In this document: piece after piece, positions 1 to 64,000 of the stretch | How positions within the stretch are numbered: position 1 is the stretch's first letter | Layout of the letters: each line of letters begins with the position of its first letter | Assembly (NCBI GenBank): GCA_035710515.1 | Contig: DASTDE010000001.1 | Coordinates: 248,001 to 312,000 of the forward strand | Source: Candidatus Rubrimentiphilum sp. | Lineage (GTDB): Bacteria > Vulcanimicrobiota > Vulcanimicrobiia > Vulcanimicrobiales > Vulcanimicrobiaceae | Direction: 5' to 3' | Length of the DNA: 64,000 nt | Position numbers and translations under genes: made by a program | Notes under the pieces: generated by a model | Seen by the model: only the letters and a program-made list of their open reading frames with translations | Told to the model about the DNA's origin: nothing | Database searches by the model: none

Positions 1-141
1 TGACACGCCTTGCGATTTGTCGTCGAAGCCGAACTCAAAACCGCAACAATGACAGATCTCATAAGAGGGATACCCCTCAAAATATGGTGGTTCCTCAAGA
101 CCTCGGTATCCGCACACCGGGCATTGAATTTTGTCGGGCAT
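1..141 (-). CDS. CPCC-type cysteine-rich zinc-ribbon protein (partial, 3' end cut by window edge)
   Basis: The first 47 codons of a small protein run off the left edge of the window. The ATG lies at 139-141. The translation begins MPDKIQCPVCGYRGLEE and continues with SYEICHCCGFEFGFDD, so two CxxC pairs are spaced about 25 residues apart. That spacing and the GYxxLEE / YEIC context match the Cys_rich_CPCC family, small presumed zinc-binding proteins of unknown role. It is the last gene of a minus-strand run that begins with lpd, 36 bp after the preceding membrane protein. It falls below the usual ORF length cut-offs because it is truncated here. The family assignment is from motif memory; function is unknown. 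Confidence 0.7.
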   Translation of the reverse strand, partial: MPDKIQCPVCGYRGLEEPPYFEGYPSYEICHCCGFEFGFDDKSQGVS

Positions 142-177
142 CTAGAAAGACGTAATGTGCAAAACCGTGGTGTCCTC

Positions 178-444
178 TCAAGTGAGGAGTAAGAAGGCCA
201 GGCCGAGCGAAATGCACGCTATCGAGAACAGGATACCCCGGCGGCGCAGATCTTGATCGACAGCCTCAGGATCGTCAAGCGCAAAAAAGCTGCGCACGAA
301 TTCTGGGACCCAACTTGGGAAGTTCTGTTGAGGAAAACTCTCTGCGTAAGGCTGAGAACTTGCGCGCCACGGAATGAAATGACAGCTCAGTATCGCCGCT
401 CCCGCTGCAATCAAAAATATCCCGACGCCTTGGGAGAACCTCAC
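178..444 (-). CDS. small two-helix membrane protein, unknown function
   Basis: An 88-residue protein with one hydrophobic segment near residues 7-23 and another at the extreme C-terminus (about 70-88). They are separated by a hydrophilic loop rich in Pro and acidic residues. The start is GTG at 444. It sits 15 bp after the rhodanese gene and 36 bp before the CPCC protein, so it probably belongs to the same transcript. No family was recognised. Topology suggests a small inner-membrane protein with an extracytoplasmic loop of about 45 residues. Confidence 0.6.
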   Translation of the reverse strand: MRFSQGVGIFLIAAGAAILSCHFIPWRASSQPYAESFPQQNFPSWVPEFVRSFFALDDPEAVDQDLRRRGILFSIACISLGLAFLLLT

Positions 445-459
445 AGTGCCGCCATGACA

Positions 460-762
460 TCAGGGGCGGGGTTCGGTCGGGAGGCCGGCGTCCTTCCATG
501 CGGAGTAGCCGCCTTCGAGCGCTTCCGCGTTTGTGTAACCTTTGCTTCGCAATGTTTGCGCCACGCGCGAACACGAGTTGCCGCTTCCGCAATACAGCAC
601 GACGTGCTCGTCCTTTGAAAACGGTAGATCGACCATCGCTTCAAGCTCCGCACCGTCGGCTCGTATCGAGCCGGGAATCTGCTGCTCGTCGGGACTCTTG
701 CGGATGTCGATGAGCTTGAGTTTGCCCGGCTGCGCATTTTTAATGTCCTGAATTGTTGCCAT
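460..762 (-). CDS. single-domain rhodanese-like sulfurtransferase
   Basis: A 100-residue single rhodanese domain. The early LIDIRKSPDEQQIPGSI motif is the family's DxR...xGHI-type loop. The active-site loop is VVLYCGSGNSCSRVA, with the Cys of YCGSGN as the predicted persulfide-carrying residue. The ending GGYSAWKDAGLP is the typical C-terminal helix. The frame is open 30 codons further upstream, but that part overlaps the RND gene and does not look like protein. The ATG at 762, 14 bp after the RND stop, gives the usual domain length. The likely role is sulfur transfer or cyanide/thiosulfate handling in the cytoplasm. A link to lipoate sulfur insertion by LipA in the same operon is possible but unproven. 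Confidence 0.9.
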   Translation of the reverse strand: MATIQDIKNAQPGKLKLIDIRKSPDEQQIPGSIRADGAELEAMVDLPFSKDEHVVLYCGSGNSCSRVAQTLRSKGYTNAEALEGGYSAWKDAGLPTEPRP

Positions 763-776
763 GAATGAAACCTTTG

Positions 777-3700
777 CTAGCCGACGGGCACGGCCGGAGC
801 GTCCGGTGCATCGAGGTGCAGCTCTACGGGGCGCCTCCGTCGCAATGCCCACGACTTCACGATCACGTAGAGTACGGGTGTGATTGCCAGATTGAGGAAC
901 GTTGAAACGATCATGCCGCCAAAAACCACGGTCCCGAGTGAATGGCGCGCCGCGCTGCCCGCGCCGCTTGCGAACACGAGCGGCGTTACGGCGACGATAA
1001 AGGCAATTGACGTCATGAGAATCGGGCGGAGTCGCGTTTGAGCCGCTCGCGAAGCGGCCGTGATAACATCCGCGCCTTGCGCGAGCTGCTGATTCGCAAA
1101 CTCGACGATAAGAATCGCACTCTTGCTCGCGAGGCCGATTAACATGACGAAGCCGACCTGCGCGTAGGCGTCGCTGGCAATATGACGGATATCCAGAAAG
1201 ACGAGCGCGCCGAGAATCGCGACCGGCACCGCCAGCAGCACGATAAACGGATCGACGAAACTTTCGTACTGCGCGGCCAAAACCAGAAACACGAAGACGA
1301 TGCCGACGCCGAAGATCAGCGCCGACAGCACGCCGCCCTCAATCTCGTCCAACGAGATGCCGGACCATTCGTAGAAGACGCCGGGCGGGTCGATCTTTGC
1401 GGCCAAGGCCTGCATCGCCGAGATCGCCTGGCCCGAGCCCTTTCCATCAGCCGGCTGCCCGTTGATTTCGATCGACCGATAGAGGTTGTAATGGTTGATG
1501 ATCGGCGCGGATAGCCCCAATTTCGTTGTCGCGAGTCCGCTGAGCGGTATCATTCCGCCGCTCTTGGAGCGCACGTACAAATATTGTAGCGACTGCAGCG
1601 ACGTGCGGTATGGTTCCTCCGCCTGCACCATGACGCGGTAGGACCGGTTCAGATAATCGAAATCGTTGACGTAGAACGAGCCGAGATCCGTCTGCATCGT
1701 ATTGAAAATGTCCGTCAGTGAGACTCCGACCGATTTGGCTTTCTCACGATCGATATGGATCTGCATCTGCGGCGAATTAATTCTAAAGGTGGTGAAGACG
1801 TTTTTCAGGCTTGGGTCCCGGTTCCCCAGACCCATATAGCCGAAGGCCGTCTGCATCAACACCGGTAGACCGACGTTGCCGCGATCTTCCAATTCGAACG
1901 AAAAGCCGCCGAAGTTTCCGACGCCCTGGATGGCGGGCAGATTGAACGCAAAGACCTGCGCATCGGTGATTCCGAAGAATTGCATCTGAATGCGTTGGAG
2001 CAGCGCCCCGAGCTGGTGCTCCGAACCGCGGCGGTCGGACCACGGCGAAAGCCGCGCGAACAGAATACCGCGATTAGGTCCGCTGCCGGTGAAACTAAAC
2101 CCCGAGACGTCGAAGACGTGCGTGATCTCGGGCTGCTTGAGAATCTTCTCGACCCGGTGCGCCACGTCGAGCTCGTGCGCGAGCGATGTTCCCTCCGGCG
2201 CTTGAATCGTGACGACGAAGAAGCCCTGATCCTCGTCGGGAATAAACGCGGTCGGCGCGGTCCGGAACATGATAATCGTCAGGAGCAGTGCTCCGATGAA
2301 CACTGCCGCCACAATATAACGAGCTTTGAACAAGTGCGGCAGCACGTCGCGATACCAGCCTCGGAACGCCGCCAAGCCGCGATTGAAGATGACGAACAGC
2401 GGGAAGTGCGAGTGATAGTCCGTGCGCAGCAAACGGGCGGACATCACCGGCGTCAGCGTCAACGAGGCAAAGAGCGAGATCGAAATCGACGCGGCGATCG
2501 TCATCGCGAACTGGCGGTAGAGTTGTCCGGTCGTTCCCGGAAAGAACGCCACCGGTACGAAGACCGCCAGCAAGACGAGCGACGACGCGACGACCGCGCC
2601 TTGGACTTCGTGCATGGCGGCCGCGGCCGCCTCGGCGCCGGACATGCCTTTCTCTTGAACGAAGCGCGCGATGTTCTCGATCACGACGATGGCGTCGTCG
2701 ACTACCAGACCGGTGGCGAGCGTCAATCCGAACAGCGTAATGGTGTTGATCGTGAAGCCGAAGAGTTTCATCACGAAGAACGTGCCGATGAGCGAAATCG
2801 GAAGCGTGACGGCCGGGATTATCGTCGATCGCGGATCCTGCAAGAAGAGATAGATGACCGCGATCACGAGGAATATCGAAAGCACCAGGGTTAGCACGAC
2901 TTCGCGGATCGATTCGTTGACGAACTCCGAACTGTCGAACGCCATCTCCCAGGTAACGCCGGGCGGGAATGATTTTTGCAGCAGCGCCAACTGTTCGCGT
3001 ACGCCCTTGGAGACCTGCAGCGCATTGGCGGATGGGAGTTGCAGCACGCCCATACCGACGGAGTTCTTGTTTCCATCGAAGGCAATGACGCTAGAGTAAT
3101 CCTCGGCGCCGAGCTCGACGCGAGCGACGTCGCCTAATCGAGTGAATCCGCCGCCCGGATCGGCGCGGACGATGATATTGCGGAACTGCGAAGGATCGCT
3201 CAATCGCCCTTCAGCGCGCACGCTTATAGTGAAGGGCTGATTGCTCGGTTGCGGCGCTCCGCCGATGCTGCCGGCCGCCACTTCCACGTTTTGCTCTTGC
3301 AGCGAGGAGAGTACGTCCGAGATCGCCAGATTGCGCGCCTGCAGTTGTTGCGGATTCACCCAGATGCGCATCGCGTAGCGCCGCTGGCCAAAGATGATGA
3401 CGTTGCTGACGCCGGGCACGCGTTTCAGCGAATTGACGACGTCCAGCTCGGCGTAGTTGCTTAAGAAGAGTTGGCCGTATTGCGAGTTATTGGACTGCAT
3501 CGCGATGGCCATCGCGAAGCTGCCGGAGTTCTTTGAGACCGTAACGCCCGTCTGTTTAACTTCGTTGGGCAGCCGGCCCAAAGCGGACTGCACCGCGTTT
3601 TGCACGTCGGTCGCGGCGATGTCGAGATTCGTTCCAAGATTGAACGTACACGTGATCGTGCTCGTGCCGTTATCCGAACTGGTCGAAGTGACGTAGCGCA

Positions 3701-3923
3701 GCCCCTCGACGCCGTTCACTGCCTGCTCCAGCGGCGTCGTCACCGCCGACTCGACGGCCTGGGCGTTCGCGCCGGTGTAAATCGCGTTTATGGTGACGAC
3801 CGGCGGCGCGATCTGCGGATACTGCGCGATCGGCAGCGTCGGAATGACGATGAAACCCGCGATGAGGACGACCAGCGAACAGACGATCGCCAAAATCGGC
3901 CGGCGTAAGAAGAACGGAGTCAT
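777..3923 (-). CDS. RND-type efflux pump inner-membrane permease (HAE1/AcrB-like)
   Basis: A 1048-residue proton-driven multidrug efflux permease of the AcrB/MexB type. It starts MTPFFLRRPILAIVCSL, the usual N-terminal helix. The proton-relay pair is visible in GLVVDDAIVVIENI (two adjacent Asp) and its partner Lys in GLASKSAILIVEFA, so the transport core looks intact. The length is normal for the family. A membrane-fusion partner and outer-membrane channel are usually encoded beside such a gene, but neither is present here. The gene begins 9 bp after the lipA stop and is followed 14 bp later by a rhodanese gene. The pump probably borrows a fusion protein and a TolC-like channel encoded elsewhere, such as the one near 36-37 kb. 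Confidence 0.95.
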   Translation of the reverse strand: MTPFFLRRPILAIVCSLVVLIAGFIVIPTLPIAQYPQIAPPVVTINAIYTGANAQAVESAVTTPLEQAVNGVEGLRYVTSTSSDNGTSTITCTFNLGTNLDIAATDVQNAVQSALGRLPNEVKQTGVTVSKNSGSFAMAIAMQSNNSQYGQLFLSNYAELDVVNSLKRVPGVSNVIIFGQRRYAMRIWVNPQQLQARNLAISDVLSSLQEQNVEVAAGSIGGAPQPSNQPFTISVRAEGRLSDPSQFRNIIVRADPGGGFTRLGDVARVELGAEDYSSVIAFDGNKNSVGMGVLQLPSANALQVSKGVREQLALLQKSFPPGVTWEMAFDSSEFVNESIREVVLTLVLSIFLVIAVIYLFLQDPRSTIIPAVTLPISLIGTFFVMKLFGFTINTITLFGLTLATGLVVDDAIVVIENIARFVQEKGMSGAEAAAAAMHEVQGAVVASSLVLLAVFVPVAFFPGTTGQLYRQFAMTIAASISISLFASLTLTPVMSARLLRTDYHSHFPLFVIFNRGLAAFRGWYRDVLPHLFKARYIVAAVFIGALLLTIIMFRTAPTAFIPDEDQGFFVVTIQAPEGTSLAHELDVAHRVEKILKQPEITHVFDVSGFSFTGSGPNRGILFARLSPWSDRRGSEHQLGALLQRIQMQFFGITDAQVFAFNLPAIQGVGNFGGFSFELEDRGNVGLPVLMQTAFGYMGLGNRDPSLKNVFTTFRINSPQMQIHIDREKAKSVGVSLTDIFNTMQTDLGSFYVNDFDYLNRSYRVMVQAEEPYRTSLQSLQYLYVRSKSGGMIPLSGLATTKLGLSAPIINHYNLYRSIEINGQPADGKGSGQAISAMQALAAKIDPPGVFYEWSGISLDEIEGGVLSALIFGVGIVFVFLVLAAQYESFVDPFIVLLAVPVAILGALVFLDIRHIASDAYAQVGFVMLIGLASKSAILIVEFANQQLAQGADVITAASRAAQTRLRPILMTSIAFIVAVTPLVFASGAGSAARHSLGTVVFGGMIVSTFLNLAITPVLYVIVKSWALRRRRPVELHLDAPDAPAVPVG

Positions 3924-3932
3924 GTCTTGTTG

Positions 3933-4814
3933 CTAAGCAAAGGCCTGTTCGGCATGATACGAACTGCGCGATAGCGGGCTGGAAACGACCTGATGAAAGC
4001 CTTTTGATTTCGCGAGCGCCCCGAGTTGCGCGAACTTTTGCGGGTGGATGAACGTCTCGACGGCCAAATGCTTCTTCGTGGGCTGCAAGTATTGGCCCAT
4101 CGTAAAAATGTCAACGCCGATCGACCGCGCGTCGTCCATAACGCTCTCAATCTCGTCGTCCGTTTCTCCCAAGCCGAGCATGATTGAGGTTTTGGTAAAA
4201 CGGTCGGGTGCGCGCAGCTTCGCATGCTCGAGAATGCGCATGGATTGGTCGTATTTTGCGCGCTTGTCGCGAACGCGCGGCGTGAGACGGCGAACCGTTT
4301 CCAAGTTATGCGCAAAAACGTCGGGCTTGGCATCGAGTACGATGTCGAGCGCCTTGAGGTCGCCGCGGTAGTCGCCGCTGAGAATCTCGACGCGCGAGCC
4401 GGGCACGCGTTCATGGATTTCGCGAACCGTGTTGGCGAAGATCAGTGCGCCGCCGTCGGCCAGATCGTCACGGTCGACCGCCGTCAGCACCAAATACTTC
4501 CAGCCTAAGTCGCGCACAGCTTCGGCGACGCGCACCGGTTCGAGCCAGTCCACCTCGCCTTTTGGATTGCCGGTCTTCACGTTGCAGAAGCGGCAGCCCC
4601 GCGTGCACGTGTCGCCGAGAATCATGATCGTCGCCGTGCCGGCGCCCCAGCACTCCGCCAGATTCGGGCACATGGCTTCTTGACAGACCGTGTTCAAACG
4701 CAGCCCGGTGACTTCGCGCTTCACGCGCTCGTAATCGTCGCCGTGGGGCAGCTTCACTTTGAGCCACTCCGGCTTAGGCACACGCTGCTCGCGAGTCAAG
4801 TCGATTTCGATCAT
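3933..4814 (-). CDS. lipA: lipoyl synthase (radical SAM)
   Basis: A 293-residue lipoyl synthase that inserts two sulfurs into protein-bound octanoyl groups. The auxiliary-cluster motif C44-x4-C49-x5-C55 (CQEAMCPNLAEC) and the radical-SAM motif C70-x3-C74-x2-C77 (CTRGCRFC) are both present. The C-terminal RSSYHAE motif at 283-289 supplies the Ser ligand of the auxiliary cluster. Its ATG overlaps the lipB stop by four bases (ATGA), implying translational coupling. It acts in the cytoplasm downstream of LipB, producing lipoylated carrier domains for complexes that share the Lpd subunit encoded just upstream. Confidence 0.97.
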   Translation of the reverse strand: MIEIDLTREQRVPKPEWLKVKLPHGDDYERVKREVTGLRLNTVCQEAMCPNLAECWGAGTATIMILGDTCTRGCRFCNVKTGNPKGEVDWLEPVRVAEAVRDLGWKYLVLTAVDRDDLADGGALIFANTVREIHERVPGSRVEILSGDYRGDLKALDIVLDAKPDVFAHNLETVRRLTPRVRDKRAKYDQSMRILEHAKLRAPDRFTKTSIMLGLGETDDEIESVMDDARSIGVDIFTMGQYLQPTKKHLAVETFIHPQKFAQLGALAKSKGFHQVVSSPLSRSSYHAEQAFA

Positions 4815-5539
4815 GCGACGACTCTCGTGGTGGCAATTACATTGTCATCCTGAGCCTGTCGAAGGACGACCGAGCGAGGCGCCACGGGCGCCGCAGACGA
4901 GGTCACGCACTCCAAGTCAAACTCTCTTGCGAACGCTCCCAACAACGCACTCTTCGCGTCATCCATCGAGATCGCGCGGCCGGTTTCGCGCGACAAGCTC
5001 GTAAGGCCGCGATCCGTCAGCCCGCACGGGTTGATCAGCTGATCGTACGAAAGTTCGTTGGAAACGTTTAGCGCGATGCCATGCATCGATGTCATTTTTC
5101 TTACCGACAGCCCGATCGCGCACAGTTGATTGTTGCCGACCCAGACGCCGGCATGGTCTGCGAAGCGCTCGCCGTGCACGCCGAACCCTGCGCATGCTTC
5201 GATCACGGCGCCTTCGAGCGCGCGCACCAACGGAACTATTTCGCGAAAGCGCTCTAGGCGCCGTATCGTATAGACGACCAGCTGCCCGGGCCCATGATAC
5301 GTGACGTCGCCGCCGCGTTCGGTCTCGACCACGTCCACGCCGCGCTGCGCCAGGACTTCGCGCGAAAGAAGAATGTTGGCGGTCTTCGCATTCCGCCCGA
5401 GGGTAATGACCGGCGGATGTTCGACGAAGATCCAGGTCTCGGGATCTCGGCCCGTGCGGACGCGTTCATGCAGTTCGCGCTGTAGGTCGTAAACCTCACG
5501 GTAGGGCCTTAACCCGAGCTCGAGGACTCTGGCCGTCAT
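4811..5539 (-). CDS. lipB: octanoyl-[ACP]:protein octanoyltransferase with substituted catalytic Lys and repeat-derived tail
   Basis: A 242-residue LipB that moves octanoate from acyl carrier protein to lipoyl domains. The RGGDVTYHGPGQLVVY block and the catalytic Cys172 in INPCGLTDRGLTS are present. In M. tuberculosis LipB the catalytic Lys142 lies 34 residues before Cys176. Here the residue 34 before Cys172 is Gln138 (codon CAA, in NNQLCAIGLSV), so the Lys is missing; Lys148 lies ten residues on. The last 25-30 codons (about RSVVLRQAQDDNVIA) are the translation of an interspersed repeat at 4841-4892, so the tail is longer than usual. The stop overlaps the lipA start. The gene lies 45 bp downstream of lpd. 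Confidence 0.95.
   Translation of the reverse strand: MTARVLELGLRPYREVYDLQRELHERVRTGRDPETWIFVEHPPVITLGRNAKTANILLSREVLAQRGVDVVETERGGDVTYHGPGQLVVYTIRRLERFREIVPLVRALEGAVIEACAGFGVHGERFADHAGVWVGNNQLCAIGLSVRKMTSMHGIALNVSNELSYDQLINPCGLTDRGLTSLSRETGRAISMDDAKSALLGAFAREFDLECVTSSAAPVAPRSVVLRQAQDDNVIATTRVVA
4841..4892 (+). repeat. interspersed repeat, copy A (short form), inside lipB 3' end
   Basis: It begins ATTGTCATCCTGAGC and continues with GTCGAAGGACGACCGAGC. Both blocks match copies B and C at 12 kb, but the inner hairpin insert seen there is absent. It lies wholly inside lipB and is translated in frame as the protein tail. Confidence 0.85.
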
Positions 5540-5584
5540 GTCAGCCCCCAGAACACCCCGGAAAAGACGTTTGTTGCACTCCCC

Positions 5585-7036
5585 CTATTTTGCGGGGACC
5601 GGCTGGGGCGTCTTCGGCTTGGGGTTCACGATATGAATCGCCTTGCCGTGAGCGGCTTCGGCCGCCTCCATAATGCCTTCGGTCAGCGTCGGATGCGGGT
5701 GGATAGAGAGGCCGATGTCTTCCAGCGTCGCCCCCATTTCGAGCGCGATGATGCCTTCGCCAATCAGCGACTCGGCCTGCGGCGCGACAATGTGCATGCC
5801 GAGCAGCATGTCGGTCTTCGCGTCGCCCACGAGTTTTATCAAGCCGTCGGTGTCGTTCATCGTGCGTGCGCGGCCGCTCGCTTTTTGCGGAAACTTTCCG
5901 ATGCGCACCTCGTAGCCGGCCGCCTTGGCGTCTTCCTCTGAAAGGCCGACGGTTGCAACTTCCGGATCTGTGTAGACGCAATTCGGAATCGCGACCGGAT
6001 CGAACGCGGCGGAGCGATCGCCCGCGATTACTTCGGCGGCGATGACGCCCTCTTTCATCGCTTTGTGCGCGAGCAGCGGCATCCCAGTGATGTCGCCGAT
6101 CGCGAAGATATTCTTTACTTTGGTACGGCGCTGCGGGTCGACGTCGATGAAACCGCGATCGTTGGTCTGCAAACCGGCGGCTTGCAAGTTTAAGTTATCG
6201 ACGACCGGCCGGCGTCCAACCGCGACGAGCACGCATTCGAACTCGCGCGTTTCGTCTTTGCCGTTCGTGCCTTCTCCGTTGAATGTCGCCTTGACGGTCT
6301 TCCCGTCTTTTTTGACATCGCCGACTTTGGTGTTGAGCATGATCTCGATGCCCTGTTTTTTGAGAATGCGTCCGAGCTCTTTGCCGATCTCGAGATCCGT
6401 GCCGGTTAAGATCTGCGGCATCATCTCGATGACCAAAACTTTGGCGCCCATACGCGCATAGACGGTCGCGAACTCCAAGCCAATCACGCCGCCGCCGATG
6501 ATCAAGATCGACTTCGGAGTGCTTTTCAGTTGCACGGCGTCGTCCGAATTGATGATCGTCTCGCCGTCGCGCGGCCACGCCTTCACGTCGACCGGCGCGC
6601 CGCCGGTCGCAATCACCGCGAACTGCGCCTTGATCGTGTCGGTGCCGCCCTCTTTTTTCTTGACCGTGATTTCGGTCGCGCTCTTGAAGGCGGCTTCGCC
6701 GTAGATGAACTCGACGTTGTTGAATTTGAATAATTGCTTGACGCCGCCAACGTTTGCGTTGACGACCTCGGTCCTGAACTTGGCGACGCCTTCGCGCTCG
6801 ACGTCCGCCTTCGGAACTTTTAACCCGAGCGCGCCGGCATGATCGATCTGCCGGATGATTTCGCCCACGTGCAATAATGCTTTTGTCGGAATGCAGCCCC
6901 AGTTCAAGCAAACGCCGCCCACCTCGTCGCGGTCCACGCAGATGACTTTCTTCCCGAGTTGCCCTAACCGGATTGCGGCGTGGTACCCGCCCGGACCGGC
7001 GCCGATAACGACCGCGTCTACTTGATGTTCAGCCAT
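5585..7036 (-). CDS. lpd: dihydrolipoamide dehydrogenase (E3)
   Basis: A 483-residue FAD/NAD-dependent flavoenzyme that reoxidises dihydrolipoyl groups on 2-oxoacid dehydrogenase or glycine-cleavage complexes. It shows the FAD-binding GAGPGGYHAA near the N-terminus, the redox disulfide motif GGVCLNWGCIPTKA, an NAD-binding GGGVIGLEFA and the C-terminal HPHPTLTE dyad with the catalytic His and Glu. An in-frame ATG 27 codons upstream would add a low-complexity leader. The ATG at 7036 (MAEHQVDAVV) gives family length; 7042 is another option. It heads the lpd-lipB-lipA operon and is divergent from mutY. The E1/E2 subunits are not in the window. Confidence 0.95.
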   Translation of the reverse strand: MAEHQVDAVVIGAGPGGYHAAIRLGQLGKKVICVDRDEVGGVCLNWGCIPTKALLHVGEIIRQIDHAGALGLKVPKADVEREGVAKFRTEVVNANVGGVKQLFKFNNVEFIYGEAAFKSATEITVKKKEGGTDTIKAQFAVIATGGAPVDVKAWPRDGETIINSDDAVQLKSTPKSILIIGGGVIGLEFATVYARMGAKVLVIEMMPQILTGTDLEIGKELGRILKKQGIEIMLNTKVGDVKKDGKTVKATFNGEGTNGKDETREFECVLVAVGRRPVVDNLNLQAAGLQTNDRGFIDVDPQRRTKVKNIFAIGDITGMPLLAHKAMKEGVIAAEVIAGDRSAAFDPVAIPNCVYTDPEVATVGLSEEDAKAAGYEVRIGKFPQKASGRARTMNDTDGLIKLVGDAKTDMLLGMHIVAPQAESLIGEGIIALEMGATLEDIGLSIHPHPTLTEGIMEAAEAAHGKAIHIVNPKPKTPQPVPAK

Positions 7037-7086
7037 GCGCATCGGCTTCGACGGGCTCGTGCTCACATCCGCCGAAGCATCGGGGC

Positions 7087-7974
7087 GTGAAGGCGACCCA
7101 AACTCGGCTGCTCGCATGGTATGCGCGCCACGGACGCGCGCATTTGCCGTGGCGCACGACGCGCGATCCGTATCGCATTCTGGTGAGCGAATTTATGCTG
7201 CAGCAGACGCAAGTCGAACGCGTGCTTCCAAAGTATCGTGCGTTTTTGAAACGGTTTCCCAATTTTGGAAAGCTGGCCGCGGCCTCGGTAGCAGACGTCG
7301 TTTGCGAATGGCAGGGCTTAGGCTACAATTCGCGGGCTGTCCGCTTGAAACGTATTGCGGAGATTGTTATCGAGCGATTCAACGGTGTGATGCCGAGCGA
7401 TGCGGAGACTCTACGGACGCTGCCCGGAATCGGTGCATACACGGCTGCGGCGCTACGCGCATTTGCGTTTGACATTGATGACGCGGCGATCGACACGAAC
7501 GTGCGCCGCGTGGTTCACCGCTTGCGTTATGGAGTGGAGCATCCGCCGAAGGTTACCCAAGCCGAGCTCGATGCAGAAGCGCAAGCTTTCGTGCCGCACT
7601 CCCACGGGCACGATTGGAATTCGGCGCTGATGGATTTAGGCGCGACGATCTGCACCGCGCGCGCGCCAAAGTGTGAGATCTGTCCTTTGCAAAAATTTTG
7701 CGCGGCCGCTCCGATAGACGCTGCGGCGTTGATGCGCGCGCGTTCCCCGAAACGTGCGGCGATGCCGTTCGCGCAAACGACCCGGTTCGCGCGAGGCCGT
7801 ATCATCGACCGGTTGCGCCGGCTGCCGCCGGGCAAACGGGTTTCGCTGCTCGTCTTACACCGCGAGCTCGACCTGCCGGGCAGATCGCGCGAAGAAGTCG
7901 CCGCGCTCGTCAAGGCCCTCGCTCGCGATGGTCTGGTGACGTTGCGCAAGGCGCAGGTGGCCCTGGCGGATTAG
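7087..7974 (+). CDS. mutY: A/G-specific adenine glycosylase lacking a NUDIX-type C-terminal domain
   Basis: A 295-residue HhH-GPD DNA glycosylase that removes adenine opposite 8-oxoguanine. The catalytic Glu35 lies in SEFMLQQTQV, as in MutY. The hairpin is LPGIGAYTAAA, the catalytic Asp136 is in IDTNVRRV, and the 4Fe-4S ligands are C189-x6-C196-x2-C199-x5-C205. The protein ends about 90 residues after the cluster. Instead of the MutT-like domain that reads 8-oxoG, the tail (LPPGKRVSLLVLHRELDLP...EEVAALVKALARDGLV) looks like a small winged-helix fold. It is divergent from lpd and followed closely by S9 peptidase genes. Confidence 0.9.
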   Translation: MKATQTRLLAWYARHGRAHLPWRTTRDPYRILVSEFMLQQTQVERVLPKYRAFLKRFPNFGKLAAASVADVVCEWQGLGYNSRAVRLKRIAEIVIERFNGVMPSDAETLRTLPGIGAYTAAALRAFAFDIDDAAIDTNVRRVVHRLRYGVEHPPKVTQAELDAEAQAFVPHSHGHDWNSALMDLGATICTARAPKCEICPLQKFCAAAPIDAAALMRARSPKRAAMPFAQTTRFARGRIIDRLRRLPPGKRVSLLVLHRELDLPGRSREEVAALVKALARDGLVTLRKAQVALAD

Positions 7975-8011
7975 GCAGGGCGACCCGCGTGGCCCTCGTA
8001 CCTTCGCATCG

Positions 8012-10006
8012 ATGCGTTTTGCAATAATTGCCGCGGTTTCGATCGCGGCCTTTCTCCCCGCCGCAGGCTCTGCCCGGATGATCGATTTCGGCGATCTTCG
8101 GAACCTTACGTCTTTGAGCAGCCCGCAAATCTCGCCGGACGGCAAACGAATCATTTTCTTCCGTTCGCGCCCCGATTACACCAAGGATCGCTCGCAAAGC
8201 GATCTCATGCTCATCGACGTCAAAACCAAGAAGGTCCGGCAGCTCACGTTCAACCGGCGAGGCTTAAGTTCGCCGCGTTGGTCGCCGGACGGATCGAGCA
8301 TTGCGTTCTTGATGTCGACGACTGTCGAGGGCGTGAGCGATCCGCAGGAAGAGATATTCGTGCTTCCGATGAACGGCGGCGACCCGCGACCGGTCACCAA
8401 GGCCGAACAAGGCGTTGATGGATTTGCATGGAGTCCGAACGGCCGGCAGTTTGCGTTCATCACGCAAGATGCCAATCCGTACAAAAAACAAATTGACGCG
8501 CATCTCGACGCGTTCGAAGTCGGGGCGAACGATTATCTCCACACCGAGGCGGCGATTCCGTCGCACCTGTGGGTTATTTCTTCCGCCGGCGGTGACGCCA
8601 GACGTTTGACGAGCGGGCCGTGGAGCTTGGGAACCGTCGATCCCGGATCGACATCCGGGCTGTCATGGTCACCCGACAGCACGAAGATCGCGTTCGACCA
8701 TTTTCCGACCGCGGTGAACGGGGATACGCTCGGCACCGTGATCGACGTGATAGACGTGCGCACCGGAAAGTTCACGCCGCTGACCGGTAACAAAGGATTA
8801 GAAGGCGGCGGAACGTTCGCACCCGTCGGCTCGGCGATCTCGTATTCCCGTAACACGGGCGGCGATCCGACAAACGGAAACGCAGTGTATGTTACGCGTT
8901 TGGGCGGCGGCCCGGGCAAAGATATTCGCAAGCAAATCGATCGCACGATTAACGGCACCGCGTGGGATCCGAGCGGCAAAGCGATGTGGCTTTTCGGTCC
9001 CGATCGGTCGCAGGTGGCGGCGTGGTACGTCACGCTCGGCGGCTCGACAAAGACAGTGAATCTTGGAAACGTCGCCATTTCACAGACAGGCCAAGTGGCG
9101 CGTAAGACAGGCGCGCTCGCATTCGTCGGTACGACGACCAGTCATCCGGCGGAGTTGTACTACCTCGCGTCGCCGTCATCAAAACCGGTAAGGCTGACGA
9201 ATTACAACGGATTCATTTCAAAGATTCAGCTCGGCCAAGTCACGGCCGTTAACTGGAAGAACGACGGATTCTCCGAGAACGGCGTGCTGACGCTCCCGCC
9301 CGGATACAATGCGCAGAAATCGTATCCGCTCGTGCTCGTGATCCACGGCGGCCCGCAATCGGCGTCAACGCTGGCCTGGAACAGCCAGAATCAGCTTTTT
9401 GCCGCGCACGGCTACCTGGTCTTCAATCCCAACTATCGCGGCAGCACCAATTGGGGCGACGCATTCGAGCATGCAATCTACCACGACGCAGGCGCGGGTC
9501 CGGGGCGCGACGTGATGGCCGGCATCGCGGCGGTGGAGAAAGCTTATAATGTAGACAAAAGCAAAATTGCAGTGTCGGGCTGGTCGTACGGCGGCTACAT
9601 GACGTCGTGGATGACCGGCCACTACAACATTTGGAAGACGGCCGTGGCGGGTGCGGCGCTCAACGACTGGTTCGACGACTACAACGTTGCATTTTACGTG
9701 TACACCGACGTACCGTGGTTCGGCGGCTCGCCCTGGAACCCGAAGTATTCGGCCATGTGGCGCGACCAGTCGCCGATTACCTACGCGCAGTCCATTAAAA
9801 CGCCGACGCTGATCCTAGGCGACATCGGCGACAACAACGTCACCATCACGAACTCGTTCAAGATGTATCACGCGCTCAAGGACAACGGCGTACCGGTTCA
9901 GTTCGTGGCCTACCCCGTGCACGGACATTTCCCAGGCGACCCGGTTCGTTCTGAAGACGTAACGAGGCGCTGGCTCGCGTGGATCGACCGGTATTTGAGG
10001 ACATGA
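8012..10006 (+). CDS. secreted S9-family (prolyl oligopeptidase-type) serine peptidase
   Basis: A 664-residue exported peptidase. Residues 1-20 form a Sec signal peptide ending in an Ala-rich AxA region. It is followed by a TolB/WD40-like propeller with repeated SPDG and SPNG blades (SPQISPDGKRI, SPRWSPDGSSI, FAWSPNGRQF) that restricts access to the active site. The alpha/beta-hydrolase domain holds Ser525 in GWSYGGYMTSW, Asp607 in GDIGDNNV and His639 in HGHFPGD, so the triad is complete. The substrate class is short peptides (acylaminoacyl- or dipeptidyl-type). The stop overlaps the start of a paralogue by four bases, so the two are co-translated. Confidence 0.95.
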   Translation: MRFAIIAAVSIAAFLPAAGSARMIDFGDLRNLTSLSSPQISPDGKRIIFFRSRPDYTKDRSQSDLMLIDVKTKKVRQLTFNRRGLSSPRWSPDGSSIAFLMSTTVEGVSDPQEEIFVLPMNGGDPRPVTKAEQGVDGFAWSPNGRQFAFITQDANPYKKQIDAHLDAFEVGANDYLHTEAAIPSHLWVISSAGGDARRLTSGPWSLGTVDPGSTSGLSWSPDSTKIAFDHFPTAVNGDTLGTVIDVIDVRTGKFTPLTGNKGLEGGGTFAPVGSAISYSRNTGGDPTNGNAVYVTRLGGGPGKDIRKQIDRTINGTAWDPSGKAMWLFGPDRSQVAAWYVTLGGSTKTVNLGNVAISQTGQVARKTGALAFVGTTTSHPAELYYLASPSSKPVRLTNYNGFISKIQLGQVTAVNWKNDGFSENGVLTLPPGYNAQKSYPLVLVIHGGPQSASTLAWNSQNQLFAAHGYLVFNPNYRGSTNWGDAFEHAIYHDAGAGPGRDVMAGIAAVEKAYNVDKSKIAVSGWSYGGYMTSWMTGHYNIWKTAVAGAALNDWFDDYNVAFYVYTDVPWFGGSPWNPKYSAMWRDQSPITYAQSIKTPTLILGDIGDNNVTITNSFKMYHALKDNGVPVQFVAYPVHGHFPGDPVRSEDVTRRWLAWIDRYLRT

Positions 10007-12012
10007 TGAAATTTTTAACGCTCGTTCTTGCGCTCGCGATCGCGGCCGGCGCCACCGCCTCGGCGCGGACGATGGTGCTGGACGACATGAAATTGCTGTC
10101 CGGGATTTCGGATCCGGCTATTTCTCCCGACGGCAGCGTCATCGCGTTTACACTTTCCAAACCGGACTACAAGGCGGACCGCAGCGTCCGCACGCTGATG
10201 CTCTACGACTTGCGCGACGGAAGTACGCGCCCGCTCACGGCCGCGCGCCGCGGCGTGGCTTCGGCGGCGTGGTCGCCCGACGGACGGCGCTTGGCATTTC
10301 TAGCGATAACGGGCGAAGGGGACAAAGCTGCCGAGCAGATCTTCGTTTTGGATATGCGCGGCGGGGACGCGATGCAGCTCACGCACGCCGACAACGGCGT
10401 GGAGCAATTCACCTGGCGGCCGGATGGCGGAGCGATCGCTTACGTTACGCCGGACGATCCGGTGAACAAGAAAGACATCGAGCATCACCTGGATGCATTT
10501 GTCGTCGGCGATCAGGCCTATCAAGAAAAAGCGGCGCCGGCGCCAAACCACATCTGGCTGATCAACGCCGACGGCAGCGGCGACAAACGTTTAACGCAGG
10601 GCACGTGGAGTTTGCCGACGGCCACGCCGCCGGGTCCGCCCGCATCTCCGCTTTCGTGGTCGCCCGATGGGAGATCGCTGCTCTTCACACGCATGCCGAA
10701 CGCGTATGACACCGACGGTTATCTGGCGGCGGTCAACGTACTTGACGTGCAGACGGGCGCAATTCACGCGCTTACGTCACATGGCAAATACGAAGGCTAT
10801 GGGTATTTCTCGCCCGATGGAACCAAGATCGCGTACTTTTATCCGTTCCAAGGGGATCCGTCGGCGCAAAATGACGTTCTCGTAACTTCGGCAAGCGGCG
10901 GTAACGGCGACGACGTTACAGCCAGCGATATCGACACGAACGTCGCGCGTGCGATCTGGATGCCGGATTCGAAGTCTTTGCTGATCGCCGGCCATAAAGG
11001 TACCGACGCCGCGCTTTGGATCAAACCGCTCGGCGGCGCGCCGCAGCGCTTGCAACTCGGTGCGGTTCAGCCGGTGCAGCCGTTCTGGCTCGACGCGAGC
11101 GTGAGCAACACGGGCGCGATCGCCTTTACGGGCAGCGAAGCGAACCACCCGACCGAGCTGTATTACATGAGCTCCGCCAACACAGCGCCGAAGCGGCTCA
11201 CGTCATACAACGACGCGGTTGCGAAGTTGGACCTGGGTAAAGTGCAGCCGCTTTCATGGACGTTCGAGGGTTTTTCCGAGAACGGCACCCTGACGTATCC
11301 GCCCGGCTACGACGCGAGCAAAGCGTATCCGCTGGTCCTGGTCGTTCACGGCGGACCGAACTCGGCATCCATCTTATCGTTCAGTACCCTGAATCAATTG
11401 TTAGCTGCGCGCGGCTTTCTGGTCTTCAATCCAAATTATCGCGGCAGCGACAACATGGGCGAAGCGTACTGGCATGCGATCTTCAACGACGCCGGCGCGG
11501 GACCGGGTCGCGATGTGATAGCCGGAATTGCGGCCGTTAAACAAGCTGCGAACGTAGATGCATCGCGCATCGGTGTCTCAGGCTGGTCGTACGGCGGCTT
11601 CATGACGTCGTGGCTCGAGGGACATTACAACATTTGGAAGGCGGCCGTCGCAGGCGCTGCCGTCAACAATTGGGTCGACGAGTACACGCTTTCGGACAAC
11701 AATATTACCGTCGGCATCGCACAGCTGGCCGGCTCGCCGTACGTCGGGAACAACATGGAGGCCTACCGCGCGCAATCGCCGATCACGTACGCGTGGAACA
11801 TCACGGCGCCGACGCTCATTCTCAGCGACACGGGCGATATGCGCGTCCCGATTACGCAGTCATACGAGATGTTCCGTGCGCTAAAAGATCACGGCGTAAC
11901 CGTTCGTTTCTTTGCGTATCCCGTGTCCGGGCACTCGCCCGGCGATCCCGTCCGCGCAATGGACGTAAACCGCCGCTGGGTTGACTGGCTAGTTCAGTAC
12001 CTCAAGCCCTAG
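10003..12012 (+). CDS. secreted S9-family serine peptidase, tandem paralogue
   Basis: A 669-residue paralogue of the preceding gene with the same plan: signal peptide (MMKFLTLVLALAIAAGATASA), propeller blades with SPDG motifs, and a hydrolase domain with Ser529 in GWSYGGFMTSW, Asp612 in DTGDMRVP and His644 in SGHSPGD. The frame is open eight codons further upstream, but ATG at 10003 overlaps the previous stop (ATGA) and places the signal peptide correctly. The final codons TAC CTC AAG CCC TAG form the left copy of a 15-bp direct repeat flanking the GIY-YIG element. The two genes look like a local duplication with later divergence. Confidence 0.95.
   Translation: MMKFLTLVLALAIAAGATASARTMVLDDMKLLSGISDPAISPDGSVIAFTLSKPDYKADRSVRTLMLYDLRDGSTRPLTAARRGVASAAWSPDGRRLAFLAITGEGDKAAEQIFVLDMRGGDAMQLTHADNGVEQFTWRPDGGAIAYVTPDDPVNKKDIEHHLDAFVVGDQAYQEKAAPAPNHIWLINADGSGDKRLTQGTWSLPTATPPGPPASPLSWSPDGRSLLFTRMPNAYDTDGYLAAVNVLDVQTGAIHALTSHGKYEGYGYFSPDGTKIAYFYPFQGDPSAQNDVLVTSASGGNGDDVTASDIDTNVARAIWMPDSKSLLIAGHKGTDAALWIKPLGGAPQRLQLGAVQPVQPFWLDASVSNTGAIAFTGSEANHPTELYYMSSANTAPKRLTSYNDAVAKLDLGKVQPLSWTFEGFSENGTLTYPPGYDASKAYPLVLVVHGGPNSASILSFSTLNQLLAARGFLVFNPNYRGSDNMGEAYWHAIFNDAGAGPGRDVIAGIAAVKQAANVDASRIGVSGWSYGGFMTSWLEGHYNIWKAAVAGAAVNNWVDEYTLSDNNITVGIAQLAGSPYVGNNMEAYRAQSPITYAWNITAPTLILSDTGDMRVPITQSYEMFRALKDHGVTVRFFAYPVSGHSPGDPVRAMDVNRRWVDWLVQYLKP
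11998..12012. repeat. 15-bp direct repeat, left copy (possible target-site duplication)
   Basis: TACCTCAAGCCCTAG is the end of the upstream peptidase gene including its stop. It is repeated exactly at 12557-12571 on the far side of the GIY-YIG element. Confidence 0.85.
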
Positions 12013-12045
12013 ATCGCGGCGCTCACGGAGTGCAGTGGGTTTAGC

Positions 12046-12123
12046 ATTGTCATCCTGAGCGGCGCGCGGGAGCGCGCCCGGTCGAAGGGCGACCGAGCGT
12101 AGTCGAGGGCCGCGGGAGGCGTC
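12046..12123 (+). repeat. interspersed structured repeat, copy B
   Basis: Order: ATTGTCATCCTGAGC, then an inner hairpin (GGCGCGC...GCGCGCC, 7-bp stem), then GTCGAAGGGCGACCGAGC and a GAGGGCCGCGGGAG block. It shares the outer blocks with copies A and C; the inner stem differs in sequence but pairs. Confidence 0.85.
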
Positions 12124-12168
12124 GCCATAGCGCGAGGGGTTGCTAGTCGTGAGGCTCGTCGCAGATGA

Positions 12169-12465
12169 TTGGCGATGAGATCCTACTGGGTGTACATGGT
12201 CCTTTGCGACGATGGAAGTTATTACATTGGCATCACGCACGACGTCGAACATCGTGTGTGGCAGCACAACGAAGGTACCGACCCGCGGTCGTACACCTTT
12301 ACGCGGCGCCCCGTCACGCTCGTTCATGCGATGGAGTTTTCGGAAGTCGATCGCGCCATCAGTTGGGAAAAACAGCTTAAAGGATGGTCGCGAAAGAAAA
12401 AAGCCGCGCTAGTGCGCGGCGATTTCGCTGAATTGAAGAGGTTAGCTCGCTCCCACTCCGCGTAG
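12169..12465 (+). CDS. GIY-YIG single-domain endonuclease
   Basis: A 98-residue protein consisting of one GIY-YIG nuclease domain of the UvrC-N/YhbQ type. The two-strand motif appears as WVYMVLCDDGSYYIGIT (VYM for GIY, then Tyr19-Ile20-Gly21). The conserved Arg29 lies in VEHRVWQHN, and the metal-binding Glu67 in SWEKQLKGWSR. The tail is basic (KKKAALVRGDF). A second ATG at 12175 is equally possible. The gene is alone between two inverted copies of the interspersed repeat, which suggests that it acts on, or travels with, that repeat. Standalone proteins of this type have uncertain cellular roles, and the transposition idea here is inference from context. Confidence 0.9.
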   Translation: MAMRSYWVYMVLCDDGSYYIGITHDVEHRVWQHNEGTDPRSYTFTRRPVTLVHAMEFSEVDRAISWEKQLKGWSRKKKAALVRGDFAELKRLARSHSA

Positions 12466-12552
12466 CGCCATCTCCCGCGGTCCTCGCCTGGCTCGGACGC
12501 CCTTCGACTTCGCATTTCGCTGAAGGCGAAACGCTACGCTCAGGATGACAAT
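12466..12552 (-). repeat. interspersed structured repeat, copy C (inverted)
   Basis: Read on the minus strand it gives ATTGTCATCCTGAGC, then an inner hairpin GCGTTTCGC/GCGAAATGC (9 pairs, one G-T), then GTCGAAGGGCGTCCGAGC and a GGACCGCGGGAG block. The inner stem differs from copy B but keeps its pairing. Confidence 0.85.
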
Positions 12553-12556
12553 ACGT

Positions 12557-12571
12557 TACCTCAAGCCCTAG
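12557..12571. repeat. 15-bp direct repeat, right copy
   Basis: An exact second copy of TACCTCAAGCCCTAG (first at 11998-12012). It ends one base before the stop codon (TGA, 12572-12574) of the minus-strand multicopper oxidase gene. Confidence 0.85.
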
Positions 12572-14209
12572 TCAGACCAGCATTGTGTTTGCCATCATCC
12601 CCTGATCTTCGTGGTTCAGTTTATGGCAATGGAAGACGTCTTTGCCGCGCCACTGTTTGTACCGCACGCGCATCACGACGGTACCGTTAGCCGGAACCCA
12701 TATGGTGTCGGCGATGATGGGCGGCGAATAGTTCACCGTACCGCCCGCGCCGGTGATGCTGTGCACTTCGAACGAGTTCGTGTGCAAGTGGAAGGGATGG
12801 CCTTCGTTCATGGTATTCGTGATCGTCCATTTTTCTGCCGTACCGACCGGCAGAACGAATTCGGGTGGCACGGTCATCTCGTTATAGACGACGCCGTTGA
12901 CGGTAAGCGCGGTGCCGAACAGAATCGAGCTCGACGGAAAGATGTTGCTGAACTGCACCGAGCGGTTCCCCGTGATCTCGCTATCGGCAATCAGCGGATA
13001 TTCGCGGGTGGGCGTGGGCAGCGATGACGGAATGGCCATCGAAACCGCCGAGCCCCCAACGCTGATCTGCAGGAGATTGAATGGCGGCCACGGGTGCTGC
13101 TCGGCAATCACCGCTTGCGCTGAAAGTGCGAAGTTGCCCGGAGCGGCGGGCGCGCGTACGAGGAGTTCGAGCCGGCCACCCATGGTGAGCAAAATCGGAT
13201 TGGCGACCGTATCGACGAGTTGCGGCGCGAGGAGATTTACGCCGTCATAGGCGATGACGTACACTTCAAAGCCCGGCAGCTGCACGGGCAGGTTGAGTAA
13301 AGTGGAGCCGTTGAGCAGCCGCAGACGAACCACTTCGCCGGGCTGCATCTGCAACTGGGGCGCCGGCGAGGGATTAGGTACTCCACATTTTGCCGCACCG
13401 CACACCGGACCGGTGGTGAAGTCGACCCAGTTGACGAGCTGGCCGTTTACGACGGCAGCCATGTAGTCGGCGCGCGGTTTGTAACCGCCGGTGGAAGGTG
13501 GCTGGTACGCCGCATACTCGAGATCGTAAATTCCCGGCGTCGTGGTGCTCGCGTTGACGTTGATCGTTTGAAAGGCTACTTGTATATCTCTAGCGGCCGC
13601 GATCTCCGGAACGCGATCGATTGCGCCCTTGACCAGAATCAACCCGGCCATCCCGCCGGAAACCTCGACGTCGGTCGATCCGTGATGGTGTGCGTGATAC
13701 CAATATAGTCCGGTCGGCTGATCGGGCGGCACTGCAAAATTGTACTGATAGGTCGTGCCCGGCTGAATGGCGACCATCATCGCCGCCGGGTTGCTCGTTC
13801 CGACGGGCTCGAAGATGTGCGGCACGACCTGAACGCCGTGCACGTGCAGGTTCGTCGTGTTATAGAGATGCGGGTTGTTCATCGGATCGATGCCGGGGCC
13901 GGGCGTGGCCGCCGGATTCGCCGGGAACGTGTTGGTGATGTTGACGACCAGCTGCTGGCCCGGCACGATCTCCATCGTCGGTCCCGGAATGCTGCCGTTA
14001 TAGGTTCGTGTGCGCAGCGTCTTACCGCCCAGCACGTGGTCGGAATATTGCGTGATCAGCGAGTAGGTGCTGGTCGGACCGCCGCCAGGCGTGAACGAAC
14101 CACCGCCGCTTCCGCTCACGAGGTTGCATCCCTCAACGCTCAGGATTCCGGCTGTTGCGGCGGCGGCGGCTCCGCCAATGAGAATATCGCGCCGTGATAT
14201 GTCGGCCAT
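12572..14209 (-). CDS. Tat-exported multicopper oxidase
   Basis: A 545-residue periplasmic oxidase. The N-terminus MADISRRDILIGGAAAAA carries a twin-arginine signal; a Cys soon after the hydrophobic stretch (VEGC) could be a lipidation site. All four copper motifs are present: LHVHGVQ, WYHAHHHGS, HPFHLHTNSF and the C-terminal HCHKLNHEDQGMM with type-1 ligands Cys, His and Met. Together they coordinate type 1, 2 and 3 copper and oxidise substrates (metal ions or phenolics) with reduction of oxygen to water. The ATG at 14209 is chosen because the 14 upstream codons lack sense and precede the Tat motif. It is divergent from nth. Confidence 0.93.
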   Translation of the reverse strand: MADISRRDILIGGAAAAATAGILSVEGCNLVSGSGGGSFTPGGGPTSTYSLITQYSDHVLGGKTLRTRTYNGSIPGPTMEIVPGQQLVVNITNTFPANPAATPGPGIDPMNNPHLYNTTNLHVHGVQVVPHIFEPVGTSNPAAMMVAIQPGTTYQYNFAVPPDQPTGLYWYHAHHHGSTDVEVSGGMAGLILVKGAIDRVPEIAAARDIQVAFQTINVNASTTTPGIYDLEYAAYQPPSTGGYKPRADYMAAVVNGQLVNWVDFTTGPVCGAAKCGVPNPSPAPQLQMQPGEVVRLRLLNGSTLLNLPVQLPGFEVYVIAYDGVNLLAPQLVDTVANPILLTMGGRLELLVRAPAAPGNFALSAQAVIAEQHPWPPFNLLQISVGGSAVSMAIPSSLPTPTREYPLIADSEITGNRSVQFSNIFPSSSILFGTALTVNGVVYNEMTVPPEFVLPVGTAEKWTITNTMNEGHPFHLHTNSFEVHSITGAGGTVNYSPPIIADTIWVPANGTVVMRVRYKQWRGKDVFHCHKLNHEDQGMMANTMLV

Positions 14210-14253
14210 GGTTATGAGGATACGTCGAACGGCACGGCAAATCCGCTCCACGC

Positions 14254-15003
14254 ATGCCGAAGATCCCGTTCCCGAAGAAGCGTGTGAGCGAGGCCGTTGC
14301 GGCTGAAGAACTCGCTATTCTCGAGCGCACCTACCCGCACGCGGTCACGGCGCTGCACTACTCGAACCCGTTCCAACTCTTGATTGCGGTGATTCTCTCG
14401 GCGCAATGCACCGACGCGCGCGTGAACATGACGACTCCCACGCTCTTCGAAAAATATCCGACCGCGCAAAAACTCGCGAACGCCAAACAAAGCGACGTCG
14501 AAAGAATCATAAAGTCGTGCGGATTCTTTCGCATGAAGGCCAAGAACATCATTAACGCCGCACGCTGTCTTGTGGAAAGACATGGCGGCGAAGTGCCTTC
14601 GGCGCGCGAGGATCTCGAAGCGCTCTCCGGCGTCGGGCGCAAGACCGCTAGCGTCGTGATGTCCGTCGCATTCGGAGAAGCGGCGATTGCCGTCGATACC
14701 CACGTCTTCCGCGTCGCACACCGCTTGGGATTGACGCTCGGCAAGACCCCGCGCGACGTCGAGCGCGATCTTCAAGCGATCGTTCCGCGAGCGAAGTGGA
14801 TTCACGCGCACCACTGGCTGATTTTGCACGGCCGCGCGATCTGCAAGGCGCCGACGCCGCTCTGCGGGGTCTGTCCCGTTAACGCGATCTGCCCGACGCC
14901 GAAGATTATCGCTAGAAGCTCAAAGGGCCGGGCCCCTGCAGGTGGGCGGGCGGCTCCAACTCCGCGTCGGCGGCGATCAGCTTCAGCAAAGAAGAAGGCG
15001 TGA
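14254..15003 (+). CDS. nth: endonuclease III (base-excision repair)
   Basis: A 249-residue HhH-GPD glycosylase/AP lyase acting on oxidised pyrimidines. It has the Gln/Cys helix LLIAVILSAQCTD, the hairpin LSGVGRKTASVV with catalytic Lys130, the catalytic Asp148 in VDTHVFRV, and the cluster ligands C197-x6-C204-x2-C207-x5-C213. After the cluster it has an unusual extension of about 30 residues rich in Arg, Lys, Ser and Pro (ending RRRRSASAKKKA), likely disordered and DNA-binding. The last 90 bp of the gene overlap the convergent gene at 14912. It is divergent from the oxidase gene with 44 bp between starts. Confidence 0.95.
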   Translation: MPKIPFPKKRVSEAVAAEELAILERTYPHAVTALHYSNPFQLLIAVILSAQCTDARVNMTTPTLFEKYPTAQKLANAKQSDVERIIKSCGFFRMKAKNIINAARCLVERHGGEVPSAREDLEALSGVGRKTASVVMSVAFGEAAIAVDTHVFRVAHRLGLTLGKTPRDVERDLQAIVPRAKWIHAHHWLILHGRAICKAPTPLCGVCPVNAICPTPKIIARSSKGRAPAGGRAAPTPRRRRSASAKKKA

Positions 15004-15427
15004 GCGCCTCGCCGTAGCCGGCTTCGGTCGAGATTTTCGAAAGGTTGATCAGCGACGGCACCTGGGCGCCCGGGTCGAATTGCCACTCGCCTTCCAAATC
15101 GAGTCCGGCGATGCGCACCAACTGATGCACTTCGTCCAAATCCAAACTCACGCGTTTGTCGGCAAACCGCAAACGCAGACGCAGCGGGCGCATCAGTTTG
15201 ATGAACTTCAGCGCCGCGCGGTTGCCCAGAATCGCGTTGAGCCGTTTCGCGCCGGCCGCCAGCCGTTCGCCGAAAGCGCTCAAGGCTTGCTCGGCGTCCT
15301 CAAAGGCGATGGGTTCGGAGTCGTTTCCGTCGGCAGCGCGCTCGATCTCCCGGCGCGCGCGAATGCGGGTTGCAGCCGCAACGATCGGGTTTTGCTGCGT
15401 GAACTCCTCGTCGAACGGATTTGGCAC
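14912..15427 (-). CDS. hypothetical protein, convergently overlapping nth
   Basis: About 171 residues from the GTG at 15427 (VPNPFDEEFTQQNPIVAA); the frame is open to an ATG at 15499. The GTG is preferred because the ATG start would overlap the divergent peptidase gene at 15469. The sequence is mostly helical: an Arg/Glu-rich segment (RIRARREIERAAD), a middle with FGERLAAGAKRLNAILGNRAALKFIKLMRPLRLRLRF, and a C-terminal alpha/beta part. No family was recognised. Its 3' end overlaps the nth C-terminal extension by 92 bp on opposite strands, so either the nth tail or this gene's end was acquired late. Confidence 0.6.
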   Translation of the reverse strand: MPNPFDEEFTQQNPIVAAATRIRARREIERAADGNDSEPIAFEDAEQALSAFGERLAAGAKRLNAILGNRAALKFIKLMRPLRLRLRFADKRVSLDLDEVHQLVRIAGLDLEGEWQFDPGAQVPSLINLSKISTEAGYGEALTPSSLLKLIAADAELEPPAHLQGPGPLSF

Positions 15428-15468
15428 CTCGCAAGTATTCGCGGTGCATTTCGGTGAAGTCCGCTTGC

Positions 15469-17592
15469 ATGGTGCGCCGTTTTCTCGTCGCGTGCTCACT
15501 GCTGGCGCTGTTTGCGATGGCCGGCGCTCCGGCGTCCGCGCAGCTCACGCTGGACTCGGTCTTTGGTGCGACGCCCCCGTGGGGTTGGCAGCCCTCACGC
15601 ATCACCTGGGCCCCCGACGGAACCTCATTTCTCTACGTCCTGCAATCGCAAGACCCGTTTAGGCCGGTCCCAATTCACCAGTACGATACGCGCACGAATC
15701 AAGATCGCGTCCTGATCGACACCAAGGCTTTTGGAACTTCGGCCACGCCCGGCTCGCTAGTTTGGTCGCCCGACTCGCGATCTTTGGCCTTTACCGTTCG
15801 CGGCGCGCTCTACGTGCGCGACATGGCGACAAATACCGATCGGCTCATAGATCGCCGTGTCTCCGATCCGCAGTGGTCGCCGCGCGGCGGCGCGATTGCG
15901 TATGTAAAATCGGCCGACCTGTATGTGGCGACGCTCGCGGCGAAGATCTCCATTCGCCGGATGACTCGCGGCGGAAGCGAAGATCACATTTTGAACGGCG
16001 GTCTGGATTGGGTGTATCCGGAGGAGCTGAGCACCTCGCACGGCTTTGCCTGGTCGCCCGACGGCAAATCGATCGCGTACATGCAAATGGACGAGCGCCC
16101 GGTCACGGATTTTCCGATCGTCGACTTCCTTGCCAACGACAACGCCGTTTCAACCGAAAAATATCCGCTAGCCGGCGAGAAGAACCCGCGCGTGAAACTG
16201 CGCGTGGTTCAGCTTGCGAACGGCGCAGACTCACTCATTTACGACGCCGGAGCGCAAGATGAATACCTGCCTTTTATTGGTTGGCGGCCGAATTCAAGCC
16301 AATTGGTGTACGAGCTGCTCGATCGCGGGCAGACTCACTTGCGCGTCATGGTGCGCAACGCGGGCGGCTCGGAACAAGCTTTGTATTCGCAAAGCGATCC
16401 CAAGTGGGTCGACGACGTCGATCTTCCGGCGTGGCTTCCCGATGGACGAACATTGTGGATCCTGGACCGCGATGGAACGAGCGGGCTTTATCTGCGAGAT
16501 ACTGCAGGTAATCTCAAGCGGTTGACCGGCACTTACCGCTCCGACTCGCTGCTGCAAGCCGATCCCAACGGTTCCGCCGCGTACATCACGGCCGCATATC
16601 CAACGCGGCGCGATCGCGCGCTTCTGGCCGTTCCCATAAACGGCGGGGATGTGGTGAATCTTACGCCGGCGCCGGGTTCGCACAGCGTTTCACTGGCGCC
16701 GGGCGGAGCTCTGTTTGTCGACGCGCATTCGACCCTGAACGATCCGCCGCAAACGGATCTTGTCGCAACTGCCGATCGTAGCGTGCATTCAACGCTAGCG
16801 GCGCGAAATGAATCGCTGCGCCAAGACGTCCTTCCGGTAGAGATGCTCACCGTCGAGTCGCAGTTCGGCCCGCTCGATGCGACGATGATAAAGCCGCCGC
16901 ACTTCGATCCATCGCACAAGTATCCGGTGATCGTTTACGTGTACGGTGGCCCGGCGGCGCCGACGACCGCCAACACCTTCGGCGATCAGCGCGCGCTCTA
17001 TCATCGGTTACTCGCGCAGAGCGGTTTCGTCGTGTTCAGCATCGACGGACCGGCTTCGCAGGTCGACAGCGATGCGAATGTGCGGCTCCTCTATCACAAC
17101 TTCGGTCCGGGCTCGCTGATGGGTCAAGAGATTGGCGCGCGGTATCTTAGTTCGTTGCCGTACGTCGATCCGAAGCGCATCGGAATATGGGGCTGGAGCT
17201 TCGGCGGCTACGAAACCGCCTACGCGCTCACGCACAGCGGCCTCTTTAAAGCCGGAGCCGCGGTAGCGCCCGTGACCGATTGGCATTTTTACGACACGAT
17301 TTACACCGAACGCTACATGGGCAAGCCGCAGGATGATTTCAAGGCGTACGACGCGAGTTCGGTGCTGCCGGCGGCCGCGAACTTGCACGGCGATCTGCTG
17401 ATCAGCCACGGAACTTCCGACGACAACGTGCACATGGCCAACTCCATCTCGCTGATGCAAACTTTCATCGACGCGGACCGCACTAACGTTGACTTCATGG
17501 TGTACCCGCGCCGTACGCACAGCATCGCGGGTCTCGCGCAGCGCCGGCATCTGTACGGCCACATGCTGCAGTGGTGGCTCGCGCATCTATGA
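15469..17592 (+). CDS. secreted dipeptidyl peptidase IV-type S9B peptidase
   Basis: A 707-residue exported peptidase of the DPP-IV subfamily, which releases X-Pro or X-Ala dipeptides. It has a signal peptide MVRRFLVACSLLALFAMAG...ASA and a DPPIV-type propeller with the substrate-anchoring motif DWVYPEE (Glu185-Glu186, equivalent to the double Glu that binds the free N-terminus). Ser577 lies in WGWSFGGYE, Asp651 in HGTSDDNVH and His684 in RRTHSIAG. The frame is open 16 codons upstream; the ATG at 15469 places the signal peptide correctly. The stop overlaps the following transporter gene (ATGA). With the two peptidases at 8-12 kb it makes three exported S9 enzymes within 10 kb. Confidence 0.95.
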   Translation: MVRRFLVACSLLALFAMAGAPASAQLTLDSVFGATPPWGWQPSRITWAPDGTSFLYVLQSQDPFRPVPIHQYDTRTNQDRVLIDTKAFGTSATPGSLVWSPDSRSLAFTVRGALYVRDMATNTDRLIDRRVSDPQWSPRGGAIAYVKSADLYVATLAAKISIRRMTRGGSEDHILNGGLDWVYPEELSTSHGFAWSPDGKSIAYMQMDERPVTDFPIVDFLANDNAVSTEKYPLAGEKNPRVKLRVVQLANGADSLIYDAGAQDEYLPFIGWRPNSSQLVYELLDRGQTHLRVMVRNAGGSEQALYSQSDPKWVDDVDLPAWLPDGRTLWILDRDGTSGLYLRDTAGNLKRLTGTYRSDSLLQADPNGSAAYITAAYPTRRDRALLAVPINGGDVVNLTPAPGSHSVSLAPGGALFVDAHSTLNDPPQTDLVATADRSVHSTLAARNESLRQDVLPVEMLTVESQFGPLDATMIKPPHFDPSHKYPVIVYVYGGPAAPTTANTFGDQRALYHRLLAQSGFVVFSIDGPASQVDSDANVRLLYHNFGPGSLMGQEIGARYLSSLPYVDPKRIGIWGWSFGGYETAYALTHSGLFKAGAAVAPVTDWHFYDTIYTERYMGKPQDDFKAYDASSVLPAAANLHGDLLISHGTSDDNVHMANSISLMQTFIDADRTNVDFMVYPRRTHSIAGLAQRRHLYGHMLQWWLAHL

Positions 17593-18386
17593 GCCACATT
17601 GAACCGGAATTTAAAGTCGTCGTCGATATGCCCGGCTGGCATAAGATAAAGCCGCGCATTCCCGACACGCCGCAGCGCCGCCATCTTGAGCGCCAGCGCC
17701 GCGTTCGCGAGATCGTTTTTGGCGCCAAGGACGGAATCTTGACGACGATGGGCGTGGTCACGGGCGTCGGCGTCGCCTCGGGTGGGCGAACCGCTGTGCT
17801 CGTCAGCGGATTGGTCGCATTGATTGCCGGCTCGCTCTCGATGGCCGTAGGCGAGTATCAAGGCAGCAAATCGGAACGCGAAGTGGTCCGCGCCTCCATC
17901 GAGATGGAGAAGCGCGAGATGGCCGAGAATCCCAAAGACGAGTTTGCGGAGCTCGTAGCCTATTACAAACTCAAAGGCTTCAGCGCCGACGAGGCGCATA
18001 CGATCGTTTCGCGGCTGGCCAAGAATCCCGAGATTTATTTGTACGAGATGATGCGCGACGAATTCGGGATCGATCCGCGCGTCGCCGAGTCTTCGGATAT
18101 TCTGCCGGCGCTCGCGATGGGCACGTCTTACGCAGCGGGCTCGCTCCTTCCGATCGTGCCGTACTTCGTCGCAGGGTTGACGCCGGGGCAAGCTGTTTAC
18201 ACCAGCTTTGCGATCGCGATCGCCGGTTTGTTCGGGATCGGCGTTTACGCGGGAAGTTTGAGCGCGCGCAACAAGTGGCTGCGCGGCTTGGAGATCGCGT
18301 TCTACGGCTCGATCGTTTTCGCGCTCTCGTTCGCAGCCGGCTACGTCATCCCGCTGCTCTTTCACGCCAAACCCGGCGGCTTCTAA
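17589..18386 (+). CDS. VIT1/CCC1-family metal transporter
   Basis: A 265-residue membrane protein of the vacuolar iron transporter family. The first helix contains REIVFGAKDGILTTMGVVTGVG, the family hallmark. It is followed by a second helix LVALIAGSLSMAVGEYQGSKSE and a cytoplasmic Glu-rich segment (EMEKREMAENPKDEFAEL) like the metal-binding domain of VIT1. Three further helices follow. Members move Fe(II) or Mn(II) out of the cytoplasm. The ATG at 17589 overlaps the peptidase stop, so the frame's six earlier codons are discounted. The following hairpin at 18384-18411 belongs to the opposite strand. Confidence 0.92.
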   Translation: MSHIEPEFKVVVDMPGWHKIKPRIPDTPQRRHLERQRRVREIVFGAKDGILTTMGVVTGVGVASGGRTAVLVSGLVALIAGSLSMAVGEYQGSKSEREVVRASIEMEKREMAENPKDEFAELVAYYKLKGFSADEAHTIVSRLAKNPEIYLYEMMRDEFGIDPRVAESSDILPALAMGTSYAAGSLLPIVPYFVAGLTPGQAVYTSFAIAIAGLFGIGVYAGSLSARNKWLRGLEIAFYGSIVFALSFAAGYVIPLLFHAKPGGF

Positions 18387-18411
18387 AAAAAGGCGCAGCT
18401 TGCGCTGCGCC
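18384..18411 (-). terminator. rho-independent terminator of the repeat-protein gene
   Basis: A perfect 8-bp stem GGCGCAGC/GCTGCGCC with loop TTGC is followed on the minus strand by seven T residues. It lies 25 bp after the stop of the 18436 gene and abuts the convergent VIT gene's stop. Confidence 0.85.
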
Positions 18412-18435
18412 AGGATGGATCGAAATAAAGACGGG

Positions 18436-18702
18436 TTAGGGTTTCTTTGTAGGCTTCGGTGACGGTTTACCGGGTTTCATGCCGTTGCGGCGCCACGGTT
18501 TCTTCGTGGATTTCGGTGAGGGTTTCGGAGTGGGTTTACCGGGCTTGATGCCTTTACGGCGCCACGGTTTCTTCGTGGGTTTGGGCGAGGGTTTCGCCAT
18601 ATGCGCCGCCGGGCTGACCTTCGCCATCGGGGCGTTTGCGGCCATGGCCGTGCCCGTCATGAGGAAAGCCGCCGCGGTTAATGACGCGAGTAGCTGTTTC
18701 AA
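18436..18702 (-). CDS. small exported Lys/Pro/Trp repeat protein
   Basis: An 88-residue exported protein. The start is TTG at 18702, supported by a strong Shine-Dalgarno (AAGGAGG, 8 bp upstream). A signal peptide (KQLLASLTAAAFLMTG...AMAA) is followed by a mature part of about 65 residues made of a 23-residue repeat: KKPWRR[KN]G[IM]KPGKP followed by PKPSPK-type spacers. The mature part is highly basic, Pro-rich and lacks Cys. This suggests a cell-surface or DNA/polyanion-binding role, but no family is recognised. It is flanked by a good terminator and transcribed alone. Confidence 0.8.
   Translation of the reverse strand: MKQLLASLTAAAFLMTGTAMAANAPMAKVSPAAHMAKPSPKPTKKPWRRKGIKPGKPTPKPSPKSTKKPWRRNGMKPGKPSPKPTKKP
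18439..18600 (-). repeat. tandem 69-bp coding repeat
   Basis: The block starting CGGCGCCACGGTTTCTTCG recurs at 18488 and 18557, exactly 69 bp (23 codons) apart, with partial units on both sides. It keeps the reading frame of the 18436 gene. Confidence 0.8.
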
Positions 18703-18805
18703 AGTGTGCTCCTCCTTTCCGTGATAGTAGCGCGGGACTCCATCAGAGTACCGGCTAGCGCGATAACGATTCGTCCTACCGGAAAGTGCCCCTCGCGGGC
18801 GAGAT

Positions 18806-19972
18806 CTAGCCCTTCCAGCGCCCCACGAGCGCGCGGGAAATGACCAGCCGCTGAATCTGCTGGGTGCCTTCGTAAATCTGCGTGATCTTCGCGTCGCGCA
18901 TCATGCGTTCGACCGGATAATCCACCGAGTAGCCGTAACCGCCGAGCACCTGCACGGCGTCGGTCGTAACGCGCATTGCAACGTCGCCGCATTTCAATTT
19001 GCACATCGCGGCCCAGAGCGTCACGTCGTCGGCCGCTTCGTCGCATTTGCGAGCGGCTTCGTAGAGCAGCAGCCGTGCGGCCTCAACTTCCGTCTTCATG
19101 TCGGCCAGCATGAAGCCGACGCCTTGCTGTTGTCCTATCGGTTTTCCGAAGGCCATGCGCTCCTGTGCGTACTTGGTGGCGTACTCGAGCGCGCCTTGCG
19201 CGATTCCAAGCGCTTGCGCTGCAATTCCGGGGCGCGACTTGTCGAGCACCTTCATCGCAATCTTGAATCCGTCGCCTTCGGGCCCAATCAGATTGGCTGC
19301 CGGTACTTCGCAGTTATCGAAGATGAGCTCGACGGTCGGCGAACCGCGAATGCCCATCTTTTTCTCGATCTTGCCGACTTGAAAACCCGGGAAGGTCTTC
19401 TCGACCATGAACGCGCCGATACCGTTGGCTCCCTTTTGCGGATCTGTAACCGCGAAAACGCAGACGGCGTCGGCAACGCTGCCGTTGGTAATCCAAATCT
19501 TCTGACCGTTGAGAATGTATTTGTCGCCGCGCTTCTCCGCGCGCGTGCGCATCGAACCGGCGGCGTCCGAACCGCTGCCGGCTTCGGTAAGCGCATACGC
19601 GGCAATCCACTCGCCCGTTGCCAGCTTCGGCAGGTATTTTTCTTTTTGCTCGTCGGTGCCGGCGATCAGGACCGGCAGCATTGCGAGCTCTTGCACTGCT
19701 ACGATGAGCGAACTGGAAGCGCACGCCTTGGCGATCTCTTCGACGACTTTGACGTAGGTTTGAAATGTGCCGCCGAGTCCGCCGTATTCAACCGGAATCG
19801 GGATGCCCATCATGTCGTTCTCGGCGAACAGCTTGCGGATGTCTTGGGGAAACTCGCCGCGCTCGTCGATCTCGGCGGCGCGCGGTGCGACTTTTTTCGC
19901 AACCAGCTCGCGCACGGCCGCGAGTACCTGCGCTTCTTCGTCGGGAGCGGTGCGCGATGCGGCAACGGACAT
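18806..19972 (-). CDS. acyl-CoA dehydrogenase (short-chain type)
   Basis: A 388-residue flavoenzyme catalysing alpha,beta-dehydrogenation of acyl-CoA. It shows the ALTEAGSGSDAAG and KIWITNGSVAD signature stretches of the middle domain, the FAD-binding region RMAFGKPIGQQQG, and the C-terminal TQIYEGTQQIQRL, whose Glu is the catalytic base at the short-chain position. The frame is open 12 codons upstream of the chosen ATG (19972; MSVAASRTAPDEE). It is divergent from the CoA-transferase genes with about 60 bp between starts, which suggests a shared regulatory region and a role in ketone-body or short-chain fatty-acid degradation. Confidence 0.95.
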   Translation of the reverse strand: MSVAASRTAPDEEAQVLAAVRELVAKKVAPRAAEIDERGEFPQDIRKLFAENDMMGIPIPVEYGGLGGTFQTYVKVVEEIAKACASSSLIVAVQELAMLPVLIAGTDEQKEKYLPKLATGEWIAAYALTEAGSGSDAAGSMRTRAEKRGDKYILNGQKIWITNGSVADAVCVFAVTDPQKGANGIGAFMVEKTFPGFQVGKIEKKMGIRGSPTVELIFDNCEVPAANLIGPEGDGFKIAMKVLDKSRPGIAAQALGIAQGALEYATKYAQERMAFGKPIGQQQGVGFMLADMKTEVEAARLLLYEAARKCDEAADDVTLWAAMCKLKCGDVAMRVTTDAVQVLGGYGYSVDYPVERMMRDAKITQIYEGTQQIQRLVISRALVGRWKG

Positions 19973-20033
19973 GCGCGGCTTGTTCGGCAACCGCCAGGGT
20001 TTCCCCACACGGAAAGCCTATGACGGCAAACGG

Positions 20034-20788
20034 ATGGACAAAGTGGTTGCTTCCTGCGCCGAGGCGGTGAGGGATATTCCAAGCGGCGCGTCTATTGCGG
20101 TGGGCGGTTTCGGGCTCAACGGCATTCCGTTTAACCTGATACAAGCGCTGCTCGCACAGGGCGCGACCGATCTCGTCACCGTCTCCAACAACTGCGGCGT
20201 GGACGGCTGGGGACTGGGCATACTGCTCGACGCAAAACGCATTAAGCGAACGACGGGCTCGTACGTCGGCGAGAATCGCGAGTTCGAGCGGCAGTATTTG
20301 CAAGGCGAATTGGAAGTGGAACTGGTGCCGCAGGGAACGCTCGCCGAACGGCTGCGCGCCGGCGGCTGCGGAATTCCGGCATTCTATACGCCCGCGGGCG
20401 TGGGAACGCAAGTGGCTGAGGGCGGCCTGCCGTGGCGTCATAATCCCGACGGCAGCATCGCGTTGCCCTCGCCAAAGAAAGAGACGCGAACGTTTAACGG
20501 TCAGGAGTACGTGCTGGAGCACGGGATCGTTTGCGACTTTGCCTTGGTGCGAGCGAGCGTCGGCGACCACGACGGTAATCTGATCTTTCACAAGTCAACC
20601 CGCAATTTCAATCCGCTCTGCGCCATGGCCGGCAAGATTACGGTCGCCGAAGTCGAGGAGTTGGTCGAACCCGGCGCGATCGATCCGGAAAACGTGCATC
20701 TGCAAGGCATTTTCGTGCAGCGTGTCGTGCATGTCGGCGCAGAGGGCAAGCGTATCGAGCGCGTGACCACGCGAAAGAAGCAGAACTG

Positions 20789-20789
<1 letters not shown>
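20034..20789 (+). CDS. scoA: 3-oxoacid CoA-transferase, subunit A
   Basis: A 251-residue A subunit of a succinyl-CoA:3-ketoacid (acetoacetate) CoA-transferase. Family features: [16 protein letters not shown]-type N-terminus ([19 protein letters not shown]), [44 protein letters not shown] and [12 protein letters not shown]-like [15 protein letters not shown]. The long open frame upstream overlaps the divergent gene; the ATG at 20034 gives the normal length. The stop shares a base with the subunit B start (TGATG). Activation of acetoacetate feeds acyl-CoA metabolism together with the divergent dehydrogenase. Confidence 0.95.
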
Positions 20790-21456
<667 letters not shown>

Positions 21457-21460
<4 letters not shown>

Positions 21461-21915
21461 CTTTTCGTACAGATCTCACTGGATGTAACGGGTCTGTGGT
21501 TGACGACAACAGTGTAGACGCTGGAATACTTCGTAGGTGAGATTTGACGGATCGCGTCTTTTCCGTTGCCGGCCGGAAAGACTTGTTTGAATGCGATCGT
21601 CGGACCGCTGACGGGACCCCAAAATGTCGCGTAGGTGCCATCGGCGTTGACGAAGGTGTAAAACCAGGCATTACTATGCGAGTCGAACGTGGCCACGCCT
21701 TCGGAAGCGAAGGGCCCGGTGACGGTAACGTGCATGCCTTTACCGTTGAGCATGGGAACGAACGTTTCCGTATTTCGATTCTTGCCTGACCCGCAGTTCC
21801 ACGTTCCGGTCCACGCGCTAACCTGAGTGACGGGGTTTGTTGTCTTTGCAATTGCCGGCATGATTGCAAGCGCGCAGAAAAGCGCCGCGCAGGTAGCGCT
21901 AAGGATGCGTTTCAC
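21457..21915 (-). CDS. small exported protein with two Cys, paralogue of the upstream gene
   Basis: About 152 residues with a signal peptide ([22 protein letters not shown]). The mature domain begins with [10 protein letters not shown] and ends with SSEIC, two Cys that could form a disulfide closing a beta-rich domain (short alternating strands [25 protein letters not shown]). The GTG at 21915 overlaps the preceding stop (GTGA); an ATG at 21930 would start inside the upstream gene. It shares with the upstream gene its length, the GT[WY]xC start and the Cys-containing end, suggesting duplication. Function unknown. Confidence 0.75.
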
Positions 21916-22367
21916 GGCAGCCTTCTGCAAGTATCGCTGAAGCTTTGCGGTTTGCCGTTCGACATCGTCGTGTAGGTTTCGCTGAACATTTTGGCGGACG
22001 GCCCGCTCTCGACCATCGTGTCGGTTTTGCCCGGATAAACCTCGTGATACCTTATAGCCGTACCGGATGGTCTGCCTTCCATGACTTCATAGCCGCCGCG
22101 CGCATCGGCGTACTCTGCGACATACACTCCGCGGGCCGGCACGTACGTCACGATGTATTCGCTGTCGTACTTGCCGTGCGAATCGACGCGAATCGCTCTT
22201 CCGCCAAATTCCGACGTTATAACCATTGAATAGTGATCGTTTCCCGCCGCGCAGCTATAGGTGCCCGCGTATCCCGATAAGGAATGGTCGGACGCTCCCG
22301 CCGTTGTGACGGCGGAGATCGAGATCGCGAACGCCGCCGCTAGAAACAAAGCCCAACGCCGTTTCAT
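21912..22367 (-). CDS. small exported protein with two Cys, first of a paralogous pair
   Basis: A 151-residue exported protein with signal peptide MKRRWALFLAAAFAISISA. The mature domain runs from YAGTYSCAAGNDHYSMVI to FSDTCRRLP, with two mature Cys near the ends and predicted beta strands between. The overall plan matches the next gene, to which it is coupled by a GTGA overlap. It lies 32 bp downstream of an ABC permease gene and may be part of that long operon. No family recognised. Confidence 0.75.
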   Translation of the reverse strand: MKRRWALFLAAAFAISISAVTTAGASDHSLSGYAGTYSCAAGNDHYSMVITSEFGGRAIRVDSHGKYDSEYIVTYVPARGVYVAEYADARGGYEVMEGRPSGTAIRYHEVYPGKTDTMVESGPSAKMFSETYTTMSNGKPQSFSDTCRRLP

Positions 22368-22399
22368 AAACGCTCCAATTCTCCCGTGGGTTAGACGGG

Positions 22400-23985
22400 T
22401 TATGCGGCTTCAGCTTGGGCAAAGGTCGCGCCGCGCCCTTGTATCTGCGCGGCAGCGAAGGCGATCAGTCCCAGCGCTTCCGCCAACGAGACGATTATGC
22501 CGGCTGCGACGGCGGCCGCCAGCGAGTGTGTGAGGAGAGCTGTCACTACGCTTGCGCCGATCCCGGGAAGCGTGAAGAGATAGGTGAGCAGCGCGCGCAG
22601 CATGGCCAAGGGCCCGCGCTGATCGAGTCCGGATGGCAGCAGCGCATAGAGCGCGAGCCCGATGCTGCGCAAGTAAACGGCGATCGTTATCGCGATCGGT
22701 ATTCCGGTGAGCGCTATGACGCTTAGCCCGAGCGTAGCCGCGAAAACGACAGTCCCGATGGCAATGCAGAGCGCGAGCCGCCACGACGTTGCCAGCACCC
22801 AAGCGACCAGCCGCAGCCAGATCGGGTCCGTTCCCATCCACCAGAGCGGTTTGCGCAGATCTTCGGCCAAACCAAATGAAGAAGCGATCGTGATGAAGAT
22901 GATCACCATGTTCGCAACGCTGCTGCTCAAGATGAGCGCGGTTTCGAGCGGATTGTGCGAGTGCCTGGCGATGTTTCCGAAGATGGCGCCCGCGACCGCG
23001 CAGCCGACCAACCCAACCCAAAACATGCGCCGCGCTCCGGGCGCGCGCATGAACGCGATCCATTCTTTCCACCCGATCGTCCACGCGCCGCGCGCGCCTT
23101 CGAAGATGCGCGAGGGAGCCAGCGGACCGGTAGATTTATAGGCTCGCTCGGTTGTGATGAAGCCCTGAACGCGGCGTCGCCGCTGACGAAAGGATTGCAC
23201 GCGCAACGACGATGCGTAAAGTTCCGGATAGAGATCGCGTCCGGTGAAGAATGAGAGGCATAGCATTGCGCCGGCCGCCGCGTAAAACGCGGCGAGTCCG
23301 GGCGCGTTGCCGTGAAAGAGCGCGTTGACCGCGTAACCGGCGCCGATCGATTGGATGGCGCGCGCCCACGGATCGAGGCCGGGGCTTAAGAGGTTGCCGA
23401 GCAGGATCGCAAGCGGCAGCAACCCGGCCGCCACAATCGCCGCTGCGAATGTTCGCGCAAACCGCGAACCGGCCGTCGCGCGCAGCTTTAGCATCGGGAC
23501 GGCGGTCGCGGCCGTGAACAGCGTGCCGGCGATTACCGCCACTCCGATCAGGCCGGTTGTTCCGAAGCGCGCGGCGCGCGGGAAGACCAGCGCGTAAAAA
23601 ATGATTGAGAAGGCAGTGCGCAGCACGACCGATGCGCAGCGCCGCAGTTGCAGCCACGTGACGACCGACGCCTCGGAGAGGCGCGAGCCGCAAAGAAAAC
23701 GCGCATCCGCCAACGACGAGAAGACGCCGACGAAACCCGATGCGGCGCCGTACATAATGATGCCGAGCAGCGCGATGAACGCGAACATAATCGCAGAGGC
23801 GAACGGTTCCGGAACGACGACCGGGAACGCCGACATGTGCGAACGCGATCCTCGCGCAAGGCCGACAAATATGAAATAGCCGATGGCTATCGCATAGACG
23901 ATCAGGCGGCCCGGCTGGCGGAAGACCGTTTGGACGCGGTGCAGCAGCTGGTGAGCGTCTAGGTAAGCAAGGGTGAGAAAATCGC

Positions 23986-23989
<4 letters not shown>
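22400..23989 (-). CDS. ABC-2-type transporter permease
   Basis: A 529-residue polytopic protein with about 12 hydrophobic segments (for example LIVYAIAIGYFIFVGLA, FGTTGLIGVAVIAGTLFTAAT, MFWVGLVGCAVAGAIFG, ALYALLPSGLDQ). The layout resembles the putative ABC exporter permeases that pair with CcmA-type ATPases. Its start overlaps the stop of the ATPase gene by four bases, so the two form one exporter. The substrate cannot be told from sequence. Confidence 0.8.
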
Positions 23990-24695
<706 letters not shown>

Positions 24696-24696
<1 letters not shown>

Positions 24697-26504
24697 TACG
24701 TCGCGACGCTCGTTTCGTCGCGGAACTGCCTGTTGTACAGACGCGCGTACGGGCCGTTTCGCGCGAGCAGAACGGGGTGCGTCCCGCTTTCGACGATGCG
24801 GCCGCCCTCGACGACGAAGATTACGTCCGCGCTCAGGATGGTTGAGAGACGATGCGCGATAACCAAGCTCGTCCGCCCGCGCATCAGCGGCACGAGCGCG
24901 GCTTGAATCGCGGCTTCACTGTGCGAGTCGAGCGAACTGGTCGCCTCGTCGAGGATCAGAATGCGCGGGTTCTTTAACAGAACGCGCGCGATCGCCAAGC
25001 GCTGGCGCTCGCCTCCGGAAAGTTTGTGTCCGCGCTCTCCCACCACCGTCTGATACCCTTCCGGCAGACTTGTAACAAAATCGTCGATATTCGCCGCTTG
25101 CGAGGCGGCGCGCAGTTCCTCGTCGGTCGCATCCGGCTTGGCGTAGCGCAGATTATTGGCGATGGTGTCGTGAAAGAGATAGGTCTCTTGGGTGACGATG
25201 CCGATGTCGCGGCGCAACGACTCGAGAGTAAGCGTGCGCACGTCGTGCCCGTCAACAAGAACGCGCCCTGCTTGCGGATCGTAAAAGCGCGGAACGAGCT
25301 GAGTGATCGTCGTCTTGCCGGCGCCCGAAGGCCCGACGAAGGCCGCCACCTGTCCGGGTTCGACCGTGAAGTTCACGCTTTGGAGCGCAGTGCGATCGTT
25401 TCCGTATGAAAACTGTACGTCTTCAAAACGGATTTCGCCGCGCGCCGTAGTCAGCGCCACCGCATCCGGCGGCTCGTATTCTTCGGGCGTCATGTCGAGG
25501 TACCCGAAGATTCGTTCGAAGACCGCCAGCGCGCTGACGATCTGCACTTGAATGCCGGCGAGTGCCGCACCGGGCCCGTAGAGCCGGAATTGAATGTATT
25601 GCACGAACGCGACGACGACGCCGACATTGATTGCGCCTGCGAGCGCCAGCCATCCGCCGCCGAACCAGACGATTGCCGGTCCGATCGTTACCGTCGCGCC
25701 GATGGCGGCGATAAACCAGCGGCCGACCATGGCGAGGCTGATCTCGAGGTGCATGAGGTCGCTGCCGACGCGGTAGAAGCGGCTTTTTTCGTAAGCCTCG
25801 CGCGTGAACGACTTGATCAGCGTGATGCCTGAAATCGAAAGCGTTTCTTGGGTGATCGACTCGATCTCGTCGCGCTTCTCGCGCGTCTGTTTCCGGACGT
25901 TGTACATGCGACGCCCGACGGGGGCGAGCGGAAGAACCATCAACGGGACGATCACGATCGATAAGAGCGCCAATCGCCAGTTCCAAATGAACATCCAGAC
26001 GACCGTCGTCGCGATCGTCACGACATTTGTGACGATGGACGTCAGCGTGCCGGTTACGACGTTGTCGATATTGTCGACGTCGCTTCCGACGCGATTCATG
26101 ATCTCGCCGGTCTTCGTGCCGGTAAAGAACGAGAGCGGCATCTTGTGAAGATGCGAAACCAAACTGGTTCGCATATCCCGCATGATGCCTTCGCCGACGA
26201 TCGAGTTCAGGTAGCCCTGCACGACGCCGAACGCGATCCCCACCAGCGCCGAGCCGATGATGATGCCGACGTCTATGCCCAGTTCGCGTAGATTGCGGTG
26301 CGGAAGCGCGCTGTCGATGATGCGCGCGACCATGTATGCCGGGACCAATCCCAGCAGTGACGCGACGACGATGCAGAAGAGCACCGTCGCCTCCTCGCGC
26401 CAGTAGGGCAAGAAAAATGCGCCGATACGCCGCCAGTTGACCTTCAGGCTCATCTTCGGCTTCTCGCCGTAGATGTTGCCCCACATCAAATGTCCGCCGA
26501 ACAT
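24696..26504 (-). CDS. ABC exporter, fused membrane and ATPase half-transporter (MsbA/ABCB-like)
   Basis: A 602-residue half-transporter that would act as a homodimer. The N-terminal part has six membrane helices, including TVLFCIVVASLLGLVPAYMVARII. The C-terminal ATPase has Walker A GPSGAGKTT, signature KLSGGERQRLAIARVLL, Walker B RILILDEATSSLD and the switch His in VIAHRLSTI. It is probably a lipid or drug exporter. It starts 3 bp after the dnaJ stop, so it is likely transcribed with the chaperone genes. Confidence 0.94.
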
Positions 26505-26507
26505 GCG

Positions 26508-27524
26508 TTACTGCTTGCCGTTGCGGATGGCGGCTAATTCTTTAAAGAGCTTTTTCTCTTTGTCGCTGAGATTGGCCGGCAGTTGGCCGACGAGCCGGAC
26601 GTATTGGTCGCCGGCACCGCCGTCGCGCACCTTCGGCATACCCTTGCCGCCCAGGCGCAGCAAACGATTGCTCTGCGTCCCCGCCGGAATGGTCATCGCG
26701 ACTTGTCCGGCCATCGTCGGCACTTTGACTTCACCGCCGAGCGCAAGATCGTAAATGCTGACCGGCAGATCTACATAAAGATCGTCGCCCTTGCGTTTGT
26801 ACGTGGGATCGTCTTTGATCTTTACGACCAAAAAGAGATCGCCGTTGGATCCGCCGCCGATACCGGCGCCGCCTTGGCCCGCCAAGCGGATGCGCTGTCC
26901 TTCGCCGATACCGCGCGGAATCGTGACCTCAAATTTTTTCGTGGTGAGCAGCCGCCCCGTGCCGTGACACTGCGGGCAGAGCGCGCCGCTGACCGTGCCG
27001 GTGCCGCGGCAGCGCGGACAGACGTCCTCGAGCTGCAGTGAGATCGATTTCTTTCCGCCGTCGTATACGTCGCGCAGCGAAAGCTCGATGCTGGTTTCCA
27101 AATCTTGTCCGCGTTGCGAGAATCCGGTGCTTTGCGCGGTGCTGCGGCGGCCGACTCCGGAGAAAAACATGTCGAAGAAATCGGAGAAGCCGCTGGGGCC
27201 TGCGCCGGGCTGTCCGCCGAAATCCGCGAAATCAAATTGAAATGCGTCGTTCTGCGCGCTGCGGTACCGGCGCTGTTGCTCGGCTTGCTGCGCAGCTTCT
27301 TGCCAGTTGCTGCCGAGCACGTCGTACTTACGCCGCTTGTCCGAGTCGCCTAAGACCTCGTAGGCCTCCTGGATCTCTTTGAACTTATCTTCGGCTTCTT
27401 TTTGATTAGACGGGTTGGCGTCCGGATGCCATTTCTTTGCGAGCTTGCGGTAAGCGGACTTTATATCTTTTTCCGCCGCATTCTTGGGAACGCCGAGGAT
27501 TTGATAGTAATCCTTGTAGTTCAT
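26508..27524 (-). CDS. dnaJ: DnaJ-type co-chaperone with a reduced zinc domain
   Basis: A 338-residue Hsp40. The J domain at 1-70 has the HPD motif (His33-Pro34-Asp35) that stimulates DnaK ATPase. A Gly/Phe-rich linker follows ([23 protein letters not shown]). The zinc region has only two CxxCxGxG motifs (CPRCRGTG and CPQCHGTG) instead of four. C-terminal substrate domains follow ([19 protein letters not shown]). It is thus intermediate between full DnaJ and zinc-free CbpA. The start overlaps the grpE stop by four bases. Confidence 0.9.
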
Positions 27525-28057
27525 GCGCTCGGATGCTGTGAAACAATGACTTTCGCAGGCCGCAGCAGCTCGTCGCCAATCGTGTAGCCTTTTTGTGCTT
27601 CTTCGACAACGACGCCGTCCTCGGAGTCGCTCGAAGGCAGCGTCGCAATCGCTTCGGCGAACGCGGGGTCGAACGGCTTGCCCTTAACGCTCAGCGTTTT
27701 GACGCCTTGCGCCGCGAGCAGCGCCTCGAATCCTTTGAGCGTTTGTGCGACGCCTTCGCGCAGCGGCGCGGCGTCCTCACCCTCGGATGCGAGCGCGCGC
27801 TCCAGGTTGTCGATGACGGGCAGCAAGCTCTTTAAAAGATCGCGGCGCTTGTGCTCCGCGATCTCCCGGCTGTGCCGCTCGCTGCGTTTCTTGTAATTTT
27901 CGAAGTCCGCCATCGCGAGCAGAAACTTGTTGTAGTTCTCGTCGGCACGCGCGGATGCCGCAGCCAGCTGCGTTTCAAGATCGGGCGCCTCCGCGATCGC
28001 TTCGATCTCGTCAGACACGGGCACATCAGCTTGCGTGGTTACTCTATCTTCATTCAT
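27521..28057 (-). CDS. grpE: GrpE nucleotide exchange factor
   Basis: A 178-residue DnaK nucleotide exchange factor. A long N-terminal coiled-coil ([34 protein letters not shown]) leads into [12 protein letters not shown] and the C-terminal beta domain with [14 protein letters not shown] and [17 protein letters not shown]. The length is typical. It lies between dnaK and dnaJ, about 100 bp after dnaK and beyond a strong hairpin, an order different from the usual hrcA-grpE-dnaK-dnaJ. Confidence 0.96.
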
Positions 28058-28095
28058 TGTTGTTGCAAATCGCAGAATTCAAGAAGAACAAGCGA

Positions 28096-28150
28096 GCCTA
28101 CCGTCGGTCCCAAGGACTAAACATACCTGTCCTTGGGACCGATGGTAGGC
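28096..28150 (-). other. long hairpin between dnaK and grpE
   Basis: Two 22-nt arms (28096-28117 and 28129-28150) pair with a single mismatch around an 11-nt loop. The hairpin starts 8 bp after the dnaK stop. On the minus strand it is followed by a T-rich but interrupted stretch, so it could be a partial terminator, an RNA-processing site or a 3' stabilising stem that keeps dnaK mRNA above grpE/dnaJ. Confidence 0.8.
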
Positions 28151-28158
28151 GAGCTAGT

Positions 28159-30009
28159 CTACTTAGATTCCTTGAACTCCGCGTCGATTACGTCTTCGCT
28201 CGGCTTCGAAGGTTCGGCCTCGCCTTCCGGATGTGCGCCCGAGGCGCCGTTTCCGGACGGGCCGGCTTCCGATCCCGGCGCGCTCTTGTAGAGCAGCTCG
28301 GCCATCTTGTAGCTGGCTTGCTGAAGGCGGTCGATCGCGGGTTTGATCTCCGCTACCGTGCCGTTTTCGCTGACCTTCTTGAGATCGCCAAGCGCGGTCT
28401 CCACTTCGCCGCGTGCGCCCTCGTCGAGTTTCTCGCCGACTTCTTTCAGCGATTTCTCGGTCGAGTAGATCAGGCTCGAAGCCTGATTGCGGACCTCGGC
28501 CTCTTCGCGTTTGGCTTGATCGCTTGCAGCCGAAGCTTCGGCGTCGCGCACCATACGATCGACTTCCTCTTTGCTGAGGTTGGTCGAAGAGGTGATCGTG
28601 ATCTGCTGCTCCTTGCCGGTGCCCAGATCTTTGGCGGCTACGTTCACGATGCCGTTGGCATCAATGTTGAACGAGACTTCGATCTGCGGCACGCCGCGCG
28701 GAGCCGGCGGAATTCCTTCGAGCCGGAAGCGTCCCATCGTTCTGTTGTCGGCTGCCATCGGCCGCTCGCCCTGAAGCACGTGAATGTCTACAGAGGTTTG
28801 GCCGTCGTCCGCCGTCGTGAAGATCTGCGACTTCTTCGTCGGAATTGTGGTGTTCCGTTCGATGAGTTTGGTCATCACGCCGCCGAGCGTTTCGAGTCCC
28901 AGCGAGAGCGGGGTGACGTCGAGCAACACGACGTTGCTGACTTCACCGGCCAGCACGCCGGCTTGAATCGCCGCGCCGAGCGCCACGACTTCGTCCGGGT
29001 TCACGGTCAGGTTCGGATCCTTGCCCGTGAGCTTGCGCACGAGTTGCTGAATGACCGGCATGCGCGTCGCGCCGCCGACCATGATCACTTCGTTGATCTT
29101 CGAAAGGTCGAGCTTCGCGTCCGCGATCGCTTTCTTGAAGGGCTCGACGCAGCGATCGGTCAGATCGCTGGTGAGTTCTTCAAACTTCGCCCGCGTGAGC
29201 GTGAAGTCGAGATGCTTGGGACCGCTTTGATCGGCCGTGATGAACGGCAGGTTGATCGTCGTTTGCACGACGGAGCTCAACTCGATCTTGGCTTTTTCGG
29301 CGGCTTCCGTGAGCCGCTGCATGGCCTGCTTGTCGGTCGAAAGATCGATGCCTTGTTCCTTGCGGAACTCGCCGACGAGCCATTCGACGACGCGCTGATC
29401 GTAGTCGTCGCCGCCCAAGTGCGTGTCGCCGTTGGTGGCTTTGACTTCGAAGACGCCTTCGCCGACGTCGAGAATCGAAACGTCGAACGTGCCGCCGCCG
29501 AGATCCCAGACGAGGATCGTTTCGTTGCCCTTTTTGTCTAGCCCGTACGCGAGTGCGGCTGCCGTCGGCTCGTTGATAATGCGCAGCACGTCGAGGCCGG
29601 CGATCTTGCCGGCGTCTTTGGTGGCTTGCCGCTGCGCGTCGTTAAAGTATGCCGGGACCGTGATGACCGCTTTGGTCACGCGTTCGCCGAGATAGTTGCT
29701 CGCATCGTTTACGAGCTTTTGCAGAATCATCGCCGAAATTTCTTGCGGCGTGTAATCCTTGCCGTCGATCTTGACGGCGAAGTCCGTACCCATGTGCCGC
29801 TTGATCGAAGAGATCGTGCGTTCCGGGTTGGTGATGGCTTGCCGCTTCGCGAGTTGCCCCACGAGCCGCTCGCCCGTTTTTGTGAATGCCACAACGGAAG
29901 GCGTCGTACGCGATCCTTCAGCATTCGGAATAACTGTGGGCTGAGTGCCCTCCATAACGGCGACGACGGAGTTGGTCGTGCCGAGGTCGATACCGACCAC
30001 TTTTGCCAT
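28159..30009 (-). CDS. dnaK: Hsp70 chaperone DnaK
   Basis: A 616-residue Hsp70. The ATPase domain starts [18 protein letters not shown] and includes [30 protein letters not shown] and [14 protein letters not shown]. The linker [18 protein letters not shown] follows, then the substrate-binding domain and a C-terminal tail with Gly/Ala and the charged end [10 protein letters not shown]. All are standard. The gene heads a long minus-strand run: dnaK, grpE, dnaJ, then ABC genes. No CIRCE inverted repeat is visible upstream; a candidate -10 box is at 30108-30113. Confidence 0.98.
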
Positions 30010-30107
30010 AGTAAAAATACCTTTCCGAGTCCCGGACCAGCCGTCACGAACGAATGCCGTTCGCTGGGCCTTGCCACTTATGGACTACAAGGACAACAGA
30101 GGTTCCG

Positions 30108-30113
30108 ATTATA
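30108..30113 (-). promoter_or_regulatory. candidate -10 box upstream of dnaK
   Basis: A consensus TATAAT on the minus strand 99 bp upstream of the dnaK start. No convincing -35 hexamer lies at 16-18 bp, and neither CIRCE nor a sigma-32-like box is seen, so heat-shock control, if any, must work another way. Confidence 0.4.
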
Positions 30114-30212
30114 GTACGCCATCGGCCCCATCCTGTTCCACTTAGTTAAACAAGTTGGCAGGCCGCCCGGTTGCAGGGAGTTCCTGCCCATTCCGCCGGC
30201 TTCGGTAACATC

Positions 30213-30238
30213 AAAAAGGGCCGCTCGCGCGGCCCTTT
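30213..30238 (-). terminator. rho-independent terminator after the HtrA-like gene
   Basis: A 10-bp stem AAAGGGCCGC/GCGGCCCTTT with loop TCGC, followed by a T run on the minus strand. It is 19 bp after the protease stop and separates it from dnaK. Confidence 0.9.
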
Positions 30239-30256
30239 CTTTAGGTGTCTCTGGCC

Positions 30257-31483
30257 TTACTGGGATTGGTCCGGCTGCTGGTCGGACTGCTGCTGGACCA
30301 TGGCCTCAGGGCGGGCGCCGAGCGTTACCTGGGCCAGGCGCTTGTTGCCCTGCGACCAGAACTCGACGTTGACCTTATCGCCGGGATGCAGTTTTCCGAT
30401 GGCGGTGTTCAGCGCGGCCGCATCGTTGTACGCTTTGCCGTTCATCTTCAAGATGACGTCGCCCGGCTCGATGCCGGCTGCGTCGGCGGCCGAGCCGCTG
30501 ACCACTTGCGTGACCGCGACGCCGCCTTGGCCGCGATAATTGGTTTGATTGCGGAAGCCTGAGGTGACCGGCTGCAGGCCGACGCCCATAAAGGCTTGCG
30601 CCGGCGGCTGCGTGATGCCCGGGTGCGCGATCATCTGCTCGACCACACGCTTGACGGTGTTCGAGGGAATCGCGAAGCCGATGCCCTGAGCGCGTCCGCC
30701 CAGCGTGGACTGATTGACGCCGATGACGTCGCCGTTCATGTCGATGAGCGGTCCGCCGGAGTTACCGAAGTTGATCGGCGCGGACGTTTGCAGCAACCCT
30801 TTATATGTAATCGATTGCCCCGTGTCGGTCTGAATCGGCTCGCTGCGGTCGAAGGCCGAAACGACGCCGACCGTCACGCTTTGTTGGAGTTCGTATGGCT
30901 CGCCGATTGCGATCGCCCATTGCCCCTGCTGCAGTTTGTCCGAATCCGCCAACGCGAGTCCGGGCGGAAGCTGGCGGCCGTCGTTCAGTTTGAGCAGCGC
31001 GAGATCCGCGCCGACGTTGGCCGCGACCAGCTTAGCCGGCACTTTCTGACCGTTCGGAAAGACAACCGTAATCGAAGTCGTCTGCGCGCCCGGGATCGGC
31101 CGCACGACGTGCGCATTCGTTACGATGTAACCCTGCGAGCCGTAGATGAAGCCCGAACCCGAGTCGCGCGCACTGTACGGTTGGAGCACGCCGGGTCCTT
31201 GCTGCCCGAAGAACTGTTGCATGATCGGGTCGATCGGAATGTACTGCTTGCCGTTGACCGAGACGTCGATGGCAACGACCGAGGCTTTCACGCGCTTGAC
31301 GGCGCTGATGATGCGCTCCTGATCGCTCCCGCCCGAAATGGACGCGGCTCTGACTGCAGGCGGCTCGTGGACCGGGCCGGTGACGGCAACGAAGTGCGTG
31401 CTCGCATAGAGCATCATCGCGAACGAACCGACCACGGCGCCGGCGAGTGCGATTATCGCGGCCGGCAAAATGCTGTTTTTCAT
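30257..31483 (-). CDS. membrane-anchored HtrA/DegP-type serine protease with PDZ domain
   Basis: A 408-residue envelope quality-control protease. An N-terminal anchor (AAIIALAGAVVGSFAMML) is followed by a trypsin-like domain with His125 in VTNAHVV, Asp160 in GADLALL and Ser242 in GNSGGPL. A single PDZ domain follows (RGQGGVAVTQVVSGSAADAAG, GDVILKMNGKAY) and then a Gln-rich tail. It is transcribed alone between the efflux operon and dnaK and ends at a good terminator. It probably degrades misfolded periplasmic proteins. Confidence 0.95.
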   Translation of the reverse strand: MKNSILPAAIIALAGAVVGSFAMMLYASTHFVAVTGPVHEPPAVRAASISGGSDQERIISAVKRVKASVVAIDVSVNGKQYIPIDPIMQQFFGQQGPGVLQPYSARDSGSGFIYGSQGYIVTNAHVVRPIPGAQTTSITVVFPNGQKVPAKLVAANVGADLALLKLNDGRQLPPGLALADSDKLQQGQWAIAIGEPYELQQSVTVGVVSAFDRSEPIQTDTGQSITYKGLLQTSAPINFGNSGGPLIDMNGDVIGVNQSTLGGRAQGIGFAIPSNTVKRVVEQMIAHPGITQPPAQAFMGVGLQPVTSGFRNQTNYRGQGGVAVTQVVSGSAADAAGIEPGDVILKMNGKAYNDAAALNTAIGKLHPGDKVNVEFWSQGNKRLAQVTLGARPEAMVQQQSDQQPDQSQ

Positions 31484-31579
31484 AATGTTATAACGCTACT
31501 CACAGTGTAGTGTGTTATCGCTTACCTACCCCGATGGTTGCGATATGTTGCTTAAAGGTTGCTTAGAACCGCCTGGATG

Positions 31580-32284
31580 CTAGGCGGGCGCCCCGGTCGG
31601 CGCATCACTCATTATAACGCCGTCCAGCATGCGCAGGATGCGCCGGGCGCGTGAGGCCACGCCTTCGTCGTGGGTCACGATGATGATGGTACGCCCGCCG
31701 GCATTGACCCGGTCGAAGAGCGCCAGAATCTCCGTGCTGGTCTTGGAGTCCAAGTTGCCGGTCGGCTCGTCGGCGAGGAGCACGGCGGGGTCGTTGACGA
31801 GGGCGCGCGCGATCGCGACCCGCTGCTGCTCGCCGCCGGAGAGCTCGGTCGGCTTGTGCCGGGCGCGTTCGCCGATTCCTACTTCCGTCAGACGTTCGAG
31901 CGCGCGGCGCTCCCGTTCTTTGGCGGGCATGCCCGCGTAGAAGAGCGGCAGCGTGACGTTCCGCAGCGCGTCGGTGCGCGGCAACAGGTTGAAGCCTTGA
32001 AAGACGAAGCCCAGCTTTTTCAAACGGATCTCGGCGAGCTGATTGTCGTCGAGTCCCGAGACGTCGATGCCGTCCAGATGGTACGTTCCGGTGGTTGCGC
32101 GATCCAGGCAGCCCAGCACGTTCATTAGCGTTGACTTGCCGGAACCGGACGGACCCATGATCGCGACGTACTCACCGCGCGCGATCGTGAACGTCAATCC
32201 GCGCAGCGCCTGCACTTGCAGCGCGCCGCTCGCATAAGTCTTGGTCAGGTTCTGGACGTCGATGACATTATCGGGTCTATTCAT
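31580..32284 (-). CDS. ABC transporter ATPase (MacB/LolD type)
   Basis: A 234-residue ATPase: Walker [11 protein letters not shown]-loop [12 protein letters not shown], signature [15 protein letters not shown], Walker [13 protein letters not shown] and switch His in [10 protein letters not shown], the pattern of the MacB/LolD group. ATG at 32284 is preferred; it overlaps the permease stop by eight bases. It is the last gene of a six-gene efflux operon and powers the two MacB-type permeases encoded just before it. Confidence 0.94.
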
Positions 32285-33482
32285 AGCGCAGCGCCTCAAT
32301 CGGGTCGAGTTTGGCTGCGCGATACGCCGGATAAGTTCCGAAAACGAGTGTCACCAGCGTCGCAAAGCCGACCGCAATCACGACGGCTTCGAGCCACGGG
32401 ATGCCGCCGGTGACGCCGGAGAGCCTCGCGATGAAACCTTTGTCGACGATGAAGCCGAGCAAAACTCCGAGCAGCATACCGGTAAGGCAGCCAAACGCAG
32501 AGAGCAGCAGCGCCTCGACGAAAAACTGGAACAGCACCTGCCCGCGACGCGCGCCAATCGCTTTGCGAATCCCGATCTCGCGCGTTCGTTCGGTGACGGA
32601 AACCAGCATGATGTTCATAATTCCGATCCCGGCGACGACCAGCGAGATCGCGCCGACCGCGCCGACGATCAAGCCGACGACGCTGAAGAAGCCGTTGATC
32701 GCTTTGGCGAAGAAGCCAAAGTCAAAGTACTGATACTGCGCGCCATGTTCGCGGGCCAGCAGCGCTTGCGTCTGATCCTCGAGCGACTTGAGATCTGTGC
32801 CCTGTGCGGCCAGTACCGAGATGCCGAAGAAGCTGCTGCCGCGCTGGTAATTGTTGTAAAAGGTTGTCCACGGGATAGCCACGTCGTTGCTGACGTCAAG
32901 CCCAAGCGCCGCCGTATCGATTTTCGTCTTTCCCAACACGCCGACGATCACATACCGTTTGCTGCCGACATAAATCGAGTTGCCGAGGACGCCTGCGGAC
33001 GAGGTGGCGTTAGGGAAAAGGCGGGTGAGAGCGTTGTTTGAAATCACGCAAACGGAAGCGGCGCTCGCGATATCGTTCGCGTCTAAGGTACGGCCGGCCG
33101 CCAGCGGCGACGTGCTGAATCGTTTGTCGGACTCGCCTCCGAATCGCAGGCGAACCCGTTGATGCCCGGCGTCGATGATCGTTTGCCGTCTCGAGAATGG
33201 AATGACGCTCACGACACCGGGCACTCTTTGCTGTACGAGCGCAAGGTCGCTCAGCTTGAGGGCGGCGCGAACGATGTTCCCTTGTGTAGCTTTTGGAAAG
33301 ACGAAAAACGTACTTGCGTTCGTACCTTTAAAAATGCCGCTGACGGCGCCGGCCATGCCTTGTGCTGCAACTTGCACCGATACGATCGTCGCGACGCCCA
33401 CGATAAGGCCAATGACCGTGAGTATCGAGCGCGCGCGATTGGCGAGCAGCACGCGGGCCGCTTCAATAACGTAAGCGAACAT
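32277..33482 (-). CDS. MacB-type ABC permease (FtsX fold), second of two
   Basis: A 401-residue protein with the MacB topology: one N-terminal helix ([19 protein letters not shown]), a large periplasmic domain of about 220 residues, then three C-terminal helices. The signature [31 protein letters not shown] is typical. It has no ATPase domain of its own. It overlaps the preceding permease by one base. The two permeases probably form a heterodimer energised by the downstream ATPase. Confidence 0.93.
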
Positions 33483-34675
33483 CAGCCGCGCAACGCTTCC
33501 ACCGGATCGAGCTTACCGGCGCGCGCGGCCGGATAGAAGCCAAAACCGATGCCTACCGCGAGCGAGAAGCCCGCAGCGATGCCGATCACAAACGCCCATG
33601 GGACCGGCGCGGAGCCGACGGCATGGGCAATGACCGGACGCATCAAGATCACGACCAGCACGCCGATCACTGTTCCGATCAGTCCGCCGCCCAGCGAGAG
33701 CAGCGTCGCTTCAATAAGGAACTGCATGGCGATATCTTGCGCGTTGGCGCCGATCGATTTGCGTATGCCGATCTCGCGCGTGCGTTCGCTGACGGAGACG
33801 AGCATGATGTTCATGATCCCGACACCCGCCACAAAAAGCGCGACACCGCCAATGAAGGTGAGTCCCACGCCGATAAAGTTGAGGACGTTTTCGAAAATGG
33901 CGTTGAAAGCGAGCTGATCCTGAACGTTGTATTCTCCGCGGCGGTGTATACGAGCCAGCGCAGCTTTTACGTCCGAAATCACCTCCACGGGATTCTGCGA
34001 GCGGCTCAGCGGCCAGAACTCGATGTAATCGATAGGCCCCGGCGAGATATGATGCATCGTTGTGTAAGGCACCCAGACCACTTCACCGACCAAGCTGCGA
34101 AACAGGTTGGCCTTTATCGAAAGCACGCCGATCACGGCGAGCCGTTGCGTCCCGATGTTGATCGTGCTGCCGACCGCACCGCCATTCGGGAAAAATGTTT
34201 GGGCTGCGTCGTGCGATAGTTCGGCGACGTTCGCACCTGCGGCGACGTCCTGCGAATCGGTCAACCGCCCGGAATCGACGATGAGGCCGGTCTCCTTCGT
34301 GAGATCTCGCGTTGAGGTGACACTGACGAACTCGCTTTTTCCGCTCACCGTGACGCGGTAATTTCGCTGCTGGTACATTGGGATGGCCTGCGAAACCGAC
34401 CCGGCCGCATATGCTTGCACGAGCGCCGCGTCGCGATAGTAGAGCGTGGCAGCAGCTGGATTGTTCTGCGCTTGGTCGGGGACGACTATGAAGCCGGGGT
34501 CGCCGCCGCTTGCAATCTGCTCTTTCATTCCGCTGGCTCCCGCTTGGCTCAGACCCAGGACCGCGATCACAGATGCGATACCGATGATCATGCCGAGTGC
34601 GGAAAGCGCCGATCGCGATCCGTTGCGCCAGATGCTTTCGAACGCTTCCGGAACGTAGGCCAGGAAGCGCGACAT
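33482..34675 (-). CDS. MacB-type ABC permease (FtsX fold), first of two
   Basis: A 397-residue paralogue of the next gene with the same topology and the motif [30 protein letters not shown]. The N-terminal helix is SALGMIIGIASVIAVLGLS. It shares a single base with both the fusion-protein gene before it and the permease after it, an arrangement that favours fixed stoichiometry. Confidence 0.93.
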   Translation of the reverse strand: MSRFLAYVPEAFESIWRNGSRSALSALGMIIGIASVIAVLGLSQAGASGMKEQIASGGDPGFIVVPDQAQNNPAAATLYYRDAALVQAYAAGSVSQAIPMYQQRNYRVTVSGKSEFVSVTSTRDLTKETGLIVDSGRLTDSQDVAAGANVAELSHDAAQTFFPNGGAVGSTINIGTQRLAVIGVLSIKANLFRSLVGEVVWVPYTTMHHISPGPIDYIEFWPLSRSQNPVEVISDVKAALARIHRRGEYNVQDQLAFNAIFENVLNFIGVGLTFIGGVALFVAGVGIMNIMLVSVSERTREIGIRKSIGANAQDIAMQFLIEATLLSLGGGLIGTVIGVLVVILMRPVIAHAVGSAPVPWAFVIGIAAGFSLAVGIGFGFYPAARAGKLDPVEALRG

Positions 34676-35970
34676 TAGCTCGCGGGTGTGGCTTTGCCGG
34701 CCGGTGCGGTGGTCACGGTCTCGCCGTCACGCAGGAGCGGCGTGGTCGCCGCGACTACTTTGTCGCCTCGCGCCAGACCCGACTTGACGACGGTTTGCGT
34801 GTCGTTCTTGGTTCCGGTACTGACGTAGGTTTTTATCAGCTTTCCTTTGCGGACAACGAAGACGTAGGCGCGCTTCCCATCTTTACCGAGTGCCGCGGTG
34901 GGGACGACAAGCGCATTCTTCACATTGGTTGTGAGAATGTCGACGTCAACCGTCATGCCGTCGCGCAGGAAGCTTGGCGATTGGTCGAGCCGCACCGTGG
35001 TTACAATTTGCCGCGCTGTGCTGGACGGATCCGTTGATTTGGTAGCGACCGGAGAGATGGAGGCAACACGGCCGGTGAGCGTACGCCCGGGAAAGTCCTG
35101 ACCGGTAACGTCGACCGGCTGTCCGAGCCGGACGTTGATGATGTCCTGTTCGTCGACTTGCGCCTTCACGACAAATCCGCCGCCGGCTGCGATTGTGAAC
35201 AGTCCTTGCCCCGCGGTGACGGGATCGCCGGGGCGAAGCTGCGTCAGCGGATCCGACGGCTGGGTCGCGACCGTTTGAATCGTGCCGTCCACCGGCGCGC
35301 TGATGCGCGTAAAGCCGAGCTGCTGCTGATTCGATTGATTCAGGATCTGCGCTTTTTGAGCTGCCGCCTGCGCGTACTGTACACTGCTCTGCCCATATCC
35401 GGCGACCGCGCCGAGTTGCAGTTGGCGCAGCGCTTGAGAGTACTGCACTTGCGCCTGATCGAGTTTGGCTTTGTCTAAGTCGACCTGGTTGCGCGGAATG
35501 GCTTTATTGTTGTAGAGATTGACGTCCGCCTTGTAAATGCGCTGCGCTTCATCGAGGTTGGTTTTGGCCGTTTGCACGGCGGCTTCGTAGCCGACCTTGG
35601 CGTTCTGCTCGTTGATGCGCGCCGTGCTGATGTTCGCGGCTGCGGAGTTATAGTCGGCCTGCGAACCCGCGGCGTTGGCTGCAAGCGTCGGATTGACGAT
35701 GGTTGCCAGGAGCTGACCCGCCGCGACGTTATCGCCGGGTTTCACGTAAATCTGCGCGAGGTTGCCGGAGATGAGCGCCGGAATCGTTGCGACGCGTGGA
35801 CGCTGCACGATGCCGCTTTCAGGAAGCTTGGAGTTGAAGGTTGAGGGCTTGACCGAGACGACGCTGACGGTAACCGTCGAGCGCTGGCCGCGCCCCACGA
35901 TCAAGGCGATGCCTATCAGCACGACGAGCGCGCCGACGATGATGATCAAGTTGCGATTGCGTTTGCTCAT
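34675..35970 (-). CDS. periplasmic membrane-fusion protein (MacA/HlyD type)
   Basis: A 431-residue adaptor linking the permeases to the outer-membrane channel. It has an N-terminal membrane anchor (LIIIVGALVVLIGIALIVG), a split lipoyl/barrel-sandwich domain (IYVKPGDNVAAGQLLATI and FTRISAPVDGTIQTV) interrupted by a long coiled-coil hairpin (about residues 95-210), a beta-barrel region (VDEQDIINVRLGQPVDV) and a membrane-proximal domain (VPTAALGKDGKRAYVFVV). It lies 21 bp after the TolC-like gene. Confidence 0.94.
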   Translation of the reverse strand: MSKRNRNLIIIVGALVVLIGIALIVGRGQRSTVTVSVVSVKPSTFNSKLPESGIVQRPRVATIPALISGNLAQIYVKPGDNVAAGQLLATIVNPTLAANAAGSQADYNSAAANISTARINEQNAKVGYEAAVQTAKTNLDEAQRIYKADVNLYNNKAIPRNQVDLDKAKLDQAQVQYSQALRQLQLGAVAGYGQSSVQYAQAAAQKAQILNQSNQQQLGFTRISAPVDGTIQTVATQPSDPLTQLRPGDPVTAGQGLFTIAAGGGFVVKAQVDEQDIINVRLGQPVDVTGQDFPGRTLTGRVASISPVATKSTDPSSTARQIVTTVRLDQSPSFLRDGMTVDVDILTTNVKNALVVPTAALGKDGKRAYVFVVRKGKLIKTYVSTGTKNDTQTVVKSGLARGDKVVAATTPLLRDGETVTTAPAGKATPAS

Positions 35971-35991
35971 GTAAGAGAGGCTCCGTGCATC

Positions 35992-37386
35992 CTAGAGTCC
36001 GGCGACCGCAGCTGGGGCATCATAGATGCCGAGCGCGACGCGCAGTTTGATGATCGCTTCGACGTAAGCGACGCGTGCGTTGTAAAGATCGATCTGAGAA
36101 GAGAGTGCGGCCTCCTGCGCTAGCAGAACGTCGCCGATTGCAATGAGGCCGCTCCGGTATTGCAGGCGGGCGACGCGCGCCGACTCGACGGCCGCGCGCA
36201 CTTCGCCGCCGGCGTACTGCAGTTGCGCCTGCGCCGTTTGGGCCGCTCGGTAGGCTTGGCGTACTTCCAACGCCACTTGCTGATTGGCGGTATCGAGCGA
36301 GTTTTGCGCCGCGACCACTTGCGCGTCGTCGTTTTCACGTTCCGACCTGCGAGCTCCGTAGTCCCAGAGCGGCAGCGTGAAGGTGCTGATCGCTTGCAGT
36401 TGCCAAAAGCCGGGCGACCCGCGCGGAACCTTGGGCGCCTGACCCGGCGGGAATTGCGAGTTCAGCTGATCCTGCAGTTGTACGGCGTTCGTCGGCGAGA
36501 ATTGATTACCGAAAAAAGCCGACATCTGCACCGTCGGAAAGAGTTCGCGATCGAAGCCCTTGCGCGTGGTCTGCGCGGCGGCCAAGCTGGACTGCGCGCT
36601 GACAATGTCCGGCCGGTTCGCTTGCGCGATTGCGATAAGCCGGTCGAGCGGCTCCGAAGGAAGCGGCGGCTGCGCGATCGTGGACGGCACATCGAAAGCG
36701 GTATCCAGCGGCGCGCCGATCAGCTGCGCGAGCGTCTCGCGCGCGTTGGCTGCTTGCGACTGGTCTGCGATCAGGGTCGAGCGGCTTTTATCTTCGGACG
36801 CTTGGGCGCGCAGCACGTCTACTTCGGCCGCGACACCTGCGCGTGCTTTGGCTTGCGCGACGGTCAGCAGAACGTGCTGGTACTGCACGTCCGACGCCGC
36901 CAACCGCGTGGTCTCATCCTTGGTGGCAATGTCATAGAAGCCGGCCGCCACGCTGTTCGCCAGATCATCCTTCGTCTTGCGCAAGTCGGCTTGCGCCGCA
37001 GCCTCTTGCGACTTGGCGGCAAGTGCTTGGAGCGTCGAAAGAAAGCCGGTGTCGAACGTATAGTTCGAGCCGATTTGCGCGGTGTTTTGACTGAACGTGC
37101 GCGCCTGCGAGATGCCGGCTATGGCAAAGTTGCCTTGCAGGTTATTGGATTTTTGCGAGAAGTTTTGCAGCTGCCCCGTCGCGTTCGGAAGCGATGCCGA
37201 GTGCAGTTTTACGTATTGCTCGTGAAGTTGCGCGACAACGGATTGCTGTTTAATAACTTGAGGACTGTGCGTAACGGCGTATTTCACCGCGTCGGGCAGC
37301 GTCAGGCCGGCGGCGCCGGCTGATGCCGGCGCCGCTAGCGAGAGAAGCAGACATGAAGTTGCAATCGTACGCCCGCGAGCGATCAT
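35992..37386 (-). CDS. TolC-family outer-membrane efflux channel
   Basis: A 464-residue outer-membrane factor. The ATG at 37386 precedes a signal peptide (MIARGRTIATSCLLLSLAAPASA). The mature part has two TolC-type repeats with long helices rich in Ala and Gln and family motifs such as LTLPDAVKYAVTHSPQVIKQ and AYRAAQTAQAQLQYAGGEV. It starts 7 bp after the Yip1-like gene and precedes the fusion protein, completing a tripartite pump in one operon. It could also serve the orphan RND permease near 0.8-3.9 kb. Confidence 0.94.
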   Translation of the reverse strand: MIARGRTIATSCLLLSLAAPASAGAAGLTLPDAVKYAVTHSPQVIKQQSVVAQLHEQYVKLHSASLPNATGQLQNFSQKSNNLQGNFAIAGISQARTFSQNTAQIGSNYTFDTGFLSTLQALAAKSQEAAAQADLRKTKDDLANSVAAGFYDIATKDETTRLAASDVQYQHVLLTVAQAKARAGVAAEVDVLRAQASEDKSRSTLIADQSQAANARETLAQLIGAPLDTAFDVPSTIAQPPLPSEPLDRLIAIAQANRPDIVSAQSSLAAAQTTRKGFDRELFPTVQMSAFFGNQFSPTNAVQLQDQLNSQFPPGQAPKVPRGSPGFWQLQAISTFTLPLWDYGARRSERENDDAQVVAAQNSLDTANQQVALEVRQAYRAAQTAQAQLQYAGGEVRAAVESARVARLQYRSGLIAIGDVLLAQEAALSSQIDLYNARVAYVEAIIKLRVALGIYDAPAAVAGL

Positions 37387-37393
37387 GCGTGGA

Positions 37394-38146
37394 TTATCCC
37401 ATCCCGAAGTTGTGAAGCATGGCCACGCCTCCGGCGGCGAAAACCGCGCCAAGTAGAGTCACTAACGCCGCGAATCCGTATGCAACGCCGCTGCTGGTGC
37501 GTCCGGTAACGCGCAGCATTGTAGCGTTGAGGAAGAGTCCCCAGAGTGTAAATACGCTAATGGAGGACAAGAACGCCACGGTCGCGGCCGACGCATGCGG
37601 TGCCAGATATGCCAAGCTTGGCATCGCCTTCACGACATCCAGCGTGCTGTTGAAGGAGTCGGGGCTGCGCAGCATCGTGATGATTCCTAAGACAACGGCG
37701 CCCAGCCCCAGAGTGGGCACCGCGATGTTCATCGACCCGGCCCACAGCTGTTTGAAACCGGCTTGGCCGCGTCCGACGGCGTTGCCAATCAGCATGATGA
37801 GCGAATTGAAGAGGGCGGCGAAGAACAGCACAAAGATCACTGTGACATAAGCCCAGGGTGAAGGCCGGCCCGCGCGGGCGATCGCCTCTTGTTTCTGAGC
37901 CGGCGTCAAGCTCGCAAAGAACGAGTTCGTCGACATCATTTGTTGCGTCTGCACGACGCCCGCGTGACGCGCCGCCGGTCCTTGCAAATAGGTCCCGACG
38001 ATCATCAAAATGATCGCGAAGATCAACGCCCAACCCCAGGTCGGCGCGGTGCGAAGAGTTTCGAATGCTTCGGATGGCGATGCGATCGTGTTGACAACGG
38101 TCGATAAACCGCTTTGTTTAGCAGCAGCCGGTGCTGGCGTCTCCAT
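37394..38146 (-). CDS. Yip1-family multi-pass membrane protein
   Basis: A 250-residue protein with a soluble N-terminal part carrying the Yip1 signature SPSEAFETLRTAPTWGWALIFAII and about five hydrophobic segments. The ATG at 38146 has a good Shine-Dalgarno (GGGGAGGT, 7 bp upstream), which decides against the longer frame to 38188. It is the first gene of the efflux operon. Bacterial Yip1-domain proteins are poorly understood; the position suggests a role in assembling or regulating the pump. Confidence 0.85.
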   Translation of the reverse strand: METPAPAAAKQSGLSTVVNTIASPSEAFETLRTAPTWGWALIFAIILMIVGTYLQGPAARHAGVVQTQQMMSTNSFFASLTPAQKQEAIARAGRPSPWAYVTVIFVLFFAALFNSLIMLIGNAVGRGQAGFKQLWAGSMNIAVPTLGLGAVVLGIITMLRSPDSFNSTLDVVKAMPSLAYLAPHASAATVAFLSSISVFTLWGLFLNATMLRVTGRTSSGVAYGFAALVTLLGAVFAAGGVAMLHNFGMG

Positions 38147-38235
38147 GAAAAGGACCTCCCCTACAAACGGAAGCTTGCCGCTCGGCAATACGCCGTCGGC
38201 AAACCGAATGTTTCACGGGCCGCCGGGCCCCGCCT

Positions 38236-38508
38236 TTATGGACGCGGGGTGGAGAGATCGATCGGTAGATGCCGCTCGACGGCGCGGCGGACGCGGTCGA
38301 GTTCTTCCTCATGAAGTTCGAGCAGCCTTAATTGCAAGATAATCTTCGCTCGCCGCAGGGCGCGACGCGAGTAGAGTTCGATGCCCGCCGGCGGCGCGGC
38401 CAGGATAGGCCGGTGACGCGCGGGGTGACGGTGATGGCTGTAAGCGGGCGCGGCCCCAAGTGCGAGGAGCGAGGTCAGCGCCAGCGCGGCGCGGTATCGG
38501 TCGAGCAT
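38236..38508 (-). CDS. small exported His/Arg-rich protein
   Basis: A 90-residue protein beginning MLDRYRAALALTSLLALGAAPAYS, a signal peptide, followed by a His/Arg/Pro-rich stretch (HHRHPARHRP) that might bind metal. A basic amphipathic helix follows (RALRRAKIILQLRLLELHEEELDRVRRAVERHL). The frame is open eight codons upstream; the ATG at 38508 is chosen for the signal peptide. It lies about 90 bp upstream of the efflux operon on the same strand. Function unknown. Confidence 0.65.
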   Translation of the reverse strand: MLDRYRAALALTSLLALGAAPAYSHHRHPARHRPILAAPPAGIELYSRRALRRAKIILQLRLLELHEEELDRVRRAVERHLPIDLSTPRP

Positions 38509-38626
38509 AATGGCCTCCGCTCTACCAATCACGCGCTGCCCCTCGAATGTAAAGATGCGGTGAACACACCCTCTCGGCGTACTACATCGCCTTTTTAGCC
38601 TCTATCTGAGGTCCCGGCATCGCGGA

Positions 38627-39052
38627 TCAGGCCGACCCCGCAGTCTCATCGCCTACGGTGCCCGGTAAGTATCCAATGCAGGCGCCGTAGAGATCTTGCG
38701 CGCGCTGGCCCTGTGTTAAATACACAGCTCCTTCAGCATCGCTCTTGATCCGGTAAGCTGCAGTCGTTTGGCCTACGGCCCCTTGAATTTGTGCGTTTCT
38801 CTTGAAAAGTTCGGGATTTCGCGGAATTATCCGAAGCCGCGCGTTATCGCCCGAGCCGCGGAGCTCAACTCTTGCTAGCTCATCCCAGCGGACGTCGAAC
38901 ATTATTATGGTTACCAGATTCCAGCCGAAGAGCTGTCTTTGGATGAACCACCTCAGGCCGTTCTCATCCGCTTCAACTATAGTTTTCCGAGAAATGAGAA
39001 CCGCAATTCGACCGGCCTCTTGTTCTGAGCGAAATGCCACCCTTGTTGTCAA
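38627..39052 (-). CDS. hypothetical protein
   Basis: A 141-residue soluble-looking protein of mixed alpha/beta pattern. It has basic and hydrophobic strands (RIAVLISRKTIVEADENG, NLVTIIMFDVRWDELARVELRG, ARLRIIPRNPELF) and a C-terminal AYRIKSDAEGAVYLTQGQRAQ. The strand-rich middle with a final helix recalls a PH-like fold, but this is a guess. It sits at the border between the efflux operon region and the accessory region. No family recognised. Confidence 0.55.
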   Translation of the reverse strand: MTTRVAFRSEQEAGRIAVLISRKTIVEADENGLRWFIQRQLFGWNLVTIIMFDVRWDELARVELRGSGDNARLRIIPRNPELFKRNAQIQGAVGQTTAAYRIKSDAEGAVYLTQGQRAQDLYGACIGYLPGTVGDETAGSA

Positions 39053-39182
39053 TTCTTTACTTCCTTTGTAAGCAGAGGTGATGAGGGCCTTATTTTCTAG
39101 ACCTTGCCTCTTGGAGTATTGATGCGTATTTCATTTTCCCCTCGACATCCCGAAAACCAGTCCCTCGCCCGGGCGGCGCATC

Positions 39183-39404
39183 TTAGCGCGTTCTTGCTTT
39201 AATCACGCGCAGGGAGAGCGCGACTCCGGTAACCACAATGGCAAACCAGCCTATGTATGCAAAAGCCGCGTACCATGGGTATGCCGCACTTTCGTGCGGG
39301 GTAGAGAGCTGCGCAAATCTCGCAAATCCCGAAAACAAGATACTCAGGACAAACGCCCCAGCTAGCGCCCAGATCGGCGGGCTTCGTCGTGTTTTATCGC
39401 TCAT
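39183..39404 (-). CDS. small two-helix membrane protein downstream of the RHS gene
   Basis: A 73-residue protein with two hydrophobic helices (PPIWALAGAFVLSILFSGF and AAFAYIGWFAIVVTGVALSL) and a short loop. The termini are basic, so both are likely cytoplasmic. It lies 149 bp downstream of the RHS stop on the same strand. Immunity proteins of membrane-acting RHS toxins are often small, multi-helix and encoded just after the toxin. That role is possible here, but no homology supports it. Confidence 0.6.
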   Translation of the reverse strand: MSDKTRRSPPIWALAGAFVLSILFSGFARFAQLSTPHESAAYPWYAAFAYIGWFAIVVTGVALSLRVIKARTR

Positions 39405-39481
39405 TACGAAAGCATAGCAAATCGCCAGTGATCGTCAAGGCAAGAGCGCGTAGCCGCCGAGAATGGCTCGTCCATTCTTGT

Positions 39482-39516
39482 GGGGGATATCGCATCTGCG
39501 GTATCCCCCGTTTTGC
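39482..39516. other. strong hairpin beyond the RHS 3' end
   Basis: A 12-bp stem (GGGGGATATCGC with GCGGTATCCCCC, one G-T pair, loop ATCT) is followed on the plus strand by GTTTTG; a second weaker hairpin (TTTGCC/GGCAAA) lies at 39512-39529. The T run is on the plus strand, although both neighbouring genes are on minus, so its role as terminator of the RHS message is uncertain. Confidence 0.6.
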
Positions 39517-39553
39517 CTTCGCGGGCAAAGTCATACTAATCGTGCCGCGACCT

Positions 39554-42500
39554 TTAACGCGGGAACGGATTTCCAGCGGGCGCAAAGCTACTGTGATCGC
39601 AGGACCAGCAGTAGTTCATCATGCCCGGGCCGCCGTTAAGGGCGCTTTGCATCGTGTCGTATGCACCGTTTAGTCCCTCGAATGGGTCGTGGAGTACGCC
39701 ATGATGGAAGCCGTAGTTTTCCGCATTATGGACCCTTGTCACATAGAAATACTGGAGTACTTGATGGTCCATAGTTTCGAAATCTCCCCAGATGTATGTA
39801 AAGACAAACGAATTATGCGACGGAGCTGTGTCTTTGGATTTCGCATAGTCCTCGCCGATGTGCGATCCTATTGCGGCGCCGACGGCACCCGCCATTTTCG
39901 CAAGTGGCTGCGCTATCGCAGGAATTCTGACGAACGGTATTCTGAAGAGCGGCACGTCAAAGCCGGCAACGGTATCGAGTCCCTCTACGACATCCGCCGC
40001 GGTGACCTCAATCGCCGTGGATTCAAGCGCGGCCTCCCCCGCAACTACGGCGACTGCTGCAAGGACCTCCGGCGCAGCCGCAACTATCAGTACACATACG
40101 GCGACAACGGCGACGGCGCCCAGTATGAAGCCGACCGTTCCGCCGACGGTACCCCAGAAGGTCTCGCCGGCCGGATCGTTTCCGCTCGGATCGCTGAAAG
40201 CGAGCGAGTTGTCGTTGTTCCAGACATAGCTCTTCTGAGTGATGGGACTGTCGAGTCTGCCTTGGAAGGCGTCGGGAGTTGTCCATCCGCCCAGCTGCGG
40301 ATCGTATAGCCTGACACCTTGAAGAATTCCGGTTCCGTCCGAGAGCCCGTCGGTTCCCGGCATGCCCAGAATATGACCCTGGCCCACACCTCCAGCCAAC
40401 CCCGCGCTGCTCCAAGCAATTGAGGTGGGCTGTTGCATAGATTGTCCACCTACCAGAGTACAACCGTTGGCTGTGTGCGTTGTCGAGCTTGCGTCGTTGC
40501 CTGCTGCACCGGTTGCGTTATGGCAAAAGGCCACAGACCCAGCAAGACGGTCCCAGAAAGTCAGTCCTGAGTATCCGGCGTCGAGCGGCGTTACGTCTCC
40601 TCCAGCCGCTAGCTTGATATCGTCGACCTGCCCTTGCGAATTGGTGGTGAAGAGCAAACGGCCACCATCCCAATGCAAGGTGTCATAAGCGAGTTGTGAC
40701 GTCGAAGGAGTTGCGTTTGATACCCTCGGAGTGGATCCGATCAGTATTGGATGGCCGTTTGGACCCCATTGGTCGGCTGTCAGGGTATTGTATGTGCCGG
40801 CTAATCCCAGGCCGCGCGTTTGTTGCGAACCGCTGATGATACGGTTCTCCGCGTCGTACTGGCGGGTCGAGACGTAGCTGAAAGGATTTCCGAACCTGTA
40901 AATTGTGTCATCGCGAGATGTTTGTCGCCCGGCGGTATCGTAGCCAAAAGCGGTCGAGTTGCCGGTCTCACTGTTTGACGGATTATCCCAGCCTGTGGCG
41001 GTTCCGCCTGTCGCGTTCCAAGACAATTCATTCTGGTTATACGTGCCTGCTACCATGACGCCATTCGCAAAGTTGGCGTTTGCGTTTGTACCTGCCGGAA
41101 CATTTGAGCGGGAATCCATTTGCTCTTCGTGCCGATCAGTATATGCGAAGGAGCGCGTTGACGCTCCAACGTTAACGATTGAGTCCTGATAGCTGAGAAG
41201 ATCGCCTTCCGCGTCGTATGAGAACCCACTGACATTCACGGCGGGATAGTTTAGGGCGGTGACGGTTCCCGTGTTTGAGCCGTTGTTTATGTCGTAGGAT
41301 ACCGTCGTGGGTGTCGGGTTGGCCGCCGGCCCGCTCTCGCTTCGCTGAACGATTCGGCCGCCGTTACTGTAGGTCATATTGATCGCGCTATTTCCCACGA
41401 TTGCGTTACTGGATAAATTAATCTGCTGCTGTTGGAGCTTGCCGTCGGCGCGGTAGGAGTAGCTCAAGAGATTCGCTTGGCTTAGCCCCGACGAAGATAC
41501 GTCCAGTGATGAGCGACGGCCGTCAGCGTAGTAGTGATAGGTTATTGTCGCCGGCGAGGTCACCCCGCCGCCCGATGGCTCTACAGATTGCGTCTCCCTG
41601 CCGTCTGCGTCAAAGCTATAGGACTGCGCCCCAAATACGGAAGAGGTCAGGCTGACTGCGCGACCATTTGGATCATACATAGCGGTTGCTGACGGAGTAG
41701 ACCCATCGGTAAATGATACTTGGATGGTCTGACCGGCATTGTCATATGAAACATTCCCACAAACGTTCAACGCGTTGCAATGCTGAGCCAGAGCGCCGTA
41801 CGTGCCGGGCGAGCTATCGTATGTAAATGTCTCGTTCGGACCATATCTCGAGACTACCCGATCGAGCGCATCACGCGCTGTGCCCTTGATGTCTTGGAAT
41901 GCGTTGTTGTTAAGCTGGGCAAGCCCCCAGTACCAAGTCGACGTTGCGGCAAGGAGTTCTTGGGTCTTAAAAAGACTTCCGTGTGCAGCGTAGTATTGTG
42001 TAGTTCCGTTAGTGAAGCTTACGGTTCCACCTTGCGATAGATCGTACAGGTATCGAGTGATCCAAGCGTTCTGATAGACGTCCTGCGGATCTTGAGGCTG
42101 CTTAACCTCCACCAAACGGTCAACGCCGTCATACCATTTTGTTGTTGTCGCCGCAACGTTTCCAAAATGGTGTGTTTCAGTTTTTTCGTTTCCATTGAAA
42201 TCATACGTAAACGCGACAGAATGCGACCCGCAGACCGTTCCCCCGTCCATTTGGTATTGTAACGCGGATTGCCGCGCGCTGATTTGTCCATTCGAATAAT
42301 AGCAGGTGCGGATGGTCACGCCATCCGGATCCGTTGTCGAAACAGGCTGATTCATTGCATCAAACGTCGATGTCCATGTGCCGTTGCCTTTATTATGCGA
42401 CGTTAGATTGCCGAGGCCGTCGTAGGAATACGTTTGCGATGGACACCGGTTGGTGCCGTCATTTTGTGAGACGCAGTCACCCGTTTGGGCAGTAGGTAGG

Positions 42501-44587
42501 CCGAAGTCGCCGCCCTGTGCTCCGGAATCGTATGAAAACGATCGGTGATAGCCCAACGGCGTAAAAGAGCTCGTGATTCGTCCAAAGGGCTCGGCGCCGT
42601 CGCTATAATCCCAACTGTATCGCGTTGCGCCGGCTTGGTTCGGGCAGAGCGAGTCACTGCTGCCGGGACTGCCGGCCCAGTCTTGGCCTAGAGCATGCGT
42701 TCGAGTAGCATCACAATAGGCTACGATGTTGTTCGCATTGTTCGTGCGATCATAAGAATATAAGCTCGTTGGCCTGAAAGTCCCCTGACTCGTTGAGACG
42801 GCCGGAAGCGCTGCTGCGATAATGTTTCCGTTTGAATCGTAAGCGTAGTCTGAGGCATTTCCACGCTGGTCTACCATTTCCGTGGGAGCATTGTCGCTGT
42901 TCCACGTAGCCGATGAGATCAGCCAGAGAGAACCGGTCCAACTTTGAGTCTGGGTGACTCGGCCTAGTGTGTCAAAAAACCAGTTCGTCGCGTGCCCATC
43001 GAGGTCGGTAAACTGTGTTTCGCCTGAAGAGTACGAAAGAGTTAGGTATCGTATCGTGCCGTACTGATTTGGATAATTGGATTGGAGTACGGCTCCCGTA
43101 CCATCTGCAGGCGTAAAATTGCCCCAGCCGTATAGGTCAACCGCACTGATACGAGCACTGCCATCATAGTAAAAGATTGTGAAGGAACCTTCGCCGGCGC
43201 CGCTGCCGAACCACCTGGGTGAATTGGCCCAGTACATGAGACCTGTGTCCGAATAGTAACCGTATTGTTGGTGAATGGTACCTGCGTTATTGCCGGGGAG
43301 GTCAACTTCTTCTAAGTTGCTGTAGGCGTTTGACCCGCCAGGATTGGGGGCGTACTGATAAATGATCTGCTGATTATCCGGGCGCGTGATGCTCGAGAGA
43401 AGTATTTTTCCGTTGAGACTACCAAACGAGAGCGTAAGGGCCTGTCCGTTTTCATGTTGGGCAACTATTTGCGTGAGGTTGGAAGTCGTAGAAGAGTCTC
43501 CGCCTGCCCAAGAGTATGTTAAACGGATCCAGTTGTTGTTGTTGCGGCCGAAGATCATATAGAGGCGGCCGGAATATGCCGCAAGATCCGGTCTACCGCC
43601 CAAGCAATTCGTTGCGAGCCACGGTGTCCAATAGTAGTAGACCGTGCCATCTTTCTTGCCCCACAGATACCCGCAACCGCCATCAAAGCAAAGCGTCGTG
43701 TGCACTCCCGCCGGCGCCGTTAAACAACCGGTGCCATTCGGCGTATAGTCATAGCGCGCGCCGTCAGCGTCAAAAACAGAAATGCCACCAGAGGAATTGC
43801 CTGCCAGATGGGTGTCAAAAGTATTGGTCCAGCCTGAACCATAGGTACTCGGCGTAGGAGCGCCGTCATCGCTTTGCCCATTTGCGTTCCAATTGCGTAG
43901 ACTCAGGGAGTTGTAGTTCCGTTGGAAGGTGAGATTGACTCCCCGTTCGTGCACATCGACATCCGTAGTTTCCACGACCAAGTTACCATTGGCGACATTG
44001 ACCATGTACTCGCCTACCCCGGGAAGGCCACCCCCGCGATATGTCCACCACGAATTGGTTCCGGTTGGATTTGCTGCACCCATGGTGACATCCATCGGGT
44101 GGGCGCCGCTACGTAAGCTACCAACGCGCGTCGGTCGCGGTGACGTAACGCGTGAGATACCCGGGAGTGCGCGAGCGCTCTGCGCTCGGACGCTTGGGGC
44201 TGGACTTCCTGCGGCGGCAGTGGGTGGACGAAGTTTTTCTGCTTCCTTCGGTAGGAGAGGCCGCAATAACATCGCGGGCGGATTGCCACGGCTACCAGGT
44301 CCCGCTGTTGTCGGTCTAGCGAGGTTGTGGTGGAAGGCGATGCTCGGATCCAAACGCGGTGCGACAGGTCGCTTTGGTCTCGACGCGTGCATGGCCGCAT
44401 ACCGCGCTGGATCTACAATCAAGGCGAGAACCGGAGTCTGAGACCACCAGTTCCCGAGGCCTCGCATATCAAGTCGAAATTGATCAAGGACTCCGATGCT
44501 GTCTGAGCTTGTTACTGGTGCAGCGGCGGCGCCGGTGGCCTGGAGGCAAAATGTTGCTAGGAGCGTTGCGCAGATGAAGCGACGCAT
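39554..44587 (-). CDS. large RHS/YD-repeat protein with a unique C-terminal tip
   Basis: A 1677-residue exported protein. It has a signal peptide (MRRFICATLLATFCLQATGAAA), a Pro-rich N-terminal segment, a region with FQRNYNSLSLRNWN typical of the RHS shell start, and many YD repeats (for example YDSNGNIIAAALP, YDPNGRAVSLT, YDAENRIISG). The RHS core boundary is VRLYDPQLGGWTTPDAFQG...YVWNNDNSLAFSDPSGND. After it come about 205 tip residues: a very hydrophobic segment (FILGAVAVVAVCVLIVAAAPEV), a Gly/Ala stretch, and a Tyr/His-rich end (YGFHHGVLHDPFEGLNG...NYCWSCDHSS). The tip was not recognised; it may be a toxin. Base composition is visibly lower in GC than neighbours, suggesting transfer. Confidence 0.93.
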   Translation of the reverse strand: MRRFICATLLATFCLQATGAAAAPVTSSDSIGVLDQFRLDMRGLGNWWSQTPVLALIVDPARYAAMHASRPKRPVAPRLDPSIAFHHNLARPTTAGPGSRGNPPAMLLRPLLPKEAEKLRPPTAAAGSPAPSVRAQSARALPGISRVTSPRPTRVGSLRSGAHPMDVTMGAANPTGTNSWWTYRGGGLPGVGEYMVNVANGNLVVETTDVDVHERGVNLTFQRNYNSLSLRNWNANGQSDDGAPTPSTYGSGWTNTFDTHLAGNSSGGISVFDADGARYDYTPNGTGCLTAPAGVHTTLCFDGGCGYLWGKKDGTVYYYWTPWLATNCLGGRPDLAAYSGRLYMIFGRNNNNWIRLTYSWAGGDSSTTSNLTQIVAQHENGQALTLSFGSLNGKILLSSITRPDNQQIIYQYAPNPGGSNAYSNLEEVDLPGNNAGTIHQQYGYYSDTGLMYWANSPRWFGSGAGEGSFTIFYYDGSARISAVDLYGWGNFTPADGTGAVLQSNYPNQYGTIRYLTLSYSSGETQFTDLDGHATNWFFDTLGRVTQTQSWTGSLWLISSATWNSDNAPTEMVDQRGNASDYAYDSNGNIIAAALPAVSTSQGTFRPTSLYSYDRTNNANNIVAYCDATRTHALGQDWAGSPGSSDSLCPNQAGATRYSWDYSDGAEPFGRITSSFTPLGYHRSFSYDSGAQGGDFGLPTAQTGDCVSQNDGTNRCPSQTYSYDGLGNLTSHNKGNGTWTSTFDAMNQPVSTTDPDGVTIRTCYYSNGQISARQSALQYQMDGGTVCGSHSVAFTYDFNGNEKTETHHFGNVAATTTKWYDGVDRLVEVKQPQDPQDVYQNAWITRYLYDLSQGGTVSFTNGTTQYYAAHGSLFKTQELLAATSTWYWGLAQLNNNAFQDIKGTARDALDRVVSRYGPNETFTYDSSPGTYGALAQHCNALNVCGNVSYDNAGQTIQVSFTDGSTPSATAMYDPNGRAVSLTSSVFGAQSYSFDADGRETQSVEPSGGGVTSPATITYHYYADGRRSSLDVSSSGLSQANLLSYSYRADGKLQQQQINLSSNAIVGNSAINMTYSNGGRIVQRSESGPAANPTPTTVSYDINNGSNTGTVTALNYPAVNVSGFSYDAEGDLLSYQDSIVNVGASTRSFAYTDRHEEQMDSRSNVPAGTNANANFANGVMVAGTYNQNELSWNATGGTATGWDNPSNSETGNSTAFGYDTAGRQTSRDDTIYRFGNPFSYVSTRQYDAENRIISGSQQTRGLGLAGTYNTLTADQWGPNGHPILIGSTPRVSNATPSTSQLAYDTLHWDGGRLLFTTNSQGQVDDIKLAAGGDVTPLDAGYSGLTFWDRLAGSVAFCHNATGAAGNDASSTTHTANGCTLVGGQSMQQPTSIAWSSAGLAGGVGQGHILGMPGTDGLSDGTGILQGVRLYDPQLGGWTTPDAFQGRLDSPITQKSYVWNNDNSLAFSDPSGNDPAGETFWGTVGGTVGFILGAVAVVAVCVLIVAAAPEVLAAVAVVAGEAALESTAIEVTAADVVEGLDTVAGFDVPLFRIPFVRIPAIAQPLAKMAGAVGAAIGSHIGEDYAKSKDTAPSHNSFVFTYIWGDFETMDHQVLQYFYVTRVHNAENYGFHHGVLHDPFEGLNGAYDTMQSALNGGPGMMNYCWSCDHSSFAPAGNPFPR

Positions 44588-44655
44588 ATGAGAATCTCCT
44601 CGAAGCAGCGGCTTGAATCAAGCCAAAACAAATAAAGACGGCTAACAGATAACAG

Positions 44656-44686
44656 AAGTGCACCGCTTACCCATAGCGGTGCACTT
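44656..44686. terminator. perfect 12-bp hairpin, possible terminator
   Basis: AAGTGCACCGCT pairs with AGCGGTGCACTT around the loop TACCCAT; only three T follow. It lies 69 bp upstream of the RHS start. Possibly a bidirectional terminator or a small-RNA 3' end. Confidence 0.5.
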
Positions 44687-44859
44687 TGCTAAGTTCCGTT
44701 TCTAATGCGCTGATCGAGGCGTTCGTGACGGAACGTATTCACCCGGTCCACCCTCCCCGTTTCAAGTTTGCAACAAAGCGCAAACGCGCAGTCGCTTACT
44801 TGAATGGCAAGATGATAGAGCTGAAAAAATACATCGTCAACAGGTTTTACAAACAAAGT

Positions 44860-44868
44860 TGTGGATAA
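44860..44868 (-). other. single consensus DnaA box
   Basis: TTATCCACA on the minus strand in AT-rich DNA. It is a single copy with no dnaA, dnaN or repeat cluster nearby, so replication function is not claimed. Confidence 0.35.
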
Positions 44869-44945
44869 CTCTTGTTTTCTGATTGCATGCTCTTGATCGT
44901 GGGGATGCGGTAGAGTAAAGTTGGCGTAACATGATCGGGTGATTA

Positions 44946-47429
44946 ATGAAAAGCCGCTACTGGTTTTCTCTATTTTGCGCCACGTCGTTGGTGATTTCGC
45001 TCTGCGGCGGACTTTCGGCTGCACAACATCGTGCGACGCACATATCGCCAACCCCAATCGTCCTGACGTTCACGACGGTGCGCGCGCAAGATGCCGCGCG
45101 CGTATTGCGCCGGCTCTATCCGCACCTGTCATTCACCATTGATGAAGCCGCGAACGCGGTCGTCGTCCTCGCTGGACCGGATGACGCTGCCGCGCTTCGC
45201 CAGATCGGCGCGGCAATCGACACGAAAAACCCGCTGACGCCAGTAGCGACGTCGTTCATTTTACATCGTATGGATGCTCAGCAGATTGCCGCTCGCTTGC
45301 ACCCACTCTATCCGAGCGCAAAACTGTCAATCGTGAACCGGCATACCCTCCTAGTGAGCGCGGTCAATTCTGATTTGCAGCAAATGCAGGCGCTGGTTTC
45401 AGCAATCGATCAGCCTCCGCAAACCCCGACTCCACGGCCGCTGCCAAGCGCACCAGATACTGAGGTGGTGCGTATCTTGCAAGCAAGCCCTCGGATGATA
45501 GCGAGGGAGGTCGCCGGCGCCGTTCACGGATTGCGCGTCGGAGTGGCCGGTCAAACCATTGTGCTAGCCGGCGCACCAGATCTCGTCGCGCGCGCCAAGG
45601 AGGTTATCGCAGTACTCGATGCGCCGTCAGTTGGGGCGCGGTACACCGCGGTTTATCGACTCCGAACGCTCGATGCTCAGTCAGTCGGCGATCTCATTGC
45701 GCGATCCTATCCTAACGCCAAAGTCACAGTTGACGCGGAGATCAACGCGCTCAGTGTCTCCGCAACGGCGGCGGACCAGCGGCGCATTTCCGACGGAATT
45801 GCGCAGCTCGACGCAGTACCGAGCCCGGCTCCAGGCTCGAACGGTGGTGGCGGTGGGGGTGGAACCGCGGAAATCTATACCCTGAAGGCTGCGCTGCCGG
45901 CAACCAATGGCAGCAATTCCACGACCGCCAGTGATCTGGCGACGCTTGTGACCCAGTCCCTGTCATCGCAAGCGCCGGACTTACATATTACGGTCTCGCC
46001 TGACGCGCCCAAATTGATCCTGACTGGCAATCCGTATTCGATAAAGCTGGCCAAGGATTTGATCGCAAAACTTGACGTCTCAGAAAAGCTAGTGGTCCTC
46101 GATACAGAGATTCTTGAGGTCGACGAGAACACGGCTAAGAACCTCGGTATCCAGCTCTCATCGCTCTTCGGCGGAGATTTCAGCATCGGTACGCTGATCG
46201 GCGAGTCGACGCCGTCGCCGGACCCCATTACCGGCATCACGCCCGGGTTGATGCGGCCAACAAAACTCATTCGCACGCCGATCGCGTTCGGCTTCCAGCT
46301 TAATCTGGCAATCCAGCACGGCTCGGCGCGCGTCCTCGCAGATCCGCGCATCACCACGCTCTCAGGTCACACGGCGACGATTCGCGCCGGCGACAATCTC
46401 TCGATCCAACTCCAAGCCGGCGGCGGTGCGGGAACGGTTGCGACCACTCAAATACAGACGTTTCAAACGGGTGTGACGCTCGACATCACGCCGATCGTCA
46501 ACGACGACGGACTCATTACAGTGGCGCTTCATCCGGTTGTTAACAGCTTAACCGGCATCCTCAACGGAATTCCACAGATCTCCACGCGCGACACGCAAAC
46601 CACCGTTGCGCTTCGCGAGAATCAAACGTTGGTGATCGGCGGGCTCATTCAGGACAACACACAGCGCACCGAATCGAAGATTCCTGTGCTAGGCGACATT
46701 CCGCTCGTCGGCCATCTTTTCCGCAACGAAACACTCAACGGCGTGAGTAACGAGTTGATCATTACCGTCACGCCGCATGTGGTGATACCGGGAACACCGG
46801 ATGGACTCTATCCGGGCGCGCCGTTGCAAACCGTTCCTACGCCGGCAGCGTTGCCGACCTTAGCGCCAGGAACGGTCCTACCTTCGTCCGCGGCACTGCC
46901 GCGTAACTTCAGTTTTGCGCGGAATTTACCCACTCCGCCCGCGCCGTTCCACCCGATCGGCCGACGGCTTCCGGTTGTAGTATCGAAGCTGTTTACGCCC
47001 ACGCCGCTGCTGACGCCAATGCCGGCACCGATGCCGTCGGCCTTTGCGCAAACCAATACGTTTGTCTTTGGATCGCCGCCACCCAATAATTTCGCCGCGC
47101 CCGGCGATGCCGTGCAGATTTTCTACGTGTCGCTCTCCCCGACTGTCGTTTCCTATGGAACGCCGATCACTCTCAACGCGATCACGACGAGCAACGTGAA
47201 CAACGTCACGCTCAGCTACAACGGCGTGCAAACCTCGATCGCGCAGAGCGGGGCGGGCCAGTGGGCGGCAACGTTCCCATTCACGCTAGTTGGATTGCCT
47301 GTGCCTAATGCAACCATCCAGCTTACGCTGACAGCCAGCAAGAACGATGGGACGTCGTCAGTAATTCCTATTCCCGTGAGCGTCGTGTCGCGGACGTCGA
47401 CTTCGTCATCCGTACGAAGACGAAGGTGA
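44946..47429 (+). CDS. secretin (PilQ/GspD-type outer-membrane channel)
   Basis: An 827-residue secretin. A signal peptide (KSRYWFSLFCATSLVISLCGGLSA) is followed by several N-type ring domains (residues about 30-360, each with a KH-like fold, for example YPNAKVTVDAEINALSVSAT), separated by a Gly-rich linker (SNGGGGGGGT). The secretin core spans about 370-610 and contains RVLADPRITTLSGHTATIRAG, VTLDITPIVNDDGLITVALHP, VALRENQTLVIGGLIQDNTQ and SKIPVLGDIPLVGHLFRNE. After the core come a Pro-rich stretch and an Ig-like C-terminal segment (about 690-820). It is followed 6 bp later by a lytic transglycosylase; no other type II or IV secretion genes are nearby. Confidence 0.93.
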   Translation: MKSRYWFSLFCATSLVISLCGGLSAAQHRATHISPTPIVLTFTTVRAQDAARVLRRLYPHLSFTIDEAANAVVVLAGPDDAAALRQIGAAIDTKNPLTPVATSFILHRMDAQQIAARLHPLYPSAKLSIVNRHTLLVSAVNSDLQQMQALVSAIDQPPQTPTPRPLPSAPDTEVVRILQASPRMIAREVAGAVHGLRVGVAGQTIVLAGAPDLVARAKEVIAVLDAPSVGARYTAVYRLRTLDAQSVGDLIARSYPNAKVTVDAEINALSVSATAADQRRISDGIAQLDAVPSPAPGSNGGGGGGGTAEIYTLKAALPATNGSNSTTASDLATLVTQSLSSQAPDLHITVSPDAPKLILTGNPYSIKLAKDLIAKLDVSEKLVVLDTEILEVDENTAKNLGIQLSSLFGGDFSIGTLIGESTPSPDPITGITPGLMRPTKLIRTPIAFGFQLNLAIQHGSARVLADPRITTLSGHTATIRAGDNLSIQLQAGGGAGTVATTQIQTFQTGVTLDITPIVNDDGLITVALHPVVNSLTGILNGIPQISTRDTQTTVALRENQTLVIGGLIQDNTQRTESKIPVLGDIPLVGHLFRNETLNGVSNELIITVTPHVVIPGTPDGLYPGAPLQTVPTPAALPTLAPGTVLPSSAALPRNFSFARNLPTPPAPFHPIGRRLPVVVSKLFTPTPLLTPMPAPMPSAFAQTNTFVFGSPPPNNFAAPGDAVQIFYVSLSPTVVSYGTPITLNAITTSNVNNVTLSYNGVQTSIAQSGAGQWAATFPFTLVGLPVPNATIQLTLTASKNDGTSSVIPIPVSVVSRTSTSSSVRRRR

Positions 47430-47435
47430 TCCGCA

Positions 47436-47918
47436 GTGAAAATTAGCTGTATTGGAAGTTTTGTTCCGGTTGCGTTCCTTTGCGCCGTAATATCCGGTTG
47501 TAGCGGAAGCGGGTATCTACCGCCTATCTCCAAATTAAGCTCGGCTCGCCTTGAGAGCATTGTGACCTCAGCTGCCGGGAGGTATGCGGTGCCCAGCGGA
47601 TTAGTGCACGCAGTGCTCATGGCTGAATCTGCGGGCAGGCCCAATGCGCTCAGCAGCGCGGGCGCGCAAGGGCTGATGCAGCTGATGCCGGGCACTGCTC
47701 ATGGTTGCGGTATCGGCAATCCGTTCGATCCGTTTGAGAACGTGGACTGCGGCACGCGTTATTTGGGTGGTTTACTGAGGCGCTACCATAACAACGTGAA
47801 GTTAGCGGTCGCCGCCTACAATGCTGGGCCCGGTGCGGTTAACAAATACGGCGGCGTTCCACCATATGCCGAAACACGGGCGTATGTCGCACGGGTGCTC
47901 GACTCCTACGAACGGTAG
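47436..47918 (+). CDS. SLT-type lytic transglycosylase lipoprotein
   Basis: A 160-residue lipoprotein that cleaves peptidoglycan. A signal peptide ends in the lipobox VISGC. The SLT domain has the catalytic Glu in AVLMAESAGRPNALSSAGAQ, followed by GLMQLMPGTA and the conserved AVAAYNAGPGAV. An unusual Cys pair lies in HGCGIGNPFDPFENVDCG. The start is GTG at 47436, 6 bp after the secretin stop. It presumably opens the cell wall for the secretin channel. Confidence 0.93.
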   Translation: MKISCIGSFVPVAFLCAVISGCSGSGYLPPISKLSSARLESIVTSAAGRYAVPSGLVHAVLMAESAGRPNALSSAGAQGLMQLMPGTAHGCGIGNPFDPFENVDCGTRYLGGLLRRYHNNVKLAVAAYNAGPGAVNKYGGVPPYAETRAYVARVLDSYER

Positions 47919-47945
47919 CTCTAATTCACGGAATTGACAGGTCGT

Positions 47946-49481
47946 TTAAAAGATAAGGTCGGCGAACCGCTGAGTGTAAAGTCTAGCGACTTGGTCCTTG
48001 GTTGTCCGGGTTAGGTTTGCTTTAAACCAACGCTCAAAACTGCCATCGTGCCAGATAAGGGCAAAGAGTGGGCACGATCGCTCCAAGCCGGTTGCATCGG
48101 CAGCAAACTCGAACAAGACTGTTTCTTCAAATCTCGCGACGGCTCGCCATATAAAACGCGGTTGTGGCTGCACAATAAGGTCTCGCACCCCTGGAACGGC
48201 AATGTATTTCTCGCGGAGCAATTGTTTATATCGTTGCGTGTCCGTAAGATGGATGTCCCACTCGAGAGCAAGCGGGTCCAGATCAAAGAGTTTCAGCAGA
48301 TTCGCAAAGTATTGTGCCCAGGCATCAACCTCGGTGTAGGTGACACGGATCTTCCCGTAAACGGGCACGAGTACGAAGAGGGGAGCCAGGGTCGTTTCCG
48401 GCAAGCCGGTGATGCCATATCCGCAAAATACGAACGGTGGTCGAATGTGGCCGAACTCTCTAGAATGAGGTTTGAGTTCGCGTGGCAGTGCCTCCACCGC
48501 GAAACGTGCAAATGGACCCACCTCATCGTCGTGGGCGTACACCTTGTAAATTCGTGACCCAATAGACTGAACGTTGTCGCGTTTCGGCTCCGATACCGAA
48601 GGCACACTGTCTGCTAATTTGCAGCCCACTATTGTAATCGCATGTGCCGGATAGCTAACTTTGCCATTCTCCTCACGTCGAACTCCCACACCTAAAACGA
48701 TCGGAAGTTCGTACTCGAGGTAGCCGTGAATAATCGACAAGAGCGGTGTGCTCGGCCCTACAGGCTCGACGAGCGGCTCAAGGCCGACTTGTCGGACTGC
48801 TTCGCACATTTGTTCAAGCCGTAGGCCGTGAGAAGGCATTGCGCGGCCCGGGACCTTCACCTGATTGGCGACGTTTGTGATGGCGGCAGGGCGCATGACC
48901 GGCGTTTGAAATAGATCAGCCGTCTTGTGGAATGCGCTCCAGAGAGCGACGGTCGCACACGCTGCGACAACGGTATCCTGCTGCTGATAGGCCAAGCTTC
49001 GAATGGTTAATGGAATGCCGAAAAGACTTACCTTGTATTCTTTCAGCGCGCTATACGTTCGCAATGGCTGAGGCTCGTAGGTGATCAGCGCAGTCCTTCC
49101 GATCACGGCTTCCGGAAGCGGCCTCACCACGACGTAACCAAGATACGATTTCTGTAGATTCTTGTCAGAGCTCGCGTTGGGCTCAGTGATCCATTTTTGG
49201 AGGTCCGCGTCTAAAAAAACATTGCGGAAGAAATGAAGCCGTCGGCACCGGTTACCGTATTGATCGAAGCAACGAACGTAATACGACGCGTAATCATCGA
49301 GGTAGTCTCCGTCAATGTACTCTTTCTCGTCGACGATCGTCTTAGCGCCGAGCTCGCCCAAATATCCAACCAGGTATTGCGGCTGTCGAAAGTGCGCTTC
49401 GATATACGTCGCAGAAACGTAGCGATTGGAAAGACACTCATATAGAGCGTCCTTGTTAAAAGGACGGACTTCGAACGGCAC
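47946..49481 (-). CDS. large hypothetical protein with a papain-like peptidase signature
   Basis: A 511-residue protein not recognised as a whole. The middle has QQQDTVVAACATVALWSAF, where Gln168 and Cys175 have the spacing of the oxyanion Gln and nucleophile of papain-like or C39-like peptidases. It is followed by YPAHAITIVGC (His280) and KVYAHDDEVGPF (Asp318 or Asp319), the expected Cys-His-Asp order with typical strand context. The N-terminal 160 and C-terminal 190 residues have no recognised domain. The start is GTG at 49481. A 91-residue gene lies 13 bp upstream on the same strand. No signal peptide, so it acts in the cytoplasm unless exported by another route. Confidence 0.7.
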   Translation of the reverse strand: MPFEVRPFNKDALYECLSNRYVSATYIEAHFRQPQYLVGYLGELGAKTIVDEKEYIDGDYLDDYASYYVRCFDQYGNRCRRLHFFRNVFLDADLQKWITEPNASSDKNLQKSYLGYVVVRPLPEAVIGRTALITYEPQPLRTYSALKEYKVSLFGIPLTIRSLAYQQQDTVVAACATVALWSAFHKTADLFQTPVMRPAAITNVANQVKVPGRAMPSHGLRLEQMCEAVRQVGLEPLVEPVGPSTPLLSIIHGYLEYELPIVLGVGVRREENGKVSYPAHAITIVGCKLADSVPSVSEPKRDNVQSIGSRIYKVYAHDDEVGPFARFAVEALPRELKPHSREFGHIRPPFVFCGYGITGLPETTLAPLFVLVPVYGKIRVTYTEVDAWAQYFANLLKLFDLDPLALEWDIHLTDTQRYKQLLREKYIAVPGVRDLIVQPQPRFIWRAVARFEETVLFEFAADATGLERSCPLFALIWHDGSFERWFKANLTRTTKDQVARLYTQRFADLIF

Positions 49482-49494
49482 CCGGAGAGAAGGC

Positions 49495-49770
49495 CTAAAC
49501 GCTTATGACAAGGTCGAGGGTGCGTTGAGTTACCTGATGATCGTCAAGATAGCGCTTGACGTCAGCATCGGACTCCCTCACGGCATCTGCGAGATCAATT
49601 GGCTGAGACGAAGGGGATTCGGGTAGATTCAAACCTGCCGACCCGGTCCCGGAAACCTGTTGGCTGTTGTTCACAATATGACTCCCCGAGCTGTCACGGC
49701 GATGACGCCGGCCGGACAGCGCGCGTCGCGCGGCATCCGCCACTTTTAGCCCTTCGCGTAGTAACCTCAT
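49495..49770 (-). CDS. small hypothetical protein upstream of the papain-like gene
   Basis: A 91-residue protein with a basic N-terminal helix (LREGLKVADAARRALSGRRHRRD), a Ser/Gly/Pro linker and an acidic C-terminal part (DLADAVRESDADVKRYLDDHQ). A fair ribosome site (AGCAGG) precedes the ATG. It ends 13 bp before the 511-residue gene, so the two are probably co-transcribed; it might regulate or be processed by that protein. No family recognised. Confidence 0.5.
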   Translation of the reverse strand: MRLLREGLKVADAARRALSGRRHRRDSSGSHIVNNSQQVSGTGSAGLNLPESPSSQPIDLADAVRESDADVKRYLDDHQVTQRTLDLVISV

Positions 49771-49873
49771 CCTGCTGCACCTCGGCCCGAGTGGTACCTT
49801 TTACCCGTCTCTTCCATATAACGGCCTGCGCCCACAAGGGGTTCAGCGCCGTGCTCGGGGCTCTTGCTTCCTG

Positions 49874-49898
49874 TTAGATATTGTAATACATTATCTAA
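49874..49898. promoter_or_regulatory. 25-bp palindrome, candidate operator
   Basis: Half-site TTAGATA-n-TGTA is mirrored as TACA-n-TATCTAA around a single central base, with one mismatched pair. It ends 9 bp before the start of the 81-residue gene and lies in the divergent gap toward the 49770 gene. Its position over the expected -10 region suggests repression. Confidence 0.7.
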
Positions 49899-49907
49899 TC
49901 CCTGACT

Positions 49908-50153
49908 ATGGCCGCACCCAAAGGCTCTCGCAACAACCCCGCCGGCCGGCCAACAAAAGGCCTGGCTCACTGCCGAGTGCCCTTTTCCGTTAGACTGTCT
50001 CCCAAAGCTTCACGCTGGGTCGAAAGCCAGGCAACGGACGGCGCGACCGTGACCTCAGTCATCGAAGGAGCCGTTTTGGGGGCGATGGGCGCTGCCGCCG
50101 TGGCTAGTACAGCACCCTTCGATTCGGCAACGAGCGAGCGGCCTGACGCGTGA
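49908..50153 (+). CDS. small ribbon-helix-helix-like DNA-binding protein
   Basis: An 81-residue protein. The N-terminus MAAPKGSRNNPAGRPTKG is of the type seen in small phage or plasmid DNA-binding proteins. Then a strand VPFSVRLSPKASRWV leads into two helices (SRWVESQATDG and TVTSVIEGAVLGAMGAAA), the layout of a ribbon-helix-helix (CopG/MetJ-type) regulator. A palindrome just upstream is a natural target for such a dimer, suggesting autoregulation. The ATG has no clear ribosome site and a possible -10 (TATCTA) lies about 13 bp before it, so the message may be leaderless. Fold assignment is inference. Confidence 0.55.
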   Translation: MAAPKGSRNNPAGRPTKGLAHCRVPFSVRLSPKASRWVESQATDGATVTSVIEGAVLGAMGAAAVASTAPFDSATSERPDA

Positions 50154-50266
50154 TGGCTTTTTTTGGGTCGCGCGAAAGCCAGAATGCCATACAGTCGGCA
50201 CTCTTCGATGGAGAATAGTAAGCATCGAATTTCCACCTCAGCACTCGCCCAAAAAGGTTGGTTTCT

Positions 50267-51478
50267 ATGTCTGCAGCCCCGGTTAGCCCGAAAGTCTACG
50301 ATGGTCCTTTGCTCGACCCGTTTACAGCGCCGCTCGACCAACTCACGTACGAGTCGCTCTGCGAAGCTTTCAGAGATGTCGGATCCGAAACGCAGCGGTT
50401 GGAATTCAAGCGCGAAATCGATCCGGAGGAACTAGCCCGGCAGGCGGTCGCCATGGCAAACGGAAGCGGTGGACTGGTTGTGGTGGGCTTCGACGATCCT
50501 ATGGAGGGTACGCCGCTCAAACCGTTCTCTTTTCCCGATAAGATCGACGAACCGGCCCGCCGGCGGCTTCTTAGTAAGATCCAGAGTCGAGTCTATCCGA
50601 GCTTATCGTTAGAAGCTGCGGGTTACACCGCGAGTAATGGCAACGAAAAAGCCCTAGTTCTCCGTGTCGCCTCGAGTATGTCTGCACCGCACGAACACTT
50701 GAATGATCGCGGGCGATTCTTAATTCGCCGCGGTACGGCGATCGCAGGCATGAGCTTGCGCGAACTCGAGACGATGATACGGCGCCGTGACGGTTCGGCC
50801 GATGTGTCCATAATACAGCGTCCTAATTGGCATCCGATGCTGTCGTTTGACCGTTCGGTCTCTGATGGGTTCGTCGGAGCCATGCTGTTTCCGGAAACCA
50901 TTGCAGAAGATGAGCCGCTTTCAAAATCGCGTCAGAATGAAATTGAACGGATTGTTGGGCACGTAAATAAGCTGACCGATGCGATTCCGATTCCTTATCC
51001 GGAAGGTGTCCTTTTTGAGCGACAGCTCAGGCCGGTTTCCGACCGCGCGGTTGTGATCGACGAATCGCGAGGCGTTCGTTGGAGCCGGCGGGCCTACGTC
51101 GGTGCGGACGGCCGTCTCGAACTTCGCGAAACTGAGGTTGAAGGATCGTATGAAGAGTCGCTCATCAGCGTACTCTGCAATCTGTACCAAATGGGTTCGC
51201 AGATATTGCTTGCATTGGGCTTGGGCCCCCGGGCCCGCTGTTCGCTGATCTGTCATCGTACGGTCGGGGGTCTCGGCGCAGAACGGCTAGCTGGTGACGG
51301 CGAGTTCCCTTTCAATGTCGACTTTTCAAGCGACACGGTGGTGCGAATGGCTCGTCGACCCCTCATGTATGCGCTCAGAACCGCCGGAAAAGTAACCGAC
51401 CCAGAAGATGTCGAGCCGAAAATTACCAAACACTGGCAGTATGTGGCTGGCGGCGACCTGCGAACGAACTGGCATTAA
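50267..51478 (+). CDS. Schlafen AlbA_2-domain protein
   Basis: A 403-residue protein whose N-terminal third has the AlbA_2 fold: ETQRLEFKREIDPEELARQAVAMANGSGGLVVVGFDD, then the closing element GRFLIRRGTAIAGMSLRELETMIRRR. AlbA_2 proteins bind nucleic acids and often occur in defence or mobile-element loci. The remaining 200 residues are unrecognised (a beta-rich segment with REVTEV-like LELRETEVEGSYEESLISVLCN and an end with YALRTAGKVTDPEDVEPK). The frame is open to a TTG at 50258; ATG at 50267 with AAGG upstream is preferred. No helicase or nuclease partner is adjacent. Confidence 0.75.
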   Translation: MSAAPVSPKVYDGPLLDPFTAPLDQLTYESLCEAFRDVGSETQRLEFKREIDPEELARQAVAMANGSGGLVVVGFDDPMEGTPLKPFSFPDKIDEPARRRLLSKIQSRVYPSLSLEAAGYTASNGNEKALVLRVASSMSAPHEHLNDRGRFLIRRGTAIAGMSLRELETMIRRRDGSADVSIIQRPNWHPMLSFDRSVSDGFVGAMLFPETIAEDEPLSKSRQNEIERIVGHVNKLTDAIPIPYPEGVLFERQLRPVSDRAVVIDESRGVRWSRRAYVGADGRLELRETEVEGSYEESLISVLCNLYQMGSQILLALGLGPRARCSLICHRTVGGLGAERLAGDGEFPFNVDFSSDTVVRMARRPLMYALRTAGKVTDPEDVEPKITKHWQYVAGGDLRTNWH

Positions 51479-51566
51479 CATGTTCAAACGGCTGGCGACT
51501 TCGTTGTCGGATGAAGACTACTGTTGATACACAGGTAGCCGCGATAATAAATCGGAGTATCGGACT

Positions 51567-51863
51567 ATGCTAATAGGATGGAAGCCTTCCGCTTTCGAGA
51601 TCATTCGAGGTCCGGAAAAATCGGAGATTGATATAGACTGGCCGGATCACGTTCCGATTCCGCAGGTCGGAGACGAGCTGATCTACAGGGGCAGTACGGT
51701 TACGATAGTTGATCGGGCGTATTCGGGCGGCTCCGTTGAGAAGGAAACAATAACGGATCTGAAGCTGACTCTTATATGGCGTGATCGCCGGCTTGAACAA
51801 AACCCGCTGGTTCGGGACCGAGAATTACCGCTCGGTTCTAGACCCCAGCTATTCGAAGGTTGA
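51567..51863 (+). CDS. small hypothetical protein
   Basis: A 98-residue acidic, strand-rich protein (FEIIRGPEKSEIDIDWPDHVPIPQVGDELIYRGSTVTIVDRAYSG style pattern, here summarised) with a charged end. A GDELIYRG...TVTIVDRAY pair of strands suggests a small beta-barrel. It stands alone 88 bp after the AlbA_2 gene. No family recognised. Confidence 0.5.
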   Translation: MLIGWKPSAFEIIRGPEKSEIDIDWPDHVPIPQVGDELIYRGSTVTIVDRAYSGGSVEKETITDLKLTLIWRDRRLEQNPLVRDRELPLGSRPQLFEG

Positions 51864-51986
51864 AGCGATGGACAGTTCGGGGCGTCGGGAGCTCGCCTCG
51901 GAAGGCATACCCTTCGATCAGGCAACGTAGATTGGAGAGCGTTCGGGGAAGGAGTAGTTTGCCCGGCGCGCGATTCAGTACTTTGG

Positions 51987-52484
51987 GTGATTATTGGAAG
52001 AGGAACCGAGCTCGACCCGCTGGCGTACAAACTGTATACGCGGGCAAACAATTTTGTCGAGAACGAGAGGCCGTCAGAGAGATCGGCCGAGGAATTGAAC
52101 GCAATTCATCGGGATGCCACCTCGAAGACCTCGCCCGTTTTAATGCGTGCGCTTACCGCGGTCTACAACTGTATGGGGGTCGCTTTTGCCTCCAGGCGGA
52201 CCACGATCGATTGTCGCTTCTTGGGCCGCTTCGGCAAAGACGATTGCCTGAGGGAACTGGGTGGAGGCCTGGCCGAAGCGGTAACGGGGGACCTAGTCGT
52301 CTACTACCGGGACGGAAATCCCCAGCATGTTGGGGTAATCACCCAAATCGGCAAGAATGAGTTTGGCGGTTTTGACGTTTTAGTCTTGAGCAAGTGGGGC
52401 GAGGGTGGAGAGTACATTCACAAGATTGACGATGTTCCGGAGATCTACGGGCGCGACAAGCGGTTTATTACGGATCGAAAATGA
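51987..52484 (+). CDS. NlpC/P60-like (papain-fold) protein
   Basis: A 165-residue protein with the NlpC/P60 or CHAP pattern: Cys62 in AVYNCMGVAFA begins the nucleophile helix, and GDLVVYYRDGNPQHVGVI carries the GDLV strand and His114 in HVGVI. The following LSKWGEGGEYIHKI resembles the SKWG motif of related hypothetical proteins. Such enzymes cleave gamma-D-Glu-type or amide bonds. The start is GTG at 51987. There is no signal peptide. The stop overlaps the next gene by four bases (ATGA), indicating a functional pair. It could be a toxin-like effector; this is inference. Confidence 0.65.
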   Translation: MIIGRGTELDPLAYKLYTRANNFVENERPSERSAEELNAIHRDATSKTSPVLMRALTAVYNCMGVAFASRRTTIDCRFLGRFGKDDCLRELGGGLAEAVTGDLVVYYRDGNPQHVGVITQIGKNEFGGFDVLVLSKWGEGGEYIHKIDDVPEIYGRDKRFITDRK

Positions 52485-53098
52485 CTAGACGGTCCCTCCC
52501 ATTTGACTCGATTGAGTCGCTGGAGTTCAGCGCGCGCCTTGGTATAGCGAATAGTCTCTCGACGTTCGTTGATCTGCTAAACGAGCAAGACGAATTCAAA
52601 CAGCTAATGAAGCAGCGCTGCGATCCGCAGATGCTCGCGCCGCTGATGGACCGCGTCAAGGATCTTTTGGAACGGCGCTTTGATCCTGCTTATCGTAATC
52701 CATCAGACGCAGCGCTAGCAGCCTATCTTGCGATTCTTGACTGCGCCGGAAAAGACTACTCGCTACCCATCATAGATCAGTATGCCGCCCGGCGCGATCT
52801 CTGGTGGGCACGCAGACTAGCATCTCATCTGCAACCGTTCGCCTTTTCGCAGAAATATGTCGCGGAATCGAGCGCTGCAAAGCTCGGTGGAGAAGTTCCG
52901 CTTCGTGCGTTCCTGGTGACAGACGCCGGCAAGGTCCTGAGCCGTGGCAAGACATTTCCGGTAAATCCGCGCGGCGAATGGATTGCCAAGGGTCCGATAT
53001 TTTTAGATTTCGCGCTCAATCACCACGGAGTAAAGCTCCAGCGGGCTAACGTTCCCGAATTCTTCGTCTATGGTCATTTGGAACGCAAAGTGTCGTAA
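52481..53098 (+). CDS. hypothetical protein coupled to the NlpC/P60-like gene
   Basis: A 205-residue soluble protein, mostly helical in its first 130 residues (FSARLGIANSLSTFVDLLNEQ, DAALAAYLAILDCAG) and strand-rich after (VPLRAFLVTDAGKVLSRGKTF). Its ATG overlaps the previous stop. A helical partner coupled to a papain-fold enzyme may be an inhibitor or adaptor, but no homology supports this. No family recognised. Confidence 0.6.
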   Translation: MTRRSLPFDSIESLEFSARLGIANSLSTFVDLLNEQDEFKQLMKQRCDPQMLAPLMDRVKDLLERRFDPAYRNPSDAALAAYLAILDCAGKDYSLPIIDQYAARRDLWWARRLASHLQPFAFSQKYVAESSAAKLGGEVPLRAFLVTDAGKVLSRGKTFPVNPRGEWIAKGPIFLDFALNHHGVKLQRANVPEFFVYGHLERKVS

Positions 53099-53113
53099 TT
53101 GGTGAGAAAATAA

Positions 53114-53551
53114 TTGGAACACCGGTGGAGTGTCTTATGCCGGCGATCGTTGGTAGATAGCCAGACGGGAAAAGTTTCCTTAGTCGATTTGATTGAGCAG
53201 ATAGATTTAAAAGCGAATGATGAGTCGGGAATAGATTTCGAAATATTTACAAGCTGGTTCAGCGAGGCTCCTGAAACCAGCAAGTATAAAATCATGTTTT
53301 CGAACGCCCAGGGCGATGAGCTTAGTGCATCTGAAGAGTACACGGTAGAGTTTAAGGCTGAGGGATTTGCCCGCAGTGGCATTGCAATCAATAAGTTCGC
53401 CTGGCCTGACAAAGGTCGATATTATTTCAGCGTTGCGCTTCTGAAGGGAGAGGCGTGGGAGAACGTCGCGCGGATCCCCGTCCTAATCACTATTAAAGAG
53501 CCCCAGAATATCGAGGCAACACCACCGAGCCAGAACGTTCAGGCAAATTGA
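53114..53551 (+). CDS. small beta-rich protein resembling the DUF6941 group
   Basis: A 145-residue protein that begins at a TTG (53114). The opening WSVLCRRSLVDSQTGKVSLVDLIEQI resembles a family of small proteins of unknown role (DUF6941, from memory). The remainder is made of strands (SGIDFEIFTSWF, KYKIMFSNAQGDEL, GRYYFSVALLKG) consistent with a beta-sandwich, ending in a Gln/Pro/Asn tail. It follows the previous gene by 15 bp and could be in the same transcript. Function unknown. Confidence 0.6.
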   Translation: MEHRWSVLCRRSLVDSQTGKVSLVDLIEQIDLKANDESGIDFEIFTSWFSEAPETSKYKIMFSNAQGDELSASEEYTVEFKAEGFARSGIAINKFAWPDKGRYYFSVALLKGEAWENVARIPVLITIKEPQNIEATPPSQNVQAN

Positions 53552-53604
53552 GCCGAGCGATTTCCTGGGCGAGTTCGACGTATCGGACTGGGTGAGCCGG
53601 GTTC

Positions 53605-53901
53605 CTAACCTTTCTTGATAAGGCCGGCGCTACAGTACTGACTGCCGTAGATCTCGCAAACAAACGATTGGAATGCGTATCCTGTCTGCCTTACGATGAT
53701 GCTGACAGCGTTACGCACATCGGCACAGGTTCCGGACTGCCCTTCGATAACATACATGGCCGTCGGAAGCCAATAATCTCCATCTGAGTAGTGCACGAAC
53801 CGCGCAAAATTGGCGTTTGCCATGGCGGCATGGAGGTTCGTGTATACGTTGGCGTCATGCTCGGCGCCATGCAGCTCGACTCTTACAAGAAAAGTTGCCA
53901 T
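53605..53901 (-). CDS. GhoS-like (DUF2622-type) small protein
   Basis: A 98-residue protein. MATFLVRVELHGAEHDANVYTNLH, followed by MANANFARFV and YWLPTAMYVIEG, matches the ferredoxin-like layout of small proteins annotated as GhoS-type antitoxin endoribonucleases. The C-terminal part (GYAFQSFVCEIYG) continues the pattern. GhoS normally silences a small membrane toxin mRNA (GhoT); no GhoT-like gene is evident here. It is divergent from the HTH protein gene at 54069. The assignment is from motif recollection and tentative. Confidence 0.45.
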   Translation of the reverse strand: MATFLVRVELHGAEHDANVYTNLHAAMANANFARFVHYSDGDYWLPTAMYVIEGQSGTCADVRNAVSIIVRQTGYAFQSFVCEIYGSQYCSAGLIKKG

Positions 53902-54068
53902 AAGACGTGCACCTCCCTGTCGACTTAATAAACTTCAACGCCACTGTCCGCGTGCTCGAACCGCTACTGGTCGCGGACGTCACAACTCTCTGGGTCCGGT
54001 TTCTCCCCTACGGCGATCGGCTCCTTACGCAAAAAGGTGAAAGCCCGAGCCCTCAGCATTATGCCGAC

Positions 54069-55166
54069 ATGACGCGTTCCGTCTTACCACCTCCGCCGCT
54101 TGCGGCGTTCTTAAAAAATCGTCAATTGGAGAAACGTCTCAGCGTAGAGGCCTTCGCGGAAAAACTGAGCTGCAAAACGGATACTATTAAGGATATATAT
54201 GACGGGAAGACGCAGGCCGCGCGCCCGAAGACCCTGGCAAAAATCAACAAGTTCATTGAGGAAAGCTACGCACAGGATTCGGAGCGAGCCAATAGCCTCA
54301 AAGATCAGCTCGTCGAGATAAATAACCTGGCACGGCGAACCTACGGCGGCCCATTTCCCTTTCACTTAGAAGCCCTGAGAAGGCTGGTGAACCAGCGTCC
54401 ACGCGATTGTGTCGATATACTGGTGGATTGTGCCGACTACGGAAGCTTCTTCCATCCAGCTCTACATCGTCTAATTGTCAAAATGCTAGTTGATCTTCGT
54501 AAGAGCGGGCGCGCGATCCGAATGCTGGTTGCCGGACCAATTCGGCCTATAACAAGCGCCGCCGAGTTTATTGAAATGAAGCACGAAGAACGCATGGCCG
54601 ATATGCACTTCATCGAGTATCTGAATCGCTATATTGAGTATCTAAGAGACGAGAAGAGCACTGACGCGCAGCCGTTCAGAGAATGGTTGGATGAGCACAA
54701 AGCGGACGATTGCCGCGAGATACTGTCTTGGGTGAAGTGCTATGCTCAGCAAGACCAGGTTCCAAGCGCCGATGAGCTCTGTGCTTGGATGAATCGTGCC
54801 AGCTCCACGGTTTACAACCCCGCTGGAACGTTCACTGCAAGCCGGGATGACGGGGGTCCTCTTCTGGCGCTGCTCTGGTCGCGCGAACGATATTTTGAGG
54901 AAATGTTGCTTCGAAGCGGAGTCGCGCTCAAACGCGCAGGGGCCCTGCCGCCGGCAATTACCTTCTGGCTTTCAGGCAAGCGAGCAATTTACGTTTTCAA
55001 TGAAACCAAGCTTGAGGAAAGGGGTTGGGCCTTTTCTACACTGCTTGTGGCGAAAGATGAGCGACCCAGGAAGATCTCTGTTTTGAAGAGTGTCTTCGAG
55101 AACCACTGGACGCAAGCGCCAGAATATAAGTTCTTGGAGTGTGCGGCATCTACGGCAGTGGTTTAG
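54069..55166 (+). CDS. protein with an N-terminal XRE-like helix-turn-helix and an unknown C-terminal domain
   Basis: A 365-residue protein from ATG 54069. The frame is open to 53907, but that start would nearly touch the divergent gene at 53901 and leave no promoter. Residues 10-65 (LAAFLKNRQLEKRLSVEAFAEKL, then KTDTIKDIYDGKTQARPKTL-like) form a helix-turn-helix of the XRE type. The rest is mainly helical with one stretch VDILVDCADYGSFFHPALHRLI and a beta-rich end (AITFWLSGKRAIYVFNETKLEERGW). No known sensor or effector domain was recognised. It may be a regulator for this accessory region. Confidence 0.6.
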   Translation: MTRSVLPPPPLAAFLKNRQLEKRLSVEAFAEKLSCKTDTIKDIYDGKTQAARPKTLAKINKFIEESYAQDSERANSLKDQLVEINNLARRTYGGPFPFHLEALRRLVNQRPRDCVDILVDCADYGSFFHPALHRLIVKMLVDLRKSGRAIRMLVAGPIRPITSAAEFIEMKHEERMADMHFIEYLNRYIEYLRDEKSTDAQPFREWLDEHKADDCREILSWVKCYAQQDQVPSADELCAWMNRASSTVYNPAGTFTASRDDGGPLLALLWSRERYFEEMLLRSGVALKRAGALPPAITFWLSGKRAIYVFNETKLEERGWAFSTLLVAKDERPRKISVLKSVFENHWTQAPEYKFLECAASTAVV

Positions 55167-55334
55167 CACCCCTAAAAACGTCAATTTTTATCGGTCTAGC
55201 GAAAGCCCTGTATTCTGGTAAGATCGCATTTGGGACGGATGCGACAGATATAATCTAATTCGCAAACTCAAGTGTATGACTATGTCGACCTCGGCTTACC
55301 CAGCTCGATTGCGATCCCGAAAGCTGCGCGCACT

Positions 55335-55922
55335 ATGCATTACGTTGAAATAAAGACGATACTTGGGGCGGTCGCTATCGTGATCGCTCTAATCGCGTAT
55401 GCTACGTATTTGAACGGCATCTCTAGTGGCAGCACCAAGCCGCACGCATTCTCTTGGCTTCTTTGGGCTCTCCTAACGGGAACGGCATTTGCGGCTCAAG
55501 TTGTGAAAGGCGGCGGAGCCGGCGCTTGGGCGACGGGAGCCAGCTCCGTCGCTTGCGCGGCAATAGGCATCTTGGCGTTAAGGGTGAGCGACCGGCGTTT
55601 CCATGCGTTGGACTGGGCCTTCCTCTGCGGGTCTTTACTCGCGCTGCTTCTGTGGTTTGTGGCCAAGAATGTGACATTATCCGTAATCGCCTTAACCGCG
55701 ACCGATGTCTTGGGCTACGGGCCGACCCTCCGTAAGGGATGGCTCAAACCGAATGAGGACATGGTGTTGCCCTTCGCGCTGAATTCAACCAAGTATGTCG
55801 TCGCGATCATTGCGCTTCAGTCATACTCGCTGGAGACGTGGCTCTACCCTGGCTCCCTTATTGTAATGAACGGGGCGGTCGCCCTGATGCTGTGGGCCCG
55901 GCGCGGAGGGGTTACGATATGA
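55335..55922 (+). CDS. seven-segment membrane protein of PQ-loop-like pattern
   Basis: A 195-residue polytopic protein. Motifs TKPHAFSWLLWALLTG and DVLGYGPTLRKGWLKPNED recall the Pro-containing pairs of PQ-loop (SWEET/MtN3-like) small-solute carriers. There are about seven hydrophobic segments. The ATG at 55335 is preferred over 55272, which adds a non-hydrophobic leader. Its stop overlaps a 55-codon frame. Substrate unknown. Confidence 0.65.
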   Translation: MHYVEIKTILGAVAIVIALIAYATYLNGISSGSTKPHAFSWLLWALLTGTAFAAQVVKGGGAGAWATGASSVACAAIGILALRVSDRRFHALDWAFLCGSLLALLLWFVAKNVTLSVIALTATDVLGYGPTLRKGWLKPNEDMVLPFALNSTKYVVAIIALQSYSLETWLYPGSLIVMNGAVALMLWARRGGVTI

Positions 55923-56086
55923 AACGGCACTTCGGATTCGGCATCCGTGAGATCCGCCTTCGGTCCGAAGCTCCCTCCCGTGTTCTCGCGCACCAAGACG
56001 TCGTGCCCGCACTCACCGCACTATACAGCGCTGCCCGTGGTCTTTGTGAATCGCGTCCTGATCTGGGTTCACCGCCGATCATATAG
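55919..56086 (+). CDS. possible small coupled ORF, 55 residues
   Basis: An ATG overlaps the stop of the PQ-loop-like gene (ATGA). The 55-residue product (MKRHFGFGIREIRLRSEA...) is basic and without recognised features. The coupling is the only support. Confidence 0.35.
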   Translation: MKRHFGFGIREIRLRSEAPSRVLAHQDVVPALTALYSAARGLCESRPDLGSPPII

Positions 56087-56841
56087 TGTGCCTTGAGCGC
56101 AGCGAATGATTTGTCAAATGTTGCACGACAAAAAACGCAATTGCCGAACGCGAAAGAGTTCGCCGCATGGCAAGAATTTTTCTGAATCGGCGGTCAAGCA
56201 TGTCACAGTTCCCGCCAATCCAAAGCCGGAATTTAGACTTGACGTGAACGTCCTGATCAACATTGTCAGACTCATTGTGACTTTGGTTGACGTCCTCTTG
56301 CGGCGTTAGGGTTCCAGTCATGCCGTCGTTTGCGAACCCCGAACTGGTGCGCGAATCGCCATTTTGTACGAAGTGTCATCTTCGCACAAGGGCCTCGATA
56401 ATAGTCACTATCAGTATCGCGGTGTTTAGCAATAGGCTAAGGTCTTGCTTAGATAGGCGCCGCCTGGCCCCAAGGGTCTTGCGCCGATCTACCGGCGCCG
56501 GCGATTTCGCCGGAGCTCTGTGCCTCGAGGATCTGGCCTTTCTAGGAGCCATCTGACGGCACCAAATTTCCGCTCATCACCGGAGAAGATAGTTGCGGAT
56601 TACGCCTCGACAGGGAGCGATTCAAGCCATTCATCTGCGCTTCAGGCCCGGCAGTCGCGCGTTCTCTCAGCTTGTCCGGGATCCGCGAATGCTGTCGAGC
56701 AGTTTGGGATTTGGCGCCTGCCTCTCAGCGTCAAAATCGGGAAGGATTGCATTCTAACAGTCCTATCGGTAGGTCCTGACGAGATGCGGACTTACGCGCG
56801 CGCTTGATAAGCGTCCGTCACCCCATGACAAGGAACCATTC
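56087..56841. other. 755-bp stretch without a confident gene
   Basis: Short frames on both strands overlap each other. The best is a 67-codon frame on the plus strand at 56106-56309 whose product ends in a hydrophobic helix (LDVNVLINIVRLIVTLVDVLL), but no ribosome site or family supports it. No repeat, hairpin with T run or tRNA was seen. Confidence 0.4.
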
Positions 56842-57345
56842 GTGCTTGCACCACGCCTCGAAGGTCACATCGCGTCTTCCCGGGTCGGCTTCATTCACGA
56901 AACAGATCGAAAGTATTCGGCCCGGATTTTCGGAGGGGGCCCGGGTCGCGAAACACTAGAATGGAACAAAATGGTGATTCCCAATGCCGACAGCAGTAAG
57001 GCCGCGCCGCAGGTATCGGCGCCGTCTCCCCCCACACGTCTCAGCATGTCTGGGACCGTTTGCGCTATAAGCGCGGGCGAGAAGCCCTCGACCGAGGCTA
57101 AAGTCGGCATTCGCACATCAAAAGCTGCAGCAACGGCGCCACACGCGGCGGGTGAGACAGCGGTCGGAGTTCCCAGGGCAAAAACTGCCTCGGCCGCGCC
57201 GCATGCGGCGAGTGCGCCTTCGACTGGAAGGCCAAGCGCCAAAGACGGAAATGGCGAACCGCCACCACCGCCCCCACCCCCACCTCCCGACCGCGATACG
57301 ATGGTTCAACCCCTCACTGAGGGCAATCCGCCGAAAGATCGATAG
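56842..57345 (+). CDS. low-complexity Ala/Pro-rich protein
   Basis: A 167-codon frame. An in-frame ATG at 56971 is an alternative start. The product is rich in Ala, Ser, Thr and Pro, with imperfect repeats (KAAATAPHAAGE, KTASAAPHAAS) and a run of about ten Pro near the end. It lacks a signal peptide and any domain. It stops 7 bp before the next gene's TTG. The coding call rests on the frame and spacing only. Confidence 0.4.
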   Translation: MLAPRLEGHIASSRVGFIHETDRKYSARIFGGGPGRETLEWNKMVIPNADSSKAAPQVSAPSPPTRLSMSGTVCAISAGEKPSTEAKVGIRTSKAAATAPHAAGETAVGVPRAKTASAAPHAASAPSTGRPSAKDGNGEPPPPPPPPPPDRDTMVQPLTEGNPPKDR

Positions 57346-57352
57346 CGCGGGT

Positions 57353-57859
57353 TTGTCAGCGCAAGACCCCGGACCGCCGCGCAAAGAAGACGAGCCATTG
57401 CCTTACGGCTCGCCGGTCGATTACCGATATGAACTCGAAATTCTAACAAAACGCCGCGATGATGACCGTGAGCGGCTCGACCGAATCGAATCAAAGATCG
57501 CCGTGGTTATTGCCGGTGCCTTTGCCGCCCTTGGATTCTCATTGGACAAGTCGGGCTCGATTTACGCGACAATCGCGGCCGGCTTATATCTAATCCCGAT
57601 CGTGTTCCTTCTCATCGCACTCTTACCGGTCACGTACACGGATGCTCCAAATCCGCGCGAATTTGAGGAAAAGTTTCCGTGGTATCCGATTACGACTCTC
57701 AAAGCCGCTGTTGGGGCGATCGTAGATTCACTGGAATCTAATAACCCGAAGATTGAGCGGAAACTGAACAACCTGCGTATCGGTATTTGGGGGCTTGTTG
57801 TGATCACGTCCCTAGTCGTCGCAGTGAAGTTTTACGCCGCCATTCACGGAATAAAATAA
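57353..57859 (+). CDS. membrane protein with N-terminal coiled coil
   Basis: About 168 residues from TTG 57353; no ATG fits. The same frame extends upstream to 57152, but that part overlaps the preceding gene and reads as Arg/Pro noise. A charged helix (YELEILTKRRDDDRERLDRIESKI) leads to a pair of membrane segments (AVVIAGAFAALGFSL and SIYATIAAGLYLIPIVFLLIALL), a cytoplasmic or periplasmic stretch and a third segment (IGIWGLVVITSLVVAVKF). It resembles small membrane anchors of accessory-region systems. No family recognised. Confidence 0.6.
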   Translation: MSAQDPGPPRKEDEPLPYGSPVDYRYELEILTKRRDDDRERLDRIESKIAVVIAGAFAALGFSLDKSGSIYATIAAGLYLIPIVFLLIALLPVTYTDAPNPREFEEKFPWYPITTLKAAVGAIVDSLESNNPKIERKLNNLRIGIWGLVVITSLVVAVKFYAAIHGIK

Positions 57860-57897
57860 ACAAGAAGCGACTGCGGAATTCGGTGCGATACGAGATC

Positions 57898-58710
57898 ATG
57901 CCGAGGCTGGCAAGAAGGCTTTCTCGAATAAGAAGAGTCGCGGCTCGCCACTTTTGGGGCGCCGTGTCTCTACTTTGTCTAGTGGCCTCGGCTGCTATTA
58001 CTCAGGTCTTGACGCACCATGAGTATGCCGACCCTACGACCTACAGAGGCGTTGTCGTCACGCTCCTTGGTTTGGGTCAGTTGCGCGCTGGCGATGTCTA
58101 CATGAACATGCCTCAGGGAGCATTTCTTTCAGATTTGCCAGGCTCTGACGTCCTGGTGGAACTACGCGCATATTTTGCAGGCCGATCGCTCGTGCGTAAG
58201 CCAATTGCCGTTTTTATATCGGGCGTACGAGACATCCAATGCATGGATGAGAGCACTGTTACGCACGAAGGCGCCGCTAATGGGCCAAATGACAAGAACG
58301 GCGTCGAAACACAGCTGTATCGCTCTGCATTTCTAGTAAGTAAGAACGGCTACATAATCTGCTCCTTTAACATCCCGCCCTTTCACAAGACCTTCACGGA
58401 ACGAGAACTACGTGTGAGCATTGATGAGCTTGGCGCGCCAGCGTTTCATCAATTTCGTCCAGCGCGGTCTCAAGAGGTGTTGTTCGACATCTCGCGGTTT
58501 TCGCAGCAACATGACGTTCACGCCAGCGGTGTTATGCGCGACAATCGCGTGATCGCAAATGGAAGCAGCGACGTCGTTGTTTCTTGGCGCGACGTCGATG
58601 CCGAACAATTCCGGGATATTCTTCTCGTGCTGGTTGGCGGGTTACTGGGCACGGCGGCAGCAGCGGCATTTGAGTGGCTTCGACCAGTTCTTGTTAGATG
58701 GTCACGATGA
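57898..58710 (+). CDS. bitopic hypothetical membrane protein
   Basis: A 270-residue protein from ATG 57898. A very basic N-terminus (PRLARRLSRIRRVAARH) precedes a first membrane segment (GAVSLLCLVASAAITQVL). A domain of about 200 residues with predicted strands follows, and a second membrane segment sits near the C-terminus (ILLVLVGGLLGTAAAAAF). The large domain is probably outside the cytoplasm and has two or three Cys. The frame is open to 57787 inside the previous gene. No family recognised. Confidence 0.6.
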   Translation: MPRLARRLSRIRRVAARHFWGAVSLLCLVASAAITQVLTHHEYADPTTYRGVVVTLLGLGQLRAGDVYMNMPQGAFLSDLPGSDVLVELRAYFAGRSLVRKPIAVFISGVRDIQCMDESTVTHEGAANGPNDKNGVETQLYRSAFLVSKNGYIICSFNIPPFHKTFTERELRVSIDELGAPAFHQFRPARSQEVLFDISRFSQQHDVHASGVMRDNRVIANGSSDVVVSWRDVDAEQFRDILLVLVGGLLGTAAAAAFEWLRPVLVRWSR

Positions 58711-58826
58711 CTAAACGGGAACCCCTCGTCCACCGGGTTCGCTCGTTCCGCCGGTGGACCACGAAACATGCCAAGACATAGGGCGTTTCTAGTGACCCGC
58801 GTAGATGGTGATCGCGCTGACGCCTT

Positions 58827-59831
58827 ATGGTAACAACGTTTCAATTCTTCGCTGACGCTATCGACCAAGTAGACTTGGCGCTGGACCAAATTGCCGTATC
58901 GGATCGCAATTTTGACAGATTCGCCTTGCTCCTTATAGACAATGTTGTTGAGCTCACCTTACACAAATTTGCAGAAGACATGGATCAGGAAAACAAGGTG
59001 TACCGCTATTACAAGGAGTCTCCGCAGTTTGATGAACAAGCGGTTGAGCGAGCACTGAACAATGATTTCAAGGCGAAAGTTGCGCTGGCAAGCTCCTTGG
59101 GGCTTCTGTCGGAAGCATCGGCACAAAGTCTTCGAACGCTGCATGCATTCAGAAATACAGCATATCATCGTGGCGTCCGGCACGAGGGCATCCTACACTC
59201 CTTGGCAATCTTCTATGCCAAGAACGCGTGCATGCTCCTACGAGAATACAAGCCACGAGTACAGTCGCACGGTAGCGATGATTCGGTTTCGCATCGTGCT
59301 CGGAAATACATCGGCTCCTCGAGGGAACTATTTAGCGCGTCTCCTCTAGAAAGCGCCTATGTCCGACTCTCAGAGGTCGCCGACGCGTTCGAAAAACGTA
59401 TGATTGAAGACCTCGCATCGGACATGGAGGCAACAATTGACGATTTTGATGGCACGCTTGAGTTCTGGGTCGAAAACAATCCCAATGCACACTCACGCGA
59501 CGAGGAAATTATTTCCGTTCAAGCGTGGCATCTGGCGTTCTCAGAAGAAGGGCGGAAATTCGCGTCAAGCCGAGATTACGCAGCGAAGAATCATTTTGAA
59601 CTCGTTCAATGGTTTATCGAAACATTTCCGTGGAAAGTAAAATCAGATCCTGTTGTAGCTTGGCGCAAACGATTAGAATCGCTCCGCGAGGAAGTAGATG
59701 AGCATACGGCGTTGAGAAAATATGATGCTTTCATGCGGCAGACCGCAGCGCTTCGAGGAATTTTTGCCGAGGCGGCCAGGCGTTTGGATGATGACATTCA
59801 ACTACAGATTGATATCATGCGCGGGAAATGA
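58827..59831 (+). CDS. HEPN-like protein with RNxxxH motif
   Basis: A 334-residue helical protein. Residues 25-120 look like a HEPN domain: helix RFALLLIDNVVELTLHKFAED, then later LHAFRNTAYHRG with Arg109-Asn110-x3-His114, the RNxxxH motif of HEPN ribonucleases. The remaining 200 residues are helical and unrecognised (ATIDDFDGTLEFWVENN, HFELVQWFIETFPWK). HEPN enzymes cleave RNA in toxin-antitoxin and abortive-infection systems. No MNT-type nucleotidyltransferase partner is adjacent; the next gene, convergent, is a HipA-like kinase. Confidence 0.7.
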   Translation: MVTTFQFFADAIDQVDLALDQIAVSDRNFDRFALLLIDNVVELTLHKFAEDMDQENKVYRYYKESPQFDEQAVERALNNDFKAKVALASSLGLLSEASAQSLRTLHAFRNTAYHRGVRHEGILHSLAIFYAKNACMLLREYKPRVQSHGSDDSVSHRARKYIGSSRELFSASPLESAYVRLSEVADAFEKRMIEDLASDMEATIDDFDGTLEFWVENNPNAHSRDEEIISVQAWHLAFSEEGRKFASSRDYAAKNHFELVQWFIETFPWKVKSDPVVAWRKRLESLREEVDEHTALRKYDAFMRQTAALRGIFAEAARRLDDDIQLQIDIMRGK

Positions 59832-59867
59832 CGGAGAGACCTGGCGCAAATCTACTGTCCGTCGGCC

Positions 59868-60641
59868 TCAATCCTTGCGGGCTATCTCCAGCGCCTTCAA
59901 GGTCCAACGTTCTAAATTATGCGCTCTCGCCTTCAGAAAATCCGCAATCGCACGTTGCTCGGCGGCGTCGACGCCGGAACAGGCAGCAACATCAGCGACG
60001 ATGGCCGCGAACTCACTACTTGATTTCGAGACCCGCTCCGCCGCTTGCATCGCCAACTTCGTATTACTGAGCCCCCAAAATAGCCAGGGGTCGTTGTAGC
60101 CTGAGTTACCGGTGCGATTCGCGGCGACATGGGCCGCATCCCAATGACTGCCGGTAAACGCATTTGCGTGATCGATGGCGAGGAATTTGACCGGGCGACT
60201 GACATTCGCTGAATCTGGGACTAGAATATCACCAGCTTTCCGATCCGGATTCCGCAGCAGCTCGTCAAACGCTAAGAGCAAGTACAGATCGCGCGCGTCG
60301 TAGTCATCCAGGGTCGAGACGATATGAGAGCCGTCTGGAAGCGGCCGATAGTCTGCCAAAAAAACAGAGCCAAAGTGGCGACCTCGCGGAAGGCCGGCAT
60401 TTGCATTGTCACTTATTTCAACGAGCGCGTGTTCGGGGACACGAAGCCCTATGCGATCTGCCAGGGCACAGGCGAAAAGCTCGTTAAACAGCTCCTTGCT
60501 GTTCGTGCCGCCATGAGCGGCGCCGGCAGGATCGGCCGGTGCCTTCACGACGTATACTTTGTTATCGGCATCGACAAACCACTTTGGCTGAGTCCCGCCC
60601 AGATGTGCGCGACGGACATTGCTCGCGATGACGTGCTTCAT
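59868..60641 (-). CDS. HipA-like kinase-fold protein (HipA_2 type)
   Basis: A 257-residue protein resembling the HipA-like kinase family. The N-terminal lobe has GGTQPKWFVDADNKVYVVK with the candidate ATP-binding Lys33, followed by the helix LFNELFACALADRIGLRVPEHAL. The catalytic-type segment is LLLAFDELLRNPDRKAGDIL (Asp126, Asn131, Asp133), and the metal-binding-type Asp157 lies in FLAIDHANAF. No HipB-like antitoxin is adjacent. It is convergent with the HEPN-like gene (36 bp between stops). Homologous domains occur as solitary accessory genes. Confidence 0.75.
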   Translation of the reverse strand: MKHVIASNVRRAHLGGTQPKWFVDADNKVYVVKAPADPAGAAHGGTNSKELFNELFACALADRIGLRVPEHALVEISDNANAGLPRGRHFGSVFLADYRPLPDGSHIVSTLDDYDARDLYLLLAFDELLRNPDRKAGDILVPDSANVSRPVKFLAIDHANAFTGSHWDAAHVAANRTGNSGYNDPWLFWGLSNTKLAMQAAERVSKSSSEFAAIVADVAACSGVDAAEQRAIADFLKARAHNLERWTLKALEIARKD

Positions 60642-60687
60642 TCTGTGGCACCCTACCCTTAGCTCGTGCTGGTTCAGTGGATATTAT

Positions 60688-61728
60688 TTATCTCAGCGCC
60701 TTCTTTGCCCACCGTATCATACGGTCAGAATCAACGCTGCCCAATCCGCTCAGGTCATCGCAGTCTTCAAGGGAATTGAAAAGGTCCGCCGCCAGCCCTG
60801 ACCAGTGTTGTTGCGCGTTCTTAGCGTTATGTTTAACAAACCATGGATAGTAGTCGGACATATACTTCACACATTTCGCTTGATAAGCGATGCGCGACGA
60901 CAGAGGGCTCGTTTTTGGAGGGGCACTTGGCAAAGCGGTCGGTGCCGCCTTTGTCACCGGATAAAGCTCTCCACTACCTATTTTGCTGATCTCATCCGAT
61001 GGCATGAACGCGAAGCCGTTATCAACGTCGCAGCGCTCTATACCATCAAAGACTCTGTCCAGAAAACTCGAGATGTCGTTGTCGGTCAATGGGTGGCCGC
61101 GCATTGGCAAGACGTCCATTCGCAACTCAAAGCGCCTGACGCACGACGTCTGAGCATGAACTCTCGCTTGTATCGTACTAGGGCTGTTCGGCGTAATGAC
61201 ATAGTCGATTCGGACGGCGGGGAAGTCTTGCTCCACTCCCATTCGGTTCTTCCCGTTCATGGGTTGCACGACAGTACCAATGAGTGTGATGACTTGATTT
61301 GCATCAAACGTGGCAACCTCGCCCTCGAGAACCAGGGATCCTTGTTCCTTCAGCGCTTCGGCGCTCTTGGCGAACGCAGCTTCTTGCCTTTGCTCGTACT
61401 TAGCGATGGAGTCCGGATCCGTATAGTCCACATTCGCAGTCGACGGAACGCTAAAATCGGGATCCTTTGGTCCGCACGTCGCGTTTGCGAAGTCAGCGCT
61501 AGGGACGTCGACAATGGTGCACCTCAGCTTCACGACAACGCCGACATACTTCAGCGGGTTCCCGGCAATCTTCGCCGCTGACACGGACGGCTTGACCTGT
61601 CGGGACATTTCTAACTCAGAGGACCCGTTAGGATTGTCCACCGGAGCTGAACACGCAGCAATTGCCAGCAGCAAGGCGCCGAAGACGGGCGGAAATCTAC
61701 GAACGGCACGCCAGACGTCTACTCCCAA
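60688..61728 (-). CDS. lipoprotein with a possible OB-fold (tRNA_anti-like) region
   Basis: A 346-residue protein from TTG 61728 with a signal peptide and lipobox LAIAAC. Residues about 50-175 (AAKIAGNPLKYVGVVVKLRCTIVDV ... QVITLIGTVVQPMNGKNRMG) read like a tRNA_anti-like OB domain found in several exported proteins. The second half is unrecognised, with Cys-containing helices near the end (CVKYMSDYYPWFVKHN, LADLFNSLEDCDDL). It overlaps the AbrB-type gene by ten bases, so the two form an operon. Confidence 0.65.
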   Translation of the reverse strand: MGVDVWRAVRRFPPVFGALLLAIAACSAPVDNPNGSSELEMSRQVKPSVSAAKIAGNPLKYVGVVVKLRCTIVDVPSADFANATCGPKDPDFSVPSTANVDYTDPDSIAKYEQRQEAAFAKSAEALKEQGSLVLEGEVATFDANQVITLIGTVVQPMNGKNRMGVEQDFPAVRIDYVITPNSPSTIQARVHAQTSCVRRFELRMDVLPMRGHPLTDNDISSFLDRVFDGIERCDVDNGFAFMPSDEISKIGSGELYPVTKAAPTALPSAPPKTSPLSSRIAYQAKCVKYMSDYYPWFVKHNAKNAQQHWSGLAADLFNSLEDCDDLSGLGSVDSDRMIRWAKKALR

Positions 61729-61970
61729 TCTGAACGTTCCTGGCCGACGTAGCGGTTTGCGTCACCGTAGCTGCCTTTACCGATGCTCGCATACGACTTT
61801 AAGACCGGCCGAAGCGTCGCAGAGCCGTCGTTGATTTCCAAGACAATAACAGCGCCTTCGCGTATCGCCAATAGCGTGGCGGCGCGGCTTGGTATCGTGA
61901 TTCGGTTACCCTTGTTAACAGTCACCTCGAAGGTGATCGACTGCTTGGGTATTTGCGAGTCTGAAGCCAT
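61719..61970 (-). CDS. AbrB/SpoVT-type DNA-binding protein
   Basis: An 83-residue protein with the swapped-hairpin AbrB pattern: ITFEVTVNKGNRITIPSRAATLLAIREGAVIVLEINDG. It then has a Gly/Tyr-rich tail (SYASIGKGSYGDANRYVGQERSDWE) of the sort that antitoxins use to bind PIN toxins. No PIN or MazF toxin follows; the next gene encodes the lipoprotein. It may regulate its own operon. Confidence 0.75.
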   Translation of the reverse strand: MASDSQIPKQSITFEVTVNKGNRITIPSRAATLLAIREGAVIVLEINDGSATLRPVLKSYASIGKGSYGDANRYVGQERSDWE

Positions 61971-61974
61971 GGCT

Positions 61975-62557
61975 AAAAGTATATCACCAGATCATCATGT
62001 CTGAGCGACGTTGACGATGAGACTAAAGTCCGCTTTATCGTCGGCATCGACAAAGTATTTTCCTTGGTGCGATGGCAGTGATCGCAATGGGCTGATGCCG
62101 GCCGCAGCTCTTTTTGACTCGCGTTGTCAGATTGTCCCTCAGCCAACGAGCGCTGTTCTGGCACCTTCCTGCGGCTAAAAGTATGCAGAAGTTAGCGAAG
62201 TTCGAAAATCGCGCATGCATCGATAACTTTGGTTAAATTCGGTATAGATTCAGGGGGAGCTGGGTGCTTTTGCGGGTCCCGGAGATGCGGGCGTCCCGGC
62301 GGCAAAGGTGGCGATGCTGCGTGAAGGAAGAGGCGGGCGCGGGTTCGCGGCGTGCGATCGGAGATCGCTCACACCCGACGTCGTGGGCCCGCTCAAAGCC
62401 TCACAATCGGTTACTATCAGGATGACCCAACCTTCTTGGACTCCGCGCTGCGCAATTTTTGCAGCCGATGCTGACCAGCTTCGCATTTGGGGTTCTGACA
62501 AAAGGAGCCCTGCGCAAAGAAGAGTCTAGTCTGAGCGGACCCGCGGAAGCGTTGAAT
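61975..62557. other. 583-bp stretch without a confident gene
   Basis: Short overlapping frames only. A 42-codon fragment on the minus strand around 62000-62125 contains KYFVDADDK, echoing KWFVDADNK of the HipA-like protein, with 14 identical bases. No start codon or further similarity supports a gene. Confidence 0.35.
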
Positions 62558-63226
62558 TTAGAAACGATTGTTGCGAACGGCATTCTTTAGTATCTGCTGC
62601 AGTCCAGTAAGGAAAATTTGCAGCAACTCGACGATCGGTTCGGGCTTCGGGTTGATCTTCTCGAGTTCGGCATCCAGCTTAGGCCCCAAATCTGGTCTAT
62701 TGTAAATAAAGCGGCGCGGTATGACCGAAACGTTTTTAGTTAGTCCCTTCACCCCGATGGCGCCGTCCGGCATATTGATCATCTCGAATTGCGCCGAGCC
62801 GCTCCCCATGTGAATTTCTACGCCAAAGCTATTGCTTAAGCTAATTGCCCGATCATGGAAATCGGTACCAGCGACGTCGGCATGAAACTTATAGAGCGGT
62901 GCGGCCAGGCGCTCGTCAAGCCATGCGCGAGCGCCGGCCGGCTCCGCCGCCGCATAGAGATAGTTTCGAGCTGTCCTGCCCGCGTTCAGGCACGCCTCTA
63001 GGTCACGAAAGAATGCATTCTTTGATTCCTGCAATTGCGCTGCGTCACTGCGTGAATCGGCCGTCTGCGCCGCAGCCTCATGGGTGCGCAATAGGTCGAG
63101 GTAATGTCTGGCGTTACCCAGGGCACGTTCGATTTCGATAACGCTAGGTGCTCGAGCGCGTCGCTCGGCGCGCGATGCCCGCCCTACGCGCTTGTGTTCG
63201 ATGTCTTCTCGCTTTCCGTGCGACAC
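62558..63226 (-). CDS. hypothetical protein
   Basis: A 222-residue soluble protein starting at GTG 63226. The N-terminal part is a long charged helix (SVIEIERALGNARHYLDLLRTHE, DLEACLNAGRTARNYLYAA) and the middle is strand-rich (GVEIHMGSGSAQFEMINMP). Near residue 85 the pattern ARxYLYAA resembles a cytoplasmic helical-bundle domain; no motif was recognised. Neighbouring frames on the other strand are shadows. Confidence 0.55.
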   Translation of the reverse strand: MSHGKREDIEHKRVGRASRAERRARAPSVIEIERALGNARHYLDLLRTHEAAAQTADSRSDAAQLQESKNAFFRDLEACLNAGRTARNYLYAAAEPAGARAWLDERLAAPLYKFHADVAGTDFHDRAISLSNSFGVEIHMGSGSAQFEMINMPDGAIGVKGLTKNVSVIPRRFIYNRPDLGPKLDAELEKINPKPEPIVELLQIFLTGLQQILKNAVRNNRF

Positions 63227-63338
63227 TTAGGATTCGCTTGCTCATCGATGATTGCTTCGGCAGCGAGCCGCAGAAGCACGAAGACCACCGCGTCAAGGCT
63301 CACCATGTCATACTGAGCGAGGGCCAGCTGCCCACCGA

Positions 63339-64000
63339 TTACAAGGCGCCTTGCACTTTCCAAGACGCGAGCCTCTTTCTAACTGCTTCTTGGTAACGGT
63401 CGGTCGAGGTGATGCCGTCCACCTTTAGATCCTCTAAAAGAGCTGAATGTCCCGCGCTGTAACTTCGTGTGTGTCTTTCAACGCTGTCGAATTCGCAGAA
63501 ATCTTCGTGCCAATCTGACTGCCGTGCCATCGGCTGCGCATTACCAAGCGCATAAGTGTTCGTGAGCGTTGCTGGGTGCACGTACCCTGAGAGCATCGCC
63601 AGATACTGCGAATGAGGCACCAAACGGCCTATGCATGTCGGCGAATCAGGAAAAAGGCGTTCATCGTACAGCGCGATCATCAAGTCAGCGAAGTCTCGTC
63701 GTTGCCTTGCTCCAGTTGCCCCTACGCTGTTGTGTATGGGTATGCCGGCGACGAGGAGATCATAGCGCCAGCCAATGGCGGGATCTTCACTCGCGGTGTG
63801 TCCAATAATAGATCCCTCGCTGCCTTCGCCGTCAGAAAGCGTGAAGTAGAGCTCATCATAGTTCACGCCTGCCTCCAAAAACGCTCGCAGTAGCAAACGA
63901 CAGTCGTGATATTGGGCGCGCGTCCGAAAACGCGGTTGATCGTGCCCGCCCGACTCAAGCCACTCGGCATCCAAACTCAGCAAATCGCAGAGCCGATCTC
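63339..64000 (-). CDS. hypothetical protein (5' end cut by window edge)
   Basis: At least 220 residues. The frame is open through the right edge (reading DRLCDLLSLDAEWLE before the first candidate TTG at 63983), so the start probably lies outside the window. The product is acidic and soluble-looking with several Tyr/His-containing stretches (AQYHDCRLLLRAFLEAGVNYDEL, RLVPHSQYLAMLSGYVHP). No family recognised. Confidence 0.5.
   Translation of the reverse strand, partial: DRLCDLLSLDAEWLESGGHDQPRFRTRAQYHDCRLLLRAFLEAGVNYDELYFTLSDGEGSEGSIIGHTASEDPAIGWRYDLLVAGIPIHNSVGATGARQRRDFADLMIALYDERLFPDSPTCIGRLVPHSQYLAMLSGYVHPATLTNTYALGNAQPMARQSDWHEDFCEFDSVERHTRSYSAGHSALLEDLKVDGITSTDRYQEAVRKRLASWKVQGAL

Follow-up and report, generated by a model that had tools for sequence, protein, structure and literature searches.

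The window, the whole 64-kb stretch of Candidatus Rubrimentiphilum DNA analysed here, carries a small nuclease gene enclosed by inverted repeats between a peptidase gene and an oxidase gene. The features are summarized in Table 1. The gene encodes a GIY-YIG protein (PF01541, E=1.4e-15), as a first-pass annotation of the sequence had proposed, and the inverted repeats described there do have ATTGTCATCCTGAGC at their outer ends, facing inward; the arms run on for about 85 bp with interruptions. The perfect 15-bp direct repeat around the block, TACCTCAAGCCCTAG, is also real and occurs nowhere else in the window. Exact 15-mer direct repeats at most 1 kb apart are found at only one other place in the 64 kb, position 18488; the perfect direct repeat there (18488-18578, about 22 bp, 69-bp spacing) is unrelated to the nuclease element. 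Compared by eye, the short block 5' of the gene has counterparts in copies at other sites (L034, L035, L038 and L040; weaker in L002) and may be either shared internal element sequence or a leader. No known RNA family matched within the block.

Table 1. Features of the nuclease block and related repeats, in window coordinates
Feature	Position	Strand	Description
Gene-less REP, same family	4841..4878	+	ATTGTCATCCTGAGCCTGTCGAAGGACGACCGAGCG
Direct repeat, copy 1	11998..12012	+	Last codons of the peptidase gene, stop included
Spacer, 33 bp	12013..12045	+	Peptidase stop to left REP; G001 and G003 share this left junction and have a partly similar spacer
Left REP unit	12046..12135	+	Head ATTGTCATCCTGAGC (12046-12060), variable hairpin GGCGCGCGGGAGCGCGCC, CGGTCGAAGGGCG, then second palindrome CCGAGCGTAGTCGAGG and arm
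Block GCTCGTCGCAGATGA	12154..12168	+	Short, 5' of the nuclease gene; comparison by eye
GIY-YIG nuclease gene	12169..12465	+	98 aa from TTG; 96 aa from ATG at 12175
Right REP unit, inverted	12466..12552	-	Head ATTGTCATCCTGAGC at 12552-12538
Direct repeat, copy 2	12557..12571	+	In this genome (G000) only
Gene-less REP head variant	63307..63318	+	GTCATACTGAGC

The window protein has the Y, Y-x-G, R and E of the GIY-YIG superfamily, with Y7, Y17, G19, R27 and E65 invariant and H31 also conserved. Its AlphaFold model (pLDDT 93.9) predicts an intact GIY-YIG fold, and the best PDB matches of the model are UPF0213 structures (1zg2, 1ywl), followed more weakly by the structure-specific nuclease Slx1. 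NCBIfam has no name for the protein, and neither the phage families of PHROGs nor the defence families of PADLOC match the element. Between the same-site copies of G000 and G003, dN is 0.048 and dS is 1.23. With dN/dS at about 0.04, the protein is maintained under strong purifying selection. The copy in G001 has a stop near its end.

In unrooted trees one branch sets apart the housekeeping, UPF0213-like relatives and another the Neisseria-type proteins, with the window clade between them. The Neisseria-type sample forms one side of a branch (support 100/99) with the window clade outside, and in a larger tree the window clade groups with the housekeeping clade (SH-aLRT 98). A single origin of the association with REP elements would be compatible with this topology provided that the tree is rooted on the housekeeping side. 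The class of flanking REP is clustered along the nuclease tree (3 changes against a shuffled mean of 5.7, with 1 of 500 shuffles as low), a pattern that host phylogeny could also account for. The gene appears to be maintained in one or two copies, with mainly vertical inheritance. In L059 (946-1767, minus strand), and in frames of about 270-490 aa from other family members, a housekeeping GIY-YIG domain seems, by eye, to be fused to an apparent cyclophilin-type peptidyl-prolyl isomerase domain.

The repeats at the ends of the block belong to a family dispersed through the genome. The head sequence GTCATCCTGAGC occurs exactly 52 times in the 2.54-Mb genome and never in the reversed control, so the repeat is beyond chance; allowing two free bases, the head pattern is found 114 times, against 2 in the reversed control. 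Gene-less REPs thus outnumber the nuclease gene many-fold. GCGNAGC, an unusually stable DNA mini-hairpin, is present within the imperfect palindrome of many copies.

CGTC-tagged REPs were defined by Di Nocera et al. (2013; PMC3733652), who reported that they lack a dedicated transposase, described no associated gene and found that they gather between genes and at gene ends. The REPs in the window resemble them in head sequence ((C/T)GTC followed by AT), in being palindromic, in their intergenic dispersal and in forming pairs of opposite orientation. Their TGTCAT head, shared by the REPs of most relatives, agrees with the definition of an unpaired CGTC, or TGTC/CCTC, with AT next to it at the base of the stem. 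They differ in having a GIY-YIG gene associated with them, in often forming tandem arrays and in their stem: where the class has an 8-9 bp stem and a 4-5 nt loop, the window REP has a short, imperfect stem with inserted hairpins. As DNA hairpins, the window REPs are not significant in a shuffle test (z 0.26 and -1.53), against z of -2.8 and -4.8 for classical CGTC REPs. Classical CGTC REPs flank the gene in Neisseria, Sphingobium, Azospirillum, Shinella, Sinorhizobium and Aeromonas (in Sphingobium, for example, CGTCACCCCGGGCTTGACCCGGGGTCC stands on both sides), and those at the alphaproteobacterial and Neisseria homologues do fold with the 8-9 bp stem and 4-5 nt loop.

The association between gene and REP recurs far beyond the window, as a survey of other members of the nuclease family shows. 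G000 itself has a second, REP-flanked copy, 59% identical to the window nuclease; its third relative, of the housekeeping UPF0213-like clade found in most relatives, is unflanked. Within the taxonomic family, an inward-facing REP head lies within 300 bp of 17 of the 19 window-clade members, compared with none of the 11 housekeeping members. A scan of genomes, one per species, for which a more distant REP-flanked homologue (L055) headed the alignment, yielded, in its list of matches, 80 of 560 confirmed relatives, from many phyla. Among the matches listed, 86% of 79 relatives have a REP head pointing inward no more than 300 bp away on at least one side (5.3% of 508 control ORFs) and 53% have inward heads on both sides (0/508), while about 14% lack a REP head. 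A motif-free measure agrees: an inverted-repeat score of at least 13 across the gene is reached by 54% of the 79 relatives among the matches listed, compared with 1.4% of 507 control ORFs on the same contigs. Most of the flank repeats detected de novo are variants of TGTCATYCTGARCGNAGYGAAGRATCT. The nuclease gene is thus bracketed by REPs in an oriented, specific and widespread manner. A literature search for GIY-YIG nucleases tied to REP, REPIN or CGTC repeats, or to the repeat sequence itself, found nothing relevant in the collection of papers that was covered.

Individual loci show further arrangements. On the Azospirillum lipoferum plasmid AZO_p3 (L184), a REP-bracketed GIY-YIG gene lies within the suf operon, between sufB and sufC, and on a Planktothrix agardhii plasmid (L185) the gene and REP arrays lie between an MmeI-type restriction gene and the DISARM gene drmA. 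Three replicons listed as plasmids, NZ_CP119140.1, NZ_CP119142.1 and NZ_AP026896.1, are chromosome-sized (2.2 and 4.9 Mb) and are probably mislabelled chromosomes. At L036 (950-2050) the array is expanded: tandem runs of nine and four REP units, each about 59-60 bp, stand on the two sides of the gene in inverted orientation. At L055 longer inverted repeats (GTTGGACAA...TGCTGGACAA, at about 1415-1460 and 1838-1863) lie outside the REPs and are perhaps an older element boundary.

Comparison of the same sites within the genus, with a single genome per species, shows that presence of the gene varies at three sites. At the window site (site A), G000, G001 and G003 have the gene. The block is not common to all relatives at this site, however: G002 and G006 have a gene-less inverted REP pair and G004 a single degenerate REP. 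No site A locus was retrieved from G005. At site B, between a dioxygenase and a cytochrome c gene, the nuclease gene is present in G004 and G005, present in opposite orientation in G006, and missing from G000, G001, G002 and G003. Site C, that of the second copy in G000, has the gene in G000 only, gene-less REPs in G001, G005 and G006, and no REP in G004. None of these genomes has the clean empty site that had been envisaged, in which the peptidase and oxidase genes would abut stop to stop; the relatives without the gene hold gene-less REPs instead. No movement was caught between close strains. With only some 60% identity between the nuclease copies of the three sites, the moves would be old or horizontal. 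The element in G003 has a GG variant on one side and a CC variant on the other. Within the genus, the cytochrome c gene at site B (L089-L095) and purD at site C (L084-L088) point one way in some species and the opposite way in others. The inverted neighbour genes are, where the sequence is readable, bounded by inverted REPs, and the REPs may act as inversion points for single genes.

REP number follows the presence of the gene. Among 60 relatives, the median number of REP heads per genome is 67 with the gene (n=19) and 7 without it (n=41; p=7e-8), and the link holds with one genome per genus (p=1.6e-5) and within the family only (p=4e-4). Because gene-free genomes have few REPs, the REPs seem to depend on the gene. 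Three seeming exceptions, G014, G030 and G031, have another REP variant, identical to that flanking their own nuclease gene. The most abundant REP variant of a genome is the flanking variant in 11 of 11 genera (leaving out G035, a mixture), although this match is partly trivial because the flanking REPs belong to the genome's own REPs. G026 is a true exception: it has about 50 REP heads, and its GIY-YIG genes are UvrC and the housekeeping one only. Here the REPs may have outlived their nuclease, or another enzyme may serve them.

The first-pass annotation had read the 15-bp repeat as a duplication around a candidate mobile element. As an insertion scar the repeat does not stand. In G003 and G001 the element is at the same place with a single copy of the 15-mer, in which two bases (G003) and one base (G001) are changed relative to G000, and the outer flanks of 86 elements have no recurrent direct repeat (mean longest shared word 4.35 vs 4.13 +- 0.10 shuffled; longest 9). 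For G000 against G003, dS comes to 1.23 over the nuclease gene and to 0.81 over the final 60 codons of the peptidase gene (peptidase comparisons of 120 codons or more are spoiled by misalignment at an indel). A neutral second copy that is identical over all 15 bases despite dS of about 0.8-1.2 has to be younger than the split of the two species. The repeat represents a recent local duplication rather than a general target-site duplication. What does stand of the candidate mobile element is a recurring nuclease-REP unit whose presence varies between congeners at three sites.

To call such an element undescribed was too strong, as REP elements have been known for a long time and there are descriptions of GIY-YIG nucleases that act at dispersed repeats. 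Ssn, a GIY-YIG single-strand nuclease of Neisseria, is reportedly specific for a dispersed repeat and affects transformation; we take the N. gonorrhoeae homologue L181 to be Ssn. Ssn and the window protein are both small stand-alone GIY-YIG proteins with dispersed repeat copies, and L181 lies between CGTC REPs. However, the window protein is 36% identical to L181 over 72 residues and falls outside the Neisseria-type clade, on a separate branch; it shares with the Ssn family the association with a dispersed palindromic repeat but not the clade. The UPF0213/YazA-type proteins provide the nearest solved structures and a neighbouring clade in the tree, but lack REP flanks (0/11) and are represented by a housekeeping copy in most relatives. 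The closest parallel in organization is RAYT/REPIN, in which a low-copy enzyme gene is likewise flanked by REPs that are dispersed without the gene in the same genome. The enzyme there is an HUH tyrosine transposase with GTAG REPs, whereas the only gene of our element encodes a GIY-YIG protein and the heads are TGTC or CGTC, which places it outside RAYT/REPIN. On our best reading, by analogy, the window nuclease would be a REP-associated enzyme comparable to that system, with its mode of mobility a matter of inference.

We consider it probable that the block is a REP-bracketed nuclease unit and that the nuclease is the dedicated partner of the genome's TGTC/CGTC REPs, which it would recognise and cut, with spread by REP-to-REP repair or recombination. 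The nuclease would recognise REPs that are probably extruded, as hairpins of single-stranded DNA, when the DNA is replicated or taken up; its predicted Slx1-like fold would fit structured DNA as a target. Through repair or recombination from one REP to another, REPs, and occasionally the whole REP-gene-REP unit, would spread, be replaced or lose the gene, and most REPs would be passive gene-less copies. Cutting followed by repair from another REP could give spread without target-site duplication, tandem arrays, replacement of an arm (as in the GG/CC element of G003) and inversions.

Several other explanations have to be weighed. The inverted ends and direct repeat of G000 would suit a conventional insertion sequence, bounded by terminal inverted repeats and a target-site duplication of 15 bp, but this explanation is hardly credible: the direct repeat is missing in the same-site relatives and does not recur in the 86 elements, on which ground we rejected it, the ends are variable REP arrays, and gene-less REPs far outnumber the gene. 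That gene and REPs meet by chance, or merely tolerate the same intergenic places, might be argued from the tendency of REPs to accumulate between genes and at their ends (PMC3733652). It is very improbable given the lack of REP flanks in the sister GIY-YIG clade and of inward heads on both sides of any control ORF, against about half of the relatives among the matches listed; the excess of inverted repeats and REP heads over control ORFs led us to reject chance co-location.

The nuclease could instead be a selfish free-standing homing endonuclease for which the REP pair is an insertion niche, cut and copied into through the REP arms, while another agent spreads the REPs. GIY-YIG is a classical homing-nuclease fold, target-site duplications are lacking, and site A exists both as a gene-less REP pair and with the gene between the arms. 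Yet genomes without the gene have few REPs, the gene-less versions could equally be deletion derivatives, and long vertical persistence at one site with so low a dN/dS speaks against homing; we think this unlikely. An immobile host function, in which a domesticated nuclease and its REP recognition signals control DNA uptake or recombination, a role of the kind reported for Ssn of Neisseria and its target repeat, draws on the strong purifying selection, the vertical inheritance at site A and the position of the N. gonorrhoeae homologue between CGTC REPs. The patchy distribution across genera and sites, shifting positions, end arrays and inversions would be unusual for a settled role, and we regard this explanation as improbable too. 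A dedicated REP nuclease, spreading through REP-to-REP repair, is the reading we prefer.

The association is real, general and testable, and the window case is on a separate branch from the Neisseria-type proteins. More tentatively, and with the balance slightly against it in our estimate, the Neisseria-type branch and this second branch near UPF0213 might both be general mobilising enzymes of TGTC/CGTC REPs across bacteria. The pairing points to GIY-YIG nucleases as the missing partner of a REP class said to lack one, and so to a candidate enzyme that can be tested; Di Nocera et al. sought transposase genes (PMC3733652), so a small nuclease could, we infer, have been missed. The genus provides natural alleles of these sites both with the gene and without it. 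If the tentative reading for the two branches is true, they would form a second phylum-wide system of REPs and their enzyme, parallel to RAYT/REPIN and based on unrelated chemistry.
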